A stretch of 64,000 bases of DNA from Stenotrophomonas sp. ASS1 (GTDB lineage Bacteria; Pseudomonadota; Gammaproteobacteria; Xanthomonadales; Xanthomonadaceae). Positions 1-64,000 of the stretch are shown here, in pieces. A model generated the notes under the pieces. That model saw only the letters and a program-made list of their open reading frames with translations, was not told the DNA's origin and made no database searches. The position numbers and the translations under genes are program-made. The stretch spans positions 3,306,001-3,370,000 of the forward strand of contig NZ_CP031167.1 in NCBI RefSeq assembly GCF_004346925.1, given 5' to 3'. Each line of letters starts with the position of its first letter. Within the stretch, counting starts at the first letter, position 1.

Positions 1-663
1 ATCCTGTTCGAAGCGCTGTTCATCCTCACCGCGGTGGACGCCGGTACCCGTGCGGGCCGCTTCATGCTGCAGGACCTGCTGGGCAACTTCGTGCCGGCCC
101 TGAAGAAGACCGAATCGTGGACCGCCAACATCATCGGTACCGCCGGCTGCGTGGCGCTGTGGGGCTACCTGCTCTACACCGGCGTGGTCGATCCGTTCGG
201 CGGCATCCAGACGCTGTGGCCGCTGTTCGGCATCTCCAACCAGATGCTGGCCGGCATCGCATTGATGCTGGGCACGGTGGTGCTGTTCAAGATGAAGCGT
301 GACCGCTATGCGTGGGTCACCGCGGTTCCGGCCATATGGCTGCTGATCTGCACCACCTACGCCGGCTTCATCAAGATCTTCGACAGCAACCCGGCACAGG
401 GCTTCCTGGCCCAGGCGCACAAATTCCAGGCCGCGCTCGCCAGCGACACGATCACCGCACCGGCCAAGTCGGTGGCGCAGATGAAGCAGATCGTGGTCAA
501 CGCCTACGTCAACACCGGCCTGACCGCGCTGTTCCTGCTGGTGGTGGGCGCGGTGCTGGTGTATTCGATCAAGACCATCCTGGCGGCCCGCCGCAACCCG
601 CAGCGTACCGACCGCGAGACCCCGTACGTGGCGCTGAAGCCGCATGAAATGGTGGATCTGTGA
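1..663 (+). CDS. cstA: Carbon starvation protein A family transporter, C-terminal part (5' end outside window)
   Basis: This is the last 220 residues of a CstA/BtsT-type inner-membrane permease, a family that imports pyruvate or peptides during carbon starvation. The frame is open from base 1, so the gene is cut by the window edge. Visible are the family's C-terminal hydrophobic segments, the stretch [19 protein letters not shown] followed by an LLGNF loop, the [13 protein letters not shown] segment typical of CstA, and a final basic cytoplasmic tail. The TGA stop overlaps the ATG of the next gene by one base (TGATG), so the two are translationally coupled. That pairing with a YbdD-type small protein is the usual CstA arrangement. 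Substrate cannot be read from the sequence. Confidence 0.93.
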
Positions 664-887
664 TGGGTACCCAACTGGTTCCCGCCGGCCAGTACCAGGC
701 GCACCGCCGCATCTGGCGGCGCCTGGTGCAGACCGCACGACTGTGCTGTGGCATTCCTGATTACGACAACTACGTCCGGCACATGCTGGAAAAGCATCCG
801 GACCAGGAGCCGATGGACTACAAGACGTTCTTCCGCGAGCGCCAGGAAGCACGTTATGGCGGACGCAACGGTGGCCGCTGCTGTTGA
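663..887 (+). CDS. ybdD: YbdD/YjiX family small protein (DUF466), partner of CstA
   Basis: A 74-residue protein starting at the ATG that overlaps the cstA stop by one base. A GTG one codon earlier is also possible, but the coupled ATG is the natural choice. It matches the YbdD/YjiX (DUF466) family in length and in the motif [19 protein letters not shown], followed by [17 protein letters not shown]. It ends in Cys-Cys. Family members are always found beside CstA-type transporters and are thought to assist transport; the mechanism is not evident here. There is no signal peptide or membrane segment, so a cytoplasmic accessory role is inferred. Confidence 0.88.
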
Positions 888-920
888 GGGTCCGGTTCAA
901 CAGCGCTCGAGTGACGTTGA

Positions 921-1063
921 GTAGATCCACGCCATGCGTGGATGAAACCTGGCAGATATCGAGTTGAGTCCGGGGTCAGATCCGTTTCCTCCGGGAAACA
1001 GATCTGACCCCTTCCTTGTTCATGGATACCCATGAAATGCATCCACGCATGGCGTGTATCTAC
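921..1063. repeat. Inverted pair of SMAG elements flanking a GGGGTCAGATC hairpin
   Basis: Two SMAG-type palindromes face each other: one begins GTAGATCCACGCC at 921-943, and its near-complement ends at 1063 (1041-1063). Between them, 972-1011 forms a long hairpin with outer arms GGGGTCAGATC/GATCTGACCCC and an inner GTTTCC/GGAAAC pairing. The unit fills the gap between two convergent genes (ybdD and the DUF819 gene). It could protect or terminate transcripts arriving from both sides, although no run of T residues follows either arm. Confidence 0.8.
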
Positions 1064-1091
1064 GCAGGCATGACGCCGGGGCGGCCCGGAC

Positions 1092-2342
1092 TCAGCCGGT
1101 GGCCATCCACTTCAGGATCAGGCCGGTGACGTAGGCCAGGCCCGTGCCGGTGGCATAACCCACCGTACCCAGCAGCACGCCCACCGGCGCCAGCGTCGGA
1201 TGGAACGCCGCCGCCACCACAGGGGCCGAAGCGGCTGCGCCGATGTTGCCCTGCGAACCAATGGCGAAGAAGAACAGCGGCGCGCGCAGCAGCTTGGCCA
1301 CCACCCACAGCACCAGCACGTGCGTGGCCATCCAGATCGCGCCGAGCAGGAACAGCCACGGCCGATCCAGCAGCGACAGCAGGTTCATCTGCATGCCGAT
1401 GCAGGCGATCAGGAAGTACAGGAACACCGTGCCCAGCCGCGACGCACCGGCCGCTTCCAGCCGGCGCGCACGGGTGAAGCTCAGGCCCAGGCCCATCGCC
1501 GTGGACAGCAGGATCACCCAGACGAACTGGCTGTCCAGGCTGAACTGGCTGGCCCAGCTGACGTTGGCCTTGAACCAGCCCGACAGCGGCGCGGCGATGG
1601 CGTGGGCCAGGCCGACGCCACCCAAGGCCACGCCAACGATCACCATCAGGTCGGTCATGCTGGGAATGCGTGCGTTCTGTGCCTCGTAGGCACTGATGCG
1701 CGCCTTCATCTCGTCGATGGCACGGGTGTCGGCACCATTGCGGGTGTCGATCTGCTGTGCGCGGTTGGCCAGGAACAGCAGGATCGCCATCCACAGACTG
1801 GCACAGGCCACGTCAACCACCGCGAACTGGCCGAAGGTGGTGGCATCGGTGCCGAACACTTCGCGCATGGCGACCATGTTGGCGCCGCCACCGATCCAGC
1901 TGCCGGCCAGCGCCGCCATGCCGGCCCAGGTATCACCCGCCACGGTTTCCGGATGGATCAGCTTCATCAGCTGGAACGAAACGATGGCGCCGAGCATGAT
2001 GCCGGCGGTACCGGCACAGAACACGATCAGCAGTTTCGGGCCGAGCTTGATGACGCCTTTCAGGTCGATCGACAGGGTCAGCAGGACCAGCGCGGCCGGC
2101 AGCAGCACGTCACGCGCGACCGGGTTGTACAGCGAGGTGTTGTGGCCATCGATGACACCGGCGGTGTTGTAGACGGCGGGGATGAAATAGCACAGCAGCA
2201 GGGCCGGCACCCAGGCGAAGATCTTCTTCAGCAGCGGGGTTGGACCACTGGCGGCCCAGAAGATCAGGGCCAGGGTGGCGGCAATCAGGCCCAGTCCAAC
2301 GATGTCGTTGCTGATCAGGGCAGTAGCGGGTTCGGTCGGCAT
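1092..2342 (-). CDS. DUF819 family multi-spanning membrane protein (YjcL-like)
   Basis: A 416-residue polytopic membrane protein of the DUF819 family, whose substrate is not established. About ten or more hydrophobic segments are visible, with glycine-rich stretches such as [18 protein letters not shown] and a C-terminal [20 protein letters not shown] loop typical of the family and reminiscent of carboxylate/sodium symporters. I chose the start at 2342 ([11 protein letters not shown]) because an AGAGG Shine-Dalgarno lies six bases upstream. The frame continues a further 27 codons upstream, but through a terminator-like hairpin, so that extension is unlikely to be protein. Regulation by that leader hairpin is possible. 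Function: unassigned transporter. Confidence 0.85.
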
Positions 2343-2371
2343 GGGATCCTCTGTCGATCGAAAGAGCGGAG

Positions 2372-2398
2372 AAAAAAAAGCGCCGCATAAGGCGGCGC
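2372..2398 (-). terminator. Intrinsic terminator in the leader of the DUF819 gene (possible attenuator)
   Basis: On the minus strand a 7-bp GC-only stem (GCGCCGC/GCGGCGC, 5-base loop) is followed immediately by eight T residues. This is a textbook Rho-independent terminator, pointing toward the DUF819 start codon 30 bases away. No minus-strand gene lies upstream that it could terminate, because the neighbour at 2476 reads the other way. It therefore looks like a premature terminator in the 5' leader. A short frame starting at the ATG whose complement lies at 2430-2432 runs into the hairpin and might act as a leader peptide; this is speculative. Confidence 0.6.
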
Positions 2399-2475
2399 AG
2401 ATCGAGATTAACATTGTCTTCACGCCCGGTCATGCTGCAGTGCCGACACCCCCCATCCCGTCAGGGAGCCCACCC

Positions 2476-2865
2476 ATGCAGCTTGGTGCCTTTTCGGTCA
2501 GCCTCTCGGTGAAGGATCTCGCGGCCTCCCGTGCCTTCTACGAAGCCCTGGGCTTCTCGGTCACCGGCGGCGATCCGGCACAGAACTGGCTGGTGATGCG
2601 CAGCAACGGCACGGTGATCGGGCTGTTCCAGGGCATGTTCGAGGGCAACCTGCTGACCTTCAACCCCGGCTGGGACCAGCACAAGCAGGAACTGCCCCAC
2701 TTCCAGGATGTGCGTGAGCTGCAGGCAGAGCTGGATGCCAGGGGCATCGAACTGGCGGTCCGCACCGATCCTGATGGCCAGGGTAGGGGCTATCTGCAGT
2801 TGGCCGATCCCGACGGCAACGTGATCCTGATCGACCAGCACGTGGCGCGACCGAACGGGCGTTGA
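2476..2865 (+). CDS. Glyoxalase/bleomycin-resistance (VOC) fold protein
   Basis: A 129-residue single-domain VOC-superfamily protein. The start ATG at 2476 is preceded by AGGGAG. The N-terminal half shows [20 protein letters not shown], the usual first beta-alpha-beta unit, and the C-terminal half ends in [16 protein letters not shown], where the Glu of a classic metal-binding VOC site is replaced by Asp (LIDQH). The family includes glyoxalases, dioxygenases and resistance proteins, and the substrate cannot be assigned from sequence. It stands alone, with the SMAG array immediately downstream and a divergent leader upstream. Cytoplasmic; no signal peptide. Confidence 0.88.
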
Positions 2866-2880
2866 AGCGGACAGCCATTG

Positions 2881-3300
2881 CCTGGGTGGGCGTCGACCTT
2901 GGTCGACGAACGGCATGCCAACCAAGGTTGGCATCTACCAGAGCACGGCCAGCCACCGCCAGGGCATGCCAACCAGGGCTGGCATCTACCAGGACACGGA
3001 CAGCCACCGCCGGGGCATGCCAACCAGGGCTGGCACCTACCAGAACACGGACAGCCACCGCCTGGGTAGGCGTCGACCTTGGTCGACGAACGGCATGCCA
3101 ACCAAGGTTGGCATCTACCAGAGCACGGCCAGCCACCGCCGGGGCATGCCAACCAAGGTTGGCATCTACCAGGACACGGACAGCCACCGCCGAGGCATGC
3201 CAACCAGGGCTGGCACCTACCAGAACACGGACAGCCACCGCCTGGGTAGGCGTCGACCTTGGTCGACGAACGGCATGCCAACCAAGGTTGGCATCTACAC
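2881..3300. repeat. Tandem array of SMAG hairpins (180-bp unit, about 2.3 copies)
   Basis: Three successive blocks starting at 2881, 3061 and 3241 are almost identical with a period of exactly 180 bp. Each full block holds one GTCGACCTTGGTCGAC palindrome and three TGCCAACC(A/G)(A/G)GG(T/C)TGGCA palindromes, separated by spacers of the type ACACGGACAGCCACCGCC, giving about ten hairpins in 420 bp. Within each block the TGCCA hairpins form a shorter sub-repeat of about 50-60 bp. The array separates the 3' ends of two convergent genes. Open frames crossing it on both strands are repeat artefacts. Confidence 0.9.
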
Positions 3301-3311
3301 GAACGGCCGGA

Positions 3312-4598
3312 TCAGCGCGGTCGCGAGGCACTGAAATCGAGCGTGACACGTGTGCCACGCGGCTCGCAGGGCTGCAACTGCAGGGTCCATCCCAGGTGCT
3401 CGCACAGCCGCGCGATCAGATCCAGTCCGATGCCGCCGCCACGATCGGCGCGTTCGCCACGGGCCATCCGCGCATGGATCGCCGCGATCTCTTCCGGGCT
3501 CATGCCATGTCCCGGGTCCTGCAGGGTCAGCACCGCCGATGAACTCAGGCGCAATTCGATGTGGCCACGGCCACTGTTCTCGATGGCGTTGCGCAGCAGG
3601 TTGCCGATCGCTGCCTGCACCACCGCCAGCGGCGCGACGATGTCCACCGGTGCGGCCTGGATGCCGATGCTCAGGTCCTTGTCGCCCAGCAGGTGGCGAT
3701 GGTCGTCGACGATCTCCGGCAGCAGCTGGTCCAGCGCGATGCGCTCGGCACGCGCCGCCAGTCGCGCCGGATCACGCGCCAGCACCAGCAGCAGTTCGAT
3801 CAGCTGCTCCACGCTCTGTGCGGTGCGCAGTACCCGTTGCATCTGCTGGCGCGCACGCTCGGGCAGGCCCGGTTGCTCCAGCGCCAGTTCGGCGGCACCG
3901 GTCATCACCGCAATCGGCGTGCGCAATTCGTGGCTGGCGGTGCTGATGAAGACCCGCTCGCGTTCGACGAACTGCTCGTTGCGGTCCAGGTAATCGTTCA
4001 GCGCATTGGCAATGGTGTGCAGCTCTGAGCTGCCGCGCGGGTCGACCTCGATGCGCTGCCCCTGCACGCCCGGCCTGAGCGCGGCGATGTGTTGTGCCAG
4101 CAGGCTCAGCGGACGCACCATCCGCTCCATGCCGAACGAAGCCATCAGCACGGTAACGAAGATCATGATCACCCCGGCCAGCATCACCCAGCGCGTGGCG
4201 AACTGTTCCAGGTCATGGAAGTCGGAGATGTCCAGTACCAGCGCGACCCGTCCCATCGACTGGGTTTCACGCACCATCACCGCCGTCTCGCGGCCCTTGA
4301 CCATTACGCCGTCGTGCAGCCCTGGATGCAGGGTACGCAGGCTATCGGGAAGGTTGACCGCGTCGAAGCGGTACAGGCTCAGCGTGTCCGAATCCTGCCA
4401 GCGATAGTGCGGTTCGTGCTCGACATGCTCGACGATGCTGTCGAGCTCGGAGTTGAGCAGCGCGCGCCAGGCGGCATGCTCGGCGTGCTCGTGCACGTAG
4501 TTGCCGACGCTGAACACCGCGATCGACAGCAGCGCCAGATAGCCCAGCAACCACCACACCACGCGCCGGTACAACGGCCCCGGCTTACGCGCCCTCAT
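3312..4598 (-). CDS. Two-component sensor histidine kinase (ColS/PmrB-like context)
   Basis: A 428-residue inner-membrane histidine kinase. Two transmembrane helices (about residues 13-33 and 138-158) bracket a periplasmic loop of about 100 residues, unusually rich in His and Glu near its start (HEHAEHAAW, then EHVEHEPHY). A HAMP-like linker follows, then the phospho-acceptor motif STASHELRTP around residue 224, an N box (NLLRNAIENS), and G boxes DPGHGMS and GGGIGLDL. The start at 4598 has AGGA seven bases upstream and lies 14 bases inside the end of the regulator gene; ATG 4604 is an alternative. The acidic/His loop suggests sensing of a metal cation or cationic peptide. That is inference, based partly on the adjacent lipid A genes. 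Confidence 0.92.
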   Translation of the reverse strand: MRARKPGPLYRRVVWWLLGYLALLSIAVFSVGNYVHEHAEHAAWRALLNSELDSIVEHVEHEPHYRWQDSDTLSLYRFDAVNLPDSLRTLHPGLHDGVMVKGRETAVMVRETQSMGRVALVLDISDFHDLEQFATRWVMLAGVIMIFVTVLMASFGMERMVRPLSLLAQHIAALRPGVQGQRIEVDPRGSSELHTIANALNDYLDRNEQFVERERVFISTASHELRTPIAVMTGAAELALEQPGLPERARQQMQRVLRTAQSVEQLIELLLVLARDPARLAARAERIALDQLLPEIVDDHRHLLGDKDLSIGIQAAPVDIVAPLAVVQAAIGNLLRNAIENSGRGHIELRLSSSAVLTLQDPGHGMSPEEIAAIHARMARGERADRGGGIGLDLIARLCEHLGWTLQLQPCEPRGTRVTLDFSASRPR

Positions 4599-5298
4599 CA
4601 GCATTCCTGCCGGCGTCGGCACCCTCCACTACCGCCAACCGGTAACCCACGCGCGGCAGGGTGTGGATCAGCTTCTCGGCAAACGGACCGTCAACGCTGC
4701 GACGCAACTCGTAGACATGCGAACGCAGCAGGTCGCCATCCGGCGGCTCGTCACCCCACAGGGCGAACTCCAGCTGCTGTCGCGTCACCGCACCCGGGCT
4801 GGCCCGCATCAGCACTTCCAGCAGTTTGCGGCAGGCCGGGTACAGGTGCAGCACCTGGCCCTCACGCTGCGCCTCCAGCGTCGCCAGGTCCAGCACCAGG
4901 TCGCCCACCTGCAGGCGCTTGCGCGGGTTGCGGCCCTGCGCACGCAGCAGCAGCGCTTCCAGCCGCACCTCCAGCTCGGGCAGGGCGAACGGCTTGGTCA
5001 GGTAGTCGTCGGCACCGGCGCGGAAGCCGGCGATCTTGTCCGGCAGTTCATCGCGCGCGGTCAGCATGATCACCGGCACCTCCGACGCGTGTTCGGCACG
5101 CAGCCGGCGCAGCACTTCCGGTCCCTCCATGCGCGGCAGCATCCAGTCCAGGATCACCGCATCGTAGGGGTGGCTGCCGGCCAGGTGCAGGCCGGTGATG
5201 CCATCCGGGGCCACGTCCAGCACATGCCCGCGCGACTCGAAATAGTCGAACAGGTTGGCCACCAGCTGGCGGTTGTCCTCGATCACCAACAGACGCAT
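4585..5298 (-). CDS. OmpR/PhoB-type response regulator paired with the adjacent kinase
   Basis: A 237-residue regulator with an N-terminal receiver and a C-terminal winged-helix DNA-binding domain. Receiver residues are visible: acidic pair E7/D8, phospho-acceptor D51 (DAVILDWMLP), T in IMLTARDE, and K in YLTKPF. The output domain carries the RSHVYELRRSVD recognition region and ends with GYRLAVVEG. The start at 5298 (MRLLVIEDN) is set by the receiver fold; in-frame codons upstream are not part of it. It overlaps the kinase gene by 14 bp, so the two form one operon. It reads divergently from the lipid A modification genes starting near 5.4 kb, the likely regulon. Confidence 0.93.
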   Translation of the reverse strand: MRLLVIEDNRQLVANLFDYFESRGHVLDVAPDGITGLHLAGSHPYDAVILDWMLPRMEGPEVLRRLRAEHASEVPVIMLTARDELPDKIAGFRAGADDYLTKPFALPELEVRLEALLLRAQGRNPRKRLQVGDLVLDLATLEAQREGQVLHLYPACRKLLEVLMRASPGAVTRQQLEFALWGDEPPDGDLLRSHVYELRRSVDGPFAEKLIHTLPRVGYRLAVVEGADAGRNADEGA

Positions 5299-5428
5299 GC
5301 ACGAAACATCCACGGAAGTTCGTACCATGGTAGCGCCGCCCATGTCGGAATGCGGTCGTCCCGCCCCCTTCTGACGCTTTTCCCACCCCTGCCACCTCAG
5401 AATGGCCGTTTTGCTCCCGGAGCCTGCC

Positions 5429-7132
5429 GTGCCCGTAGCCCTGCCCCGCCGTTGGCGACTGCCCCTGTTGTGGCTGCTGATCATTGCTGCATTGGCAGCG
5501 GGCATCGGCCTTCGGCAGCCGCAGCCACCGGACGAGCCGCGCTTCGTGCTGGCCGCACGGACCATGGTCGAGAGCGGGCAATGGCTGCTGCCGCATCGTG
5601 GCAGCGAGCTGTATGCCGAGAAACCACCGGTGTTCATGTGGCTGCAGGCGGCCGCCTACGAGGTGGTCGGCAGCTGGCAATGGTCGTTCCTGCTGCCGTC
5701 ATTGCTGGGCGCCCTGCTGAGTCTGTGGCTGGTGTCGGATCTGGCACGGCGGCTGTGGTCGCCGCGGCATTCCATCTATGCCCTCGCGGCGCTGTTCTGC
5801 ACCCTGCAGTTCGGGCTGATGGCCAAGCGTGCGCAGATCGACATGGTGCTGGTGGGGATGACCACCGTCGCCCTGTGGGGCTTGATGCGGCACCTGTGCG
5901 AACGTCGCAACCTGCCCGCGCTGTGGCTGGCCGGTTTCGCCGCCGGTGTCGGCACGGTGACCAAGGGCGTGGGTTTCCTGCCGCTGCTGCTGGTGCTGCC
6001 CTGGTTCGGCTGGTGGCTGTACCAGCGCCGTCGCGGGCACCGTGTGGAGGGTCCGCACCCGGCAACGCTGCTGTGGTTGATCCCGGCGTTCCTGCTGGGC
6101 GTGGGCGTGTGGCTGGCGCCGCTGGGCTGGGCCCTGCTGCATACGCCCAGCGCCGAACTGCAGGCCTACGCGCACGAGCTGTTGTTCAAGCAGACCGGCA
6201 CCCGCTACGCCAATGCCTGGCACCACCGGCAGCCGGCCTGGTACTACCTGCAGGTGATCCTGACCCTGTGGCTGCCGGGCAGCCTGCTGCTGCCGATGCT
6301 GTTCAAGCCGTGGTGGCGCCGCATCCGTCGTGGCGATCGCCGCCAGTGGCTGCTGCTGGGCTGGGCCGTACTGGTACTGGTGTTCTTCAGTGCCAGCCCG
6401 GGCAAGCGCGAGGTGTACCTGCTGCCGATGCTGCCGGCGATGGCACTGGCCGTGGCGCCGCTGCTGCCCGGCCTGCTGCGCCGCGTGTGCGTGCGCCGCT
6501 ACCTGTTCGGCTACAGCGTGGTGCTGATGCTGGCCACCGGCATACTCGGCGTGATGCTGATGACCGAGCACCCATGGGCGTTGGCGCAACTGCAACGCCG
6601 CGCCATGCCCGAGACGTTGCTGCCGGTGCTCGGCGATGGCCTGCTGACCTTCGCCATTGCCCTGGCCACGCTGATCGTGTGGCTGCGGGTACGCCGTGCC
6701 GCGACGCTGGTACTGCTGACCCACGGCATGCTGTGGATGCTCTACGGCCTGGTGCTGATGCCTGCACTGGACCCCTTCGCTTCGGCGTCGGCACTCATGC
6801 GCCGCGTGGGCGCGCGAATCGGACCCGACGCCGAACTGGCGCTGGTGGCCTGGCGCGAGCAGAACCTGTTGCAGGCCGACCGGCCGGTGCGCGAGTTCGG
6901 CTTCAAGCGGCCCTGGGCCGAGCAGTGGCACGACGCCGGCCCGTGGCTGGCCGAGGCACCGGGCAAGCGCTGGCTGCTGGTGCTGGACGATGCGATGAGC
7001 CCGTGCGTGGACCCGAGCAAGGTGATCGATATCGGTATTGCCAACAGGAATCGCTGGCAACTGCTTCCCGGTACCGCGTGGGACGCGGAATGCCACGCCG
7101 AACGGGCCGGCGCGACCGCTGAAGAAGACTGA
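5429..7132 (+). CDS. ArnT/PMT-family (GT-C) glycosyltransferase, membrane
   Basis: A 567-residue polytopic protein of the dolichyl-phosphate-mannose mannosyltransferase/ArnT fold. After the first membrane segment comes PDEPRFVLAARTMVESGQWLLPH. It carries the acidic DEPR periplasmic motif and a later KPPVFMWLQAAAYEVVG segment, both characteristic of ArnT-like enzymes that move a polyprenyl-phosphate sugar onto lipid A or another envelope acceptor. About eleven membrane helices follow, then a roughly 100-residue C-terminal soluble part. I chose the GTG at 5429 because GGAG lies six bases upstream; ATG 5402 would add nine residues but has no ribosome-binding site. It faces a two-component system and precedes PAP2 and eptA-like genes. 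The sugar donor is unknown. Confidence 0.85.
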   Translation: MPVALPRRWRLPLLWLLIIAALAAGIGLRQPQPPDEPRFVLAARTMVESGQWLLPHRGSELYAEKPPVFMWLQAAAYEVVGSWQWSFLLPSLLGALLSLWLVSDLARRLWSPRHSIYALAALFCTLQFGLMAKRAQIDMVLVGMTTVALWGLMRHLCERRNLPALWLAGFAAGVGTVTKGVGFLPLLLVLPWFGWWLYQRRRGHRVEGPHPATLLWLIPAFLLGVGVWLAPLGWALLHTPSAELQAYAHELLFKQTGTRYANAWHHRQPAWYYLQVILTLWLPGSLLLPMLFKPWWRRIRRGDRRQWLLLGWAVLVLVFFSASPGKREVYLLPMLPAMALAVAPLLPGLLRRVCVRRYLFGYSVVLMLATGILGVMLMTEHPWALAQLQRRAMPETLLPVLGDGLLTFAIALATLIVWLRVRRAATLVLLTHGMLWMLYGLVLMPALDPFASASALMRRVGARIGPDAELALVAWREQNLLQADRPVREFGFKRPWAEQWHDAGPWLAEAPGKRWLLVLDDAMSPCVDPSKVIDIGIANRNRWQLLPGTAWDAECHAERAGATAEED

Positions 7133-7243
7133 ACGCTGACCCGTGCCGGGCAAGCATTAACCCGGCACGAACGAGCGTCCGACCCTTCTCCGACATCCAA
7201 GTGACGAGCATGGCCGCGGATTCCCGACCCGCCCTTTCCCAGC

Positions 7244-8011
7244 ATGCCCGTCCGTCCCCTTGATTCGGTAGCGCCGCTTGCGACATCGCCACTGGCGTCA
7301 AAATTCGCCGTAACTCACCTCTGGCTGCCTGTCGCAATCGGTCTGTCCGTGTTTACGCTGCTGATGGGTTTCGGCGGCGACCAATGGGTCGCCGATCACC
7401 TGTTCCGCCTTGAGGGTGGCCATTGGGCGCTACAGGACGCCTGGGTCACCCGCACAGTGGTGCACAAGGCCGGCAAGTGGCTGAGCACGGCTGCTGCGCT
7501 CGTGGCGATCCTGCTGTGCTTCCACCACTGGCGAAAGGGTCGCGATCGCACCCTGCGGTGGGCGCTGCTTTATGTCGTGATTGCCATGGCCCTGGGCACG
7601 GGTGTGATCTCCCTGCTGAAGTCGCTGGTGCCGATGGAATGCCCCTGGGACCTGCTGCGCTACGGTGGCCACCAGCCGTTCATCGGGCTTTTCACGGCAC
7701 GCCCCGCAGGTATGGCCGCACAGGCCTGCTTCCCGGCCGGCCACGCCAGCGCGGGCTATGCATGGTTGTCCCTGTACTTTTTCGCCTTGCTGTGGCGCCC
7801 TTCATGGCGCTGGGCCGGGTTGTGGATCGGCCTTGGCACCGGCCTGGTATTCGGCGTGAGCCAGCAACTGCGGGGCGCGCATTTCCTTTCGCATGACGTT
7901 GCTACTGCGTTGATCTGCTGGCTGCTTTCGCTGGGCCTGTATCTGATCGTCAAACGCGTCCTGGCCCGCCGTCAGCTGGACCGTCCCCACTGCCAGGAGG
8001 CAAACGCATGA
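7244..8011 (+). CDS. PAP2-family membrane phosphatase
   Basis: A 255-residue integral membrane phosphatase of the type-2 phosphatidic acid phosphatase superfamily. The three signature blocks are present in order: a K-containing first motif (KSLVPMECPWD), PAGHASAG with the catalytic His, and a third motif with Arg then His (RGAHFLSHD). Five or six hydrophobic helices are visible. Related enzymes remove phosphate from lipid A or recycle undecaprenyl pyrophosphate. The stop overlaps the start of the phosphoethanolamine transferase gene (ATGA), so the pair is coupled. The 111-bp gap before it contains an inverted repeat GTGCCGGG/CCCGGCAC at about 7142-7168. A role in generating lipid A acceptor sites is inferred from context. 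Confidence 0.88.
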   Translation: MPVRPLDSVAPLATSPLASKFAVTHLWLPVAIGLSVFTLLMGFGGDQWVADHLFRLEGGHWALQDAWVTRTVVHKAGKWLSTAAALVAILLCFHHWRKGRDRTLRWALLYVVIAMALGTGVISLLKSLVPMECPWDLLRYGGHQPFIGLFTARPAGMAAQACFPAGHASAGYAWLSLYFFALLWRPSWRWAGLWIGLGTGLVFGVSQQLRGAHFLSHDVATALICWLLSLGLYLIVKRVLARRQLDRPHCQEANA

Positions 8012-9657
8012 GTGCATCGGTCCAACGCCCCGCCCGCCTTCCCGCGTTGGCGAACCTTCGCCGCTGGCGGCCGCAGCTGTCCACCGAAGCACTGATCACA
8101 CTGACCAGCCTGTTCTTCGCAGTGGCCGGCAATGGCCTGTTCTGGCACAGCGCGATGGCCAGCCATCCGGGCAGCCTGCGCTACGCGCTGTCGCTGCTGC
8201 TGTTGCTGCTCGGTGCGCACGGCGTGCTGCTGGGCATCCTGGTCTGGCGCTGGAACGCCAAGGTGGTGATCAGCCTGTTGCTGCTGGTGACCGCATTCGC
8301 TGCGCATTACATGAGCCGCTACCACATCTACCTGGATGCGGACATGCTGCGCAACGTGCTGGCGACCGATCCCAAGGAAAGCCGCGAGCTGATGACCATA
8401 TCGCTGGTGTGGCCGGTGCTGTTGCTGGCAGTGCTGCCGATGGCGGTGCTGTGGCGCGTGCAGCTGCGCCGCCGCAGCTGGGGCCGCAGCCTGCTCTGGC
8501 GCGTCGGCTTCCTGGTCGTGGCGGCAGTGACCGCGGTGGGCGGCGCATTGATCTCGTTCCAGGATGTCTCGGCACTGATGCGCAACCAGCGCGAAGTGCG
8601 CTACCTCGCGACACCGGCCAACGTGCTGCTGGGCATGCCGCGTGCACTGCGCGGTGACAACCCGGTGCAGCGCGCGCCGAAGCTGCCGATCGGCACCGAT
8701 GCCAAGGCCACCCCGCGCGCGCCGGCCAGCAAGCCGCGCCTGCTGGTGATCGTCATGGGCGAGACCGTGCGCGCGCAGAACTGGGGGCTCAACGGTGGCC
8801 GCAACACCACCCCGGAACTGGCGCAGGCCAGCGTGATCAATTTCCCGGACATGCACTCGTGCGGCACCAGCACCGAGGTTTCGCTGCCGTGCCTGTTCTC
8901 GCCATGGGGTCGTCACGACTACGACGAGAAGAAGATCCGCGCGCACCAGTCGTTGCTGCACGTATTGAACCGTGCCGGTATTACGCCGCTGTGGCGTGAC
9001 AACCAGTCCGGCTGCAAGGGCGTGTGCGAAGGCCTGGACTTCCAGTCATTATCCGATGCGACCACCCCGGGCCTGTGCGCTGACGGCCGCTGCATGGATG
9101 AAATCCTGCTGCAGGACCTGGCCACCCAGGTACGTGCAAAGCCGGGCGACCGCGTCGTGGTGCTGCATCAGCTGGGCAACCACGGCCCGGCCTACTTCGA
9201 GCGCTACCCGCCCGCGTTCCGCCGCTTCACCCCCACCTGCGATACCCGCGACATCGGCCGCTGCTCGCGCGAAGAGATCACCAACAGTTACGACAATGCC
9301 GTGCTGTACACCGATCACTTCCTGACCAAGACCATCGGTACGCTGCAGGGCATGCAGGACTACGACACGGCGATGCTCTACCTGTCCGACCACGGCGAGT
9401 CGCTGGGCGAGAAGGGCCTGTTCCTGCATGGCGTGCCCTACGCCATCGCGCCGGCCGAGCAGACCCGGGTACCGATGACGATGTGGTTCTCGCAGGGCTT
9501 CGCCAGCAGCCGCGGGCTGGACCTGCAGTGCGTGCGCAAGCGTTCGGCGGCCTACACCGACCATGACAACCTGTTCCCGTCGGTGCTGGGCCTGATGCAG
9601 GTGAAGACCTCGCTGTACGAGCGCGACCGCGACGTGTTCGCCAACTGCGAGGGTTGA
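8008..9657 (+). CDS. eptA: Phosphoethanolamine--lipid A transferase (EptA/MCR family)
   Basis: A 549-residue inner-membrane sulfatase-fold enzyme that transfers phosphoethanolamine from phosphatidylethanolamine to lipid A, lowering surface negative charge. Five N-terminal transmembrane helices are followed from about residue 240 by the periplasmic catalytic domain. Zinc-site and catalytic motifs are visible: MGETVRAQN (E252), CGTSTEVSLPC with nucleophile T289 and a C285-C295 disulfide, HQLGNHGP, and SDHGESLGE. Three further cysteine pairs occur (CKGVC, CADGRC, CDTRDIGRC), as in MCR/EptA proteins. It overlaps the PAP2 gene by four bases. Products of such genes confer polymyxin tolerance. Sequence alone does not tell lipid A specificity from core-heptose specificity. 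Confidence 0.9.
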   Translation: MSASVQRPARLPALANLRRWRPQLSTEALITLTSLFFAVAGNGLFWHSAMASHPGSLRYALSLLLLLLGAHGVLLGILVWRWNAKVVISLLLLVTAFAAHYMSRYHIYLDADMLRNVLATDPKESRELMTISLVWPVLLLAVLPMAVLWRVQLRRRSWGRSLLWRVGFLVVAAVTAVGGALISFQDVSALMRNQREVRYLATPANVLLGMPRALRGDNPVQRAPKLPIGTDAKATPRAPASKPRLLVIVMGETVRAQNWGLNGGRNTTPELAQASVINFPDMHSCGTSTEVSLPCLFSPWGRHDYDEKKIRAHQSLLHVLNRAGITPLWRDNQSGCKGVCEGLDFQSLSDATTPGLCADGRCMDEILLQDLATQVRAKPGDRVVVLHQLGNHGPAYFERYPPAFRRFTPTCDTRDIGRCSREEITNSYDNAVLYTDHFLTKTIGTLQGMQDYDTAMLYLSDHGESLGEKGLFLHGVPYAIAPAEQTRVPMTMWFSQGFASSRGLDLQCVRKRSAAYTDHDNLFPSVLGLMQVKTSLYERDRDVFANCEG

Positions 9658-9662
9658 GGGTT

Positions 9663-10213
9663 GTTCGGCAGGGCTTGCAGCCCTGCACCTGCAGAGGCAA
9701 CCGCAACCGCAACGGCCGAAGCAGCAGCAACAGCGTGCATTCCGTGGGATGGCGGGGTGGGTCCGGTGGCGGGGGACGCCGTGAATCCGTCCCTGGAGGC
9801 TTGGCAGCCGCATCCATGCGGCTGACACCCCCGCCACCGGACCCACCCCGCCTTCGACAGTTTTCCGCGATCTGATGGAACGGCCTTGGGGTCAGATCCG
9901 TTTTCCGGAGGAAACCGGATCTGACCCCAGATTCATTTCGATATCTGACAGATGTGTCGACCAAGGTCGACACCTACCCACAGCACACGGAATCTGTCGG
10001 AGGTGGGGCGGTGTCGGAGTGCGGGGTGTCAGCCGCATGGATCGGTGTCGGAGTGCGGGGTGTCAGCCGCATGGATGCGGCTGCCAAGCCTACAGGGACG
10101 TACTTGCGGCGTCCCCGCACTCCGACACCGCCCCGCCAAACCACGGAATACCCGCTTCTGACGTTGACGTTGCTTGAAGGCTTCGGCAGGTGCAGGGCGC
10201 AGCCCTGCCGAAC
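9663..10213. repeat. Composite palindromic intergenic element, copy 1 (uninterrupted)
   Basis: This 551-bp block fills the space between eptA and the M2 peptidase gene. Its ends are inverted: it opens with TTCGGCAGGGC plus a GCAGGG/CCCTGC hairpin and closes with the complementary arrangement. Inside are hexamer-like CAACCG/CAACAG tracts on the left and ACGTTG repeats on the right, and CCGTGGG-type boxes. It also holds a perfect 25-bp stem at 9752-9776/9829-9853, a GGGGTCAGATC hairpin (9889-9928), a SMAG GTCGACC palindrome (9955-9977), and a second perfect 22-bp stem at 10005-10026/10113-10134. The same modules recur in reverse order at 60156-62280. Confidence 0.8.
9752..9853. repeat. 25-bp perfect inverted repeat with nested hairpin loop
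   Basis: Arms 9752-9776 and 9829-9853 are exact complements, separated by 52 bases. The loop contains its own small hairpin (AGCCGCAT/ATGCGGCT). Together they could form a very stable RNA or cruciform structure. No protein frame of credible composition uses it. Confidence 0.85.
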
Positions 10214-10291
10214 CCAACCGACTTCCGCCACTTGCGGTGGCAGCGACGGCCCACTAGCCTTCGGCCGTCGTTCACCACCCAAGGACCTCCC

Positions 10292-12256
10292 GTGAAACAC
10301 CGTCATCTCCTGCTGGCCTCGGCAATCGCCGCCGCCACGCTGGCCCTGGCCGCCTGCAAGAAGGAAGCTGCCCCAGGCACCGATACCGCCAGCAGCAGCG
10401 CCCCGGCCGGCGAAACCGCCGACCAGTTCGTGGCCCGCATCAATACCGAGTTCAAGGCCGCCTACCCGGAGATGACCTCGGCGCAGTGGCTGTCCTCCAC
10501 GTACATCAACAGTGATTCGGAACGCATCGCGGCCAAGGCCAACGAGCGCTCGCTGACCCAGCTCAACAGCTGGATCGAACAGGCCGCCAAGTTCGACGGC
10601 AAGCCGATGAGCGAGGACAGCAAGCGCGCGATCCACCTGCTGAAGCTGATGTCCTCGATGCCGGCACCGCGTGACCCGGCCAAGCTGGCCGAGCTGACCC
10701 AGATCGCCACCCGCATGGAAGGCAGCTACGGTGCCGGCAAGTACTGCACCGATGCCAACGATCCCAACTCCTGCCGCCAGCTGGGCGAGCTGGAGCAGGT
10801 GCTGGCACGCAGCCGCGACTACGACAAGCAGCTCGACGCCTGGCAGGGCTGGCACAGCACCACCAGGAGCATGCGCGGCGACTACCAGAAGTTCGTCGGC
10901 CTGGTGAATGAAGGCGCCAAGGGCATGGGCTTCACCGATGCCGGCCAGATGTGGCGCAGCGGCTACGACATGCCGCCGGAGCAGATCGGCCCGGAAACCG
11001 ATCGCCTGTGGGAGCAGGTCAAGCCGATGTACGAGCAGCTGCACTGCTATGCACGCGGCAAGCTGGACAAGACCTACGGCAAGGACAAGGCCGAAGTGGG
11101 CAACGGCCTGATCGCCGCGCACCTGCTCGGCAACATGTGGCAGCAGGACTGGTCGAACCTGTGGGACCAGCTGGAACCGTACCCGGGTGCCGGCAGCCTG
11201 GACATCACCGCGGCGCTGGAAAAGCAGTACCAGACCAACCTGAGCGCAGCGCTGGCCAAGGCCGGCAAGGACGCCAACGTAGCGGCGCAGTACAAGGCAC
11301 AGCGCGAGGCCGAACTGCGTACCGCCAAGCAGATGACCGAGCGCGCACAGGACTTCTACGTGTCGCTGGGCATGCCGTCGCTGCCGCAGTCGTACTGGGA
11401 AAAGACCCAGTTCATCAAGCCCGACGATCGCGACGTGGTCTGCCACGCCAGCGCCTGGGACATGAACATGGAAGGCGACGTGCGCACCAAGATGTGCATC
11501 AAGCCGAACGAAGAGAACTTCACCACCATCTACCACGAGCTGGGCCACATCTATTACGACCTGGCCTACAACCCGCTTCCGCCGCTGTTCCAGGGCGGTG
11601 CCAACGATGGCTTCCATGAGGCGATCGGCGACACCATCGTGCTGGCGATGACGCCCAAGTACCTCAGCTCGATCGGCCTGGTCGATGCGCCGACCGAAAG
11701 CCGCGAGGCGGTCATCAACAACCAGATGCGCATGGCACTGTCGGGCGTGTCGTTCCTGCCGTTCGGGCTGATGATCGACCGCTGGCGCTGGGGCGTGTTC
11801 GACGGTTCGATCACCGCCGACAACTACAACAAGGCATGGTGGGACCTGAAGGCCAAGTACCAGGGCGTGGCACCGGCCAGCACCCGTGGCGAAGAATTCT
11901 TCGATCCGGGCGCGAAGTACCACGTGCCGGGCAACACCCCGTACACCCGCTACTTCCTGGCGCGCATCCTGCAGTTCCAGTTCTACAAGGGCCTGTGCGA
12001 CGCGTCCGGCTACAAGGGCCCGCTGCATGAGTGCACCTTCTACGGCAACAAGGAAGCCGGCCAGAAGTACTGGGCGATGCTGAGCAAGGGTGCCAGCCAG
12101 CCGTGGCAGGCCACGCTGAAGGAGCTGACCGGTACCGACAAGCTCGATGCCGGCCCGATGATCGAGTACTTCACCCCGGTCAACGAGTGGCTGAAGCAGC
12201 AGAACGAAGGCCAGATGTGCGGCTGGCAGGCCAACGCGGCCCCGGCGGCGAATTGA
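10292..12256 (+). CDS. Peptidase M2 family (ACE-like) zinc dipeptidyl carboxypeptidase lipoprotein
   Basis: A 654-residue secreted metallopeptidase of the angiotensin-converting-enzyme family. The GTG start at 10292 follows AAGGACC and opens a lipoprotein signal (LALAAC, lipidated Cys near residue 22). The M2 catalytic signature is clear: HELGH with H415 and H419 as zinc ligands and E416 as the general base. The third ligand, a Glu, is in GANDGFHEAIGDTI about 25 residues later. Downstream SFLPFGLMIDRWRWGVFDG and FYKGLCDASGY match the conserved ACE core. Length fits bacterial M2 enzymes. It probably acts in the periplasm on oligopeptides. The last 50 or so bases and its terminator are duplicated just downstream. 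Confidence 0.93.
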   Translation: MKHRHLLLASAIAAATLALAACKKEAAPGTDTASSSAPAGETADQFVARINTEFKAAYPEMTSAQWLSSTYINSDSERIAAKANERSLTQLNSWIEQAAKFDGKPMSEDSKRAIHLLKLMSSMPAPRDPAKLAELTQIATRMEGSYGAGKYCTDANDPNSCRQLGELEQVLARSRDYDKQLDAWQGWHSTTRSMRGDYQKFVGLVNEGAKGMGFTDAGQMWRSGYDMPPEQIGPETDRLWEQVKPMYEQLHCYARGKLDKTYGKDKAEVGNGLIAAHLLGNMWQQDWSNLWDQLEPYPGAGSLDITAALEKQYQTNLSAALAKAGKDANVAAQYKAQREAELRTAKQMTERAQDFYVSLGMPSLPQSYWEKTQFIKPDDRDVVCHASAWDMNMEGDVRTKMCIKPNEENFTTIYHELGHIYYDLAYNPLPPLFQGGANDGFHEAIGDTIVLAMTPKYLSSIGLVDAPTESREAVINNQMRMALSGVSFLPFGLMIDRWRWGVFDGSITADNYNKAWWDLKAKYQGVAPASTRGEEFFDPGAKYHVPGNTPYTRYFLARILQFQFYKGLCDASGYKGPLHECTFYGNKEAGQKYWAMLSKGASQPWQATLKELTGTDKLDAGPMIEYFTPVNEWLKQQNEGQMCGWQANAAPAAN

Positions 12257-12543
12257 GAAAAGGGGCGGGTCCGCGAGGATCCGCCCCTTTCCGGTAGTGC
12301 CGGCCGCTGGCCGGCAACTGCACGGTGGACATCTGTCTGGCAGCCGGCCAGCGGCCGGCTCTACCGAAACAGCAATCAAACGAAGGCCAGATGTGCGGCT
12401 GGCAGGCCAACGCGGCCCCGGCGGCGAAATGAGAAAAGGGGCGGGTCCGCGAGGATCCGCCCCTTTCCGGTAGTGCCGGCCGCTGGCCGGCAACCACGCG
12501 ATGAAGACCCAACGGGCAGCCGGCCAGCGGCCGGCTCTACCGA
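12203..12543. repeat. Tandem duplication of gene 3' end, terminator and SMAG pair
   Basis: The segment starting AACGAAGGCCAG at 12203 (last 18 codons of the M2 peptidase gene) recurs at 12379 with an offset of 176 bp. Each copy carries the coding tail, the stop region, the GGGGCGG terminator hairpin (12258-12290 and 12434-12465) and a head-to-head pair of GTAGTGCCGGCC-type SMAGs (12294-12364 and 12470-12540). The second copy has one base altered around the stop (AAATGA for AATTGA). The copied coding tail has no upstream gene body, so it is a relic. Confidence 0.88.
12258..12290 (+). terminator. Terminator-like hairpin after the M2 peptidase gene (first copy)
   Basis: Two bases after the stop, AAAAGGGGCGG and its complement CCGCCCCTTT form a strong stem around GGTCCGCGAGGATCC-type sequence. 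The A-rich left and T-ending right arms are consistent with bidirectional termination. An identical hairpin recurs at 12434-12465. Confidence 0.7.
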
Positions 12544-12551
12544 AAAGCCTG

Positions 12552-12944
12552 TCAGCTGTTCTTCTTCGCCGCCATCGCCGCAGCCAGCTCGGCCTTGAAT
12601 TCCTCGAAGGTCTGGCCCTTCTCCTTCGCTTCGGCCTGCGCGGCATCGCGCAGCGCATCGGAGTACATCAGGCGCACCGGCGTGCCGTTGCGCTCGTGCA
12701 GTTCACCGGCCTGCATGATCAGCGCCAGCACCTGCGCAGCGCTCTCGCTGTGGCCAGCGATGCGGCCGTCCATGCCCAGCACCCATTCGCCGTCACGGCG
12801 CACGACACCGGCCAGCAGGGTGCGCTGCGCATCGCGCAGCTCGGCATGCGGTTCCACCGGCGATGCCTGCGCGGCGGCCTTGTTGGCGGCCTGCTTTTCC
12901 TGGCGACGGCGCTGGTCGCGGCGGGTCTTGGAGCTGGTGGACAT
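12552..12944 (-). CDS. Conserved hypothetical protein with basic N-terminus
   Basis: A 130-residue protein I do not recognise as a named family. The start at 12944 (MSTSSKTRRDQRRRQEK) gives a strongly basic, helix-prone first 25 residues. The middle region (VVRRDGEWVLGMDGRIAGHSESAAQVLALIMQ) looks like a compact folded domain. The C-terminal Ala/Glu/Lys helix ends FEEFKAELAAAMAAKKNS. No signal peptide, membrane segment or catalytic motif is evident. It lies immediately downstream (in minus orientation) of the siderophore-interacting protein gene, 83 bp away, but a functional link is not supported by the sequence. Confidence 0.72.
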   Translation of the reverse strand: MSTSSKTRRDQRRRQEKQAANKAAAQASPVEPHAELRDAQRTLLAGVVRRDGEWVLGMDGRIAGHSESAAQVLALIMQAGELHERNGTPVRLMYSDALRDAAQAEAKEKGQTFEEFKAELAAAMAAKKNS

Positions 12945-13027
12945 GGTGCGGTACCGCTGCGAAGGGGGGCGCAAGGATAGCGCACCCCGCCCGCAGCGCT
13001 GCTTCACGCGTGCTCGATCCAGCATGG

Positions 13028-13924
13028 TCAGTCCAGCACCTTGCCGTGCCGCCAGTAGCCCATGAAGGTGATCGCGCGACGGTCCAGCCCGCAGTCACGC
13101 ACCAGATGGCGGCGGATCGCCATCACCGCCCCCGCCTCGCCCGCCACCCAGGCGTACAGCGGCCCGGCCACGCAGGTGTCGGCCTGCTCCCAGAGGATCT
13201 GCGTATCGACGTCGATCTCCTCCAGCGCATCGCCAGCAGGCACGCTCGAGGTCGCTGACAGCCGTTCCTGGACCGCCTGCAGCAGCGGCTGGCCATAGGC
13301 GGCCTGCCCACGCGGCAACCACACCAGCTCGGCGGTGCCCGGCGCTTTCAACGGCACCGCATCGCCGGCCTGGGCCACTTCCAGCAACGCCAGCGTGCGC
13401 GGCGGATCAGGCATGGCCGCCAGCTCTTCGAGGATGCCCGCCACCGCAGGTAACGCCGTTTCATCGGCCACCAGCAGTACCTGGCCGACACCGGCCGGTG
13501 GCTTCCACTCCCAGCCTTCGCTGCTCTCGGCACAGTCGGCGTCGGGGGCCAGCAGCACCACGCGATCGCCCGGCCGTGCATGCATGGCCCAGCGCGAAGC
13601 GGGTCCGGTCACCCCGTGGATGACGAAATCGACATCGACCTCGCCCTGCTCCGCACGCAGCTGGCGGATGGTGTAGGTGCGCATCGGCGGGCGCTGATCG
13701 TCCGGCAGCGCCCGATAGCGTGGGTACCAGTCGTCACCGCTGGGGACCTGCGGCACCTCCTGGCCGGGCAAGGGGAAGAACACCTTGATGCGCTGATCCG
13801 GGCCTTCGGTTTTCATCCGCGCCACGTCGGCACCGGTGAACACCATGCGGTCCAGGGAAGGGGAGAGAACGCGGCGCTCCTTCAGCGCCACCTCGAACAG
13901 GCGGTAGGTCTGCTGCGCAGCCAT
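13028..13924 (-). CDS. Siderophore-interacting FAD/NAD(P)H ferric reductase (SIP family)
   Basis: A 298-residue cytoplasmic flavoprotein that reduces ferric siderophores to release iron. The FAD-binding domain shows RTYTIRQLRAEQGEVDVDFVIHG and GPASRWAMHARPGD, both diagnostic of the family. The NAD(P)H-binding half shows LLVADETALPAVAGILEEL and YAWVAGEAGAVMAIRRHLVRD, and the protein ends in FMGYWRHGKVLD as usual for SIP proteins. Length is typical. ATG 13924 begins MAAQQTYRLFEV. No siderophore uptake genes are adjacent; an MFS exporter follows on the same strand's upstream side (14066-15292). Iron regulation is likely in this family, but I could not identify a Fur box with confidence. Confidence 0.9.
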   Translation of the reverse strand: MAAQQTYRLFEVALKERRVLSPSLDRMVFTGADVARMKTEGPDQRIKVFFPLPGQEVPQVPSGDDWYPRYRALPDDQRPPMRTYTIRQLRAEQGEVDVDFVIHGVTGPASRWAMHARPGDRVVLLAPDADCAESSEGWEWKPPAGVGQVLLVADETALPAVAGILEELAAMPDPPRTLALLEVAQAGDAVPLKAPGTAELVWLPRGQAAYGQPLLQAVQERLSATSSVPAGDALEEIDVDTQILWEQADTCVAGPLYAWVAGEAGAVMAIRRHLVRDCGLDRRAITFMGYWRHGKVLD

Positions 13925-14065
13925 GGGGGAACCTCATGCAACGACATCGGATTGGCTGGCTGTCGTGCACCCGTGCACCGGCTGGCTGGAGTGCCCAGCC
14001 TAGTCCGGTGGTTTCCCGTCGCAAGCGCTGCCGGCGTCGCGGCCTGCCCTACCCCTGCACGCTGC

Positions 14066-15292
14066 TCAGTGACCCGTGCAGACTGCCTGCGCCGCACGTT
14101 CACGCTGGTGTTCCCAGTACCAGAACACGAAACCAGCACCGAAGAACGCAGCCTGGCCCAAGGCCAGGTGCAGCGGGCTGGCGCTCAGCAGCGGCGATAC
14201 CACGCCGGCCACCACGGTGCTGATCATCAGCTGCACGAAGGCCTGCAGCGACGAGGCCAGGCCGCGCTGGTGCGGGTACATGTCCAGCACCGCCAGCGCC
14301 AGGATCGGGAAGATCAGCGCCATGCCCATGCCGCCCAGGAAGATCGGCAGCACCGCCCACGGCAGCACGAACTGCGGGGCCAGCGCCACGTAGCCGACGT
14401 TCAACAGCACCGACAGCGCGCACAGGCCGAAACCGATGGCGACCTGGCGGGTAGGCGTGGTGTGCCCGGCCATGCGCCCAGACAGGTACGAGCCGGTGGT
14501 CATGCCGCCGATGGTGGGGATGAACAGCCAGGCGAAGCCGCCCTCGCCCAGATGCAGGTGCTGCATCACGAACACCGGCGCCGAGGAGATGTACAGGAAG
14601 ATGCCACCGAAGCCGATGCTGCCGGCCAGCGCCAGGCGCAGGAAGCGCGGGTTGAAGCCGATGCGCAGGTAATCACGCATCAACGTGCGCGGCGACAACG
14701 GCACGCGCGCTTCAACCGGATGGGTCTCCGGCAGGTAGCGCGCAGTGGCCGCCAGCAGGACCAGCCCGAACACCACCAGGAACCAGAAGATCAGCGGCCA
14801 GCCGGCGCCACTGAGCAGGATCCAGCCACCGATGATCGGTGCGATGGCCGGGGCGATGCCGAACAGCATCGACACCTGGCTCATCAGGCGCTGCGCGTCG
14901 TGGCCATGGTAGAGATCGCGGATCACCGCTCGGCCGACGATCATGCCGACACCTGCCGACAGGCCCTGCAGTGCGCGGAAGCCCAGCAGCGTGGTCAGGT
15001 CAGTGGACAGCGCACAGCCGACCGAGGCGCCGACGAACACCACCAGGCCGCCGAGGATCACCCGCTTGCGGCCCCAGGCATCGGACAGCGGGCCGTGCGC
15101 CAGGCTCATCAGGCCGTAGAACAGCAGGTACACGCTGATGGTCTGTTGCACCGCCACTTCGTCCACCGCCAAGCGCTGGGCCAGCTGCGGGAACGCCGGG
15201 AAGATGGTGTCGATCGAGAACGGACCGAACATGGCCAGACCGGCGAGCAGCAGGGCCATGCGGCGGGTGGAGGGAGCAACAGCGGCGGTCAT
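14066..15292 (-). CDS. MFS drug-efflux transporter, Bcr/CflA family
   Basis: A 408-residue twelve-helix major facilitator protein. Features of the Bcr/CflA (DHA1) subfamily are visible: first helix LLAGLAMFGPFSIDTIFPAFP, motif A region GPLSDAWGRKRVILGG between helices 2 and 3, and the antiporter motif C region around LFGIAPAIAPIIGGWIL. I set the start at 15292 (MTAAVAPSTRR), where the protein aligns with the family's usual N-terminus; MALPDAF at 15316 is an alternative. Such pumps expel bicyclomycin, chloramphenicol, sulfonamides or cysteine; the substrate here is unknown. It is divergent from the riboswitch-controlled gcvP gene. Confidence 0.88.
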   Translation of the reverse strand: MTAAVAPSTRRMALLLAGLAMFGPFSIDTIFPAFPQLAQRLAVDEVAVQQTISVYLLFYGLMSLAHGPLSDAWGRKRVILGGLVVFVGASVGCALSTDLTTLLGFRALQGLSAGVGMIVGRAVIRDLYHGHDAQRLMSQVSMLFGIAPAIAPIIGGWILLSGAGWPLIFWFLVVFGLVLLAATARYLPETHPVEARVPLSPRTLMRDYLRIGFNPRFLRLALAGSIGFGGIFLYISSAPVFVMQHLHLGEGGFAWLFIPTIGGMTTGSYLSGRMAGHTTPTRQVAIGFGLCALSVLLNVGYVALAPQFVLPWAVLPIFLGGMGMALIFPILALAVLDMYPHQRGLASSLQAFVQLMISTVVAGVVSPLLSASPLHLALGQAAFFGAGFVFWYWEHQRERAAQAVCTGH

Positions 15293-15504
15293 GGGGAAGG
15301 CGTCCGGCAGGGCCATGCGCGGCACGCACGGCGGGCGCCGGTCCCCTTCTGCAGGGACGGCGCCAGATGAATTCGGGTATCCGCCCATCATAGGTGGGGA
15401 TTGCGACCGATGCCATGCAGCTGTGCACAAAACGCACGGCCGGGCCATCGGCCATTCAGGCGCGGCGGCCATGCCTGGAGGCGGCCGGCGGGCTCGCAAC
15501 GGGC

Positions 15505-15510
15505 TATAAT
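15505..15510 (+). promoter_or_regulatory. Predicted -10 box (TATAAT) of the gcvP riboswitch promoter
   Basis: A perfect TATAAT lies about ten bases before the first riboswitch helix. No convincing -35 hexamer is seen in the GC-rich sequence upstream. Transcription would start near 15517, directly ahead of the aptamer. Confidence 0.55.
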
Positions 15511-15519
15511 CAGCGGGCA

Positions 15520-15690
15520 ACACGGTGGGAGAAGCGGAACACCGCTGCCGAAGGCGCAACGCCCGTAATCGCTCAGGCCCGATACCACCCGTAACAGAAC
15601 TCTGGAGAGACCGGTTCGATCCGGCGCCGAAGGGGCACGAAGCTGCGGTCCGCCGCGCTTTTAAACTCTCAGGCAAAAGGACAGAGGGGC
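15520..15690 (+). promoter_or_regulatory. Tandem glycine riboswitch
   Basis: Two glycine aptamers lie in series. The first (about 15524-15590) has GGGAGA, then GCCGAAGG and GCTCAGGC. The second (about 15600-15686) has CTGGAGAGACC, GCCGAAGGGGCA and the canonical ending AAACTCTCAGGCAAAAGGAC with AGAG. This is the classic gcv-type arrangement in which glycine binding turns on the glycine cleavage genes. The linker and 3' platform (GGGGCGCCCC at about 15687 and a GCCG/CGGC hairpin) lie before the gcvP start at 15757. Confidence 0.95.
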
Positions 15691-15756
15691 GCCCCGCAGA
15701 CCGCCGACCGGCGGCTTGTGCCCGTGCGTGTGCCCTTTCCTGACGGATCCTTCGCC

Positions 15757-18624
<2,868 letters not shown>

Positions 18625-18648
18625 TTCCTCGCTGCATCGGTAAACAGA

Positions 18649-18675
18649 ACGGCCCGCGCAAGCGGGCCGTTTTCA
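18649..18675 (+). terminator. Rho-independent terminator of gcvP
   Basis: AACGGCCCGC, loop GCAA, GCGGGCCGTT, then TTTC: a ten-pair stem followed by T residues, 25 bases after the gcvP stop. A small palindrome GTGTGGACC/GGTCCACAC (18682-18701) follows. Confidence 0.88.
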
Positions 18676-18716
18676 TAAGCGCGTGTGGACCAAGGTCCAC
18701 ACCCACAAACATCCGA

Positions 18717-19127
18717 TCACGGATCCGGCATCTGCCCCAGGCTCAACTGCCACGAGACACCGAAGCGGTCCTGCACCCAGCCGTAGCGGTTGCTGAAATC
18801 GTAGTCACCCACCGGCATCAACCAATGGCCGCCCTCACCCAGCACGCGTGCGGCACGCTCGAACTGCTCGGCGCCGGAGCACTCCACGAACAGCGAGATC
18901 GACGGTGAGAAGGTGAAATCGTGCACGTCCAGGCTGTCGAAGCACAGGTAGTGGGTTCCACCGAGCAGGAAGATGGCCTGGCGGACCTGCCCGGGCACGC
19001 CGGCACCGGCGCCGTCCGGATGGCGCTGCATTGCCAGCAGGCGGAAATCGGCGAAGGCCTCGGCATACAGAGCCAGGGCCGCTTCGGCCTGGCCGGTGAA
19101 CATCAGGAAGGGGCGGCTGCGCAGCAT
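18717..19127 (-). CDS. VOC-fold protein, PhnB/3-demethylubiquinone-like
   Basis: A 136-residue VOC-superfamily protein of the PhnB-like subgroup. ATG 19127 (MLRSRPFLMFTGQAE) has AGGAG about eight bases upstream. Family signs are FTGQAEAALALYAEAF in the first half, FSPSISLFVECSGAEQFERAARVLGEGGHWLMPVGDYDFSNRYGWVQDRFGVSWQLSL in outline, and the conserved W-Q near the C-terminus. Substrate and reaction cannot be deduced; such proteins are often annotated as glyoxalase-like. It is cytoplasmic, monocistronic, and convergent with gcvP across the terminator. Confidence 0.87.
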   Translation of the reverse strand: MLRSRPFLMFTGQAEAALALYAEAFADFRLLAMQRHPDGAGAGVPGQVRQAIFLLGGTHYLCFDSLDVHDFTFSPSISLFVECSGAEQFERAARVLGEGGHWLMPVGDYDFSNRYGWVQDRFGVSWQLSLGQMPDP

Positions 19128-19230
19128 GCGGTACTCCTGGTCGACGGGCCGCGGACGGCCCACACGATCAGGATGGCACGGCGGATGTGCAGCCCCCGTG
19201 GTAGTGCCGGCCGCTGGCCGGCATCTTCAG

Positions 19231-20598
19231 TCACGCCTCGCGCATGCGCCGGGCGATGGCGCTGCTGGCGGCGATCGTGGCAGTCAGTGCCACCATCGAC
19301 AGGAACTGCAGGCGGGTGTGCGACTCGCTCAGCAGCAGGCCGAAGATCAGTGCCAGGATCGCCAGCGCGCAGCAGGTCAGCCACGGGAAGCCGGCCATGC
19401 GGAACGGCAGGCGGGTACCCAGGCGATCCGCGCGGCGACGCAGCACCAGCTGCGACACCAGCGACAGCGTCCACACCAGCAGGCAGGTGGAACCGACGAT
19501 GTTCAGCAGCACCGGCAGCACCCGGTCCGGGAACAGCAGCTCCATCACCGTGGCGGCGAAACCGAACAGCACGCTGGCCAGCACGGCGATCACCGGCACC
19601 TGGCGCGGATCGGTCCAGCCCAACACGGCCGGCGCTTCGCGGCGCTGCGCCAGCGAATACATCATGCGCGAGGCGCCGTAGAGGTTGGCATTGAGCGCCG
19701 ACAGCAGCGCGATCACGGCGATCAGGGTGATGGCCGTACCCGCGCCCGGGATGCGGGCAATATCCAGCACCGCAGCGAACGGCGACTTCAGCGCCTCGCT
19801 GGTCCACGGCACCACGGCGATGATCACGCTCAGCGAGCCGATGTAGAACACCAGGATGCGCCAGGCCACGGTGCGGATGGCACGGGCAATGCTGCGCTCG
19901 GGATCTTCGGTTTCGGCCGCAGCGACGGCTACGATCTCGGTGCCGCCAAAGGCAAAAACGACAACCAGCAGCGCCGCGCCGATGCCGGCCAGCCCCTTCG
20001 GCGCGAAGCCGCCATGCTCGGTGAAGTTGCTCAAGCCCGGCGAGGTCACCTGCGGCAGCCAGCCCATCAGCAGCGCCACACCGATGGCGATGAAGGCCAG
20101 GATCGCCGCCACCTTGAGGATGGCGAACCAGAATTCGAACTCGCCGAAGTTCTTCACCCCGAGCAGATTGATCGCGGTGAAGAACAGCATGAAGGCCAGC
20201 GCCGCCATCGGTACCGGTATCGCCGGCCAGACCGTGGCAAGAAGCCCGGCCGCGCCGACGGCTTCGGCGGCGATCACGATCACCAGCTGCACCCACCACA
20301 GCCAGCCCACGGTGGCGCCGGCGGTAGCTCCCATGGCATCAGCGGCGTAGACCGAGAACGCGCCACTGGTCGGCTTGGCCGCCGCCATCTCGCCCAGTGC
20401 GTTCATCACGATGACCACCAGCGCACCAGCGACCAGATACGACACCAGAACCGCCGGGCCGGCCGCCTGTACACCCACGCCCGAGCCGAGGAACAGGCCG
20501 GCGCCGATGGCGCTGCCCAGACCCATCATGATCAGCTGGCGGGGCTTGAGCGAATGTCCGAGGCGGGACGGCGAAGCGGTCGGAATCGAGTTGGGCAT
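19231..20598 (-). CDS. APC-superfamily amino-acid permease (AAT-type)
   Basis: A 455-residue twelve-helix amino-acid/proton symporter. The first helix GLGSAIGAGLFLGSG carries the GxG substrate-binding turn typical of the amino acid transporter family, preceded by LKPRQLIMM. The consensus FAFGGTEIVAVAAAETEDPERSIARAI of helix 6 is clear. I used the ATG at 20598 (MPNSIPTASPSRLGHSLKPRQ); an N-terminal extension is of low quality. Downstream lies a SMAG hairpin (19201-19222). The PAS-AraC regulator gene is 82 bp upstream on the same strand and may control it. Which amino acid is carried is not evident. Confidence 0.87.
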   Translation of the reverse strand: MPNSIPTASPSRLGHSLKPRQLIMMGLGSAIGAGLFLGSGVGVQAAGPAVLVSYLVAGALVVIVMNALGEMAAAKPTSGAFSVYAADAMGATAGATVGWLWWVQLVIVIAAEAVGAAGLLATVWPAIPVPMAALAFMLFFTAINLLGVKNFGEFEFWFAILKVAAILAFIAIGVALLMGWLPQVTSPGLSNFTEHGGFAPKGLAGIGAALLVVVFAFGGTEIVAVAAAETEDPERSIARAIRTVAWRILVFYIGSLSVIIAVVPWTSEALKSPFAAVLDIARIPGAGTAITLIAVIALLSALNANLYGASRMMYSLAQRREAPAVLGWTDPRQVPVIAVLASVLFGFAATVMELLFPDRVLPVLLNIVGSTCLLVWTLSLVSQLVLRRRADRLGTRLPFRMAGFPWLTCCALAILALIFGLLLSESHTRLQFLSMVALTATIAASSAIARRMREA

Positions 20599-20680
20599 CG
20601 GCGGGGCTGGCGGCGGGCTACAGGGGCGACACCTTACCCTGTCCCGTGCCCACGGGGATAGGCACAGCGCAGCAGGCGGC

Positions 20681-21403
20681 TCAGGCCAGCGCCGGCTCGC
20701 CGACGTTGCCACCAATACGGGCCCGGTAGGCGCGCGGCGAGAAACCGGTTTCAGCCTTGAACTTGCGGGTAAAGGCGCTCTGGTCGCTGAAACCGCAGGC
20801 CTGGCCGATGCAGGCGATGCTGTCGTCACCGTGCAGCAGGTGCATGGCCATCTGGATCCGCAGCCGGGTCAGCACCTGCTGCGGGGTCATCTGGAACACC
20901 TTGCGGAAGCTGCGCTCCAGCTTCGACAGCGAGAAGCCGGTGATGTCCAGCAGGGTCTGCATGCGCACGTTCTCGGCGTAGTGCGCATTGAGGTGGGCCA
21001 GGGCCAGCCGCAGCTGCTCGTATTGGGTGCCCAGGCTGTCCTTCTGGCCGAGGTCGCGGGATATGCCGATCAGGCCCTCGATGGCCCCATCGACCACCAG
21101 CGGGCGCTTGCAGGTCAGGCACCAGCCCGGTTCACGGTTGGCGAACAGGTGGAGCTCCATCAGGTTCTCGATCACCTCACCGGACAGCACGCGGGCGTCC
21201 TGGTCGACGTAGTCCGCACTGAGGCCGGTCGGGTAGATCTCGGCCGCGGTACGTCCGATCACGTCCTTGCGCGCGCGCAGACCCAGCCGCCGCAGCATGG
21301 TCTGGTTGACGTGGGTGTAACGCCCCTGAAGGTCCTTGATGAAGAACAGCACATCCGGGATGGCGTCGAACAGGGCTTCGATGTCGGCGGGCTCGACTCG
21401 CAT
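20681..21403 (-). CDS. PAS-domain AraC-family transcriptional regulator
   Basis: A 240-residue regulator. Residues 1-115 form a PAS fold (DIEALFDAIPDVLFFIKDLQGRYTHVNQTMLRRLG, then IGRTAAEIYP and a small-molecule pocket ending GLIGISRDLG). Residues 140-230 are an AraC double helix-turn-helix (LLDITGFSLSKLERSFRKVFQMTP and CGFSDQSAFTRKFKAETGFSPRAYR). The start ATG at 21403 (MRVEPADIEAL) is at the natural beginning of the PAS domain. PAS in place of the usual sugar-binding cupin suggests sensing of a small metabolite. Sitting just upstream of the permease gene on the same strand, it plausibly regulates amino-acid uptake; this is inference. Confidence 0.88.
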   Translation of the reverse strand: MRVEPADIEALFDAIPDVLFFIKDLQGRYTHVNQTMLRRLGLRARKDVIGRTAAEIYPTGLSADYVDQDARVLSGEVIENLMELHLFANREPGWCLTCKRPLVVDGAIEGLIGISRDLGQKDSLGTQYEQLRLALAHLNAHYAENVRMQTLLDITGFSLSKLERSFRKVFQMTPQQVLTRLRIQMAMHLLHGDDSIACIGQACGFSDQSAFTRKFKAETGFSPRAYRARIGGNVGEPALA

Positions 21404-21510
21404 GCCACAAGCATAGCCGAGGCCCCTTGCCGGTGCGATCACCCTTGCGGGACTTGCGCTTAACGCCGCTAGGCCCACCGTGGGGGCCAGCCCCCACCGG
21501 AGAACAGGCC

Positions 21511-21915
21511 ATGCCCCGCGGTGACAAGTCCGCCTATACCGAAAAGCAGAAGCGCCAGGCCGAGCACATCGAAGAGAGCGAGCGCGAGCGCGGTGCCAGC
21601 GAAAGCACCGCAGAGCGCATCGCCTGGGCCACTGTGAACAAGCAGGACGGCGGCGGCAAGCGCAGTGGCAGTGGGCGCGAGGTGGCGAAGAAGGTCACCA
21701 CCAGGAAGGTGGCTGCCAAGAAGACTGCTACGAAGAAGGCGCCGGCCCGCAAGACGGCCACGAAGAAGGCAACAAAGAAGACGGTGGCGAAGAAGGCCAC
21801 CACCCCTGCATCGCGTAGTGCTGCCGCGAAGAAAGCGGCGAAGACCCGTGCGGCGAGGAAGACCGCGCGAAAGGTGGCGGCGAAGAAAGCGGCACGTACC
21901 CGCGCCAGCAGCTGA
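21511..21915 (+). CDS. Small protein with conserved N-terminal domain and histone-H1-like Lys/Ala tail
   Basis: A 134-residue protein with two distinct parts. Residues 1-52 (KSAYTEKQKRQAEHIEES through ERIAWATVNKQDGGGKRSGSG) match a widespread small conserved domain of unknown function. Residues 55-134 are almost only Lys, Ala, Arg and Thr in short KKATKK/KKTATKK-like repeats, like eukaryotic H1 and the AlgP/HupN tails, and would bind DNA or RNA non-specifically. Start ATG 21511 is preceded by CCGGAGAACAGG. It stands alone between divergent and downstream genes. Because tract-rich tails vary in length between strains, the exact repeat number may be variable. Confidence 0.85.
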   Translation: MPRGDKSAYTEKQKRQAEHIEESERERGASESTAERIAWATVNKQDGGGKRSGSGREVAKKVTTRKVAAKKTATKKAPARKTATKKATKKTVAKKATTPASRSAAAKKAAKTRAARKTARKVAAKKAARTRASS

Positions 21916-21992
21916 GCCCGTCAATCGGGATTGCAGCCCGCAGATCAGCCATACTTCTCCAAGCCGCTGGACGCGGCAAAGGGGAATCATCC

Positions 21993-22790
21993 ATGAATGT
22001 CCAATGCTCCGCAGCTTTGGCAGCCCTGCTATCGATGGCACCCGCTGCGCATGCGATCACCGCCTCTGACCCACCCCACGAATCCCGTCAGGCTGCGACC
22101 GCGACTGCGGACGCCGATATTGCGCGGATCGAATCTCTCGGCCGGTCATTGTTTGAACATGATCTTGCCGCCGAACGCGCAACCGACGCACTCGTAGCGA
22201 AGGGAATGCGCAAGGATGACCGCGTTGCTGGATGGGTCACCGAACAACGCGACAACCGCTATGTCGTCAGTATCCTCGGAGGTGACAGTAGCGTGCTGTA
22301 TCGGGTAGTCACCGACGACAAGGGAACGCTTGCCGGTCCTGTACAGACCCTGTCGCCACCCGAGCCACTATCGCCTTATGAGGCCGGCGCGGCAGCTGCG
22401 CGTGCACTGGCATTGAGCAGCAAGTTTCAAGCGTGCTCGAAGAACTACAACACGGTCGTGCTACCGAACGTGGACGGCACGGCAAATGCCTGGAGTGTCT
22501 ACCTGCTTCCCGGCACATTCGATCCTGCAGCGGTGCCTCTGGGGGGAAGCCATCGCGTGGAAATCGCGGATGAAAAGATCACTTCCAGCCGGCCTTACAC
22601 CCTCTCCTGCATCACGCTGCAGCGTCCACCGCGGAAGGGTGCCATGATGGTGACCCACCTACTCGATCCAACGCCGACCGAGGTCCACGTTTACTGGAGT
22701 CTCTGGGCACGCGCGCCACTGTTCGTGAGTACGGCCAAGGACGTGATCTGGAAGATTGAGAACGGACATATCAGCAAAGTCGTGGACTGA
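21993..22790 (+). CDS. Secreted hypothetical protein
   Basis: A 265-residue protein with a signal peptide of about 21 residues (MNVQCSAALAALLSMAPAAHA). I do not recognise the mature family. It has a helical N-terminal part (ADIARIESLGRSLFEHDLAAERATDALVAKG), then a mixed region (GWVTEQRDNRYVVSILGG) ending in a beta-rich C-terminal half with two cysteines (FQACSKNYN and TLSCITLQ) that could form a disulfide. The end VHVYWSLWARAPLFVSTAKDVIWKIENGHISKVVD resembles exported stand-alone proteins of Xanthomonadaceae. Codon use is slightly less GC-biased than its neighbours. A 15-bp palindrome follows the stop. Confidence 0.75.
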   Translation: MNVQCSAALAALLSMAPAAHAITASDPPHESRQAATATADADIARIESLGRSLFEHDLAAERATDALVAKGMRKDDRVAGWVTEQRDNRYVVSILGGDSSVLYRVVTDDKGTLAGPVQTLSPPEPLSPYEAGAAAARALALSSKFQACSKNYNTVVLPNVDGTANAWSVYLLPGTFDPAAVPLGGSHRVEIADEKITSSRPYTLSCITLQRPPRKGAMMVTHLLDPTPTEVHVYWSLWARAPLFVSTAKDVIWKIENGHISKVVD

Positions 22791-22793
22791 CAT

Positions 22794-22827
22794 CCGGTCA
22801 CACCATGGACGCCCATGGTGTGACCGG
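22794..22827. terminator. Perfect 15-bp inverted repeat between convergent genes
   Basis: CCGGTCACACCATGG and its exact complement are separated by four bases, between the stop codons of the secreted hypothetical protein (22790) and the chemoreceptor (22854). Lacking a T-tract, it may act as a bidirectional RNA 3'-end stabiliser rather than a classical terminator. Confidence 0.55.
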
Positions 22828-22853
22828 CACCACAACGCTTACCGCGCAGCAGC

Positions 22854-24977
22854 TCAGGCTGCGCGACGCGGCACAACCGAAGCTGTGTCGCCTTCCACCT
22901 TGAACACCGACACCGACGTGGTCAGTGCATGCGCCTGTTCTTCCAGTGCGCGGCTGGCGGCGGTGGCTTCTTCCACCAGCGCAGCGTTCTGCTGGGTCAC
23001 CTGGTCCATCTGCACCACCACCTGGTTGACCTGCTCGATACCGGCGGCCTGTTCCTTGCTTGCCGCTGCGATGTCGCTCATCAGCTGGGTGGTGCGCGAA
23101 CTTGCCTGTGCCACGCGGGCGATCGCGGCTTCCGATTCAACGGTCACTGCCAGGCCGCTCTTCACCTTCGCAGCGGCGTCTTCGATCAGCTCCTTGATCT
23201 CCTTGGCGGCGACACCGGCACGCTGCGCGAGCGTGCGCACTTCGCTGGCAACCACGGCAAAACCACGCCCCTGCTCACCTGCACGCGCCGCTTCCACCGC
23301 AGCATTCAGCGCCAGGATGTTGGTCTGGAACGCAATGCCGTCGATCACCGTGGAGATCTCCGAGATGCGTGCCGATGACTGATCGATCTCGCCCATCACC
23401 GATGCCATCTGTGCCATTGCCTGCTCGGTCTCGCGCACTGCGGCACCGGCGGCATGCGCTTCGCTGTCGGCCTGACGGGCCAGCTCGGCATTCTGGCGCA
23501 CGGTGGAGGTCAGCTCCTCCATCGATGCTGCGGCCTCTTCCAGGTTGGCGGCCTGCTGCTCGGTGCGGCGCGACAGGTCGTTGTTGCCGGCGGCCAGTTC
23601 CTGCGCTGCGTTGTTGATGCTGTCGGCGGCCACCTGGATGCCCCGCACGATGCCGGTCAGCTGTGCGGTGGTGGTGTTGGCGTCGTCGCGCATGCGCGCG
23701 AACACACCGTCGTACTCGCCCTCCATGCGTGCGGTCAGGTCGCCGTGCGAGATTGCACGCAGGACGTCGGAGACGTCGGCGATGCTGGCCTGCGAACTGG
23801 CCATCATGCCGTTGAGGTGCTCGACCATCGCCTTGAACTGGTACTGGAACGCTGCGGCATCGCCACGCATGCTGAAATCACCGGCGCGTGCGGCGCGGGC
23901 CAGTTCATCGATCTGCGCGTTGATCGCCATCAGGCTCTGCTTCACTGCCGCCAGGGTGCGGGTTAGCGTTCCCTTCTCGCCCGGGTAATCCGGCAGGTCA
24001 CGGCTGAGGTCGCCGATGGCGTAGCGCTGCATCACTTCAGCCATCAGCAGTTCCACCTGCACGTGCGATTCGACTAGGCTGTTGGTGGCCTGCACCATGC
24101 GGCCGAAGTCGCCGGGGAACGCCGTGACGTCCATGCGATAGCGGATCGCGCCGGCCTCATGCTGTTCGGCCATCTGCAGCTGTGCGCCGATCGCCGCCTG
24201 CACACTCTGCCGCACACTGGCCATCGCTTCGCCCAGCTGGGTCAGTTCATCGCGGCCACCAAGACGAAACTCCTGGTCCAACTGTCCCTTGGACAGGCGT
24301 TCGGCCAGGTTCACGGCGCGGGCCAGCGGGCCGGTCAGGCTGCGGCCGATCATCACCGAGGCACCGATGCCCACCAGCAGCGCGACACCGCCCAGCACCA
24401 GCAGCTGCAGCAGACTGCGCTCACCCAGACGAATCGCCTCGGCGGCGGCATCACGGCTTTCCTTCTCTTCGAAGTCCACGCCATCGGACAGCGCCTTGTT
24501 CCAGCCATTGGCCGCTTCCTGCACCGGCCCCAGGGTCAGCGCCACGGCGCCCGGGTAGTCGCCCTGCTCCATCAGTTCGCTGGTCTGCTTGTTGAGCGGG
24601 CGCGCAATGGCACGCTTGGCGGCGATGGTTTCGGCAATGGCCTTGCCGTCGGCGTCGCTGGGCAGCGCCTGGTAGGCGGTCCAGCTGGCCTCGTAGCGCT
24701 TCACCAGATCGGCGATGCGCTGCTCGTCGTGGCCGCGGTCTTCGCCCTGGCGGATCAGCATCTCGCGGCGCACCACCATCATCTGGTTGTTGGCATCGAG
24801 CATCTGCGACAGCAGGCGCACCTTGGCCACGCTGACATCGACCACCTGCTGCATCGCGCGCTTCTGCACGACACTGGCGGTGGCGCCGGTGGCCACCACG
24901 GCGGCAACCAGCAGCAGCAACAGGCCAAAGCCCAGCCCAAGACGCCAGGCAACCCTGACGTTCCTCAAGTAGTTCAT
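22854..24977 (-). CDS. Methyl-accepting chemotaxis protein
   Basis: A 707-residue chemoreceptor. Helix 1 (about 12-33) and helix 2 (about 190-210) flank a four-helix-bundle periplasmic domain beginning [35 protein letters not shown] follows ([22 protein letters not shown]), then further HAMP-like repeats ([37 protein letters not shown]), and the cytoplasmic signalling hairpin with the invariant tip [33 protein letters not shown] in outline. ATG 24977 ([11 protein letters not shown]) is the first plausible start. No CheB/CheR tether pentapeptide ends the protein (it ends VVPRRAA). Ligand unknown. Confidence 0.93.
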
Positions 24978-25212
24978 GGGGGTATCCAAAACGGGGGGAT
25001 GCGCCCTTATCGGCGGCCCGGCAGGCAATCTTGATCGCCGTCCGTCGACGGCGTCGGCCACCGTTCACCTTGGTGAGCCCCCTGCGCAGCAGCACCTGCG
25101 CGCTGGACACGGCTGCAATACCCATGGCTGCTCATGCGGGCATCAGATCCCTTTCACGGTGGCTCGGCGGCTGCTGCGGGCAAGGTGGTGGCGTGACCTG
25201 CTGGAGATCCCA

Positions 25213-26175
25213 ATGCCCTTGCCCGTGTCCCGATCCACCCTGCTCGCTCTCTCGCTGCTGGCGTCGCCAGCCTTCGCGCAGGCGCCGCCGCCCCACTTGC
25301 CCGCACCCATTGCCGAAACGGCCGGACCGGATACCGCACCCCACTCCGCCCTGCACGCCCAGGTGCTGCTGGATCGCGCGAATTTCTCCCCTGGCCAGAT
25401 CGATGGCGAAATGGGCAGCAACCAGCGACGCGCGGTGTCGGGTTTCCAGGCAGCGCATGGGCTGGACGTAACGGGCGAACTGGACGACACCACCTGGAAG
25501 GCCCTGCAGGCCGATACCGTTGGGCCGCTGGCCAGCTACACGCTGACTGCTGAGGATGTTGCCGGTCCGTTCCAGGCCACACCGAAAGGGCCCGCCGCCC
25601 AGGCCAAGCTCACATCGCTGGGCTACGGCAGTGTGGAAGAAGCCCTCGGCGAGCGCTTCCATGCCTCCCCTGAGCTGATGAAGGCGCTCAATCCCGGCGT
25701 GGACCTGACCAAGGCCGGCAGCCGCATCCAGGTACCCAACATCGCACTGGCCGCATTGCCGAAGGCGGCGAAGATCGTGGTCGACAAATCCGACTCCACG
25801 CTGCAGCTGCTGGATGCGCAGGGCAAGGTGATCGCACAGGTGCCGGTGTCGTCGGGCAGCCAGCACGACCCGTTACCGATCGGCGAATGGAAGATCCTGG
25901 GCGTTTACCGCGACCCGCCGTTCCACTACAACCCGAAACTGTTCTGGGATGCCCGCAAGGGCGAAAAGAAGGCCACCCTGCCACCGGGTCCGAACAATCC
26001 GGTCGGGCGGGTCTGGATCGATCTGTCCAAGCCGCATTACGGCCTGCATGGCACGCCCGAACCCGGCCATGTGGGCAAGACCGAATCGCATGGCTGCGTG
26101 CGCATGACCAACTGGGATGCGCTGCGCGTGGCCGATGCCGTGGATACCTCGGTACCCGTGGTGATGCAGGAGTGA
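25213..26175 (+). CDS. L,D-transpeptidase (YkuD) with peptidoglycan-binding domain
   Basis: A 320-residue exported enzyme that cross-links peptidoglycan or attaches lipoprotein to it. ATG 25213 after a GGAGATCCCA ribosome site begins a signal peptide (MPLPVSRSTLLALSLLASPAFAQ). Residues about 55-95 are a PG_binding_1 domain (LLDRANFSPGQIDGEMGSNQRRAVSGFQAAHGLDV). The YkuD core carries its His in HYGLHGTP and the catalytic Cys in SHGCVRM about residue 297. It is followed four bases later by an M23 peptidase gene, so the two may act together on cell wall, one closing and one cutting bonds. Confidence 0.92.
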   Translation: MPLPVSRSTLLALSLLASPAFAQAPPPHLPAPIAETAGPDTAPHSALHAQVLLDRANFSPGQIDGEMGSNQRRAVSGFQAAHGLDVTGELDDTTWKALQADTVGPLASYTLTAEDVAGPFQATPKGPAAQAKLTSLGYGSVEEALGERFHASPELMKALNPGVDLTKAGSRIQVPNIALAALPKAAKIVVDKSDSTLQLLDAQGKVIAQVPVSSGSQHDPLPIGEWKILGVYRDPPFHYNPKLFWDARKGEKKATLPPGPNNPVGRVWIDLSKPHYGLHGTPEPGHVGKTESHGCVRMTNWDALRVADAVDTSVPVVMQE

Positions 26176-26179
26176 GCCG

Positions 26180-26854
26180 ATGCGCCTTTCGCAACTGATC
26201 GTGCTGGGCGTTCTGCTGGGGCTGGGTGCAGGCTGGTGGCTGCACCGCGATGCGGGTGATCCGGTACCCGCCCCGCTGCCGCAAGCGCAATCGGCACTGG
26301 CAGCGGCGCCGGCGAAGGAATCTGTAGCGACACCCGCAACAGCCCCACCCGCCAACACCGCGCCGTCGGCCGCGCAGACTGCGGATGCACCATCCGGTCT
26401 GCTGCTGCCGGTGCAGGGTATCCAGGCGTCCCAGCTGCGCGATACCTTCACCGATGCCCGCAGCGAGGGACGCGTGCACGATGCCATCGACATCATGGCC
26501 GATGCCGGTACGCCGGTGCTGGCGGTGGCCGATGGAACGGTTGAAAAACTGTTCGACAGCGAGCGCGGCGGCTTGACGATTTACCAGTTCGAGCCCAGCG
26601 GGCGCTGGTGCTACTACTACGCGCATCTGCAGCGCTACGCCGATGGCCTGGCGGAGAAGCAGGTGATCAAGCGCGGAGAGGTGATCGGTTACGTGGGCAG
26701 CACCGGTAACGCCAGCACCGAGGCCCCGCACCTGCACTTTGAGGTGCACCTGCTGGGTCCGGAAAAACAGTGGTGGAAGGGAGAGTCGATCAATCCGTAT
26801 CCGCTGTTGAAACAGGCGGCTTCGACGCCTGACGCTGCCAGTGCCGCAAGGTGA
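26180..26854 (+). CDS. M23-family peptidoglycan endopeptidase (LytM domain)
   Basis: A 224-residue protein with one N-terminal signal-anchor (LIVLGVLLGLGAGWWL). A Pro/Ala-rich linker of about 50 residues follows, then a LytM/M23 zinc metallopeptidase domain. Zinc motifs are visible: HDAIDIMADAGTPV (first His and Asp) and HLHFEVH. GYVGSTGNASTEAPHLHFEVH is close to the consensus of active enzymes. It starts four bases after the L,D-transpeptidase stop and is probably in the same operon. Its last 65 bases overlap, antisense, the end of the next gene. Confidence 0.9.
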   Translation: MRLSQLIVLGVLLGLGAGWWLHRDAGDPVPAPLPQAQSALAAAPAKESVATPATAPPANTAPSAAQTADAPSGLLLPVQGIQASQLRDTFTDARSEGRVHDAIDIMADAGTPVLAVADGTVEKLFDSERGGLTIYQFEPSGRWCYYYAHLQRYADGLAEKQVIKRGEVIGYVGSTGNASTEAPHLHFEVHLLGPEKQWWKGESINPYPLLKQAASTPDAASAAR

Positions 26855-27458
26855 TGGTGAATACCACCAGCGCAGCGCCCGGAATCAGCAGGAACAACGC
26901 CGCCACCTTCCAGAAGAAGAACGGCCACAGCCACGCGTAGTCCAGGTCGGTCAGCTTCAGTACGTCCATCGGTGGCAGCAGTTCCACCGAGGCCGCGCGC
27001 CCCGCCAGCGCGGGCTCGACCGCCAGAACAGTCACCCGCAGCCACGAGCGCCCGCGCGGCAGCGCATCCCCCCGGCCATAACCGAAGTACGAGGCGGCAA
27101 ATCCAGCAGGCTCAACCGATTCCAGCGCGCGGGTGATGCCGGAACCCGGCACGCCCGAACGCGTTTTGGCGCGGAAGTCAGTTTGATCTGTCGGGGTTTC
27201 CGCGCGCAGGCGCACCTCAGGATCGATCGCCGTGGCAGTACCGTCATCCGCGTAACGCAGGCGCAGCCGCAGTTGGTCATCGATGAAGCGGTAGACCGTG
27301 ACCTCGGCCGTCGCACCCGGGCTCAGCACCAGAGGCAGCACCTGCGTGCGTGAGGCCATGTGGTTGGCGATCGCGCCCAGCACCAGCACCGCGCAGGCAA
27401 GCGCCCACAGGCTCCACAGCACCCACAGGGTGATCCGCACCACCGTTACGCCCTTCAC
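26790..27458 (-). CDS. Hypothetical membrane protein, two transmembrane helices
   Basis: A 222-residue protein with a first helix (ITLWVLWSLWALACAVLVLGAI) near the N-terminus and a second (PFFFWKVAALFLLIPGAALVVFTITL) close to the C-terminus. The 120-residue loop between them is largely beta-like. No family assigned with confidence. The last 65 bases of its coding strand overlap the 3' end of the M23 gene in antisense; the C-terminal RHWQRQASKPPVSTADTD tail is in the overlap. ATG 27458 (MKGVTVVRITLW) is the first start in frame. No neighbours hint at a function. Confidence 0.75.
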   Translation of the reverse strand: MKGVTVVRITLWVLWSLWALACAVLVLGAIANHMASRTQVLPLVLSPGATAEVTVYRFIDDQLRLRLRYADDGTATAIDPEVRLRAETPTDQTDFRAKTRSGVPGSGITRALESVEPAGFAASYFGYGRGDALPRGRSWLRVTVLAVEPALAGRAASVELLPPMDVLKLTDLDYAWLWPFFFWKVAALFLLIPGAALVVFTITLRHWQRQASKPPVSTADTD

Positions 27459-27513
27459 GCTGACATCCGGGTCATCACGTCACCTCCCTGCCGGCCGTGC
27501 CGACACAGTAACG

Positions 27514-27540
27514 AAAAAGCCCCGCTTTCGCGGGGCTCTT
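27514..27540 (-). terminator. Rho-independent terminator of purA
   Basis: On the minus strand AGCCCCGC, loop GAAA, GCGGGGCT is followed by five T residues, 36 bases downstream of the purA stop. It is a well-formed terminator and marks the end of the hflKC-purA side. Confidence 0.9.
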
Positions 27541-27575
27541 CCTGTCACCTACGCCGGGCAGCGCCCGACGCCACC

Positions 27576-29401
<1,826 letters not shown>

Positions 29402-29409
29402 CTACCCTT

Positions 29410-29595
29410 TCAATGCCGCGCCCACCACAGCAGGCTCAGGCCGGCCAGCAGCACCAGCCCGCCAAAGCTGCGCAGGGCCGGGCTGGGCAGGTCCAGCAGG
29501 CGCTCGGCCATGCGCTTCCAGGCGAACGGGGCGACGAACAGGAACAGGCCTTCCAGCACCGCCACCAGGCAGACGGCGGCGAACAGATCTTTCAT
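29410..29595 (-). CDS. DUF2065 family small membrane protein
   Basis: A 61-residue protein starting at ATG 29595 (MKDLFAAVCLVAVLEGLF) with GGAGTCC upstream. It has two hydrophobic helices separated by the short basic stretch KRMAERLLDLP and ends FGGLVLLAGLSLLWWARH. This is the small DUF2065 (YjeT-like) protein found between hflC and purA in many proteobacteria; its role is unknown. A strong terminator-like hairpin sits just upstream, between it and hflC. Confidence 0.87.
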   Translation of the reverse strand: MKDLFAAVCLVAVLEGLFLFVAPFAWKRMAERLLDLPSPALRSFGGLVLLAGLSLLWWARH

Positions 29596-29606
29596 GGGGG
29601 ACTCCG

Positions 29607-29645
29607 GAAAAAGCACGGGGCCCGGCATCTGGCCGGGCCCCGTGG
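29607..29645 (-). terminator. Strong terminator-like hairpin between hflC and the DUF2065 gene
   Basis: On the minus strand a 13-pair GC stem (CACGGGGCCCGGC/GCCGGGCCCCGTG) with a tiny loop is followed by T5. It lies 17 bases after the hflC stop and about 12 bases before the DUF2065 start, so most hflC transcripts would end here. Confidence 0.75.
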
Positions 29646-29662
29646 GGTACTGCCCTGCGACC

Positions 29663-30526
29663 TCAGCGGTCGTTCTTCAGGTACTGCAGGAACGGGTCGT
29701 TCTTGTCGAGCACGATCACGCCGTTGCCGTCGCTCATGGAGCCACGGTAGGCCTCCAGGCTGCGGTAGAACGCATAGAACGACGGGTCGGCCGAGCCGGC
29801 CTTGCCGTAGATGCGCGCCGCATCGGCATCGCCTTCACCGCGCAGGCGCTGTGCATCACGCTCGGCTTCGGCGATCAGCACGGTGCTGTCACGGTCAGCC
29901 TGGGCGCGGATGGTCAGCGACTGCTCCTCGCCCTCCGCACGCAGCTTGGCCGCTTCCTGCTTGCGCTGCGCACGCATGCGCTCGTACACGTCATTGATCA
30001 CCTGGCTGTCGGTCGGCAGGTCCACCTGCTTGATGCGCAGGTCGATCATCTGCATGCCGAGGCCGGCCACCGCTTCGTTGATCCCCTTCAGCTGCTCGGC
30101 GATCAGCTCGCTGCGGTCGCCGGAGACCAGCTGCTGCAGGGTGCGCGAGTTGATCTGGTTGCGCAGCGAGTCGGTGATGATCGGTGCCAGGCGGGCATTG
30201 GCGATGCGCGGATCGCCACCGGTGGCACGGAAGTAGTCACCCACGTTGGAGATGTAGCCGATGGCGAAGAAGTCGACGCTGACGTCCTTCTGCTCGGCGG
30301 TGAAGTAACGCGCCGGGGCGGTGTCGAGCACCTGGAAGCGGCGGTCGAAGACCTTCACCGTTTCCACCACCGGCACCTTGAAGTGCAGGCCCGGCTTGAT
30401 GTCCGAACGCACCACCTTGCCCAGGTTCAGCACCATGGCGGTCTGGTCCTCACGGACCACGTACACCGAGCCAAGCAGGCCCAGCACCACCGCCACGATC
30501 ACGGCGATCCAGATAGGACTCTTCAT
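29663..30526 (-). CDS. hflC: HflC, subunit of the HflKC regulator of FtsH protease
   Basis: A 287-residue SPFH/Band-7 protein with an N-terminal membrane anchor (PIWIAVIVAVVLGLLGSVYVV) and the Band-7 domain facing the periplasm. Typical segments are DQTAMVLNLGKVVRSDIKPGLHFKVPV and EVTLKQLKGINEAVAGLGMQMIDLRIKQVDLP-like spacing. It binds HflK and the FtsH protease to control membrane-protein degradation. The start overlaps the hflK stop by four bases (ATGA), so translation is coupled. Length and order are as usual. Confidence 0.96.
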   Translation of the reverse strand: MKSPIWIAVIVAVVLGLLGSVYVVREDQTAMVLNLGKVVRSDIKPGLHFKVPVVETVKVFDRRFQVLDTAPARYFTAEQKDVSVDFFAIGYISNVGDYFRATGGDPRIANARLAPIITDSLRNQINSRTLQQLVSGDRSELIAEQLKGINEAVAGLGMQMIDLRIKQVDLPTDSQVINDVYERMRAQRKQEAAKLRAEGEEQSLTIRAQADRDSTVLIAEAERDAQRLRGEGDADAARIYGKAGSADPSFYAFYRSLEAYRGSMSDGNGVIVLDKNDPFLQYLKNDR

Positions 30527-31656
30527 CGGCTGCCCTCCTCACGGCCGCTCGGTCGCCCGGTCGGGCGGCCCACCGGCCGGCCCGGATCACGGGAAGCTTC
30601 CGCCGCTGCACCCGGCAGCGACGGCATCACCACCTCCGGATTGGTCACTCCCGGCGGCGCCGAGGTGGTGGGACGGGTATCGCCGGTCATCGGCACGTAG
30701 ATCAGCTGGCGGCCATCGCCACCGATCACCTTGCGGTTCTCGCTCAGCACCTGCTGCACGGTCTCCAGCCACAGGCGCTTGCGGGTCACTTCCGGGGCGT
30801 CCTTGTACTGGGCCTGCAACAGGCTGAAGCGCTGCGCGTCACCCTCAGCCTTGGAGACCACGGCCTGCTTGTAGCCTTCGGCGGTGGTACGGGCACGCGA
30901 GGCCTGGCCTCGGGCTTCCGGCACGACCTTGGCGGCGTAGGCCTGGGCTTCGTTGATCAAGCGTTCCTTGACCTGCTGGGCACCGTTGACCTCGTCGAAG
31001 GCCGGCTTCACTTCTTCCGGCGGACGGGCGTCCTGCAGGGTCAGGCCGGTCACGGTCAGGCCGGTCTTGAACGCCTTCAGCAGCGCCTGCAGGCGCTCCT
31101 CGGCGGCCACGGCCAACGGGCCACGGTTGTTCAGTACCGCGTTGAGGTCGGCACGGCCGACTTCCTCGCGCACCGCGCTCTGCGCCGACTGCTCCAGCAC
31201 CTGGTTGGCATCGACCGTGCCGAACAGGTACTGCTGCGGGTCGTCGATGCGGTACTGGACGTTCAGCGAGACGTTGACGATGTTCTCGTCGCGGGTCAGC
31301 ACCGGCACCTGGATCGAGAAGGTCTTGATCTCGGTGGCATTGACCTTGGTGACCGATTCGATCGGCCACGGCAGCTTGAAGTTCGGGCCGGGCTGCAGGA
31401 TGCGCGAGAACTGGCCGAAGCGCAGCACCACGCCACGCTGCTGTTCGCCGATCAGCTGGAAGCTGGAGAACAGCACCAGCAACACCACGGCTGCCACCAC
31501 CCAACGCATGATGCCACCGTCGAACAGGTCCTTCAGCGGCCCGGGCAGTCCGCCCCAGCCACCACCATTGCCACCGCCGCGCGACCCGAAGGGCCCGCGT
31601 CGATTGTCCTCGGGGCCTTGTCCGCCCTTGTTGCCGCCGGGTGTATTCCAGGCCAT
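30523..31656 (-). CDS. hflK: HflK, subunit of the HflKC regulator of FtsH protease
   Basis: A 377-residue SPFH/Band-7 protein. The N-terminal cytoplasmic stretch is glycine-rich (MAWNTPGGNKGGQGPEDN... with RGGGNGGGWGGLPGPLKDLFD). It is followed by one transmembrane helix (WVVAAVVLLVLFSSFQLI) and a Band-7 domain with LRFGQFSRILQPGPNFKLPWP and a coiled-coil tail. The C-terminus is rich in Gly, Pro and Arg. It forms a 24-mer cage with HflC around FtsH. Divergent from an AcuI-type gene across 153 bp. Confidence 0.96.
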   Translation of the reverse strand: MAWNTPGGNKGGQGPEDNRRGPFGSRGGGNGGGWGGLPGPLKDLFDGGIMRWVVAAVVLLVLFSSFQLIGEQQRGVVLRFGQFSRILQPGPNFKLPWPIESVTKVNATEIKTFSIQVPVLTRDENIVNVSLNVQYRIDDPQQYLFGTVDANQVLEQSAQSAVREEVGRADLNAVLNNRGPLAVAAEERLQALLKAFKTGLTVTGLTLQDARPPEEVKPAFDEVNGAQQVKERLINEAQAYAAKVVPEARGQASRARTTAEGYKQAVVSKAEGDAQRFSLLQAQYKDAPEVTRKRLWLETVQQVLSENRKVIGGDGRQLIYVPMTGDTRPTTSAPPGVTNPEVVMPSLPGAAAEASRDPGRPVGRPTGRPSGREEGSR

Positions 31657-31809
31657 GCACGCTCCATCAAGATTTGGGCTGCGGCGCGGGCCCTTCCCGC
31701 ACCACCAGCCGTGAAACCATCACCGATCATACAAGATGGGGCGGATCGGCAGGATCGAAAGGGGGGCAACGGGGTAAGGTGGCGTTTTCCTCGAAGTCAG
31801 GCAACGCCG

Positions 31810-32805
31810 ATGGCCCCCACCACCCCGTTCACCGCCTTCCGCATCGAAAACGACGACGCCGGCTACCGCAGCGGCCTGGCCCAGCTCAATGTCGACGACC
31901 TCAACCCCGGCCAGGTACTGATCCGCGCCCACTGGTCTTCGGTCAACTACAAGGATGCCCTGGCGGGCACCGGCAAGGGCAGGATCCTGCGCCGCTTCCC
32001 GCTGGTGGGGGGCATCGACGTGGCCGGCACCGTGGTTGCCAGCACCGATCCAGACTGGCGTGAAGGCGATGCGGTGCTGGCCACCGGCTGCGGCCTCAGC
32101 GAAACCCGCGATGGCGGCTACAGCCAGTATGTGCGGCTGGAGTCGCGTGCGGTGATTGCCCAGCCGGCCGGGCTCAGCCCGCGCGAGGCGATGGTGCTGG
32201 GCACCGCCGGCTTCACGGCGGCGCTGGCGCTGCTGCGCATGCAGGACAACCGGCAGGTGCCGGAACTCGGCCCGTTGGCGGTCACCGGCGCCAGCGGCGG
32301 TGTCGGCGCGCTGGCGCTGTCGATCTTCAGTCGTGCCGGCTACACCGTGCACGCAGTCAGCGGCAAACCGGACCAGGCCGAGTTCCTGCATGGTATCGGC
32401 GCCACTGAAGTACTACCGCGCGAGGCACTGTCCGACACCGGCCCACTGCAGTCGGCCCGCTTCGGCGGGGGCCTCGACAATGCCGGAGGCGACATGCTTG
32501 CCAGCCTGCTGGCACAGACGGTGCCCTACGGCAGCGTGGTCAGTGCCGGCCTGGCAGCCAGCCCGACGCTGGACATGACGGTGATGCCGTTCATCCTGCG
32601 CGGCGTGTCACTGCTGGGCGTGTCCTCGGCCAATGCACCGCGCGGGCTGCGCGAAGAAGTGTGGTCGCGGCTGGGCAGTGACTGGAAGCCGCAGCAGCTG
32701 GACCGCATCTGCACCGCCGAAGTCGGCCTCGATGGCCTTCCTGCCGTGTTCGAACGGATGCTGGCGGGCGGTTCGCTGGGCCGCACCGTGGTGCGGATCG
32801 ACTGA
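31810..32805 (+). CDS. AcuI/YhdH-type zinc-free quinone oxidoreductase (acrylyl-CoA reductase-like)
   Basis: A 331-residue medium-chain reductase. ATG 31810 (MAPTTPFTAFRIENDD) is chosen by homology and has AGG upstream. Signs are WSSVNYKDALAGTGKGRIL (substrate site), AGLSPREAMVLGTAGFTAALAL, and the Rossmann turn TGASGGVGALALSIF. The C-terminal ANAPRGLREEVWSRL is characteristic of the YhdH/AcuI group. The catalytic zinc ligands of alcohol dehydrogenases are absent. Reported family activity is NADPH-dependent acrylyl-CoA reduction; the in vivo substrate here is not shown. Divergent from hflK. Confidence 0.92.
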   Translation: MAPTTPFTAFRIENDDAGYRSGLAQLNVDDLNPGQVLIRAHWSSVNYKDALAGTGKGRILRRFPLVGGIDVAGTVVASTDPDWREGDAVLATGCGLSETRDGGYSQYVRLESRAVIAQPAGLSPREAMVLGTAGFTAALALLRMQDNRQVPELGPLAVTGASGGVGALALSIFSRAGYTVHAVSGKPDQAEFLHGIGATEVLPREALSDTGPLQSARFGGGLDNAGGDMLASLLAQTVPYGSVVSAGLAASPTLDMTVMPFILRGVSLLGVSSANAPRGLREEVWSRLGSDWKPQQLDRICTAEVGLDGLPAVFERMLAGGSLGRTVVRID

Positions 32806-32856
32806 ACGTCGCAGGCAGGCGACGGACGGCAGATGCGCCCCTCCCGCCAGTAATGG

Positions 32857-32876
32857 GCCCGCACTACACTGCGGGC
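32857..32876 (+). promoter_or_regulatory. Possible -10 box TACACT inside a short palindrome before pilH
   Basis: GCCCGC and GCGGGC flank ACTACACT; the TACACT hexamer at 32865-32870 is a plausible -10 about 20 bases before the pilH-like start. Whether the palindrome is a repressor site is unknown. Confidence 0.35.
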
Positions 32877-32893
32877 ATTACATGGGGAACAAC

Positions 32894-33265
32894 ATGGCAC
32901 GCATTCTGATCGTCGACGACTCACCGTCGCAGCTGTTGGGGATACAGCGCATCGTCGAGAAGCTCGGGCACCAGATCCTGACCGCCACCGATGGCGCCGC
33001 CGGGGTCGAAACCGCCAAGGCCGAGCTGCCCGACCTGGTCCTGATGGACGTGGTGATGCCCAACCTCAATGGCTTCCAGGCCACCCGCACCCTCGCCCGC
33101 GACGAGGCGACCCGGCATATCCCGGTGATCCTGGTGACCACCAAGGACCAGGACACCGACCGCATGTGGGGCATGCGCCAGGGCGCCAAGGCCTACATCA
33201 CCAAGCCGTTCTCGGAAGACGAACTGTCCGAGGTGCTGGAACGGGTGTTCGCCGGGCAGGGCTGA
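32894..33265 (+). CDS. pilH: CheY-like response regulator, PilH type
   Basis: A 123-residue stand-alone receiver domain. The ATG at 32894 has GGGGA seven bases upstream; an earlier ATG (32882) adds four residues and is less likely. Acidic residues are at the N-terminus (ILIVDDSP). The phospho-acceptor Asp is in DLVLMDVVMPNLNGFQATRTL, followed by VTTKDQDTDRMWGMRQGA and YITKPF. The sequence closely follows PilH, the twitching-motility regulator that modulates type IV pilus retraction. Other pil genes are not adjacent, so pilH is the best but not proven identity. Confidence 0.85.
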   Translation: MARILIVDDSPSQLLGIQRIVEKLGHQILTATDGAAGVETAKAELPDLVLMDVVMPNLNGFQATRTLARDEATRHIPVILVTTKDQDTDRMWGMRQGAKAYITKPFSEDELSEVLERVFAGQG

Positions 33266-33353
33266 GACACGCGCGGTAGTGCCGGCCGCTGGCCGGCAAC
33301 CACGCATCACCGTCCCGGGCAATGAAGTTGCCGGCCAGCGGCCGGCACTACCT

Positions 33354-34247
33354 TCAAATGGTCTCGCCGAAGGCCTTGGCCAGGTTCCGGTACGCCTTCT
33401 TCTGCGCCTCGTCAGTCGCGGCCGGGGCCACGATCTCGATCTCGACGATCTGGTCGCCATCCGGATTGCCCGGCAGCCCACGGCCACGCAGGCGCAGCTT
33501 GCGGCCGGCATCGGAATCGGCCGGAATCTTCAGTTCCACCGCTCCACCCAGGGTCGGCACGCTGATGCTCGTACCCAGCGCGGCCTGCCACGGCGTGACC
33601 GGCAGCGTGTAGAGGATGTTGCGGCCATCAACCTCGAACTGCGGGTGGGCGGCGTATTCCACTTCCAGCAGCAGGTTACCGCCGTGGTTGCCCTGCCCCG
33701 CCAGGCGGATCACCTGGCCCGGGCGGATACCCTTGGGCACGCGCACGTCCAGCTGCTTGCCGTTGACGGTGATGCGCAGGCTGTCGCCGCTGTAGGCCGC
33801 TTCCAGCGGAACCGACAGCTTGGCGCGGGTGTCGCGGTTGGGCGCGTGGCCCTGGCTGCTGAAGCCCGGCCCCGGACCAGCACCACCACCGCCACGCTGG
33901 CGCGCGAACAGGCTCTCGAAGAAGTCGCTGAAGCCGCCATTGGGGCCGCCACCGCCGAATACTTCCTCGAAATTGAAACCGCCAGCACCACCATAGTTCG
34001 GCGGCACGTTGAACTCCTCGCCCGGGCGATAGCCCTGCGCGCGCAGCTGGTCGTAGGCCGCGCGCTTTTCCGGATCGCGCAGCGCCTCGTAGGCCTCGTT
34101 GACCGCCTTGAACTTGTCTTCGGCCCCGGCCTCCTTGCTGACGTCCGGGTGGTACTTGCGTGCCAGCCGGCGGTAGGCGGTCTTGATCTCCGCCTCGCCC
34201 GCGCTCGGTTCCACCCCCAGGGTGGCGTAGTAATCCTTGAATTCCAT
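33354..34247 (-). CDS. cbpA: CbpA/DnaJ-type co-chaperone
   Basis: A 297-residue J-protein of the CbpA class. Residues 1-70 form the J domain with the HPD motif in RKYHPDVSKEAG. A Gly/Phe-rich stretch (GGAGGFNFEEVFGGGGPNGGF) follows, then the C-terminal substrate-binding domains (EAAYSGDSLRITVNGKQLDVRVPKGIRPGQVIRLAGQG, and LPVTPWQAALGTSISVPTLGG). There is no zinc-finger region, which separates it from DnaJ. It works with DnaK and can bind DNA. Convergent with pilH; a SMAG pair lies between. Confidence 0.93.
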   Translation of the reverse strand: MEFKDYYATLGVEPSAGEAEIKTAYRRLARKYHPDVSKEAGAEDKFKAVNEAYEALRDPEKRAAYDQLRAQGYRPGEEFNVPPNYGGAGGFNFEEVFGGGGPNGGFSDFFESLFARQRGGGGAGPGPGFSSQGHAPNRDTRAKLSVPLEAAYSGDSLRITVNGKQLDVRVPKGIRPGQVIRLAGQGNHGGNLLLEVEYAAHPQFEVDGRNILYTLPVTPWQAALGTSISVPTLGGAVELKIPADSDAGRKLRLRGRGLPGNPDGDQIVEIEIVAPAATDEAQKKAYRNLAKAFGETI

Positions 34248-34507
34248 CCAGCTACCTCGATCTGCTTCGGCCGCGCCGGTGGCGCCGCCCCGGGTTCATT
34301 CTACGCGCCGGCATGCTACGCCGCCCCTCGTGCGGCCACGGTGAGGCCGACTGATCCTGCGCAATGCGGCTGCCATCCCCATGCGCCACGCTGTGGCTGG
34401 AAGCCCCTGCCGCAAAGCCTGAAGATGGGGCCTGCACACGGGTTTTCCAATGTCTTGACGCCCCTGTCCCATCCGGCCCACTAGCCTGCCCCAGCAAGGA
34501 GTTCCCC

Positions 34508-34990
34508 ATGACCATCCATGTCGGCGACCGCATTCCGGAAGTGACCCTCAAGCGCATCCGCGAGGGCATCGAAACGCTCGATACGCATTCGCTGTTCGAC
34601 GCACGCAAGGTGGTGCTGTTCGCCGTACCCGGCGCGTTCACCCCGACCTGCTCGGCGCGCCACCTGCCCGGCTACGTCGAGAAATTCCAGGCGTTCCGCC
34701 AGCGCGGCATCGATGTCTACTGCATGGCGGTCAACGACCCGTTCGTGATGAAGGCCTGGGCCGCCGACCAGAGCGTGCCCGACGGCCTGCTGATGCTGTC
34801 CGACGGCAATGCCGAACTGACCCGTGCGCTCGGCCTGGAGCTCGACGCCAGCGCCTCGGGCATGGGCATCCGCTCACGCCGTTTCGCCCTGTACGTGGTG
34901 GATGGCGTGGTGCGTGCGGCCTGGATCGAGCAGCCCGGCCAGTTCGAAGTGTCTTCGGCCGAATACGTGCTGGAGCACCTGCCAACCTGA
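34508..34990 (+). CDS. Peroxiredoxin, Prx5/AhpE-like
   Basis: A 160-residue thiol peroxidase with the catalytic Cys in AVPGAFTPTCSARHLPGY, the characteristic motif of the Prx5 subfamily, near residue 49. Conserved Arg is found at SRRFALYVVDGVV. ATG 34508 follows AAGGAG. Start and length match single-domain bacterial Prx5 proteins. It reduces hydrogen peroxide and alkyl hydroperoxides using glutathione or thioredoxin-type donors. A ferritin-like gene follows 29 bp later on the same strand, consistent with a shared oxidative/iron-stress role. Confidence 0.92.
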   Translation: MTIHVGDRIPEVTLKRIREGIETLDTHSLFDARKVVLFAVPGAFTPTCSARHLPGYVEKFQAFRQRGIDVYCMAVNDPFVMKAWAADQSVPDGLLMLSDGNAELTRALGLELDASASGMGIRSRRFALYVVDGVVRAAWIEQPGQFEVSSAEYVLEHLPT

Positions 34991-35019
34991 TCTTCCACCG
35001 CAAGAGGAAACGGCCAGCC

Positions 35020-35595
35020 ATGTCCACCAAGCCAGCCAAAGCCGCAAAGCCTGCCGCAAAGGTGCCCGGCATCAGTGACCGCAAGACCCTGCGCGAACGC
35101 GCCCGTCGCAATATCGAAGACGGTGCGATCACCGACAGCTACAGCGCCGACCGCAAGGTCGTGATCAAGCTGCTCAACGATGCACTGGCCACCGAGTACG
35201 TATGCGTGCTGCGCTACTACCGGCACTACTTCATGGCCAAGGGCATGCTGGCCGACGCGGTGAAAGCCGAATTCCTCGAACATGCACAGCAGGAACAGGC
35301 GCACGCCGGCAAGCTGGCCGAGCGCATCGTCCAGCTCGGCGGCGAGCCGGACTTCAACCCCGACACGCTGACCGCGCGCTCGCATGCCGAGTACAAGGAA
35401 GGCAGCGACCTGCGCGACATGGTGCGCGAGAACCTGGTGGCCGAACGCATCGCCATCGACAGCTACCGCGAGATGATCAACTTCATCGGCGACCGCGATA
35501 CCACCACCAAGCGCATCCTTGAAGAGATCCTTGCACAGGAAGAGGAGCACGCCGATGAGTTCGCCGACCTGCTGGATGGGTGGATCGGGGAATGA
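35020..35595 (+). CDS. Ferritin-like protein, bacterioferritin type
   Basis: A 191-residue protein with a basic, Ala/Lys-rich N-terminal 20 residues (STKPAKAAKPAAKVPGISD) and a four-helix ferritin-like fold. Carboxylate ligands typical of the bacterioferritin di-iron centre can be seen in DALATEYVCVLRYYRHYF, EFLEHAQQEQAHAGKLAERIVQLGG, VRENLVAERIAIDSYREMI and EILAQEEEHADEFADLLDG. ATG 35020 has AAGAGGAA just upstream. It probably stores or detoxifies iron. It is in line with the peroxiredoxin gene upstream, suggesting a shared transcript. The extra basic tail, seen in Dps proteins, might bind DNA. Confidence 0.9.
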   Translation: MSTKPAKAAKPAAKVPGISDRKTLRERARRNIEDGAITDSYSADRKVVIKLLNDALATEYVCVLRYYRHYFMAKGMLADAVKAEFLEHAQQEQAHAGKLAERIVQLGGEPDFNPDTLTARSHAEYKEGSDLRDMVRENLVAERIAIDSYREMINFIGDRDTTTKRILEEILAQEEEHADEFADLLDGWIGE

Positions 35596-35599
35596 TCTG

Positions 35600-35712
35600 G
35601 TAGATGCCCACCTTGGTGGGCGTCTTTGCCGCGTGCCAACCAAGGTTGGCACCTACCAGAGCACGGCGGTGTCGTTGGCGTTGGGCCGCGCGCCGACCAA
35701 GGCCGGCATCTA
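35600..35712. repeat. SMAG cluster between ferritin and pbpC
   Basis: GTAGATGCCCACC, GTGCCAACC and CCGACCAAGG-type palindromes lie in a row. The last one begins with TAGATGCCGGCC on the minus strand and supplies the stop codon of pbpC (complement at 35710-35712). Confidence 0.8.
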
Positions 35713-38091
35713 GCGGAGAACGTTGAACCGCACCTGCGTCCACGCGCCATCGGCCGCCAGCGCGGTCAAAGTGTGTGCGCCCGGATCGGCGAACTCGCGC
35801 TGCATCAACTGCGCGCCGTGGGTCTGCGCGATCCAGCGTCCATCCAGCAACCAGTCCACCACCTGTTCGCTGCCCAGCGCGCGCAGCTGCAGGCGCACGC
35901 CATGTTCCGAGTTTGGCGCACGCGCCAGCGTGGCGCCATCATTGAGGCCATCGATGTGCAGGGCCACGCTGGCCTCACGCCCGTCGTCGCGGCAATCCGG
36001 CGACAGCGCCGGCAACTGCGAGGCAGCGCGCGTGGCCTTGGGCAGCCACGGTGACAACAACGCCGGCCAACGCGCGATCTCAAGCGCGACTTCCTCATGC
36101 GGCAAACGGCAATCAGCGGATACACGCAAGCCGGTTCGCGCGTCGGCCAGGTAACGCTGCCGCCCCGGCTGCCAGCGCCGTGCCTCGCGCTCGGGGAAGG
36201 TCGGCGGCGCCGCGCCGTCCAGCAGATAGGCCGACATCCGCCGTTGGCACAGCGCCGCCGGCAGGCCCTCGGCGCGTTCGCCGGTGGGCCAGCAGATGTC
36301 TTCCTGGCTGACACTGGCCGGCATCGGTGCGGCAGCCGAATCGCCGCGCTGGCGCGGCAGGCTGTCCACCACCTCGAACATCAGCGGCAGTGCGGTGACC
36401 GCGCCGTACTGGCCCGGCAACGGCGTGCCATCCGGCCGGCCCACCCACACACCCACGGTGTAGTGGCGGGTACTGCCGATCGCCCACGCATCGCGATAGC
36501 CATAGCTGGTGCCGGTCTTCCACGCCACCCGCGGGCGGCCACCGACATCGAACGTACCGACGCTGTAGCCTGGGCGCGGGTTCGATTCCAGCATTTCGCG
36601 CACGATCCAGCTGGCGCCCGGCGAGGCCAGTCGCCGCTCGATCATCGGTTCGTCATCGGTGTAGCGCACGCGCCCGGCGATGCCGTTGCGGTTGAGCGCG
36701 GCGAACGCGCCGACCAGATCTTCCAGCCGCGCCCCGGTACCGCCCAGAATCAGCGAGAGGTTGGGCGTGCTGCCCGGCGGGAAGCGCAGCTGGATGCCGG
36801 AGTGCGACAGGCGTGCGGCGAAGCGCGCCGGACCGACCCGCTGCAGCAGATCCACCGAGGGTACGTTGAGTGACAGCCGCAGCGCGCTGGAGGCGCCGAT
36901 CGGTCCATTGAAGGCCATGTCGAAGTTGCCGGGGCGGTAGCTGCCGAAACTCTGCGGCGCATCGACCAGCAGGCTTTCCGAATGGATCAGGCCATCGTCC
37001 AGCGCCATTGCATACAGGAACGGCTTGAGCGTGGAGCCCGGCGAACGCCAGGCCTGCACCATGTCCACGTGGCCGAGCCGCTGGCGGTCACCGAACGCCA
37101 GCGTGCCGACATAGGCACGCGCCTGCAGGGTCTGGTTGTCGACCACCAGCAGGGCCGCCGAAGTGCGCTCGGGCAGCGTGGAGAAGTAGCTGGCCACGCG
37201 TTCTTCCAGGGTGCGCTGCAGGCCGATGTCGATACTGCTCTGGATGCGTGCCTGGCCTGGATGCGCCGAGTGCAGGCGCTGGGCCAGCAACGCGGCATGC
37301 AGCGGCGGCCGCAGCGAGCGTGCCACCACGTTCTCGATGCGCGCATCCTGCACTTCCTCCGGCGTCCACGCGCCCAGTTCGGCCATGCGTGACAGCACCT
37401 TGTCACGCGCTTTCTGCGCGGCTTCCGGGTGGCGGTCCGGGCGCAGCCGGCTCGGTGCCTGTGGCAGTACCGCCAGCAAGGCGGCCTCGGCATGTGACAG
37501 CTGCGCCGCCGGCTTGCCCAGATAGGCCCAGCTGGCCGCTTCCACGCCCTCGATGGTGCCACCGTAGGGCGCGCGCTCCAGATACAGGGCCAGGATCTGC
37601 CGCTTGCTCAGATGCACTTCCAGCTGCACCGCGCGCAGAATCTGCTTGAGCTTTCCCCAGGGTGTGCGCGTATGCGGGTCGAGGATGCGCGCGACCTGCA
37701 TGGTCAGGGTCGAGCCGCCGGAAACGATGCGACCACCGCGCAGCAGCTGGCCGCTGGCACGCAGGATGGCCAGCGGGTTGATACCCGGATGGCGCCAGAA
37801 CCAGCGGTCTTCGTAGGTCAGCAGCGCCTGCAGGTACAGCGGCGAGACGCTGTCGATCGATGCCGGATAGCGCCACACGCCCTCGGCATCGGCGAACGCA
37901 CGCAGCGGCGTACCGTCGGCAGCCACCACCAGGGTGCTGGTATCGCGCTGCTTCGGCAGCGGCGGCGGGAAGGCGAAATCCAGCACCAGCAGCAGCGCCA
38001 GCGTGGCAGCCGTGCCCCAGCGCAGCCACGGCCACAGCGGCCGCAACCGGCGGCGCAGGGCCGCCAGCCGGATCGACATCGTCTTCTTCAT
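35710..38091 (-). CDS. pbpC: Penicillin-binding protein 1C
   Basis: A 793-residue bifunctional peptidoglycan enzyme. An N-terminal membrane anchor (residues about 20-42, ALLLVLDFAFP) precedes the GT51 glycosyltransferase domain (TYEDRWFWRHPGINP with catalytic E94, and GGSTLTMQVAR). The transpeptidase domain carries SPGSTLKPFLY (S353, K356), a SLN-type second motif and KTGTSYG. A BiPBP_C domain forms the tail. Start MKKTM at 38091; MSIRL at 38079 is the alternative. It is next to an alpha-2-macroglobulin gene, the conserved pairing in proteobacteria. Its TAG stop comes from a SMAG-type sequence. Confidence 0.94.
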   Translation of the reverse strand: MKKTMSIRLAALRRRLRPLWPWLRWGTAATLALLLVLDFAFPPPLPKQRDTSTLVVAADGTPLRAFADAEGVWRYPASIDSVSPLYLQALLTYEDRWFWRHPGINPLAILRASGQLLRGGRIVSGGSTLTMQVARILDPHTRTPWGKLKQILRAVQLEVHLSKRQILALYLERAPYGGTIEGVEAASWAYLGKPAAQLSHAEAALLAVLPQAPSRLRPDRHPEAAQKARDKVLSRMAELGAWTPEEVQDARIENVVARSLRPPLHAALLAQRLHSAHPGQARIQSSIDIGLQRTLEERVASYFSTLPERTSAALLVVDNQTLQARAYVGTLAFGDRQRLGHVDMVQAWRSPGSTLKPFLYAMALDDGLIHSESLLVDAPQSFGSYRPGNFDMAFNGPIGASSALRLSLNVPSVDLLQRVGPARFAARLSHSGIQLRFPPGSTPNLSLILGGTGARLEDLVGAFAALNRNGIAGRVRYTDDEPMIERRLASPGASWIVREMLESNPRPGYSVGTFDVGGRPRVAWKTGTSYGYRDAWAIGSTRHYTVGVWVGRPDGTPLPGQYGAVTALPLMFEVVDSLPRQRGDSAAAPMPASVSQEDICWPTGERAEGLPAALCQRRMSAYLLDGAAPPTFPEREARRWQPGRQRYLADARTGLRVSADCRLPHEEVALEIARWPALLSPWLPKATRAASQLPALSPDCRDDGREASVALHIDGLNDGATLARAPNSEHGVRLQLRALGSEQVVDWLLDGRWIAQTHGAQLMQREFADPGAHTLTALAADGAWTQVRFNVLR

Positions 38092-38155
38092 TGCAGCGTG
38101 CCGGATTGGAGCTTGCCAGCGGGACGGGCCGCGCCGTCGCGGCCCGTCCGCGCGG

Positions 38156-41100
38156 TCACGGCTGTACCACCGTGATCGTGGTCGGGTTGCTACGGCCGAC
38201 GCCACGCAGCTGCGGCCGGTACATGTCCTCCACCAGCGGCGGCGGCACCGAGTAGGTACCCGGGGTCACCGCACGCACCAGATAGAACACGTTGGCCTTG
38301 CTGCCACGCGAGAGCTTCAGCGCAGCCACATAGCGGTCGTCGCGGAACTCTTCGTGCTTGGTGTCGGCAGCTTCGCCGCGGTCGCTGATGGTGATGCCAT
38401 CAACCACCACGTCGGCCCACTGCTTGGCATCGCCCAGGTTGAAGTTCTCGATCTCCAGGCCGGCCGGCAGCAGGTCGGTCAGCAGTGCATCGGGCATCGT
38501 GGTGTCGGCGGTGACGGTGACGCGCACGATCAGCGCTTCGCCTTCCTTCAGCGGACGCGGCGACCACGGCTTGCCATCGGTGCCGAAGTAGCTGCGCTCA
38601 ATGCCCAGCACGCTGTTGTCCGGTGCCGGCGCACTGCGCGGGATGCCGGCCACGTCGATGCTGGCGAACATCGGCGGCTGGCCCTGCGGGGTGAAGCGCA
38701 CGCCACTGGCCAGTTCGCTGGCACTGAAGTTGCGGCCGAACAGCTTGCGCTCACCGATGGCTTCGGTGTTGCCACCAATCACCAGTTCACCGGCCACCAG
38801 TGCCTTCTGGTTGGCGGCCAGGGCCTTGCCAAGACGGGCGATGGCCACCTGCTCCTGCGTACTCAGCCACATCCAGCCGGCATTGCGGCGCGCATCCAGG
38901 CCTCGGCCGAGGTCAACCGCACGGGCATCCCAGGCCGGCTTGGCCAGCTTGTTCTCGTGCGTCAGCGCGATCATCAGCGCGTCATCACGGATGGCGCTGC
39001 CATAGTCGCCGAAGTACGACGGACGTTCGCTGCTGGACTTGGCGAAGGCTGCGGCCAGCGCAGCCTGGCCACGCTTGGCGTCACCCTGCAGCGACAGCGC
39101 CACGCCCAGATGGACCAGCGACAGGCCGCCGACCGCCTTGCTGCGCTCGTTGTCGTACAGCGTGCGCAGGGTACCCAGCGGCGCACGGTTGACCCTGGCC
39201 AGCACGTAGCCCGAATAGGCCTGGTTGGCGAACTTCAGCTTCTCGCGGTCGTCCTGGCCGTAGAACTGGTTGCCACCGGACAGCAGGTCCTCGCTGAGCC
39301 GGTTCAGTGCCTTCTGCAGCACGTTGTCCGGCACCGCGAAACCGGCGTCCTTGGCATCGAGCAGGAACTCGGTGATGTACGGGGTCAGCCACGGGTTCAC
39401 GTAGCCGTCGTCACCCCACATCGAGAAGTTGCCGTTGGCCACCTGCATCGACGCCAGGCGACCGAACGCACCTTCCATGCGTTCGCGACGGGTCTTGGCA
39501 TCCAGGCCATCGGCACCGAGCATCGACGACGTCGCCTGGTCCAGGATCAGCGCGGCGTAGCCCTTGCTGGTGGTCTGCTCGGCACAGCCGTACGGGTAGT
39601 TCAGCGCGCCCTGCAGCGCACTGGCGAACGGAATCGGCGGCAGCGGGCTGACCAGCAGGCGGGCATTCACCGACTCGGACATCAGGCCATCGGTCAGGCT
39701 GTTGTCGAGACTGACCGCTGCCAGCGGATCCAGCGTGCGCACCTGCGAACGCAGCACCTGCGGCCACGCGGCACGCACCGGCAGTTCGTAGCGGCGGTCG
39801 GCCTTGAAGCCGTTGCCGTCCACACGTACGCGCACCTTGGCCACGCTGTGGCCCTCACGCGCGGACAGCGGGAAACTCAGCGTTGTCTTGGCATCGGCAT
39901 TCAACTGCACGCTGCGGCTGCCCTCGCCCAGGTTCAGCGGGCCTTCGCTTTCCACCTTCACGTTGAACTGGCCCGGCTTGCCGGTGAAGTTCTGCACGTC
40001 CAGGGTCACGGTGCTGCGGTCGCCCGGGGCGAGCACGCGCGGCATGCTGGCTTCGGCCAGGATCGGCGCGCGCACCACGGTTTCCACATCGCGCTTGCCG
40101 TACTGGTCATCGCTGTAGACCAGTGCCGACACCCGCAGGGTGCCGTTGAAGTCCGGCACCTTCAGGCGGATGCGGGCGATGCCCTTGGCATCGAGCTGCA
40201 CCGGGCCGGAGAACAGGTCCACGGTCTGCACGCGCGCGGTCGGGCGCTTGGCCTGCGGCAATGCCTGCAGCGCCATGTCGCCACCGAACTTCAGCCTGCC
40301 GGCACCGCCGTCAAAGCTCTCGATCACCCGGCTGTAGATGTCATAGGCATCAATGCCGAGGCGACGCTGGGCGAAGAAGTGCGCACCGGCATCGGGCACC
40401 GGGAAGCGGGTGATGTTGAGGATGCCCACGTCCACCGCCGAGACGGTGACGTGCGCCATCTTGCCGGCCAGCTGCGGTGCACTGACCGTCACCGGCAGGT
40501 CCTGTTCCGGGCGCATCTGCTTGGGCGCCACCAGGCCGACCGCCACGGTGCGGCCCTTGCGGTCCATCGGCACGTGCACCACGCCCACGGCACGCGCCGG
40601 GGTGATCTTGCTCGGCGCACTACCGCCGCGGAACACCAGTGCGGTGATGTAGACGTCGTGGCGTTCCCAGTCGGCGGTGACCGGAATCTTGAAGGTCGAA
40701 CCCGGCTTGGCCTCGATGTCCTGCACGTACAGCATGCGGTCGGTCTCGACCATCAGGATGCCCTTGCCGGCATGCGGCGGGGTCACCGTCACCTCCAGCG
40801 TGTCACCGGCCTTGTACCCGGTCTTGTCCAGGCCCAGCTTGACCTTGTCCGGGCGCGCGTCCAGGCCGCGGTTGTCATCGCCCCAGCTCCAGCCGGCACG
40901 GAACGGGTAGCGGCTGGTCAGGCCGGTGGACGGATCGAACACGTCCACCCGGTACTCGCCCCACTCCACCGGGAAATCGAAGGCGACCGCGCTGCTGCCG
41001 GCGTCGACGGTGCGGGTTTCCTTGTTCTCGAAGCGGCGGGTGAAATCGTAGTCCCAGCGGTTGTCGTTGAAGGTCCAGTGGTAGTCGCGCAGCTCGCGCA

Positions 41101-43063
41101 CCAGGGTGATCTTCAGGCCCTTGGCCGGCTGCGGTGTGCCCGCAGCATCCACGCGCATCAACTCGAAGCGTGCATTGCCGTTGGAGTCGGCACCATCCTC
41201 GGGGTTGAACAGCGGGCGCACGCCAACCAGCGCGTTGGCCGGCCACATCACCCGCTTCAGGGTGCGGGTGACGGTACGGCCACCGGTTTCATACAGGCTG
41301 CCGGACAGCACCACAGCGATCGGCGCCTTGGCCTTGGCCGCCTCTTCCGGCAACGCCACATCCTCACGCAGCTGGCCGTTGCCCGGCAGCGTGGTATCGA
41401 TCACGTCCTTGGCTTCGCGCGGCAGCTGCAGGGTCGGGTCACCGAAGAAGTAGCCCGGCAGGCCCTCGACCGGCTGCTGCTCAGCGGCCACCGCCATGCG
41501 CGCGGTGAAACGGTTGCCGTCGGCCGGCGCCCCGTACAGGTAGGCGCCATTGGCCTGCAGGCGCAGGTCCTCACCCGGCTTCAGCGTCTTCTGTGCGCTG
41601 TCCAGGTCCAGCTTCATGCGCTCGGGCAGGAACTCCTCGATGCGCAGGGTCATGCCCTGGATCGCTTCCTTGCTCGCCGGGTCGGTGCGGAACTCGACCT
41701 GCCAGCGCCCGGTCGGCGCCTCGGCGGGGATCACCTGCTCGAAATTGATGTAGCCCTGCTCGCCCGGCTGCAGGCGGGTCTCGCGGAAGGTCTTGCCGTC
41801 GGGCTGCTTCAGGCGCAGGAACACCGGCTGAGCCTTGACCGGCTTGCCATCGTTGTCGCGCAGCAGGGCGGACAGGCGCACGGTTTCGCCCGGGCGATAC
41901 AGGTCGCGCCCGGACCAGGCATAGACGTCGAACCAGGCATTGTCACGGCCGGCCACGGCGAATTCGCTCAGGTCCAGCGCCGGCTGGTTGAACGGCAGGA
42001 AGCTGGTGTCCTTGCCCGTGCTGGCGACCAGCACGTGAGTGGCATCCAGCGTGTAGTTCAGCAGCGCATTGCCGTTGCCGTCGGTGCTGCCCTTCAGTAC
42101 CACCTCGCCCTTGGCGTCGAGCACGCGCAGGTCGATGCCCTTCAGCGGCGCGCCGTCCTTGAGGCCGGCGGTGTGCACGAACAGCTTGTCCTTGTAGGCA
42201 CGGGTATGCAGGCCGATGTCGCTGACCGAGAAGAACGCGGTATCGAACTCGCCTTCGTAGTCACCGGTGCGCTTGAGCAGGGCAAAGTACAGGCCCGGCT
42301 CCTGCAGTTCCTTGATGTCCTGGGTCGGCAGGTAGGTCAGCACCCGCTCGTTCTTCTTGCCGCCGAGAATGAAGCGGTTGACGTAGACCGGCTCGGCCAG
42401 TTTGTTGATCGGGCGGCGTTCGTAGTCGCTGCTCAGCTCCCAGCTGCCACGGCGGCCGCCACGCTGGTACTGGCTGAAGAAGGTCGGCAGGTCCTTCTCG
42501 CGCACGCGCAGGAATTCGACGTCAACCTCCGGCACGTTCACCGAGACCACCGGCAGGCCACGGCTGTCCTTGGCCGGCAGCACGCTGCCCTGCGAGGCGA
42601 AGCCGACCACCGGCTTCAGCTCGCCGCTGAACACCTTCTGCTTCAGTTCCTTGCCCAGGCGACTGCCATCGGCGGCCAGCAGGTCGGGCGAGACCACCAG
42701 GCTGAACTCCTTGCCAGCCTCCACGAACGGATAGCGGAGGGTCAGGCCGTCATCGGACAGCGTCCAGCTGCTGTCGTCGGTGCCGACCTTCTCTTCGAAG
42801 CGCACCAGCTTGTCGAAATCCTGGGTGCCGACCAGCGGGCGCGAGAACTCCAACGCCAGCGACAGGCCGTCATTCTTCTGGTCCGGGTAGGCGCGCAGCA
42901 GGGTGAATTCCTTCACCTGCTCGGCCTGGGTGGTGATCGCTTCACCGCTGGCCTTGGGCAGCTGCCCGCTGTCGTTGCGACAACCGGCCAGGCCCAGCAA
43001 CAGGCCTCCTGCCAGTACCGCCGCCGCCCATCCCCACCGCTTCCGCCGTGCCGGACCGCTCAT
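38156..43063 (-). CDS. yfhM: Bacterial alpha-2-macroglobulin lipoprotein (YfhM type)
   Basis: A 1635-residue periplasmic protease-trapping lipoprotein. ATG 43063 has AAGGAG upstream. The signal peptide ends LAGC, so Cys 28 is lipidated. The thioester motif CAEQ occurs in YPYGCAEQTTSKGY (residue about 1159), within the complement-like TED domain. Macroglobulin-type beta domains precede it and a receptor-like C-terminal domain follows. It shields the envelope from host or competitor proteases and works with PbpC, the gene 64 bp downstream. Length matches long family members. Confidence 0.96.
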   Translation of the reverse strand: MSGPARRKRWGWAAAVLAGGLLLGLAGCRNDSGQLPKASGEAITTQAEQVKEFTLLRAYPDQKNDGLSLALEFSRPLVGTQDFDKLVRFEEKVGTDDSSWTLSDDGLTLRYPFVEAGKEFSLVVSPDLLAADGSRLGKELKQKVFSGELKPVVGFASQGSVLPAKDSRGLPVVSVNVPEVDVEFLRVREKDLPTFFSQYQRGGRRGSWELSSDYERRPINKLAEPVYVNRFILGGKKNERVLTYLPTQDIKELQEPGLYFALLKRTGDYEGEFDTAFFSVSDIGLHTRAYKDKLFVHTAGLKDGAPLKGIDLRVLDAKGEVVLKGSTDGNGNALLNYTLDATHVLVASTGKDTSFLPFNQPALDLSEFAVAGRDNAWFDVYAWSGRDLYRPGETVRLSALLRDNDGKPVKAQPVFLRLKQPDGKTFRETRLQPGEQGYINFEQVIPAEAPTGRWQVEFRTDPASKEAIQGMTLRIEEFLPERMKLDLDSAQKTLKPGEDLRLQANGAYLYGAPADGNRFTARMAVAAEQQPVEGLPGYFFGDPTLQLPREAKDVIDTTLPGNGQLREDVALPEEAAKAKAPIAVVLSGSLYETGGRTVTRTLKRVMWPANALVGVRPLFNPEDGADSNGNARFELMRVDAAGTPQPAKGLKITLVRELRDYHWTFNDNRWDYDFTRRFENKETRTVDAGSSAVAFDFPVEWGEYRVDVFDPSTGLTSRYPFRAGWSWGDDNRGLDARPDKVKLGLDKTGYKAGDTLEVTVTPPHAGKGILMVETDRMLYVQDIEAKPGSTFKIPVTADWERHDVYITALVFRGGSAPSKITPARAVGVVHVPMDRKGRTVAVGLVAPKQMRPEQDLPVTVSAPQLAGKMAHVTVSAVDVGILNITRFPVPDAGAHFFAQRRLGIDAYDIYSRVIESFDGGAGRLKFGGDMALQALPQAKRPTARVQTVDLFSGPVQLDAKGIARIRLKVPDFNGTLRVSALVYSDDQYGKRDVETVVRAPILAEASMPRVLAPGDRSTVTLDVQNFTGKPGQFNVKVESEGPLNLGEGSRSVQLNADAKTTLSFPLSAREGHSVAKVRVRVDGNGFKADRRYELPVRAAWPQVLRSQVRTLDPLAAVSLDNSLTDGLMSESVNARLLVSPLPPIPFASALQGALNYPYGCAEQTTSKGYAALILDQATSSMLGADGLDAKTRRERMEGAFGRLASMQVANGNFSMWGDDGYVNPWLTPYITEFLLDAKDAGFAVPDNVLQKALNRLSEDLLSGGNQFYGQDDREKLKFANQAYSGYVLARVNRAPLGTLRTLYDNERSKAVGGLSLVHLGVALSLQGDAKRGQAALAAAFAKSSSERPSYFGDYGSAIRDDALMIALTHENKLAKPAWDARAVDLGRGLDARRNAGWMWLSTQEQVAIARLGKALAANQKALVAGELVIGGNTEAIGERKLFGRNFSASELASGVRFTPQGQPPMFASIDVAGIPRSAPAPDNSVLGIERSYFGTDGKPWSPRPLKEGEALIVRVTVTADTTMPDALLTDLLPAGLEIENFNLGDAKQWADVVVDGITISDRGEAADTKHEEFRDDRYVAALKLSRGSKANVFYLVRAVTPGTYSVPPPLVEDMYRPQLRGVGRSNPTTITVVQP

Positions 43064-43189
43064 GTCGTCACTCCTTGATCGAGGCGGCCATTATAGGCAG
43101 GCCGCGTCAAGGTGTTGACGCGAATTCGGCAGGAATGCATCGGAACGGTGGCACCGGGCCGCGCCCGGCTGGATCGGATCCGTGCCGAC

Positions 43190-43262
43190 CAAGGCGGTCC
43201 CGGTAGCCGCCAACCTTGGTTGGCGTTGGGCCCGTGCCAACCAAGGTTGGCACCCACCAAAG
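43190..43262. repeat. SMAG pair between prpD and the alpha-2-macroglobulin gene
   Basis: GTAGCCGCCAACC at 43201 and GTGCCAACC at 43233 form the stems. The rest of the 204-bp gap (43064-43267) shows nothing more that I can assign beyond the alpha-2-macroglobulin ribosome site. Confidence 0.75.
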
Positions 43263-43267
43263 CGTTG

Positions 43268-44728
43268 CTACCCCGGCAGGTACAGGTCCACGTAGTCGGT
43301 CACCGGCATTGCCGCCAGGGCCACCGGGTCCAGCGATGCGGCCAGGATGCGCTGCTGCTGGCTGGTCGGGAAGCGGTGGGCCAGGTGCCGGCGGAATTTG
43401 TCCATCAGCAGTGGAATGCCCTCCTCACGTCGGCGCGCGTGGCCCAGCGGGTATTCCACCAGTACCTCGGGCAGCTCGGTGCCATCGGTGAAGCGCACGC
43501 TCAGGCCGTTGGCGATGCTGCGCTTTTCCGGGTCCAGGTAATCGGCGCTGAGCTGCGGGTCTTCATGGCAGGTCATCTTCGCGCGCAGTGCGTCGATTCG
43601 CGGGTCGGCGGCAACGTCGTCCTCGTAATCCTCGGCCGTCAACCGCCCGTGCAGCAGCGCGATGGCGACCATGTACTGCACGCAGTGGTCGCGGTCGGCC
43701 GGGTTATGCAGTGGGCCCTGCTTGTCGATGATGCGGATGCAGGCTTCCTGGGTCCGGATCGCAATGTGCGCGATGTCCTCGACCCGCCGCCCCATCGCAC
43801 GCAACTGCTGGTGCAGCATGACCGCGGCCTCCACTGCGGTCTGGCCGTGGAACTCGGCCGGGTAGCTGATCTTGAACAGCACGTTCTCCATCACATAGCT
43901 GCCCAACGGTCGCCCCAGCGTCAGTGCCTGACCGCGCATGGACACGGCCTCGAAGCCCCAGGTTGGCGCGCTGAGCACGCTGGGATAGCCCATCTCACCA
44001 CTGGCCGCCATCAAGGCCAGGCGCACGCCACGACTGGTCGCATCGCCGGCGGCCCAGCTCTTGCGCGAGCCGGTGTTGGGAGCGTGCCGGTAGGTCCGCA
44101 GCGCCTGGCCATCGACCCAGGCCAGCGACACTGCATTGAGCATGCGTTCGCGATCCAGCCCGAGCAGCTGCGCCACCACAGCGGTGGTGGCGACCTTGAC
44201 CAGCACCACATGGTCCAGCCCGACCCGATTGAAGGAATTCTGCAGGGCCAGTACACCCTGGATCTCGTGCGCCTTGATCATCGCCAGCAGCACGTCGTGC
44301 ACGGTCGGCGGCGGGCGGCGCAGGGCCTGCGCGTTGCGCCCCAGCCAATCGCAGACGGCAAGGATGCCGCCCAGGTTGTCCGACGGATGGCCCCATTCGG
44401 CCGCCAGCCAGGTGTCGTTGAAATCCAGCCAACGCACCATTGCGCCGAGGTTGAAGGCGGCCTGCACCGGGTCCAGCACGTAGTGCGTGCCCGGCACGCG
44501 CGCGCCGTTGACCACGCTGATGCCCGGCACCAGTGGACCGAGCAGCTTGCTGCAGGCCGGGAAAGAAAGTGCCTCCAGTCCGCACCCAAGCGTATCGAGC
44601 AGGCAGTGGTGCGCGGTCTGGAACGCCAGGGGTGAGTCGATGCGTGCGTCGCGCACGTAATCGACGATGTCCACCAGCAGCGCATCCCACGCTGCACGCT
44701 CGTTGGATGGGGTGTGGCTGTCGGACAT
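43268..44728 (-). CDS. prpD: 2-methylcitrate dehydratase, PrpD
   Basis: A 486-residue dehydratase that converts 2-methylcitrate to 2-methyl-cis-aconitate in propionate catabolism. Family segments are [73 protein letters not shown] and [24 protein letters not shown]. The ATG at 44728 begins [13 protein letters not shown]. It is the last gene of the prp operon. AcnD and PrpF, encoded nearby, are the alternative route for the same step, so the cluster holds both, as in several pseudomonads. Confidence 0.95.
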
Positions 44729-44771
44729 CGTCGATCTCCTCTTCAGAAAAGCAGGTCAGGCCGCGCATCCC

Positions 44772-44850
44772 GGTAGTCGCCAACCTTGGTTGGCGCTGGA
44801 CATTGCCCGGGCGGTGCCAATGCCATGCCAACCAAGGTTGGCATCTACCG
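44772..44850. repeat. Two SMAG elements between prpF and prpD
   Basis: One palindrome starts GTAGTCGCCAACC (44773-44795); the other ends TTGGCATCTAC (44825-44848). They occupy most of the 152-bp gap between prpF and prpD within the operon. Confidence 0.8.
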
Positions 44851-44880
44851 AAGCATGTGATGCCAGCGCCGACCGGCTGG

Positions 44881-46059
44881 TTACTCGGCCGGCACCCGCA
44901 CCTTGCCTTCCATCAGCACACGGGCGCTGCGGCTCATGATGGCCTTGGTCACCGTCCACTGGCCGTCAACGAGGCCGGCCTGCGCGCCCACGCGCAGCGT
45001 GCCGGAGGGATGACCGAAGGTCACCGCCTCCCGCTCGCCACCACCCGCCGCACGATTGACCAGGGTGCCTGGAATCGCTGCTGCGGTGCCGATCGCCACG
45101 GCGGCAGTTCCCATCATCGCGTGGTGCAGCTTACCCATCGACAACGCACGTGCGTGCAGATCGATGGCCGACGCCGGGATTGCCTTGCCACTGGACGACA
45201 CATAGTCCTGCGCCGGCGCCACGAAGGCCACCTTCGGCGTGTGCTGGCGGGTTGCTGCGTCTTCAAGTTTCGAGATCAGGCCCATGCGCAGCGCGCCATG
45301 TGCGCGGATGGTCTCGAATTTCTGCAGTGCGGCCTTGTCCTCATTGATCGCCGGCTGCAGCTCGGTGCCGGTGTAGCCGAGGTCGGCGGCGTTGAGGAAG
45401 ATGGTCGGGATTCCCGCGGTGATCATCGTCACCTCGAAACTGCCCACGCCGGGGACATCGAGGGTGTCGACCAGGTTGCCGGTCGGGAACATCGCGCCCG
45501 CATCGCCGTCATCGGACGGATCGATGAATTCCAGCTGGATCTCGGCGGCCGGGAAGGTCACGCCATCCAGCTCGAAATCGCCGATCTCCTGTACTTCGCC
45601 ATCGCGCATCGGCACGTGCGCGATGATGGTCTTGCCGATGTTGGCCTGCCAGATGCGCACGGTGCACAGGCCATCGCGCGGCACGCGGGCCGGATCGATC
45701 AGACCATTGGCAATCGCGAACGGACCCACCGCAGTGCTGAGGTTGCCGCAGTTGCCGCTCCAGTCGACGAAGGCGGTGTCGATCGACACCTGGCCATACA
45801 GGTAGTCCACGTCGTGGTCAGGCACCGAAGCGGTGGAAATGATCACGCACTTGCTGGTACTGGAGGTGGCGCCGCCCATGCCGTCGGTCTGCTTGCCATA
45901 CGGATCGGGCGAGCCGATCACGCGCATCAGCAGCGCATCGCGTGCGGCGCCCGGCACCTGCGCGGCTTCGGGAAGATCCTGCAGGCGGAAGAACACGCCC
46001 TTGCTGGTGCCGCCGCGCATGTAGGTAGCGGGAATACGGAGTTGCGGAAGAAAATTCAT
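44881..46059 (-). CDS. prpF: 2-methylaconitate cis-trans isomerase PrpF
   Basis: A 392-residue enzyme that converts the trans-aconitate-like product of AcnD into 2-methyl-cis-aconitate. ATG 46059 (MNFLPQLRIPATYMRGGTSKGVFF) is chosen over an upstream TTG because of the GGA spacing. Conserved patches are YMRGGTSKGVFFR, GMGGATSSTSKCVI, WSGNCGNLSTAVGPFAI, and HGALRMGLI with the diaminopimelate-epimerase-like fold. It needs AcnD, encoded two genes upstream, with a parDE pair intervening. Confidence 0.95.
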   Translation of the reverse strand: MNFLPQLRIPATYMRGGTSKGVFFRLQDLPEAAQVPGAARDALLMRVIGSPDPYGKQTDGMGGATSSTSKCVIISTASVPDHDVDYLYGQVSIDTAFVDWSGNCGNLSTAVGPFAIANGLIDPARVPRDGLCTVRIWQANIGKTIIAHVPMRDGEVQEIGDFELDGVTFPAAEIQLEFIDPSDDGDAGAMFPTGNLVDTLDVPGVGSFEVTMITAGIPTIFLNAADLGYTGTELQPAINEDKAALQKFETIRAHGALRMGLISKLEDAATRQHTPKVAFVAPAQDYVSSSGKAIPASAIDLHARALSMGKLHHAMMGTAAVAIGTAAAIPGTLVNRAAGGGEREAVTFGHPSGTLRVGAQAGLVDGQWTVTKAIMSRSARVLMEGKVRVPAE

Positions 46060-46082
46060 CGTCGGATCCAAGCGTTTGGATT

Positions 46083-46409
46083 TCAGGAAATGTCTTGCAT
46101 CAGTGCGTCAAGGCCACGATCAACGCACCACACCCGCATGACGTCCACGCGGTCCGGTAGATCGAGGTAATAGACGAGGTAGCGTTCGAAGCCAGGAACC
46201 AGCATGAAGCGCAAAGGCACCGGCAGCTGTGCTGCAAGATCGGCGTGCCGGATGGAACCCGAGCATGGAAACACCGCGATGCGTTGAAGCGTGGCCTCCA
46301 ACTCGGCGAGAAAGCGCCGACCCAGTACCAGGCCCCCCTGCCGTGCGAACCACAGCGCGGCATCGGCTGCGTCGGCTTCGGCCCGAGGCCTCCATTCAAT
46401 CGCCTTCAC
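46083..46409 (-). CDS. parE: ParE-like type II toxin
   Basis: A 108-residue RelE/ParE-superfamily toxin. The N-terminal helices (IEWRPRAEADAADAALWFARQGGLVLGRRFLAELEATLQRIAVFP) and the beta strand FERYLVYYLDLPDRVDVMRVWC follow the family outline; the C-terminal Arg (RG) lies near the usual active-site position. ParE members poison DNA gyrase, RelE members cleave mRNA; sequence alone favours ParE because of its ParD partner. Start 46409 overlaps the antitoxin stop by 14 bases. It sits inside the propionate operon between acnD and prpF. Confidence 0.88.
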   Translation of the reverse strand: MKAIEWRPRAEADAADAALWFARQGGLVLGRRFLAELEATLQRIAVFPCSGSIRHADLAAQLPVPLRFMLVPGFERYLVYYLDLPDRVDVMRVWCVDRGLDALMQDIS

Positions 46410-46653
46410 GCTCCATCCCTTCGGTCAGTTCGCGACGCATCCGCTCGAATGTAGCCGCTGTCACCGGAACGGCAGGCCCCGATGCCAGCCCCTCGGCTAT
46501 CAACTGCTTGAGCAGCGCTTCAGCCTTGCTGCGCTGACGCTGGCGGATCAGGTCACGCACGTAGTCCGACGTACTGGAGTAGCCGCCTTCGCGCACTTCC
46601 TCGTCCACGAACTGCTTGAGCGGATCGGTCAGCGAAATGTTCATGGTGGCCAC
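46396..46653 (-). CDS. parD: ParD-like antitoxin
   Basis: An 85-residue antitoxin. The N-terminal ribbon-helix-helix (MATMNISLTDPLKQFVDEEVREGGYSSTSDYVRDLIR) is a clear ParD/CopG DNA-binding fold, and the C-terminal helix (KAEALLKQLIAEGLASG) should cover the toxin. I chose GTG 46653, which has AGGAG six bases upstream, over ATG 46644 (spacing 15). The start codons are preceded by the operator-like repeat TTGGCAGTTTTTGCCAA. It overlaps parE by 14 bp. Confidence 0.88.
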   Translation of the reverse strand: MATMNISLTDPLKQFVDEEVREGGYSSTSDYVRDLIRQRQRSKAEALLKQLIAEGLASGPAVPVTAATFERMRRELTEGMEREGD

Positions 46654-46664
46654 GAAACTCTCCT

Positions 46665-46681
46665 TTGGCAGTTTTTGCCAA
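46665..46681. promoter_or_regulatory. Putative ParD operator
   Basis: TTGGCA and TGCCAA are separated by five bases (GTTTT on the plus strand), just upstream of the parD ribosome site. ParD proteins autoregulate by binding such inverted repeats; identity is inferred from position. Confidence 0.5.
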
Positions 46682-46712
46682 GTCAGTGTGCGCTCTGCCC
46701 TGGTGTCGGACA

Positions 46713-46740
46713 AGCCCGCCCCCGGACGCCGGGGGCAGGC
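46713..46740 (-). terminator. GC-rich hairpin after acnD
   Basis: GCCCGCCCCCGG and CCGGGGGCAGGC form a strong stem 14 bases beyond the acnD stop. No T-run follows, so termination is uncertain, but it may separate acnD from parDE. Confidence 0.5.
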
Positions 46741-46753
46741 ATTCAGCCCCGCA

Positions 46754-49372
46754 TCACGCCACCTTGGCGCCTTCCAGGAAGTCCTGGGCGAAACGCTGCA
46801 GCACGCCGCCGGCCTCGTAGATCGCCACTTCCTCGTCGCTGTCCAGGCGGCAGGTGACCGGCACGATCACGTCCTGGCCGTCGCGGCGGTGGATGACCAG
46901 GGTCAGCTCGGCGCGCGGGGTGCGCTCGCCGATCACGTCGAAGGTCTCGGTGCCGTCGATGCCCAGGGTCAGGCGGGTGGTGCCCGGCTTGAACTCCAGC
47001 GGCAGCACGCCCATGCCGATCAGGTTGGTACGGTGAATCCGTTCGAAGCCTTCGGCCGCGATCGCCTCCACGCCGGCCAGGCGCACGCCCTTGGCGGCCC
47101 AGTCGCGCGAGCTGCCCTGCCCGTAGTCGGCACCGGCAATGATGATCAGCGGCTGCTTGCGGTCCATGTAGGTTTCGATCGCTTCCCACATGCGCATGAC
47201 CTTGCCTTCCGGCTCCACGCGCGCCAGCGAACCCTGCTTCACGCTGCCGTCGTCGTTGCGCACCATCTCGTTGAACAGCTTCGGGTTGGCGAAGGTGGCG
47301 CGCTGCGCGGTCAAGTGGTCGCCGCGGTGGGTGGCGTAGGAATTGAAGTCCTCTTCCGGCAGGCCCATCTTCGCCAGGTACTCACCGGCGGCACTGGACG
47401 CCAGGATCGCGTTGGACGGCGACAGGTGGTCGGTGGTGATGTTGTCCGGCAGCACCGCCAATGCGCGCATGCCAGACAGCGTACGCTCACCGGCCAGCGC
47501 GCCCTCCCAGTACGGCGGACGGCGGATGTAGGTGCTCTGCGGGCGCCAGTCGTACAGCGGGCTGACCGCCGCACCGTGCTCCACGCGCACGTTGAACATC
47601 GGGTTGTAGACGCGGCGGAACTGCTCCGGCTTCACCGAGGCCTTCACCACCGCGTCGATCTCGGCGTCGCTCGGCCAGATGTCCTTCAGGCGCACCTCGT
47701 TGCCGTCGGTGTCCACGCCCAGCACGTCCTTCTCGATATCGAAGCGCACGGTGCCGGCGATGGCATAGGCGATCACCAGCGGCGGCGAAGCCAGGAAGGC
47801 CTGCTTCGCATACGGGTGGATGCGGCCATCGAAGTTGCGGTTGCCCGACAGCACGGCGGTGGAATACAGGTCACGGTCGATGATCTCCTGCTGGATCTTC
47901 GGGTCCAGCGCACCGCTCATGCCGTTGCAGGTGGTGCAGGCGAAGGCGACGATGCCGAAGCCGAGCTGCTCCAGGTCCGGCATCAGGCCGGACTCTTCCA
48001 GGTACAACTGCACGGCCTTGGAACCCGGCGCCAGCGACGACTTCACCCACGGCTTGCGCTGCAGGCCACGCGCGTTGGCGTTGCGCGCCAGCAGTGCAGC
48101 GGCGATCACGTTGCGCGGGTTGGAGGTATTGGTGCAGCTGGTGATGGCGGCGATGATCACCGCGCCATCGGGCATCAGGCCCTGCGCCTGTTCGGCTCTG
48201 CCCGCTTCCAGCTTGGCTTCGTCGGCAATGCCGCGCTCGGCCAGCTCGGCGGTCGCCACGCGCTTGTGCGGGTTGGACGGGCCGGCCATGTTGCGCACCA
48301 CGCTGGACAGATCGAAGCGCAGCACGCGCTCGTACTGCGCGGTGGCCAGATCATCGGCCCACAGGCCGGTGGTGCGGGCATAGTTCTCCACCAGCGCCAC
48401 CTGCGATTCCTCGCGGCCGGTCAGGCGCAGGTAATCGATGGTCTGCCCGTCGATGTAGAACATCGCGGCGGTCGCACCGTATTCGGGGCACATGTTGGAG
48501 ATGGTGGCGCGGTCACCGATGGTCAGTGCCGCGGCACCCTCGCCGAAGAATTCAAGCCACGCACCGACCACGCGTTCCTTGCGCAGGAACTCGGTCAGGG
48601 CCAGCACCACATCGGTGGCGGTGATGCCCGGCTGCGGGCGGCCACTCAGTTCGACACCGACGGTGTCGGGCAGGCGCATCCAGGACGCGCGGCCCAGCAT
48701 CACGTTCTCCGCTTCCAGGCCGCCAACACCAATCGCGATCACGCCCAGCGCATCCACGTGTGGGGTGTGGCTGTCGGTGCCCACGCAGGTATCCGGGAAG
48801 GCCACGCCGTCCTGCACGTAGACCACCGGCGACATCTTCTCCAGGTTGATCTGGTGCATGATGCCGTTGCCCGGCGGAATCACGTCCACGTTCTCGAAGG
48901 CCAGCTTGGTCCAGTCGATGAAGTGGAAACGGTCTTCATTGCGACGATCTTCGATCGCGCGGTTCTTCTCGAACGCCTGCGGATCGAAACCACCACATTC
49001 CACTGCCAGCGAGTGATCGACGATCAACTGCACCGGCACCACCGGATTCACCTTGGCCGGGTCACCGCCCTTGTCGGCGATCGCATCGCGCAGACCGGCC
49101 AGGTCGACCAGTGCGGTCTGGCCGAGGATGTCGTGGCACACAACGCGCGCCGGGAACCACGGGAAATCGAGGTCGCGGCGGCGCTCGATCAGCTGCTTCA
49201 GCGAATCGCCGAGCGTGGCCGGATCGCAGCGGCGCACCAGGTTCTCGGCCAGCACGCGCGAGGTGTACGGCAGGGTGGCATAGGCGCCAGGCTGGATCGC
49301 ATCGACAGCGGCGCGCGCGTCGAAATAGTCCAGCGTGCTGCCGGGGAGGTTCTTGCGGTAATCGGTATTCAT
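46754..49372 (-). CDS. acnD: AcnD, iron-sulfur 2-methylcitrate dehydratase
   Basis: An 872-residue aconitase-family enzyme. ATG 49372 begins MNTDYRKNLPGSTLDYFDARAA. The iron-sulfur cluster cysteines are seen in TSCTNTSNPRNV (first Cys) and in FACTTCNGMSG (pair), and the C-terminal swivel domain carries ADYGQGSSRDWAAKGVRLAGV. AcnD works with PrpF to convert 2-methylcitrate to 2-methyl-cis-aconitate during propionate breakdown. It is the third gene of the prpBC-acnD-prpF-prpD operon; the parDE pair lies after it. Confidence 0.95.
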   Translation of the reverse strand: MNTDYRKNLPGSTLDYFDARAAVDAIQPGAYATLPYTSRVLAENLVRRCDPATLGDSLKQLIERRRDLDFPWFPARVVCHDILGQTALVDLAGLRDAIADKGGDPAKVNPVVPVQLIVDHSLAVECGGFDPQAFEKNRAIEDRRNEDRFHFIDWTKLAFENVDVIPPGNGIMHQINLEKMSPVVYVQDGVAFPDTCVGTDSHTPHVDALGVIAIGVGGLEAENVMLGRASWMRLPDTVGVELSGRPQPGITATDVVLALTEFLRKERVVGAWLEFFGEGAAALTIGDRATISNMCPEYGATAAMFYIDGQTIDYLRLTGREESQVALVENYARTTGLWADDLATAQYERVLRFDLSSVVRNMAGPSNPHKRVATAELAERGIADEAKLEAGRAEQAQGLMPDGAVIIAAITSCTNTSNPRNVIAAALLARNANARGLQRKPWVKSSLAPGSKAVQLYLEESGLMPDLEQLGFGIVAFACTTCNGMSGALDPKIQQEIIDRDLYSTAVLSGNRNFDGRIHPYAKQAFLASPPLVIAYAIAGTVRFDIEKDVLGVDTDGNEVRLKDIWPSDAEIDAVVKASVKPEQFRRVYNPMFNVRVEHGAAVSPLYDWRPQSTYIRRPPYWEGALAGERTLSGMRALAVLPDNITTDHLSPSNAILASSAAGEYLAKMGLPEEDFNSYATHRGDHLTAQRATFANPKLFNEMVRNDDGSVKQGSLARVEPEGKVMRMWEAIETYMDRKQPLIIIAGADYGQGSSRDWAAKGVRLAGVEAIAAEGFERIHRTNLIGMGVLPLEFKPGTTRLTLGIDGTETFDVIGERTPRAELTLVIHRRDGQDVIVPVTCRLDSDEEVAIYEAGGVLQRFAQDFLEGAKVA

Positions 49373-49469
49373 GGGCTGGCGGAGTGCTTGAGGCGGGCCG
49401 GGTGCCGGCGGTGCGGCGGCGAAAGCATCCGGCCGGCATGGGGCCGGCCGGATGGGTACAGCAGGTGGA

Positions 49470-50627
49470 TCAGACGCGCTTGTCGATGGCGACGAAGTCG
49501 CGGTCTTCCGGACCGATGTAGTTGGCGCTCGGGCGAATGATCTTGCCGTCGATGCGCTGCTCGACGATGTGCGCGCTCCAGCCGGCGGTGCGGGCGATCA
49601 CGAACAGCGGGGTGAACATCGCGGTCGGCACGCCCATCATGTGGTAGCTGACGGCACTGAACCAGTCCAGGTTCGGGAACATCTTCTTGATGTCCCACAT
49701 CACCGATTCCAGGCGCTCGGCGATGTCGTACATCTTCATGCTGGACTGTTCTTCAGACAGCTCGCGGGCCACGTCCTTGATCACCTTGTTGCGCGGATCG
49801 GAGACGGTGTAGACCGGGTGGCCGAAACCGATCACCACTTCCTTGCGCTCGACGCGGGCCTTGATGTCTTCCTCGGCTTCATCCGGGTTGTCGTAGCGCT
49901 TCTGCACTTCGAACGCCACTTCGTTGGCGCCGCCGTGCTTCGGGCCGCGCAGCGCGCCGATGCCACCGCAGATCGCGCTGTACATGTCGCTGCCGGTACC
50001 GGCGATGACGCGGCAGGTGAAGGTCGAGGCGTTGAACTCGTGCTCGGCGTACAGGATCAGCGAGGTGTGCATCGCCTTCACCCACGATTCCTGCGGCTTC
50101 TCGCCGTGCAGCAGGTGCAGGAAGTGGCCACCGATCGAGTCATCGTCGGTTTCCACGTCGATGGCGCGGCCGTTGTGGCTCCAGTGGTACCAGTACAGCA
50201 GCATCGAACCGAGGCAGGCCATCAGCTTGTCGGCGATGTCGCGCGCGCCCGGATGGTTGTGGTCGTCCTTCTCCGGCGCCACGCAGCCGAGCACGGACAC
50301 GCCGGTGCGCATCACGTCCATCGGGTGCGCCGACGGCGGCAGTTCTTCCAGCGCCGCCTTCACCGCGGCCGGGATGCCACGCAGCGACTTCAGCTTGGCC
50401 TTGTACGAAACCAGCTCGGCGCGGGTCGGCAGCTTGCCGTGCACCAGCAGATAGGCGATTTCCTCGAACTCGCTGGTGTTGGCCAGGTCCAGGATGTCGT
50501 AGCCACGGTAGTGCAGATCGTTGCCACTACGGCCCACGCTGCACAGCGCGGTGTTGCCGGCGGCGGTGCCGGACAGGGCGACGGACTTCTTCGGCTTGAA
50601 GGTCGGGGTTGCGGTCGTATCGTTCAT
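49470..50627 (-). CDS. prpC: 2-methylcitrate synthase PrpC
   Basis: A 385-residue citrate-synthase-fold enzyme condensing propionyl-CoA with oxaloacetate to form 2-methylcitrate. ATG 50627 follows GGAGGGAAAC. Core signs are [29 protein letters not shown] at the start, [57 protein letters not shown] (active His), and [14 protein letters not shown]. The first 25 residues are the common [16 protein letters not shown] tail. It is the second gene of the operon. Confidence 0.97.
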
Positions 50628-50663
50628 GTTTCCCTCCGAAAACTTGATGGTGCAGGGTACTGC

Positions 50664-51557
50664 TTATTTCTTGGCGGCGAACAGTGCATCGAGCTGCTGC
50701 TCGAAGGCGTGGTAGCCGATGCGGTCGTAGAGTTCTTCGCGGGTCTGCATGGTCTCCACCACATTGCGCTGGTGGCCATCGCGGCGCACCGCCTGGTAGA
50801 CGTTCTCGGCAGCCTTGTTGGCGGCGCGGAAGGCAGACAGCGGGAACAGCTGGATGGCGACGCCGGCCGAGGCCAGTTCATCGCGGCTGAACAGCGGGGT
50901 GGCACCGAATTCGGTGATGTTGGCCAGCACCGGTACCTTCACCGCGTCGACGAAGCGGCGGTAGGTGTCCAGGTCGTAGGCGGCCTCGGCGAAGATGCCG
51001 TCGGCACCCGCCTCAACGCAGGCGATGGCGCGCTCGATGGCCTTGTCCACGCCGTCCACCTGGATGGCGTCGGTGCGCGCGATCAGGAAGAAGTCCGGAT
51101 CAGTCTTGGCATCGGCAGCCGCCTTCACGCGGTCGACCATTTCACCCTGCGAGACGATCTCCTTGCCGGGGCGGTGACCGCAGCGCTTGGCGCCGACCTG
51201 GTCCTCGATGTGGCAGGCGGCCGCGCCGGCCTTGATCAGCGACTTCACGGTGCGCGCGATGTTGAACGCGCTCGGGCCGAAGCCGGTGTCGATGTCGACC
51301 ATCAGCGGCAGGTCGCAGACATCGGTGATGCGGCGCACGTCCACCAGCACGTCTTCCAGGGTATTGATGCCCAGGTCCGGCAGGCCCAGCGAGCCTGCGG
51401 CAACGCCGCCGCCGGACAGGTAGATGGCACGGAAGCCGGCGCGCTTGGCCAGCAGGGCATGGTTGGCGTTGATCGCGCCGATCACCTGCAGCGGCGACTC
51501 GGCAGCCAGCGCCTCACGGAAACGGGCACCGGCGGAGAAAGGGGCGGAAGCAGTCAT
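50664..51557 (-). CDS. prpB: 2-methylisocitrate lyase PrpB
   Basis: A 297-residue isocitrate-lyase-superfamily enzyme cleaving 2-methylisocitrate to pyruvate and succinate. ATG 51557 ([17 protein letters not shown]) was chosen because a sigma54 promoter lies close upstream; the frame continues beyond, but not as protein. The metal site [17 protein letters not shown] and the signature loop [10 protein letters not shown] with the catalytic Cys are visible. It is the first gene of the prp operon, directly downstream of the promoter. Confidence 0.97.
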
Positions 51558-51591
51558 GCGGCAATCCAGGTTGAAGAACGGATGGGTAGGC

Positions 51592-51607
51592 GCAAGCACC
51601 ATGCCAA
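51592..51607 (-). promoter_or_regulatory. Sigma54 (-24/-12) promoter of the prp operon
   Basis: The minus strand reads TTGGCATGGTGCTTGC, with GG and GC exactly 10 bases apart, differing from the consensus TTGGCACG-N3-TTGC only at the T after GGCA. It lies 35 bases upstream of the prpB start codon, giving an untranslated leader of about 20-25 bases. A sigma54 activator gene (prpR) is divergent beside it. Confidence 0.85.
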
Positions 51608-51650
51608 GCTGCAAGCCGTTGATTTCACGGACATGACCGTCACTCAATAG

Positions 51651-51690
51651 TGAAACATATGAAACACTGAAACAGATGTATCATGAAACA
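51651..51690. promoter_or_regulatory. Cluster of TGAAACA repeats, putative PrpR binding sites
   Basis: Four direct copies of TGAAACA occur at 51651-51657, 51660-51666, 51668-51674 and 51684-51690, within 45 bases just upstream of the prp promoter and the prpR gene. They lie 45-100 bases upstream of the -24 box, the typical position of an enhancer for a sigma54 activator; binding by PrpR is inferred. Confidence 0.55.
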
Positions 51691-51710
51691 CTTCGCCCGA
51701 ACCCGCCGCC

Positions 51711-53294
51711 ATGTACCTGCCCCGCTCACCCCTGCGCCATTCCGATACCGACCCCGGCCGCCCGGTGATCTGGACGGTCAGCGTCTCGCGGCTGACCGGC
51801 CTGCTCGGCGACGTCATTCCCGAGTTCGACCGCCGCGCGCGCATCGAACAGATCAACCTCGGCTTCGAGGAAGCGGTGGATGTGATCGGCCAGCGCCTGC
51901 GTCGCGAGCACTGCGATGTGGTGATCGCCGGTGGCTCCAACGCCGCCTGGCTGCGCGGCCGGCTGGAGCTGCCGCTGGTGCCGATCCAGGCCAACGGCTT
52001 CGATCTGATGGAAGCACTGGCGCGCGCGCGACGCATCGCCAGCCGCATCGGCCTGGTCACCCACGCCAGCGACGTGCCGGTGTTCAGCAACTTCCAGCAG
52101 AGTTTCGGCCTGGATATCGAGCATCGGCGTTTCGTCACCCGCGAGGATGCGCGCGACTGCATCGCCGATCTGCGCGCCAACGGCATCGAAGTGATCGTCG
52201 GCACCGGCATGGCCATCGACCACGCCGAACAGGCCGGCCTGCCCGGCGTGCTGCTGTACTCCGCCGACTCGGTGCGGCAGGCGTTCGAACATGCGCTGGA
52301 ACTGATCCAGACCTTGGCACGTTCCGGCAGCAACCGCCCTGCCCCACGCCGGCGCCCGGCAGCGCGCGCCGATGCGCATGAACTGCTCGGCGACAGCGAC
52401 GCGATGGCGCGGGTGCGCGCGCAGATCGCGCTCTACGCCCCACATGACAGCACCGTGCTGGTCAGCGGCGAAACCGGCACCGGCAAGGAACTGGTGGCGC
52501 GCCAGCTGCACGCCGCCAGCGGTCGTCGCGGACGCTTCGTGGCACTGAACTGCGGCGCGATCAGCGAATCGCTGCTGGAGGCGGAACTGTTCGGCTATAG
52601 CGATGGCGCCTTCACCGGCGCACGCCGTGGCGGCCGTGTCGGCCTGGTCGAAGCCGCAGACGGCGGGACGCTGTTCCTGGACGAGATCGGCGAACTGCCG
52701 CTACCGCTGCAGACCCGCCTGCTGCGGGTGCTGGAAGAACGCGAGGTACTGCGTGTCGGCGCCACCGAACCGACCCCGGTGGACCTGCGCGTGGTGGCCG
52801 CCACCCTGCAGTCGCTGGAACAGCGCGCGGCAGCCGGCAGCTTCCGGCGCGACTTGTATTACCGCTTGGCCGCACTGCGCATTGCCCTGCCGCCGCTGCG
52901 CGCGCGGCGCAGTGATATCCCGCTGCTGGCGCAGCACTTCTTCCGTCAACTGCGCGGCATCGACGCGCCACTGGATGAGGACGCACTGGCGGTGCTGACC
53001 ACCGCCGAGTGGCCCGGCAACGTGCGTGAGCTGCGTAATCTGATTGATCGTCTGCGCATCCACTGGCAGCCGGGCGAAGGGCTGATCGATGCGGCGCGAC
53101 TGCTGCAGCTGGCGCCCGAACTGGTGAACGAGGGCGTTGCAGCATTGCCGGTGGAAAGCAACGGCAAGCGCCCACCGCGTGCGCAGTTGGAAACGCTGCT
53201 GCAGGAACATCGCAATGATCGCGAGGGGATGGCGCAGGCGCTGGGCGTTTCACGCACCACGCTGTGGCGCTGGCTGCGCGCGGAGGGGTTGTAA
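51711..53294 (+). CDS. prpR: PrpR, sigma54-dependent activator of propionate catabolism
   Basis: A 527-residue enhancer-binding protein. The N-terminal PrpR sensor domain (about 1-200, [37 protein letters not shown]) binds 2-methylcitrate. The central AAA+ domain has [15 protein letters not shown] (Walker A), [13 protein letters not shown] (sigma54 contact GAFTGA), [11 protein letters not shown] (Walker B) and RRDLYYRLA. The C-terminus has a Fis-type helix-turn-helix ([27 protein letters not shown]). ATG 51711 begins [12 protein letters not shown]. It is divergent from prpB and close to repeat sites and a sigma54 promoter. Confidence 0.95.
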
Positions 53295-53307
53295 CCACTC
53301 GTTGCCT

Positions 53308-53376
53308 GGTGGGTGCGAACCTTGGTTCGCACCGCTCTTCCGTCAAGCATCTCATCCACGCATGGCGTGGATCTAC
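53308..53376. repeat. SMAG pair after prpR
   Basis: GGTGCGAACC-type palindrome at 53308-53333, then the complement of GTAGATCCACGCC at 53354-53376, which supplies the TAG stop of the next minus-strand gene. Confidence 0.8.
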
Positions 53377-53720
53377 CTGGCCAGCAGCAGCTCGATTTCC
53401 TCCACCTGCACCACCGGCACCTGCCACGGGTGATGCGGCACGATGCCCTGTTCGAAGATGCGCTGCAGCCGCTGCGGATTCCGAGGCAGGCAGAATTCCA
53501 GGCGCACGCTGTCGACCACTTCGGTGCGGCCCGCCTCACCATGCACGGGCGACGCACCCACGCGCGGGCGGAACTGCTCGAACCCCGGCGCCGACCACCA
53601 CATCCCGTGCTCGTAGTCGCCGGCCGCCAGCGCGTCCACCGCGAGGATGCCCTGCTTCACTGCATCCAGTGCTGCCGACGGCACGAACACCACCACACGG
53701 TACAGCGGCAGGCGTTGCAT
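53373..53720 (-). CDS. NIF3/YqfO-like small protein
   Basis: A 115-residue protein resembling the stand-alone YqfO/NIF3 C-terminal-domain family. Signs are VVVFVPSAALDAVKQGILAVDALAAGDYEHGMWWSAPGFEQFRP in outline, GEAGRTEVVDSVRLEFCLP, and PHHPWQVPVVQVEEIELL. It lacks the metal sites of full-length NIF3 proteins. ATG 53720 is the only reasonable start. Its TAG stop is part of a SMAG-type element. It lies 9 bp after pdxH on the same strand, possibly cotranscribed. Function unknown. Confidence 0.78.
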   Translation of the reverse strand: MQRLPLYRVVVFVPSAALDAVKQGILAVDALAAGDYEHGMWWSAPGFEQFRPRVGASPVHGEAGRTEVVDSVRLEFCLPRNPQRLQRIFEQGIVPHHPWQVPVVQVEEIELLLAR

Positions 53721-53729
53721 CAGGTTGCC

Positions 53730-54329
53730 TTACGGATACAGCAGGCGCTTGCTCCAGCGCCCTTCGGCACCGGCTTCATAGCACCAGCGTTCGTGCAGGC
53801 GGAACTGCGCGCCGTACCAGAACTCGATGCGATCGGGCACCACCCGCAGGCCACTCCAGCCGTCCGGGCGCGGCACGTCCTTGCCCTCGAAGCGGGCTTC
53901 GATCTCGGCCACGCGTGCGTCGAATTCCTCGCGCGTCGCCAGCGTCTTCGACTGCTGCGAGGCCCAGGCGCCGATCTGGCTCATGCGCGGGCGGCTGGCG
54001 AAATAGGCGTCGGCCTCGGCATCGGCGACCTGCTCGACGCGGCCTTCAATGCGCACCTGGATGCCCGCCTCGCGCAGGCTGCGCCACAGGAACAACAGCG
54101 CGGCCTGCGGATTGGCCTGCAGCTCCTGGCCCTTGTGGCTGTCCAGGTGGGTGTAGAAGACGAAGCCACGCTCGTCGAACGCCTTCAGCAGCACGGTGCG
54201 CGCCGACGGGCGGCCCTGCGTATCGGCAGTGGCCACGGTCATCGCGTTCGGCTCGACTTCGCGGCTCTGCTTGGCCTCGTCGAACAGGCCGGCAAACGTG
54301 GACAGGGCTTCGGCGTACAGGTCGCTCAT
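53730..54329 (-). CDS. pdxH: Pyridoxamine 5'-phosphate oxidase
   Basis: A 199-residue FMN enzyme that makes pyridoxal 5'-phosphate in the salvage pathway. Family segments are [44 protein letters not shown] (in outline), and the FMN site [35 protein letters not shown]. The C-terminal substrate patch is [30 protein letters not shown] 54329 starts [12 protein letters not shown]. It faces, 40 bp away, a D-glycerate-kinase-like gene. Confidence 0.95.
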
Positions 54330-54369
54330 GATTGCGTTCTTCTCACACGGATTGGGCTATTGTGGCTGC

Positions 54370-55197
54370 ATGGCCGCTGCTGCGTATATGCCCCAGGTGA
54401 AAGGATTCCCCGAAACATTGGCCGAACAGGCGCTGGATGATGCGCTGGGCAGCGGCGCAGCGGTTCCAGTATTGGCGATCAGCGGCCTGCAGGGGAGCGG
54501 CAAATCGACGCTGGCCGCGCAGGTGGTGGCGCGCGCCCAGGCACGCGGCCTGAACGCGGCCACGCTGTCGATCGATGACGTCTACCTCACCCGTGCGCAG
54601 CGCCAGCGACTGGCCCGCCAGGTGCATCCGCTGCTGATCACCCGCGGGCCGCCCGGCACCCACGACCTGCCGCTGGCCCACGCCGTGCTGGACGCGGTGG
54701 CCGCACGCCAGCCTTTCGCGATGCCACGATTCGACAAGCTGGCCGATGAACGCCTGCCCGAGGCTCAGTGGCCGCAGCTGCAGCAGCCATTGGACCTGCT
54801 GGTGTTCGAAGGCTGGTTCCTCGGCACACCGGCGCAGGATGACAACGCATTGGACAGCCCGCTGAACGCACTGGAGCGCGAGGCCGACGCCGATGGCCGT
54901 TGGCGCCGCTGGTGCAACCAGGCGCTGGCCCGCGACTACCCGGCGTTGTGGCAGCGCTGCGACCGCCTGTGGTTCCTGCAGCCGCCGGATTTCTCGGTGG
55001 TACCGCGCTGGCGCTGGCAGCAGGAGCAGAACCTGCAGGCCGCGCAGCCGGGCCGGCACGGCATGAGCCGGCCTCAGCTGGAACGCTTCGTGCAGTACTA
55101 CGAGCGGGTCAGCCGGCAGGCACTGCGCGCCCTGCCCGCCCTGGCCGACCACGTGGTGGTGCTGGACGGCCAGCGCCAGGTGCAGGCGGTGCGCTGA
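54370..55197 (+). CDS. P-loop kinase, plant-type D-glycerate 3-kinase-like
   Basis: A 275-residue P-loop protein. Walker A is GLQGSGKST (about residues 39-47), Walker-B-like DDVYLTRAQRQRLA and LLITRGPPGTHDLPLA follow, then LLVFEGWFLGTPAQDDNALDSPLNALEREADADGRWRRWCN and PQLERFVQYYERVSRQALRALP. The fold is that of plant-type glycerate kinase (GLYK) and related uridine-kinase-like proteins; which small molecule is phosphorylated cannot be proven here. Start 54370 (MAAAAYMPQ) or 54388 (MPQVKGF). It is convergent with dodecin, six bases apart. Confidence 0.85.
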   Translation: MAAAAYMPQVKGFPETLAEQALDDALGSGAAVPVLAISGLQGSGKSTLAAQVVARAQARGLNAATLSIDDVYLTRAQRQRLARQVHPLLITRGPPGTHDLPLAHAVLDAVAARQPFAMPRFDKLADERLPEAQWPQLQQPLDLLVFEGWFLGTPAQDDNALDSPLNALEREADADGRWRRWCNQALARDYPALWQRCDRLWFLQPPDFSVVPRWRWQQEQNLQAAQPGRHGMSRPQLERFVQYYERVSRQALRALPALADHVVVLDGQRQVQAVR

Positions 55198-55203
55198 GGG
55201 CGC

Positions 55204-55407
55204 CTATTCCACCAGGAAGGTTACACGCAGGTTGACCCGCCATTCGGTGATTTCGCCGCTGCCATTGGTGACCACCTTGGTCTCGTTCACCCAGGCGCCC
55301 TGGATGCCCTTGACCGTCTCGGAAACCTTCTTCAGCCCGCTGCGCACGGCGTCTTCCACGCTTTTGGGCGAGGAGGCGGTGATTTCGATGACCTTGGCGA
55401 CCGTCAT
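55204..55407 (-). CDS. Dodecin family flavin-binding protein
   Basis: A 67-residue dodecin. ATG 55407 (MTVAKVIEITASSPKSVEDAV) has GGAG eight bases upstream. Typical are the helix-forming SVEDAVRSGLKKVSETVKGIQGAWV, and the beta strands ETKVVTNGSGEITEWRVNLRVTFLVE; the conserved Trp is at ITEWRV. Dodecins form dodecamers that store flavins. The stop lies six bases from the stop of the convergent kinase gene. Confidence 0.92.
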   Translation of the reverse strand: MTVAKVIEITASSPKSVEDAVRSGLKKVSETVKGIQGAWVNETKVVTNGSGEITEWRVNLRVTFLVE

Positions 55408-55505
55408 GGCCTGTACTCCGGCTGGCGCGGGAGACCCCGCAGGAACGCCTAGCCTGACGTGAAGAACGTAAAGGCAAGGGCACGGAGGTGTTAGCATCAG
55501 AGGGC

Positions 55506-56048
55506 ATGAATCCTGCTCCGAACCTGATCCTGATCGGCCCGATGGGCGCCGGCAAAACCTGCATCGGCCGCCGCCTGGCCGAGCGCTTCACGCTGGACTT
55601 CGTCGATGTCGACCAGGCCATCGTTGATGCCGCCGGCGCCAGCATCCCGACCATCTTCGAGCACTCGGGTGAAACCGGCTTCCGCAGCCATGAGCGCGAA
55701 GCCTTGGCCCGTGTGCTGGAAGGCCGCGGCCAGCTGGTCTCCACCGGTGGCGGCGCCGTACTGGATCCGGACAACCGTGCGCTGATCGCCCAGCGCGGCT
55801 TCGTGGTCTACCTGCGGGTCAGCGTTGCCGCGCAGCTGGAACGCCTGGCCCGCGACAAAGGCAGGCCACTGCTGCAGCGCCCGGACCGCGAGCAGGTGCT
55901 GCACGATCTGGCTGCTCACCGCGACCCGCTGTACCGCGAGCTGGCCGACCTCACCCTCGATACCGACCCGTACACCGCTGCCGACGCGACCGCCCACCTG
56001 GTGGTCAAGCTGGCCACGCAATGGCAGCGCCAGGACCTGACCGCATGA
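55506..56048 (+). CDS. aroK: Shikimate kinase
   Basis: A 180-residue P-loop kinase that phosphorylates shikimate in the aromatic-acid pathway. ATG 55506 ([24 protein letters not shown]) holds Walker A at residues 10-17. Shikimate-binding signs are [42 protein letters not shown], and [13 protein letters not shown]. The stop overlaps the aroB start by four bases (ATGA). Confidence 0.96.
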
Positions 56049-57157
56049 CTTCCCCCGCCCTGCTGCAGGTCGCCGTTGGCGGCGACCGCCCCTACTCCAT
56101 CACCATCGGCGCTGGTGCCCAGACCGACGGCACCGCGTTGGCCTCGCATGTGCGCGGCCGCCACGTGCTGCTGCTCAGCGACAGCGAAGTCGCCCCGCGC
56201 TATCTGGCATCGGTCAAACAGACGCTGCTGGCCGCACGCGCGGACCTGATCATCGGCGAGCACGTGCTGGCTGCCGGCGAAGCCTCCAAGACCCTGGCCG
56301 AGTTCGGCCGCGCGATCGAAGCACTGGCCGCGCTCGGTGCCACCCGCGACGCCTGCGTGTTCGCCCTCGGCGGCGGCGTGGTCGGTGACCTTGCCGGTTT
56401 CGCTGCCGCCTGCTGGATGCGCGGGGTGGACTGCGTGCAGCTGCCGACCACCCTGTTGGCGATGGTCGATTCGTCCGTGGGCGGCAAGACCGCGGTCGAC
56501 ATTCCGGCCGGCAAGAACCTGGTCGGCGCGTTCCATCCGCCGCGCGCGGTCATTGCCGATACCCGCGTGCTGGCCACCCTGCCACCGCGCGAGCTGCGCG
56601 CCGGCCTGGCCGAAGTGGTGAAGTACGGCGCGCTGGGCGATGCAGTGTTCTTCGAATGGCTGCAGCAGCATGCCGATGCGCTGCTGGCCGGCGAAGACAA
56701 CGTGCTTTCTGAAGCCATCGCGCGCAGTTGCCGGCACAAGGCCGCCATCGTCGAGCGCGATCCGTTCGAGAAGGGGGAACGTGCCCTGCTCAACCTGGGA
56801 CACACCTTCGGCCACGCCATCGAGACCGAACAGGGCTACTCCGCCCCCGGCCGCGATGCGCTGAACCATGGCGAGGCGGTGGCGGTGGGCATGGTGCTGG
56901 CGGCGAAGCTGTCCACCGACCTGGGCCTGGCCGACGATGCCGACCGTGCGCGCCTGCAGGCCCTGCTGGAACGCCTCGGCCTGCCGGTGGCGATCCCCGC
57001 AGGACTGGATCCGCAGGCCCTGCTCGGCCGCATGCGGCTGGACAAGAAGAACGTGGCCGGCCGCCTGCGCCTGGTGCTGTGGCGTGGCATGGGCCGCGCC
57101 GAAGTGGTGCCGGACGTGGATGAGGCAGCGGTGCTGAAGGTGCTGTCGGTCCGGTAG
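56045..57157 (+). CDS. aroB: 3-dehydroquinate synthase
   Basis: A 370-residue NAD-dependent enzyme that converts DAHP to 3-dehydroquinate, the second shikimate step. ATG 56045 overlaps the aroK stop. Conserved sites are [61 protein letters not shown], and the metal-binding HTFGHAIET (with NLGHTFGHA). The order aroK-aroB is common. Its TAG stop is the TAG of a GTAGTGCCGGCC SMAG element. Confidence 0.97.
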
Positions 57158-57255
57158 TGCCGGCCGCTGGCCGGCAATCCTGCCGCGCAGCCTGGTAGTG
57201 CCGGCCGCTGACCGGCTTCCCCGCTCATGACGTTGCCGGCCAACGGCCGGTACGA
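57155..57255. repeat. Three SMAG elements after aroB
   Basis: GTAGTGCCGGCC-type palindromes start at about 57154 and 57195, and a complementary CCGGCCAACGGCCGG copy at 57235. The first element begins inside the aroB stop codon. Confidence 0.85.
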
Positions 57256-57300
57256 CCGCGTTGCGGCCGGGGTCACCCTGGCCCCGCTACAATCGGCGCC

Positions 57301-57540
57301 ATGCACGTCTACCTGCAACATCCCGACGCCGGTGCGCAGGCACCGCGCTTCCTGCGCCTGAGCCTGCAGCCGGATCTGTTCGGCGGCTGGGAACTGCTGC
57401 GCGAGAGCGGCCGCGTCGGCAGCCGCTCGCAGCTGCGGCGCGAGCTGTTCCTGCAGGCCGACGAAGCCCGCCATGCCTTCGAGAAGGCCCGCGATGCCGA
57501 ACTGCATCGCGGCTTCCAGATCCTTTCGCACGGCGACTGA
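57301..57540 (+). CDS. WGR-domain small protein
   Basis: A 79-residue protein matching the WGR domain pattern: [35 protein letters not shown], then a helix [21 protein letters not shown] domains often bind nucleic acids or act in DNA-repair contexts; here the domain stands alone. A TACAAT -10 (57288-57293) lies only 8 bases before the ATG, so the mRNA may be leaderless. hemE follows 36 bp later, making a short operon plausible. Confidence 0.78.
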
Positions 57541-57575
57541 CGCCGCTGCCAACTTTCGTCCAAGGAATGCCCATC

Positions 57576-58649
57576 GTGACCAGCCCTCTCCGCAACGATC
57601 GCCTGCTGCGCGCCCTGCGCCGCGAACCGGTGGACTGCACCCCCGTCTGGCTGATGCGCCAGGCCGGCCGCTACCTGCCGGAGTACCGCGCAACCCGGGC
57701 CAAGGCCGGCAGCTTCCTGGCCATGGCCAAGAACCCGGAGATCGCCTGCGAAGTCACGCTGCAGCCGCTGCGCCGCTTCCCGCTGGACGCCGCCATCCTG
57801 TTCTCGGACATCCTCACCATTCCCGATGCGATGGGCCTGGAGCTCTACTTCGTCGAAGGCGAAGGCCCCAAGTTCCGCCACCCGGTACGAGATGAAGCGG
57901 CCATCGCCAGGCTGGCGGTGCCGGACATGGAACAGGACCTGGGCTATGTGATGGACGCGGTGCGCCTGATCCGTCGCGAGCTGGACGGCCAGGTGCCGCT
58001 GATCGGTTTCTCCGGCAGCCCGTGGACGCTGGCCTGCTACATGGTGGAAGGCGGCGGCAGCAAGGACTTCGCGCGGATCAAGGCGATGGCACTGAACCAT
58101 CCGCAGGCCCTGCACCGCCTGCTGGAGGTCACCACCGAGGCGGTGATCGCCTATCTCGGCGCGCAGCGCGCGGCCGGTGCACAGGCGCTGCAGGTATTCG
58201 ATACCTGGGGTGGCGTGCTGTCGCCGTCGATGTACCGCGAGTTCTCGCTGCGCTACCTGCAGCGGATTGCCGAGGGCCTGGAGCGCGGCGAAGGCAACGA
58301 GCGCACCCCGCTGATCCTGTTCGGCAAGGGCACCGGCCTGCATCTGGAAGCGCTGTCGCAGACCGGTGCCGATGCGCTGGGCCTGGACTGGACGCTGGAT
58401 CTGGACGAGGCGATGCGCCGCACCGGCGGCCGCGTCGCCCTGCAGGGCAACCTCGACCCGACCACCCTGTACGCCTCGCCGGATGCGATCGCCGCCGCAG
58501 CAGCACGCGTGCTCGACACCTATGCCGCCGGCAACGGTGGTTCGCGCGAGGGCCATGTGTTCAACCTCGGCCACGGCATGTCGCCGGACATGGACCCGGC
58601 GCACGTGCAGGTGCTGGTCGACGCGGTGCACGCGCACAGCCAGCGCTGA
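57576..58649 (+). CDS. hemE: Uroporphyrinogen decarboxylase
   Basis: A 357-residue enzyme that decarboxylates uroporphyrinogen III to coproporphyrinogen III in haem biosynthesis. Conserved sites are [56 protein letters not shown] and [15 protein letters not shown] use GTG 57576, with AAGGA nine bases upstream; the ATG at 57567 would have its ribosome site only one base away. It follows the WGR gene. Confidence 0.96.
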
Positions 58650-58708
58650 GCATTGCGCATGCGGTTGCGGCGCGATGTTGATCGCGCCGTGACCCGCAGT
58701 GCGCGATC

Positions 58709-60151
58709 ATGACGACCCCCACGCTGCACCGGCCACACCCCATGTCCACATCGCCATCGACCTACACCCGCCAGCGCCCCCTGCTGTGGCTGGTTTCGTT
58801 GGCGATCTTCATGCAGATGCTGGACTCGACCATCGTCAACACGGCCTTGCCGGCGATGGCGGCCAGCCTGGGCGAAAGCCCGCTGCAGATGCAGTCGGTG
58901 GTGTTCAGCTACGCATTGGCGGTAGCCACCTTCATTCCCGCCTCAGGATGGATCGCCGACCGCTACGGCACGCGTCGTACCTTCCTGGTAGCGATCATCC
59001 TGTTCACCCTCGGCTCGCTGGCCTGCGCGCTGGCCCAGCACCTGCACCAGCTGGTTGGGGCACGTGTGCTGCAGGGTATCGGCGGTGCGATGCTGCTGCC
59101 GGTCGGCCGCCTGGCAGTGATGCGTTCGGTGCCACGCGAGGACTTCCTGCGCGCGATGAGCTTCATCGCCATCCCCGCGCTGGTCGGCCCGTTGATCGGC
59201 CCGACGTTGGGTGGCTGGCTGGTCGAGATCGCGTCGTGGCACTGGGTGTTCCTGATCAACCTGCCGATCGGCGTGATCGGTTTCATCGCCGCGATGAAGA
59301 TCATGCCCGACCACTACGCCAGCCATCGCACCCGTTTCGACCTGCGCGGCTACATCATGCTGGCCTTTGCGATGGTGGTGCTGTCGCTGGCGCTGGACGG
59401 CATCTCCGGGCTCGGAACGCCACATGCGCTGGTGATGCTGATGACCGTGGCCGGCCTGGCCGCACTGGTCGGTTACTGGCTGCATGCCGCCAACTCCACC
59501 GCGCCGTTGTTCTCGCTGGCCCTGTTCCGCGTGCCCAGCTACCGCATCGGCATCCTTGGCAACCTGTTCTCGCGCATCGGCAGCAGCGCCATGCCGATGC
59601 TGATCCCGCTGCTGCTGCAGGTCGGCCTGGGCCTTGGCCCGATGAACGCCGGCCTGATGATGGTGCCGGTGGCGGCGGCCGGCATGGTGTCGAAGAAGCT
59701 GGCGGTGAAGCTGGTCGAGCGCTACGGCTACCGCCGCGTGCTGATGGTCAACACCGTGCTGGTGGGCCTGGCGATGGCCAGCTTCATCCTGATGACACCC
59801 GGCCAGCACCTGGCCTGGCGCCTGCTGCAGCTGGCGTTCTTCGGCGCGGTCAATTCACTGCAGTTCACCGTGATGAACACCGTGACGCTGCGGGATCTGG
59901 ATCGCGAGTTCGCCAGTTCCGGCAACAGCCTGCTGTCGATGGTGATGATGCTCGCCGCCGGTTTCGGTGCCGCGGCGGCCGGCAGCCTGCTGGCCGCGTT
60001 CGGCAATCACCTGGACAGCAACAGCGCCACCGCGGCACTGCATGCGACGTTCCTGTGCGTGGGCGCGATCACTCTGACCTCGACGATGATCTTCTGGCAG
60101 CTGCCGGACACCAAGCCGGAGCCACGGCAGGTCGAGCACGTCGCGGAGTGA
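58709..60151 (+). CDS. MFS drug-efflux transporter, DHA2 type (MdtD-like)
   Basis: A 480-residue protein with about fourteen transmembrane helices. Characteristic DHA2 motifs are the first helix WLVSLAIFMQMLDSTIVNTALPAM, motif A GWIADRYGTRRTFLVAI, and motif C IPALVGPLIGPTLGGWLVEIASWHWVFLINLPIGV. It resembles E. coli MdtD and the EmrB group; neighbours do not identify a substrate. ATG 58709 is the first start; MSTSPST at 58742 is an alternative. Its stop is followed at once by the second composite element. Confidence 0.9.
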   Translation: MTTPTLHRPHPMSTSPSTYTRQRPLLWLVSLAIFMQMLDSTIVNTALPAMAASLGESPLQMQSVVFSYALAVATFIPASGWIADRYGTRRTFLVAIILFTLGSLACALAQHLHQLVGARVLQGIGGAMLLPVGRLAVMRSVPREDFLRAMSFIAIPALVGPLIGPTLGGWLVEIASWHWVFLINLPIGVIGFIAAMKIMPDHYASHRTRFDLRGYIMLAFAMVVLSLALDGISGLGTPHALVMLMTVAGLAALVGYWLHAANSTAPLFSLALFRVPSYRIGILGNLFSRIGSSAMPMLIPLLLQVGLGLGPMNAGLMMVPVAAAGMVSKKLAVKLVERYGYRRVLMVNTVLVGLAMASFILMTPGQHLAWRLLQLAFFGAVNSLQFTVMNTVTLRDLDREFASSGNSLLSMVMMLAAGFGAAAAGSLLAAFGNHLDSNSATAALHATFLCVGAITLTSTMIFWQLPDTKPEPRQVEHVAE

Positions 60152-60313
60152 GGGGGTTCGGCAGGGTTGCACCCTGCACCCGCAGAGGCCCAACCCGAAG
60201 CAACAGCAACAGCAACAGCAACAGCGAGCATTCCGTGGGATGGCGGGGCAGTGTGGGCTTGCAGGACACGCCGTAAACCCGTCCATGAAGTGACCCCCGA
60301 GACTTGGACGGGG

Positions 60314-61147
60314 TCAGGCGGCCGATTGGGCCTGCTCCCGGTACTTTACCGGGCTCAGACCTTTCAGTTTCAGTTTGATGCGTTCTTCGTTGTAGTACTG
60401 GATGTATTCCACCAGCCCAGCCTCCAGACTCTCGAGGCTGTCAAAGCTGTTCAGGTAGAAGAATTCCGACTTCAGCGTTCCAAAGAAGCTCTCCATCGCC
60501 GCATTGTCCAGGCAGTTGCCGCGCCGGGACATGCTTTGCTTCAACGAGTGCTTTTCCAGCATGTGCCGGTAGTTTTCATGCTGGTACTGCCAGCCCTGGT
60601 CGGAGTGGATCATGGGGCGCTCATCCGGGGAAAGCTTCTTGATGGCCTCCTCCAGCATTTGACCCACCAGATCAAATACGGGCCGACGCTTGATCTGATA
60701 AGCCACGATTTCGCCGTTGTAGAGGTCCATGATCGGCGACAGGTATAGCTTCATGCCCTGCACCTTGAACTCGGTCACGTCAGTCACCCACTTCTGGTTG
60801 GGCCGCTCGGCATGGAACTGGCGATTGAGGTCATTGCCAACCACAACATTGGCCGCCCCCTTGAAGGCCTGGTAGCGCTTCACACGCACCCGCGATTTCA
60901 GCCCCATCTCCCCCATCAGGCGCTGAACCCGCTTGTGATTGGTCCGATGACCCTGATTGGCTAATTCCAGCGTCACCGTGCGATAGCCATAGCGCCCTTG
61001 GCTTTGATCGTAGATTGCACGGATGCGCTCGCACAGGGCTGCCTCATCCTGATCCGGATGGGCCAGGACATGGTTCTGGTAATAGAACGTACTGCGTGAC
61101 AGCTCAGCTGCTTCGAGCAGAAGCGACAGCGTATGAACCTGCCTCAA
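60314..61147 (-). CDS. IS3-family transposase OrfB (DDE integrase core)
   Basis: A 277-residue catalytic subunit. The DDE triad sits in WVTDVTEFKV (first D), HSDQGWQY (second D) and NAAMESFFGTLK (E), with the HTH_21-like N-terminal part LLLEAAELSRSTFYYQNHV. The apparent TTG start at 61147 overlaps the OrfA stop; true expression is probably through a -1 frameshift from OrfA, for which an A7 run is present. Complete, no frameshift seen, so the IS may be active. Confidence 0.94.
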   Translation of the reverse strand: MRQVHTLSLLLEAAELSRSTFYYQNHVLAHPDQDEAALCERIRAIYDQSQGRYGYRTVTLELANQGHRTNHKRVQRLMGEMGLKSRVRVKRYQAFKGAANVVVGNDLNRQFHAERPNQKWVTDVTEFKVQGMKLYLSPIMDLYNGEIVAYQIKRRPVFDLVGQMLEEAIKKLSPDERPMIHSDQGWQYQHENYRHMLEKHSLKQSMSRRGNCLDNAAMESFFGTLKSEFFYLNSFDSLESLEAGLVEYIQYYNEERIKLKLKGLSPVKYREQAQSAA

Positions 61148-61665
61148 TCCTTGGACGGCTTGCGCTTTGCGTCCTGCGCCGCCTGCTCTTCCCGGATCAA
61201 GGCATCGAGTTTTTTTAGGTAGTCGGTCTCCGCACGCAGATAGGCGACTTCCTTGAGCAGCTCATCGCGGCTCATATCTTCAGGCGGCTTGGACGAACGG
61301 GTCTTCTTCATCGGCTTTCGGGGCGGCGGCGGAGGGGGTGCCAACGCTTGGGCACCGCCTTGAGCATACAGGCGCCGCCATCGCCCCACCGCGCCGGCAT
61401 CGCCAATTTGAAAGTAGGTGGTGGCCTCGCGCCCGGACAGGCCGTCCTGGCTCATCTTCTCCAGGACAGCCAGCTTGAACGGGAGGTCATAGGACCGGGC
61501 CTGGCGATGAAATCCCCGCCAACCATGCAGCCGATAGGTCGCCACCCAGCGCCTGACCGTGGAGAACTCCAGGCCGTGGCGACGGGCAATGGCTTTGACC
61601 GATGTGGAGGTCTTGCAGGCCTCTTTGGCGACCTGCAGTTTGAAACGCGCGTCGTATTTGTTCAT
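61144..61665 (-). CDS. IS3-family transposase OrfA (helix-turn-helix)
   Basis: A 173-residue DNA-binding subunit. ATG 61665 (MNKYDARFKLQVAKEACK) has GAGGG upstream. Two helix-turn-helix units are visible (SVKAIARRHGLEFSTVRRWVATYRLHG and GLSGREATTYFQIGDAGAVGRWRRLYAQGG), followed by a proline-rich linker and a leucine-zipper-like coil (ELLKEVAYLRAETDYLKKLDAL). The zipper region is where the frameshift site lies. Confidence 0.93.
   Translation of the reverse strand: MNKYDARFKLQVAKEACKTSTSVKAIARRHGLEFSTVRRWVATYRLHGWRGFHRQARSYDLPFKLAVLEKMSQDGLSGREATTYFQIGDAGAVGRWRRLYAQGGAQALAPPPPPPRKPMKKTRSSKPPEDMSRDELLKEVAYLRAETDYLKKLDALIREEQAAQDAKRKPSKD
61210..61216 (-). other. A7 slippery site for programmed -1 frameshifting in the IS
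   Basis: On the minus strand CTAAAAAAACTC encodes LKKL in OrfA. A -1 slip there enters a frame that stays open through to OrfB, giving a fused OrfAB transposase. IS3-family elements commonly use such A-rich heptamers. Confidence 0.75.
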
Positions 61666-61952
61666 GTATCCCTCGGGGTTGGATCTAGCGTCCAACTCCC
61701 GGGGGTCACTTCACCATGGGGGCTCGATGGCGCCATCCATGGCGCCAACGGTCCTGCAAGCCCACACCGCCCCACCTCTGACAGGTTCACGCGGCTGTGG
61801 GTAACGGCGACTGTTGGAACGCGCGGTTGTTGGTAGGTGTCGACCTTGGTCGACACATCTGTCAGATATCGAATTCCAGATTGGGGTCAGAGCCCGTTGC
61901 GCGCCAACGGGATCCGACCCCGTGCTCCGACAGATCGCGGAAAACTGTCGAA

Positions 61953-62213
61953 GGCGGGGAGGGTCCGGTTGCGGGGGCGTGAGCCGCATGGGCCCGAGGC
62001 ATGCCTCGGGCGAGTTGGGCAGGAGGCCCAACCCCGGTCTTGCCGTGTGCGCAGGACAGCGCACACGAGCAAGCGGCGACCGAGCTTACATGGGTGAGGG
62101 CGCTTTGCTTGCGAAGCACCGCTTCGCAAGCGCCCGAACGCACAGCCGCCAGCGGCTGGGCCGGGCCCCGGAGGGGGACTTGCAGCGTCCCCCGCAACCG
62201 GACCCACCCCGCC
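61953..62213. repeat. 25-bp stem with a 211-base multi-hairpin loop
   Basis: Arms 61953-61977 and 62189-62213 pair with one mismatch. The loop (61978-62188) contains further palindromes: CCCGAGGCATGCCTCGGG, GTTGGGC/GCCCAAC, GTGTGCGC/GCGCACAC and GGGCGCTT/AAGCGCCC, each in order. It would fold into a branched structure if transcribed; no protein frame of family character is found. Confidence 0.8.
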
Positions 62214-62286
62214 ATCCCACGGATTGCACGCTTTTGACGTTGACGTTGCTTCTGCAGGTGCAGGGCTGCAAGCCCTGCAATAATCC

Positions 62287-64000
62287 CTACCTTCCCATCA
62301 CCCGGGCGATCGCTTCCACCAGCAGTTCCCCGGTCACCGGCTTGCGCAGGAAGCCACCGATGCCGGCCGCCTCCACCTGCTGCTGCAGGTCCGGGTCGGT
62401 ACGTGCGGTCACCGCCAGCAGTGGCAGCATGTAGCCCTGGTTGCGCAGATGCTGGGCCAGCTCGAAGCCGCTCAGGCCCGGCAGGTCGAGATCCAGCAGG
62501 CCGACGTCGAAATCACCGGCACTGATCTCACGCAGTGCCGCCAGCGCATGGCCCGCATGTACCACCTCGTGCCCGCGCGCACTCAGCAGCCCGCGCACCA
62601 CATCGGCCACAGTCGCGTCGTCCTCCACCAGCAGTACCCGCAATGGCGGCATGTTGGCCGCGTCCTCGCGGTGCGTTTCACCATCTGCTTCGGCATCGGC
62701 ATCGACCACCATCGGCAACGGCAACGTCACGCCGAAGCAGGTGCCGCGACCGAGCTGGCTCTCCACCTGGATCCGCCCCTGCATCGCATGCGCCAGTTCG
62801 CGGCAGATCGCCAGGCCCAGGCCACTGCCGCCGTACTGCGCCGCGGTACGTGCACCATCGGCCTGCTCGAAGCGGCGGAACAGGCGTTGCTGTTGCTCCT
62901 GGCTGATGCCGGGGCCGGTGTCGCGCACTTCGAAATGCAGCGATCGCAGCTCGGCGTCGCTGCGCGCGTGCAGGGTGATGGTGCCGCGGCTGGTGAACTT
63001 GACCGCATTCGAAAGCAGGTTCAGCAGGATCTGCCGTACCCGCATCGAGTCGCCGGTGGCCTGCAGGCCGGGCGGCAACTGGTTGTCGAGGGTGAAGCGC
63101 AGGCCCTTCTGTGCAGCCAACGGGCCCATCAGCGCCGCCAGGTCCTGCAGCAGGCAGCTCAGCGCGAACGGCTTGGACTGCAACTCCAGACGGCCCGATT
63201 CGATCCGCGCCAGGTCCAGCGCATCGTTGACCAGATGCAGCAGGTGCTCGCCGGCGTGGCGGATTGATTGTGTATAGCCGCGCTGCTGCGGATCCAGCGG
63301 TGAGGACAGCAGCAGCTCGCTCATGCCGAGCACACCGGTCATCGGCGTGCGGATCTCATGACCAAGGTTGGCCAGGAAGCGGGTCTTGGCCGCCGACGCC
63401 TGCTCGGCCAGCTCCTGCTTGTGCAGCGCCAGCTGATAGGCGTGGCGACGCTGCAGGCGCCGACGGTACAGCCAGGCGAACCAGCTGGTCAGCAGCAGCG
63501 CGAACGAGGCCAGCACCAGCAGGCCAGACAGGCTGCGCCACCACGGTGGCTGCACGCGGAATTCCAGGCTCTGCACCCGTGACCAGACATGGTCGGCCGA
63601 CCGCGCCTGCACTTCCAGCCGATAGCTGCCCGGTGCCAGCCGCGAGAACAGGCGCTCACCGGCCGGTCCCACTTCCACCCAGTCCGGGTCATAGCCGGCC
63701 AACCGGTAACGATAGGTATTGGACGCCGAATCGGCGAACGACAACAGGCGCGCGACGATGCGCAGATCGCGGTCGCCATCGGCGATCTGCAACGGCGTGT
63801 CGTGGGTGAGGTCCAGCACCTGCTCGTTGCGGCGCACCTCCACCCGCTCGATCACCAGCGGCGCACGCCGCATCGAGGGCCGCACCTGCTCCGGGTCGAA
63901 CACCACCACACCGGACGGCGTACCCGCCACCAGATGGCCGTCTCCCGACATCACCAGCGTGTGCTCGCGGAATTCCTGGCTCGGCAGGCCGTCATGCACG
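62287..64000 (-). CDS. Hybrid sensor histidine kinase/response regulator (5' end outside window)
   Basis: C-terminal 570 residues of a large two-component hybrid; the N-terminal part lies beyond the window edge. In order are seen a Y_Y_Y-like beta domain (YRYRLAGYDPDWVEVGPAGERLFSRLAPGSY), one transmembrane helix (LLVLASFALLLTSWFAWLY), HisKA with FLANLGHEIRTPMTGVLG, the ATPase domain (LLNLLSNAVKFTSRG, DTGPGIS, GGSGLGLAICREL), and a receiver with its Asp in FDVGLLDLDLPGLSGFEL and K in FLRKPVTG. Such proteins usually begin with a periplasmic beta-propeller. Ligand unknown. Confidence 0.93.
   Translation of the reverse strand, partial: VHDGLPSQEFREHTLVMSGDGHLVAGTPSGVVVFDPEQVRPSMRRAPLVIERVEVRRNEQVLDLTHDTPLQIADGDRDLRIVARLLSFADSASNTYRYRLAGYDPDWVEVGPAGERLFSRLAPGSYRLEVQARSADHVWSRVQSLEFRVQPPWWRSLSGLLVLASFALLLTSWFAWLYRRRLQRRHAYQLALHKQELAEQASAAKTRFLANLGHEIRTPMTGVLGMSELLLSSPLDPQQRGYTQSIRHAGEHLLHLVNDALDLARIESGRLELQSKPFALSCLLQDLAALMGPLAAQKGLRFTLDNQLPPGLQATGDSMRVRQILLNLLSNAVKFTSRGTITLHARSDAELRSLHFEVRDTGPGISQEQQQRLFRRFEQADGARTAAQYGGSGLGLAICRELAHAMQGRIQVESQLGRGTCFGVTLPLPMVVDADAEADGETHREDAANMPPLRVLLVEDDATVADVVRGLLSARGHEVVHAGHALAALREISAGDFDVGLLDLDLPGLSGFELAQHLRNQGYMLPLLAVTARTDPDLQQQVEAAGIGGFLRKPVTGELLVEAIARVMGR

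Follow-up and report, generated by a model that had tools for sequence, protein, structure and literature searches.

The composite palindromic element of Stenotrophomonas sp. ASS1 described here is built around a small folded core, which is probably a high-copy, mirrored, TwoAYGGAY-like RNA element at gene 3′ ends that is predicted, from its sequence, to bind CsrA/RsmA. The conserved unit is each stem and not the 551-bp composite. Conservation is highest in the pair of ANGGAY hexaloops that each stem encloses, a feature missed in the preliminary description, and not in the arms or at the GTCGACC centre. The element itself is real, widespread and strongly structured. Two copies, block A (9663-10213) and block B (60156-62280), lie in the window, that is, the whole stretch of 64,000 nucleotides of the ASS1 genome that was analyzed.

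Block A starts 5 nt past the TGA (9655-9657) of an EptA-type gene, and about 80 nt separate its other end from a peptidase M2 gene that follows. It is self-complementary, with arms at 9732-9831 and 10057-10156 that are 83% complementary and inner stems (9748-9775/9828-9855 and 10002-10026/10113-10137) that are 96% complementary, and RNA folding of its stems gave z values of -8.8 to -9.9. The left terminal hairpin (GGCAGGGC..GCCCTGC, 9663-9698), which pairs inversely with 10180-10198, is followed by a hexamer tract of the CAACSG/CAACAG type (9699-9741), whose copy number varies among loci, and by a CCGTGG box recognized in the sequence (9742-9747). The CAACAG tract was considered as an Hfq-type ARN motif, an idea that was dropped since the CAACGG and CAACGT versions of the tract, compared by eye, break the motif. 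The left core, comprising the hairpin pair and 15 bp of the surrounding stem P1, was found on the minus strand at 9760-9842 (model R1, 101.2 bits, E 5.6e-22), with hexaloops ATGGAT (9812-9817) and AGGGAC (9789-9794) on that strand and a full stem formed by 9748-9775 and 9828-9855. In the middle of the block stand a GGGGTCAGATC hairpin (9887-9929), within which GGGGTCAG matches the GGGGWSAS motif, a feature of TIR families according to PMC3733652, and a REP-like centre, a GTAG-tagged palindrome (GTAGGTGTCGACCTTGGTCGACAC on the minus strand, 9954-9977) of the kind described as GTAG REPs in PMC2613905 and PMC3733652. The right core was found on the plus strand at 10046-10128 (model R1, 94.8 bits, E 1.9e-20), with hexaloops ATGGAT (10071-10076) and AGGGAC (10094-10099) on that strand, and a second hexamer tract (ACGTTG) with the right terminal hairpin closes the block (10159-10213). 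Self-comparison also revealed a 34-bp tandem duplication in the right half (10004-10071), which gives two alternative 5′ arms for one 3′ arm.

A plasmid BLAST gave no matches, and under relaxed thresholds the only Rfam matches were hairpins below cut-off on the GC-rich stems (miRNA families, Ysr224 and others). Elsewhere in the window, a glycine riboswitch (RF00504, 62.6 bits) was detected on the plus strand at 15592-15694. One peptide-like string recurs in the six-frame translations of 12260-12660, which suggests another intergenic repeat downstream of the M2 gene.

Block B contains the modules of block A with the centre reversed and is flanked by convergent stop codons at 60149-60151 (plus strand) and 62287-62289 (minus strand). 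The preliminary description had reported a composite that occurs twice in the window, in opposite orientations and each time directly after a stop codon, and both observations held. The span given there for block B does contain the composite, and 1,428 bp of it, which had not been separated out, belong to an IS3-type element (60286-61713, minus strand) lying within the hairpin-2 hexaloop of the left core. This insertion has ORFs at 60314-61147 and 61144-61695, HTH_Tnp_1 and rve domains, 25-bp ends that are 92% complementary and a 3-bp target duplication, CCA (60283-60285 and 61714-61716). The left part of block B up to the insertion occupies 60156-60285; the remainder (61714-62280) holds the rest of the left half, the reversed centre and a right half lengthened by hairpins that bear AGGACA and AGGAG loops.

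The same IS3-type end was found at the identical hairpin-2 hexaloop position (GCCCCCAKGG|) in nine ASS1 loci (L067, L069, L071, L086, L092, L227, L230, L234 and L239), and a hairpin loop appears to be the insertion target of this element. These nine loci show four different flanking 14-mers and hence did not arise by copying of a single interrupted element. Locus L108 ([Pseudomonas] hibiscicola ATCC 19867) also has the IS3-type end at this position: at L108:1550-4000, a left half of the composite with the flank of ASS1 locus L090 is followed by the insertion and then by a right half at the M2 site. This junction is either a rearrangement breakpoint or an assembly join, and the other end of the insertion reads N. 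IS1397 and ISKpn1, likewise members of the IS3 family with a palindromic repeat as target, insert into palindromic units (REP) according to PMC1525189, whereas the ASS1 element enters the hairpin-2 hexaloop.

The core folds as a long stem P1 (25-27 bp) around two small hairpins, whose loops read C-ANGGAY-G on one strand. Hairpin 1 has 5 bp (CATGGATG) and is followed by a linker that mostly ends in RAG; hairpin 2 has 3+3 bp with a 5-nt bulge and the loop CANGGAYG, and is followed by the second P1 arm. For covariation, 23 diverse cores oriented on the ANGGAY strand were aligned. The search pattern behind these cores prescribed the loop letters and the bulge type, and the alignment additionally required hairpin 1 to pair; P1, the closing pair of hairpin 2 and the stem of hairpin 2 were left free. 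In this alignment, 23 of the 28 pairs changed on both sides, the covariation score was 0.564 against 0.169 after shuffling, and 90.1% of the pairing cells were paired, compared with 66.8% in shuffled and 38-47% in slid versions.

Loop conservation was then counted in cores found by the model. Among 107 ASS1 cores (10 of 117 matches were dropped as not 83 nt long), CANGGAYG was present in 106 and 105 of the two loops and the C-G closing pair in all 107 at both hairpins. Among 71 cores of other genomes, the loops agreed in 68 and 69 cases and the closing pair in all 71 at both hairpins; these cores came from three sets (A3-A5), whose 42, 41 and 20 matches yielded 77 rows of 83 nt, less six rows with fewer than 22 of 28 pairs. 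The conservation of GGA in these counts is partly built in, because the seed pattern fixed the loop letters. The P1 arms are highly variable, with 62 distinct 15-nt arms among the 107 ASS1 cores and a mean identity of 54%, against 94% for the loops and closing pairs. Despite this variation, P1 forms 25-27 uninterrupted pairs in 86 of the 107 cores. Beside hairpin 1, a GA..GA tandem mismatch was observed in 47 of the 107, with TG..CA (23), CC..GG (18) and CA..TG (15) as alternates. Lengthened cores carry two more hairpin kinds with GGA in the loop in 18 of 19 cases, all 18 on the ANGGAY strand (AGGACT, AGGACA, AGGAAT, AGGAC or AGGAG, with ACGAC as the exception); by eye, these cores also contain other added hairpins without a GGA loop.

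The mismatches in P1 depend on the strand. Read on the ANGGAY strand, 102 ASS1 cores found by the pattern alone contained 29 G-T and 3 A-C mismatches, and the ASS1 cores found by the model gave a ratio of 30:3 (p about 1e-6). In other genomes, with P1 and small hairpins counted together, the ratio was 24:3 in 29 cores from the M2 locus, and 5:2 and 5:1 in two further sets of 25 and 19 cores, the former having been 10:7 before four antisense shadow rows were removed; the 23 seed cores gave 9:3. A double-stranded role, or copying from arm to arm, would predict equal numbers of G-T and A-C, and the excess of G-T therefore indicates that the single-stranded structure of the ANGGAY strand is under selection. 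The selection on structure suggested in the preliminary description was thus supported, and the wobble shows on which strand it matters. This asymmetry fits RNA and single-stranded DNA alike, and the strand test cannot separate them.

CsrA/RsmA is a global post-transcriptional regulator. Its high-affinity site, as described for CsrA/RsmE in PMC4005645, is an ANGGAX hexaloop placed directly on a stem and closed by a C-G pair, with N and X looped out. The core, in ASS1 as well as in other genomes, shows the same sequence features: an ANGGAN hexaloop on a stem, a variable second loop position and an invariant C-G closing pair. The consensus selected by SELEX is RUACARGGAUGU, and a CsrA dimer can bridge sites 10-63 nt apart with an optimum above 18 (PMC7652899); the two GGAs of each core are spaced 20 nt in the 83-nt model, within this range. 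CsrA needs no 25-bp stem, and the SELEX ligands reported in PMC7652899 were mostly short-stemmed, so P1 must serve something else too.

A csrA gene is present in the ASS1 genome. A CsrA match was found in 54 of 58 carriers of the core and in 63 of 80 non-carriers, the latter drawn in list order from about 260 (Fisher p 0.03); with good-quality genomes only, the numbers were 46 of 47 and 57 of 69 (Fisher 0.014). CsrA is so common that this co-occurrence says little. The one exception among the good-quality carriers, a genome that is 98% complete (G365), with 9 cores and 15 Y1 transposase matches, gave no CsrA match, which is either an assembly gap or a real exception, and three more carriers without a CsrA match have genomes 67-88% complete.

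The closest described structure is TwoAYGGAY (Rfam RF01731; Weinberg 2010, PMC2864571), which was predicted to bind CsrA (Gardner and Eldai 2014, PMC4333381). In both, a closing stem encloses two hairpins whose loops are of the AYGGAY type, and the second hairpin is preceded by AG and followed by CG. The ASS1 core differs in its hairpin 2, of 3+3 bp with a 5-nt bulge, and in its very high copy number, its mirrored pairs and its setting in a composite with REPs. RF01731 gave no match to block A up to E 5, and its best match in ASS1 scored 27.9 bits, below the curated cut-off of 43 bits; for this reason, the element is called TwoAYGGAY-like and was not filed as TwoAYGGAY. All three sub-cut-off matches in ASS1 cover the same bases on the same strand as cores of our model, and of four loci that match RF01731 the core model agrees at three (L182, L184 and L185) and misses one (L183).

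Many copies with covarying arms, the pattern anticipated in the preliminary description, were found. BLAST with block A gave at least 157 matches in the ASS1 genome (best 40 of 217 candidates scored) and matches in 23 of 41 genomes, ASS1 included. The covariance model detected at least 124 cores in ASS1 at E<=1e-3, a lower bound, as the best 150 of 3,842 candidates were scored. Numbers of this size rule out coincidence. The cores fall into at least 86 clusters, 48 with one detected core and 38 double, and 37 of the 38 double clusters are in minus-plus order. Lengthened or IS-broken cores may escape the model, and some of the apparently single clusters therefore include a disrupted partner core. 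In loci of other genomes, minus-plus order was found in 18 of 27 neighbouring core pairs less than 450 nt apart. With such a mirrored pair, a transcript from either side gets one ANGGAY core.

Gene positions were taken from a simple gene caller. Of 115 cases, 73 have the outer end pointing to a gene 3′ end, and in 68 of these 73 the core lies no more than 130 nt from the stop codon, a distance of which the outer part accounts for 97 nt in block A. Convergent genes flank 33 of 80 ASS1 loci (37 are codirectional and 10 divergent), compared with 11 of 49 gene pairs in the 64-kb window used as background (28 codirectional, 10 divergent; p 0.036 for the convergent enrichment). Single cores between codirectional genes were sense in 10 cases and antisense in 10, and this lack of a sense bias counts against a cis role.

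In the mechanism that we propose, each half of the composite encodes a conserved RNA fold that a CsrA/RsmA dimer would bind in bidentate fashion. Two such units commonly stand back to back, and read-through from either flanking gene would yield one of them in the binding sense. Lying mostly close behind gene 3′ ends, the units would be made within 3′ UTRs, and their cores would either titrate RsmA, acting together as a dispersed sponge, or anchor it to those mRNAs. The family would have multiplied like REP elements, its copies exchanging stems and centres.

At the M2 site, the element or part of it is kept in all 18 loci of the S. maltophilia complex that were compared (L099-L116), between the same two flanking genes, and 15 of the 18 have a covariance-model match. 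ASS1 itself is placed in this complex by its named neighbours. These elements differ in stems, cores and centres, and whole stems have been exchanged; stems differ between sister species even at one locus. Some of the loci are ended by contig ends, and L111 is degenerate. The draft contigs of several sister genomes stop inside the element (L099, L100, L103-L105, L107 and L109), and it therefore breaks short-read assemblies and is probably undercounted. The element is absent from the M2 locus of S. chelatiphaga and S. pennii, where about 110 bp are present; the divergence of these species is too great to define exact junctions. The same inner core occurs with unrelated stems in S. rhizophila-type strains and in some Xanthomonas. 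In wider surveys, the core was present in 38 of 151 genomes of the order and in 60 of 321 gammaproteobacterial genomes, ASS1 included in both, with the best 30 or the best 14 candidates scored in many genomes. The module order recurs at many ASS1 loci and at all 18 complex loci, so the modules do not occur only separately, and the existence of a larger assembly beyond the SMAGs is borne out. As a distinct element, the composite is recurrent and covarying and is not a fixed unit, 48 of the 86 clusters having one detected core.

The mobility of the composite as a unit, also suggested earlier, was not supported. Its halves also occur alone, stems and centres vary between copies, and no target duplication was recognized by eye. 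ASS1 has three Y1 transposase (RAYT-type) genes (L179, L180 and L181), each with GTAG palindromes of a distinct kind at its flanks; the outer parts of the composite were not found flanking any of the three, and 12 of 58 distant carrier genomes gave no Y1_Tnp match. A RAYT or TIRYT as mobilizer is therefore unsupported. Presence differs between ASS1 and genome G017 at one site. Two candidate clean empty sites were rejected: at L053 the ASS1 DNA is a different 845-bp stretch with an ORF, and the one at L108 is actually a junction of two loci through the insertion sequence. With regard to MITE criteria, the composite ends are mirrored, and the one site inspected closely is no clean empty site.

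These data bear on a different reading, in which the family is a REP/REPIN- or MITE-like DNA element, its hairpins are recognized as single-stranded DNA by a transposase or nuclease, and the resemblance to CsrA sites is fortuitous. Like REP, REPIN and BIME sequences, including SMAGs, the element is intergenic, palindromic, dispersed and often mirrored, with GTAG REPs in the composite centre; it differs in that the core itself lacks the GTAG tag, is much longer, shows covariation and has no link to a RAYT gene in ASS1. The high copy number, the patchy presence (38/151 in the order, 60/321 in the class), the difference between ASS1 and G017 and the entry of the IS3-type element into the hexaloop at nine ASS1 loci would suit a DNA element, as would a strand-specific wobble acting in single-stranded DNA, whereas none of the three Y1 genes is flanked by the outer parts and the 12 carriers lack a Y1_Tnp match. 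Moreover, CsrA accounts for the loop rule (a free N, a fixed GGA, a C-G closing pair and two such loops at 20 nt), and we know of no transposase that does. We consider this reading rather unlikely.

It is still less probable that the family consists of structural 3′-end elements, whose long stems would shield the ends of mRNAs, terminate transcription bidirectionally or serve as RNase III sites, with little importance for the loops. The outer ends facing gene 3′ ends (73/115), the enrichment of convergent pairs (33/80 against 11/49, p 0.036) and a P1 that keeps its length (25-27 bp in 86 of the 107 cores) but not its sequence would agree with such a function, but a consensus scan found no intrinsic terminator at block A, and an identity of 94% in loops and closing pairs against 54% in arms is the opposite of what a pure stem function would leave. 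Template switching and quasi-palindrome correction are mutational processes that make arms match. That they alone, without selection on structure, produced near-perfect and hypervariable arms (62 distinct in 107 cores) is highly improbable, because correction is blind to core orientation, yet the G-T to A-C ratio is 29:3 on the ANGGAY strand, and because gammaproteobacterial families share conserved loops, closing pairs and stem length; correction may still contribute to making the arms.

The predicted CsrA/RsmA-binding element would bear on how RsmA is controlled in this group. The published BLAST search reported in PMC7694677 did not find dedicated CsrB, RsmY or RsmZ RNAs in Xanthomonas. Little is known of RsmA antagonists in that genus; RsmU, the one described in PMC7694677, derives from a 3′ UTR. 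The element resembles CsrB/CsrC, RsmX/Y/Z and RsmU in its repeated GGA loops and possible titration of CsrA/RsmA; those are discrete RNAs, whereas ASS1 has hundreds of predicted sites over at least 86 loci. Among the titles and abstracts listed in searches of the open-access PMC literature, none dealt with dispersed CsrA-type repeats. The family might even be a selfish-looking interspersed repeat wired into the Csr/Rsm system across the Gammaproteobacteria, in which read-through at dozens of gene ends would provide hundreds of bidentate ANGGAY sites that jointly set free RsmA and replace CsrB/RsmY/RsmZ, a possibility that we put forward tentatively and lean somewhat against.

If the CsrA/RsmA reading is true, a single genome would hold at least 248 predicted sites for RsmA (two per core in 124 cores), with numerous copies also in unrelated genomes, and the control of RsmA without RsmY/Z would become directly testable. 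The hypervariable yet matched arms additionally raise the question of how both arms change together. A REP-like class of intergenic repeats would be linked, as RNA, to a specific protein partner, and the genome may carry dispersed decoys or landing sites for CsrA/RsmA.
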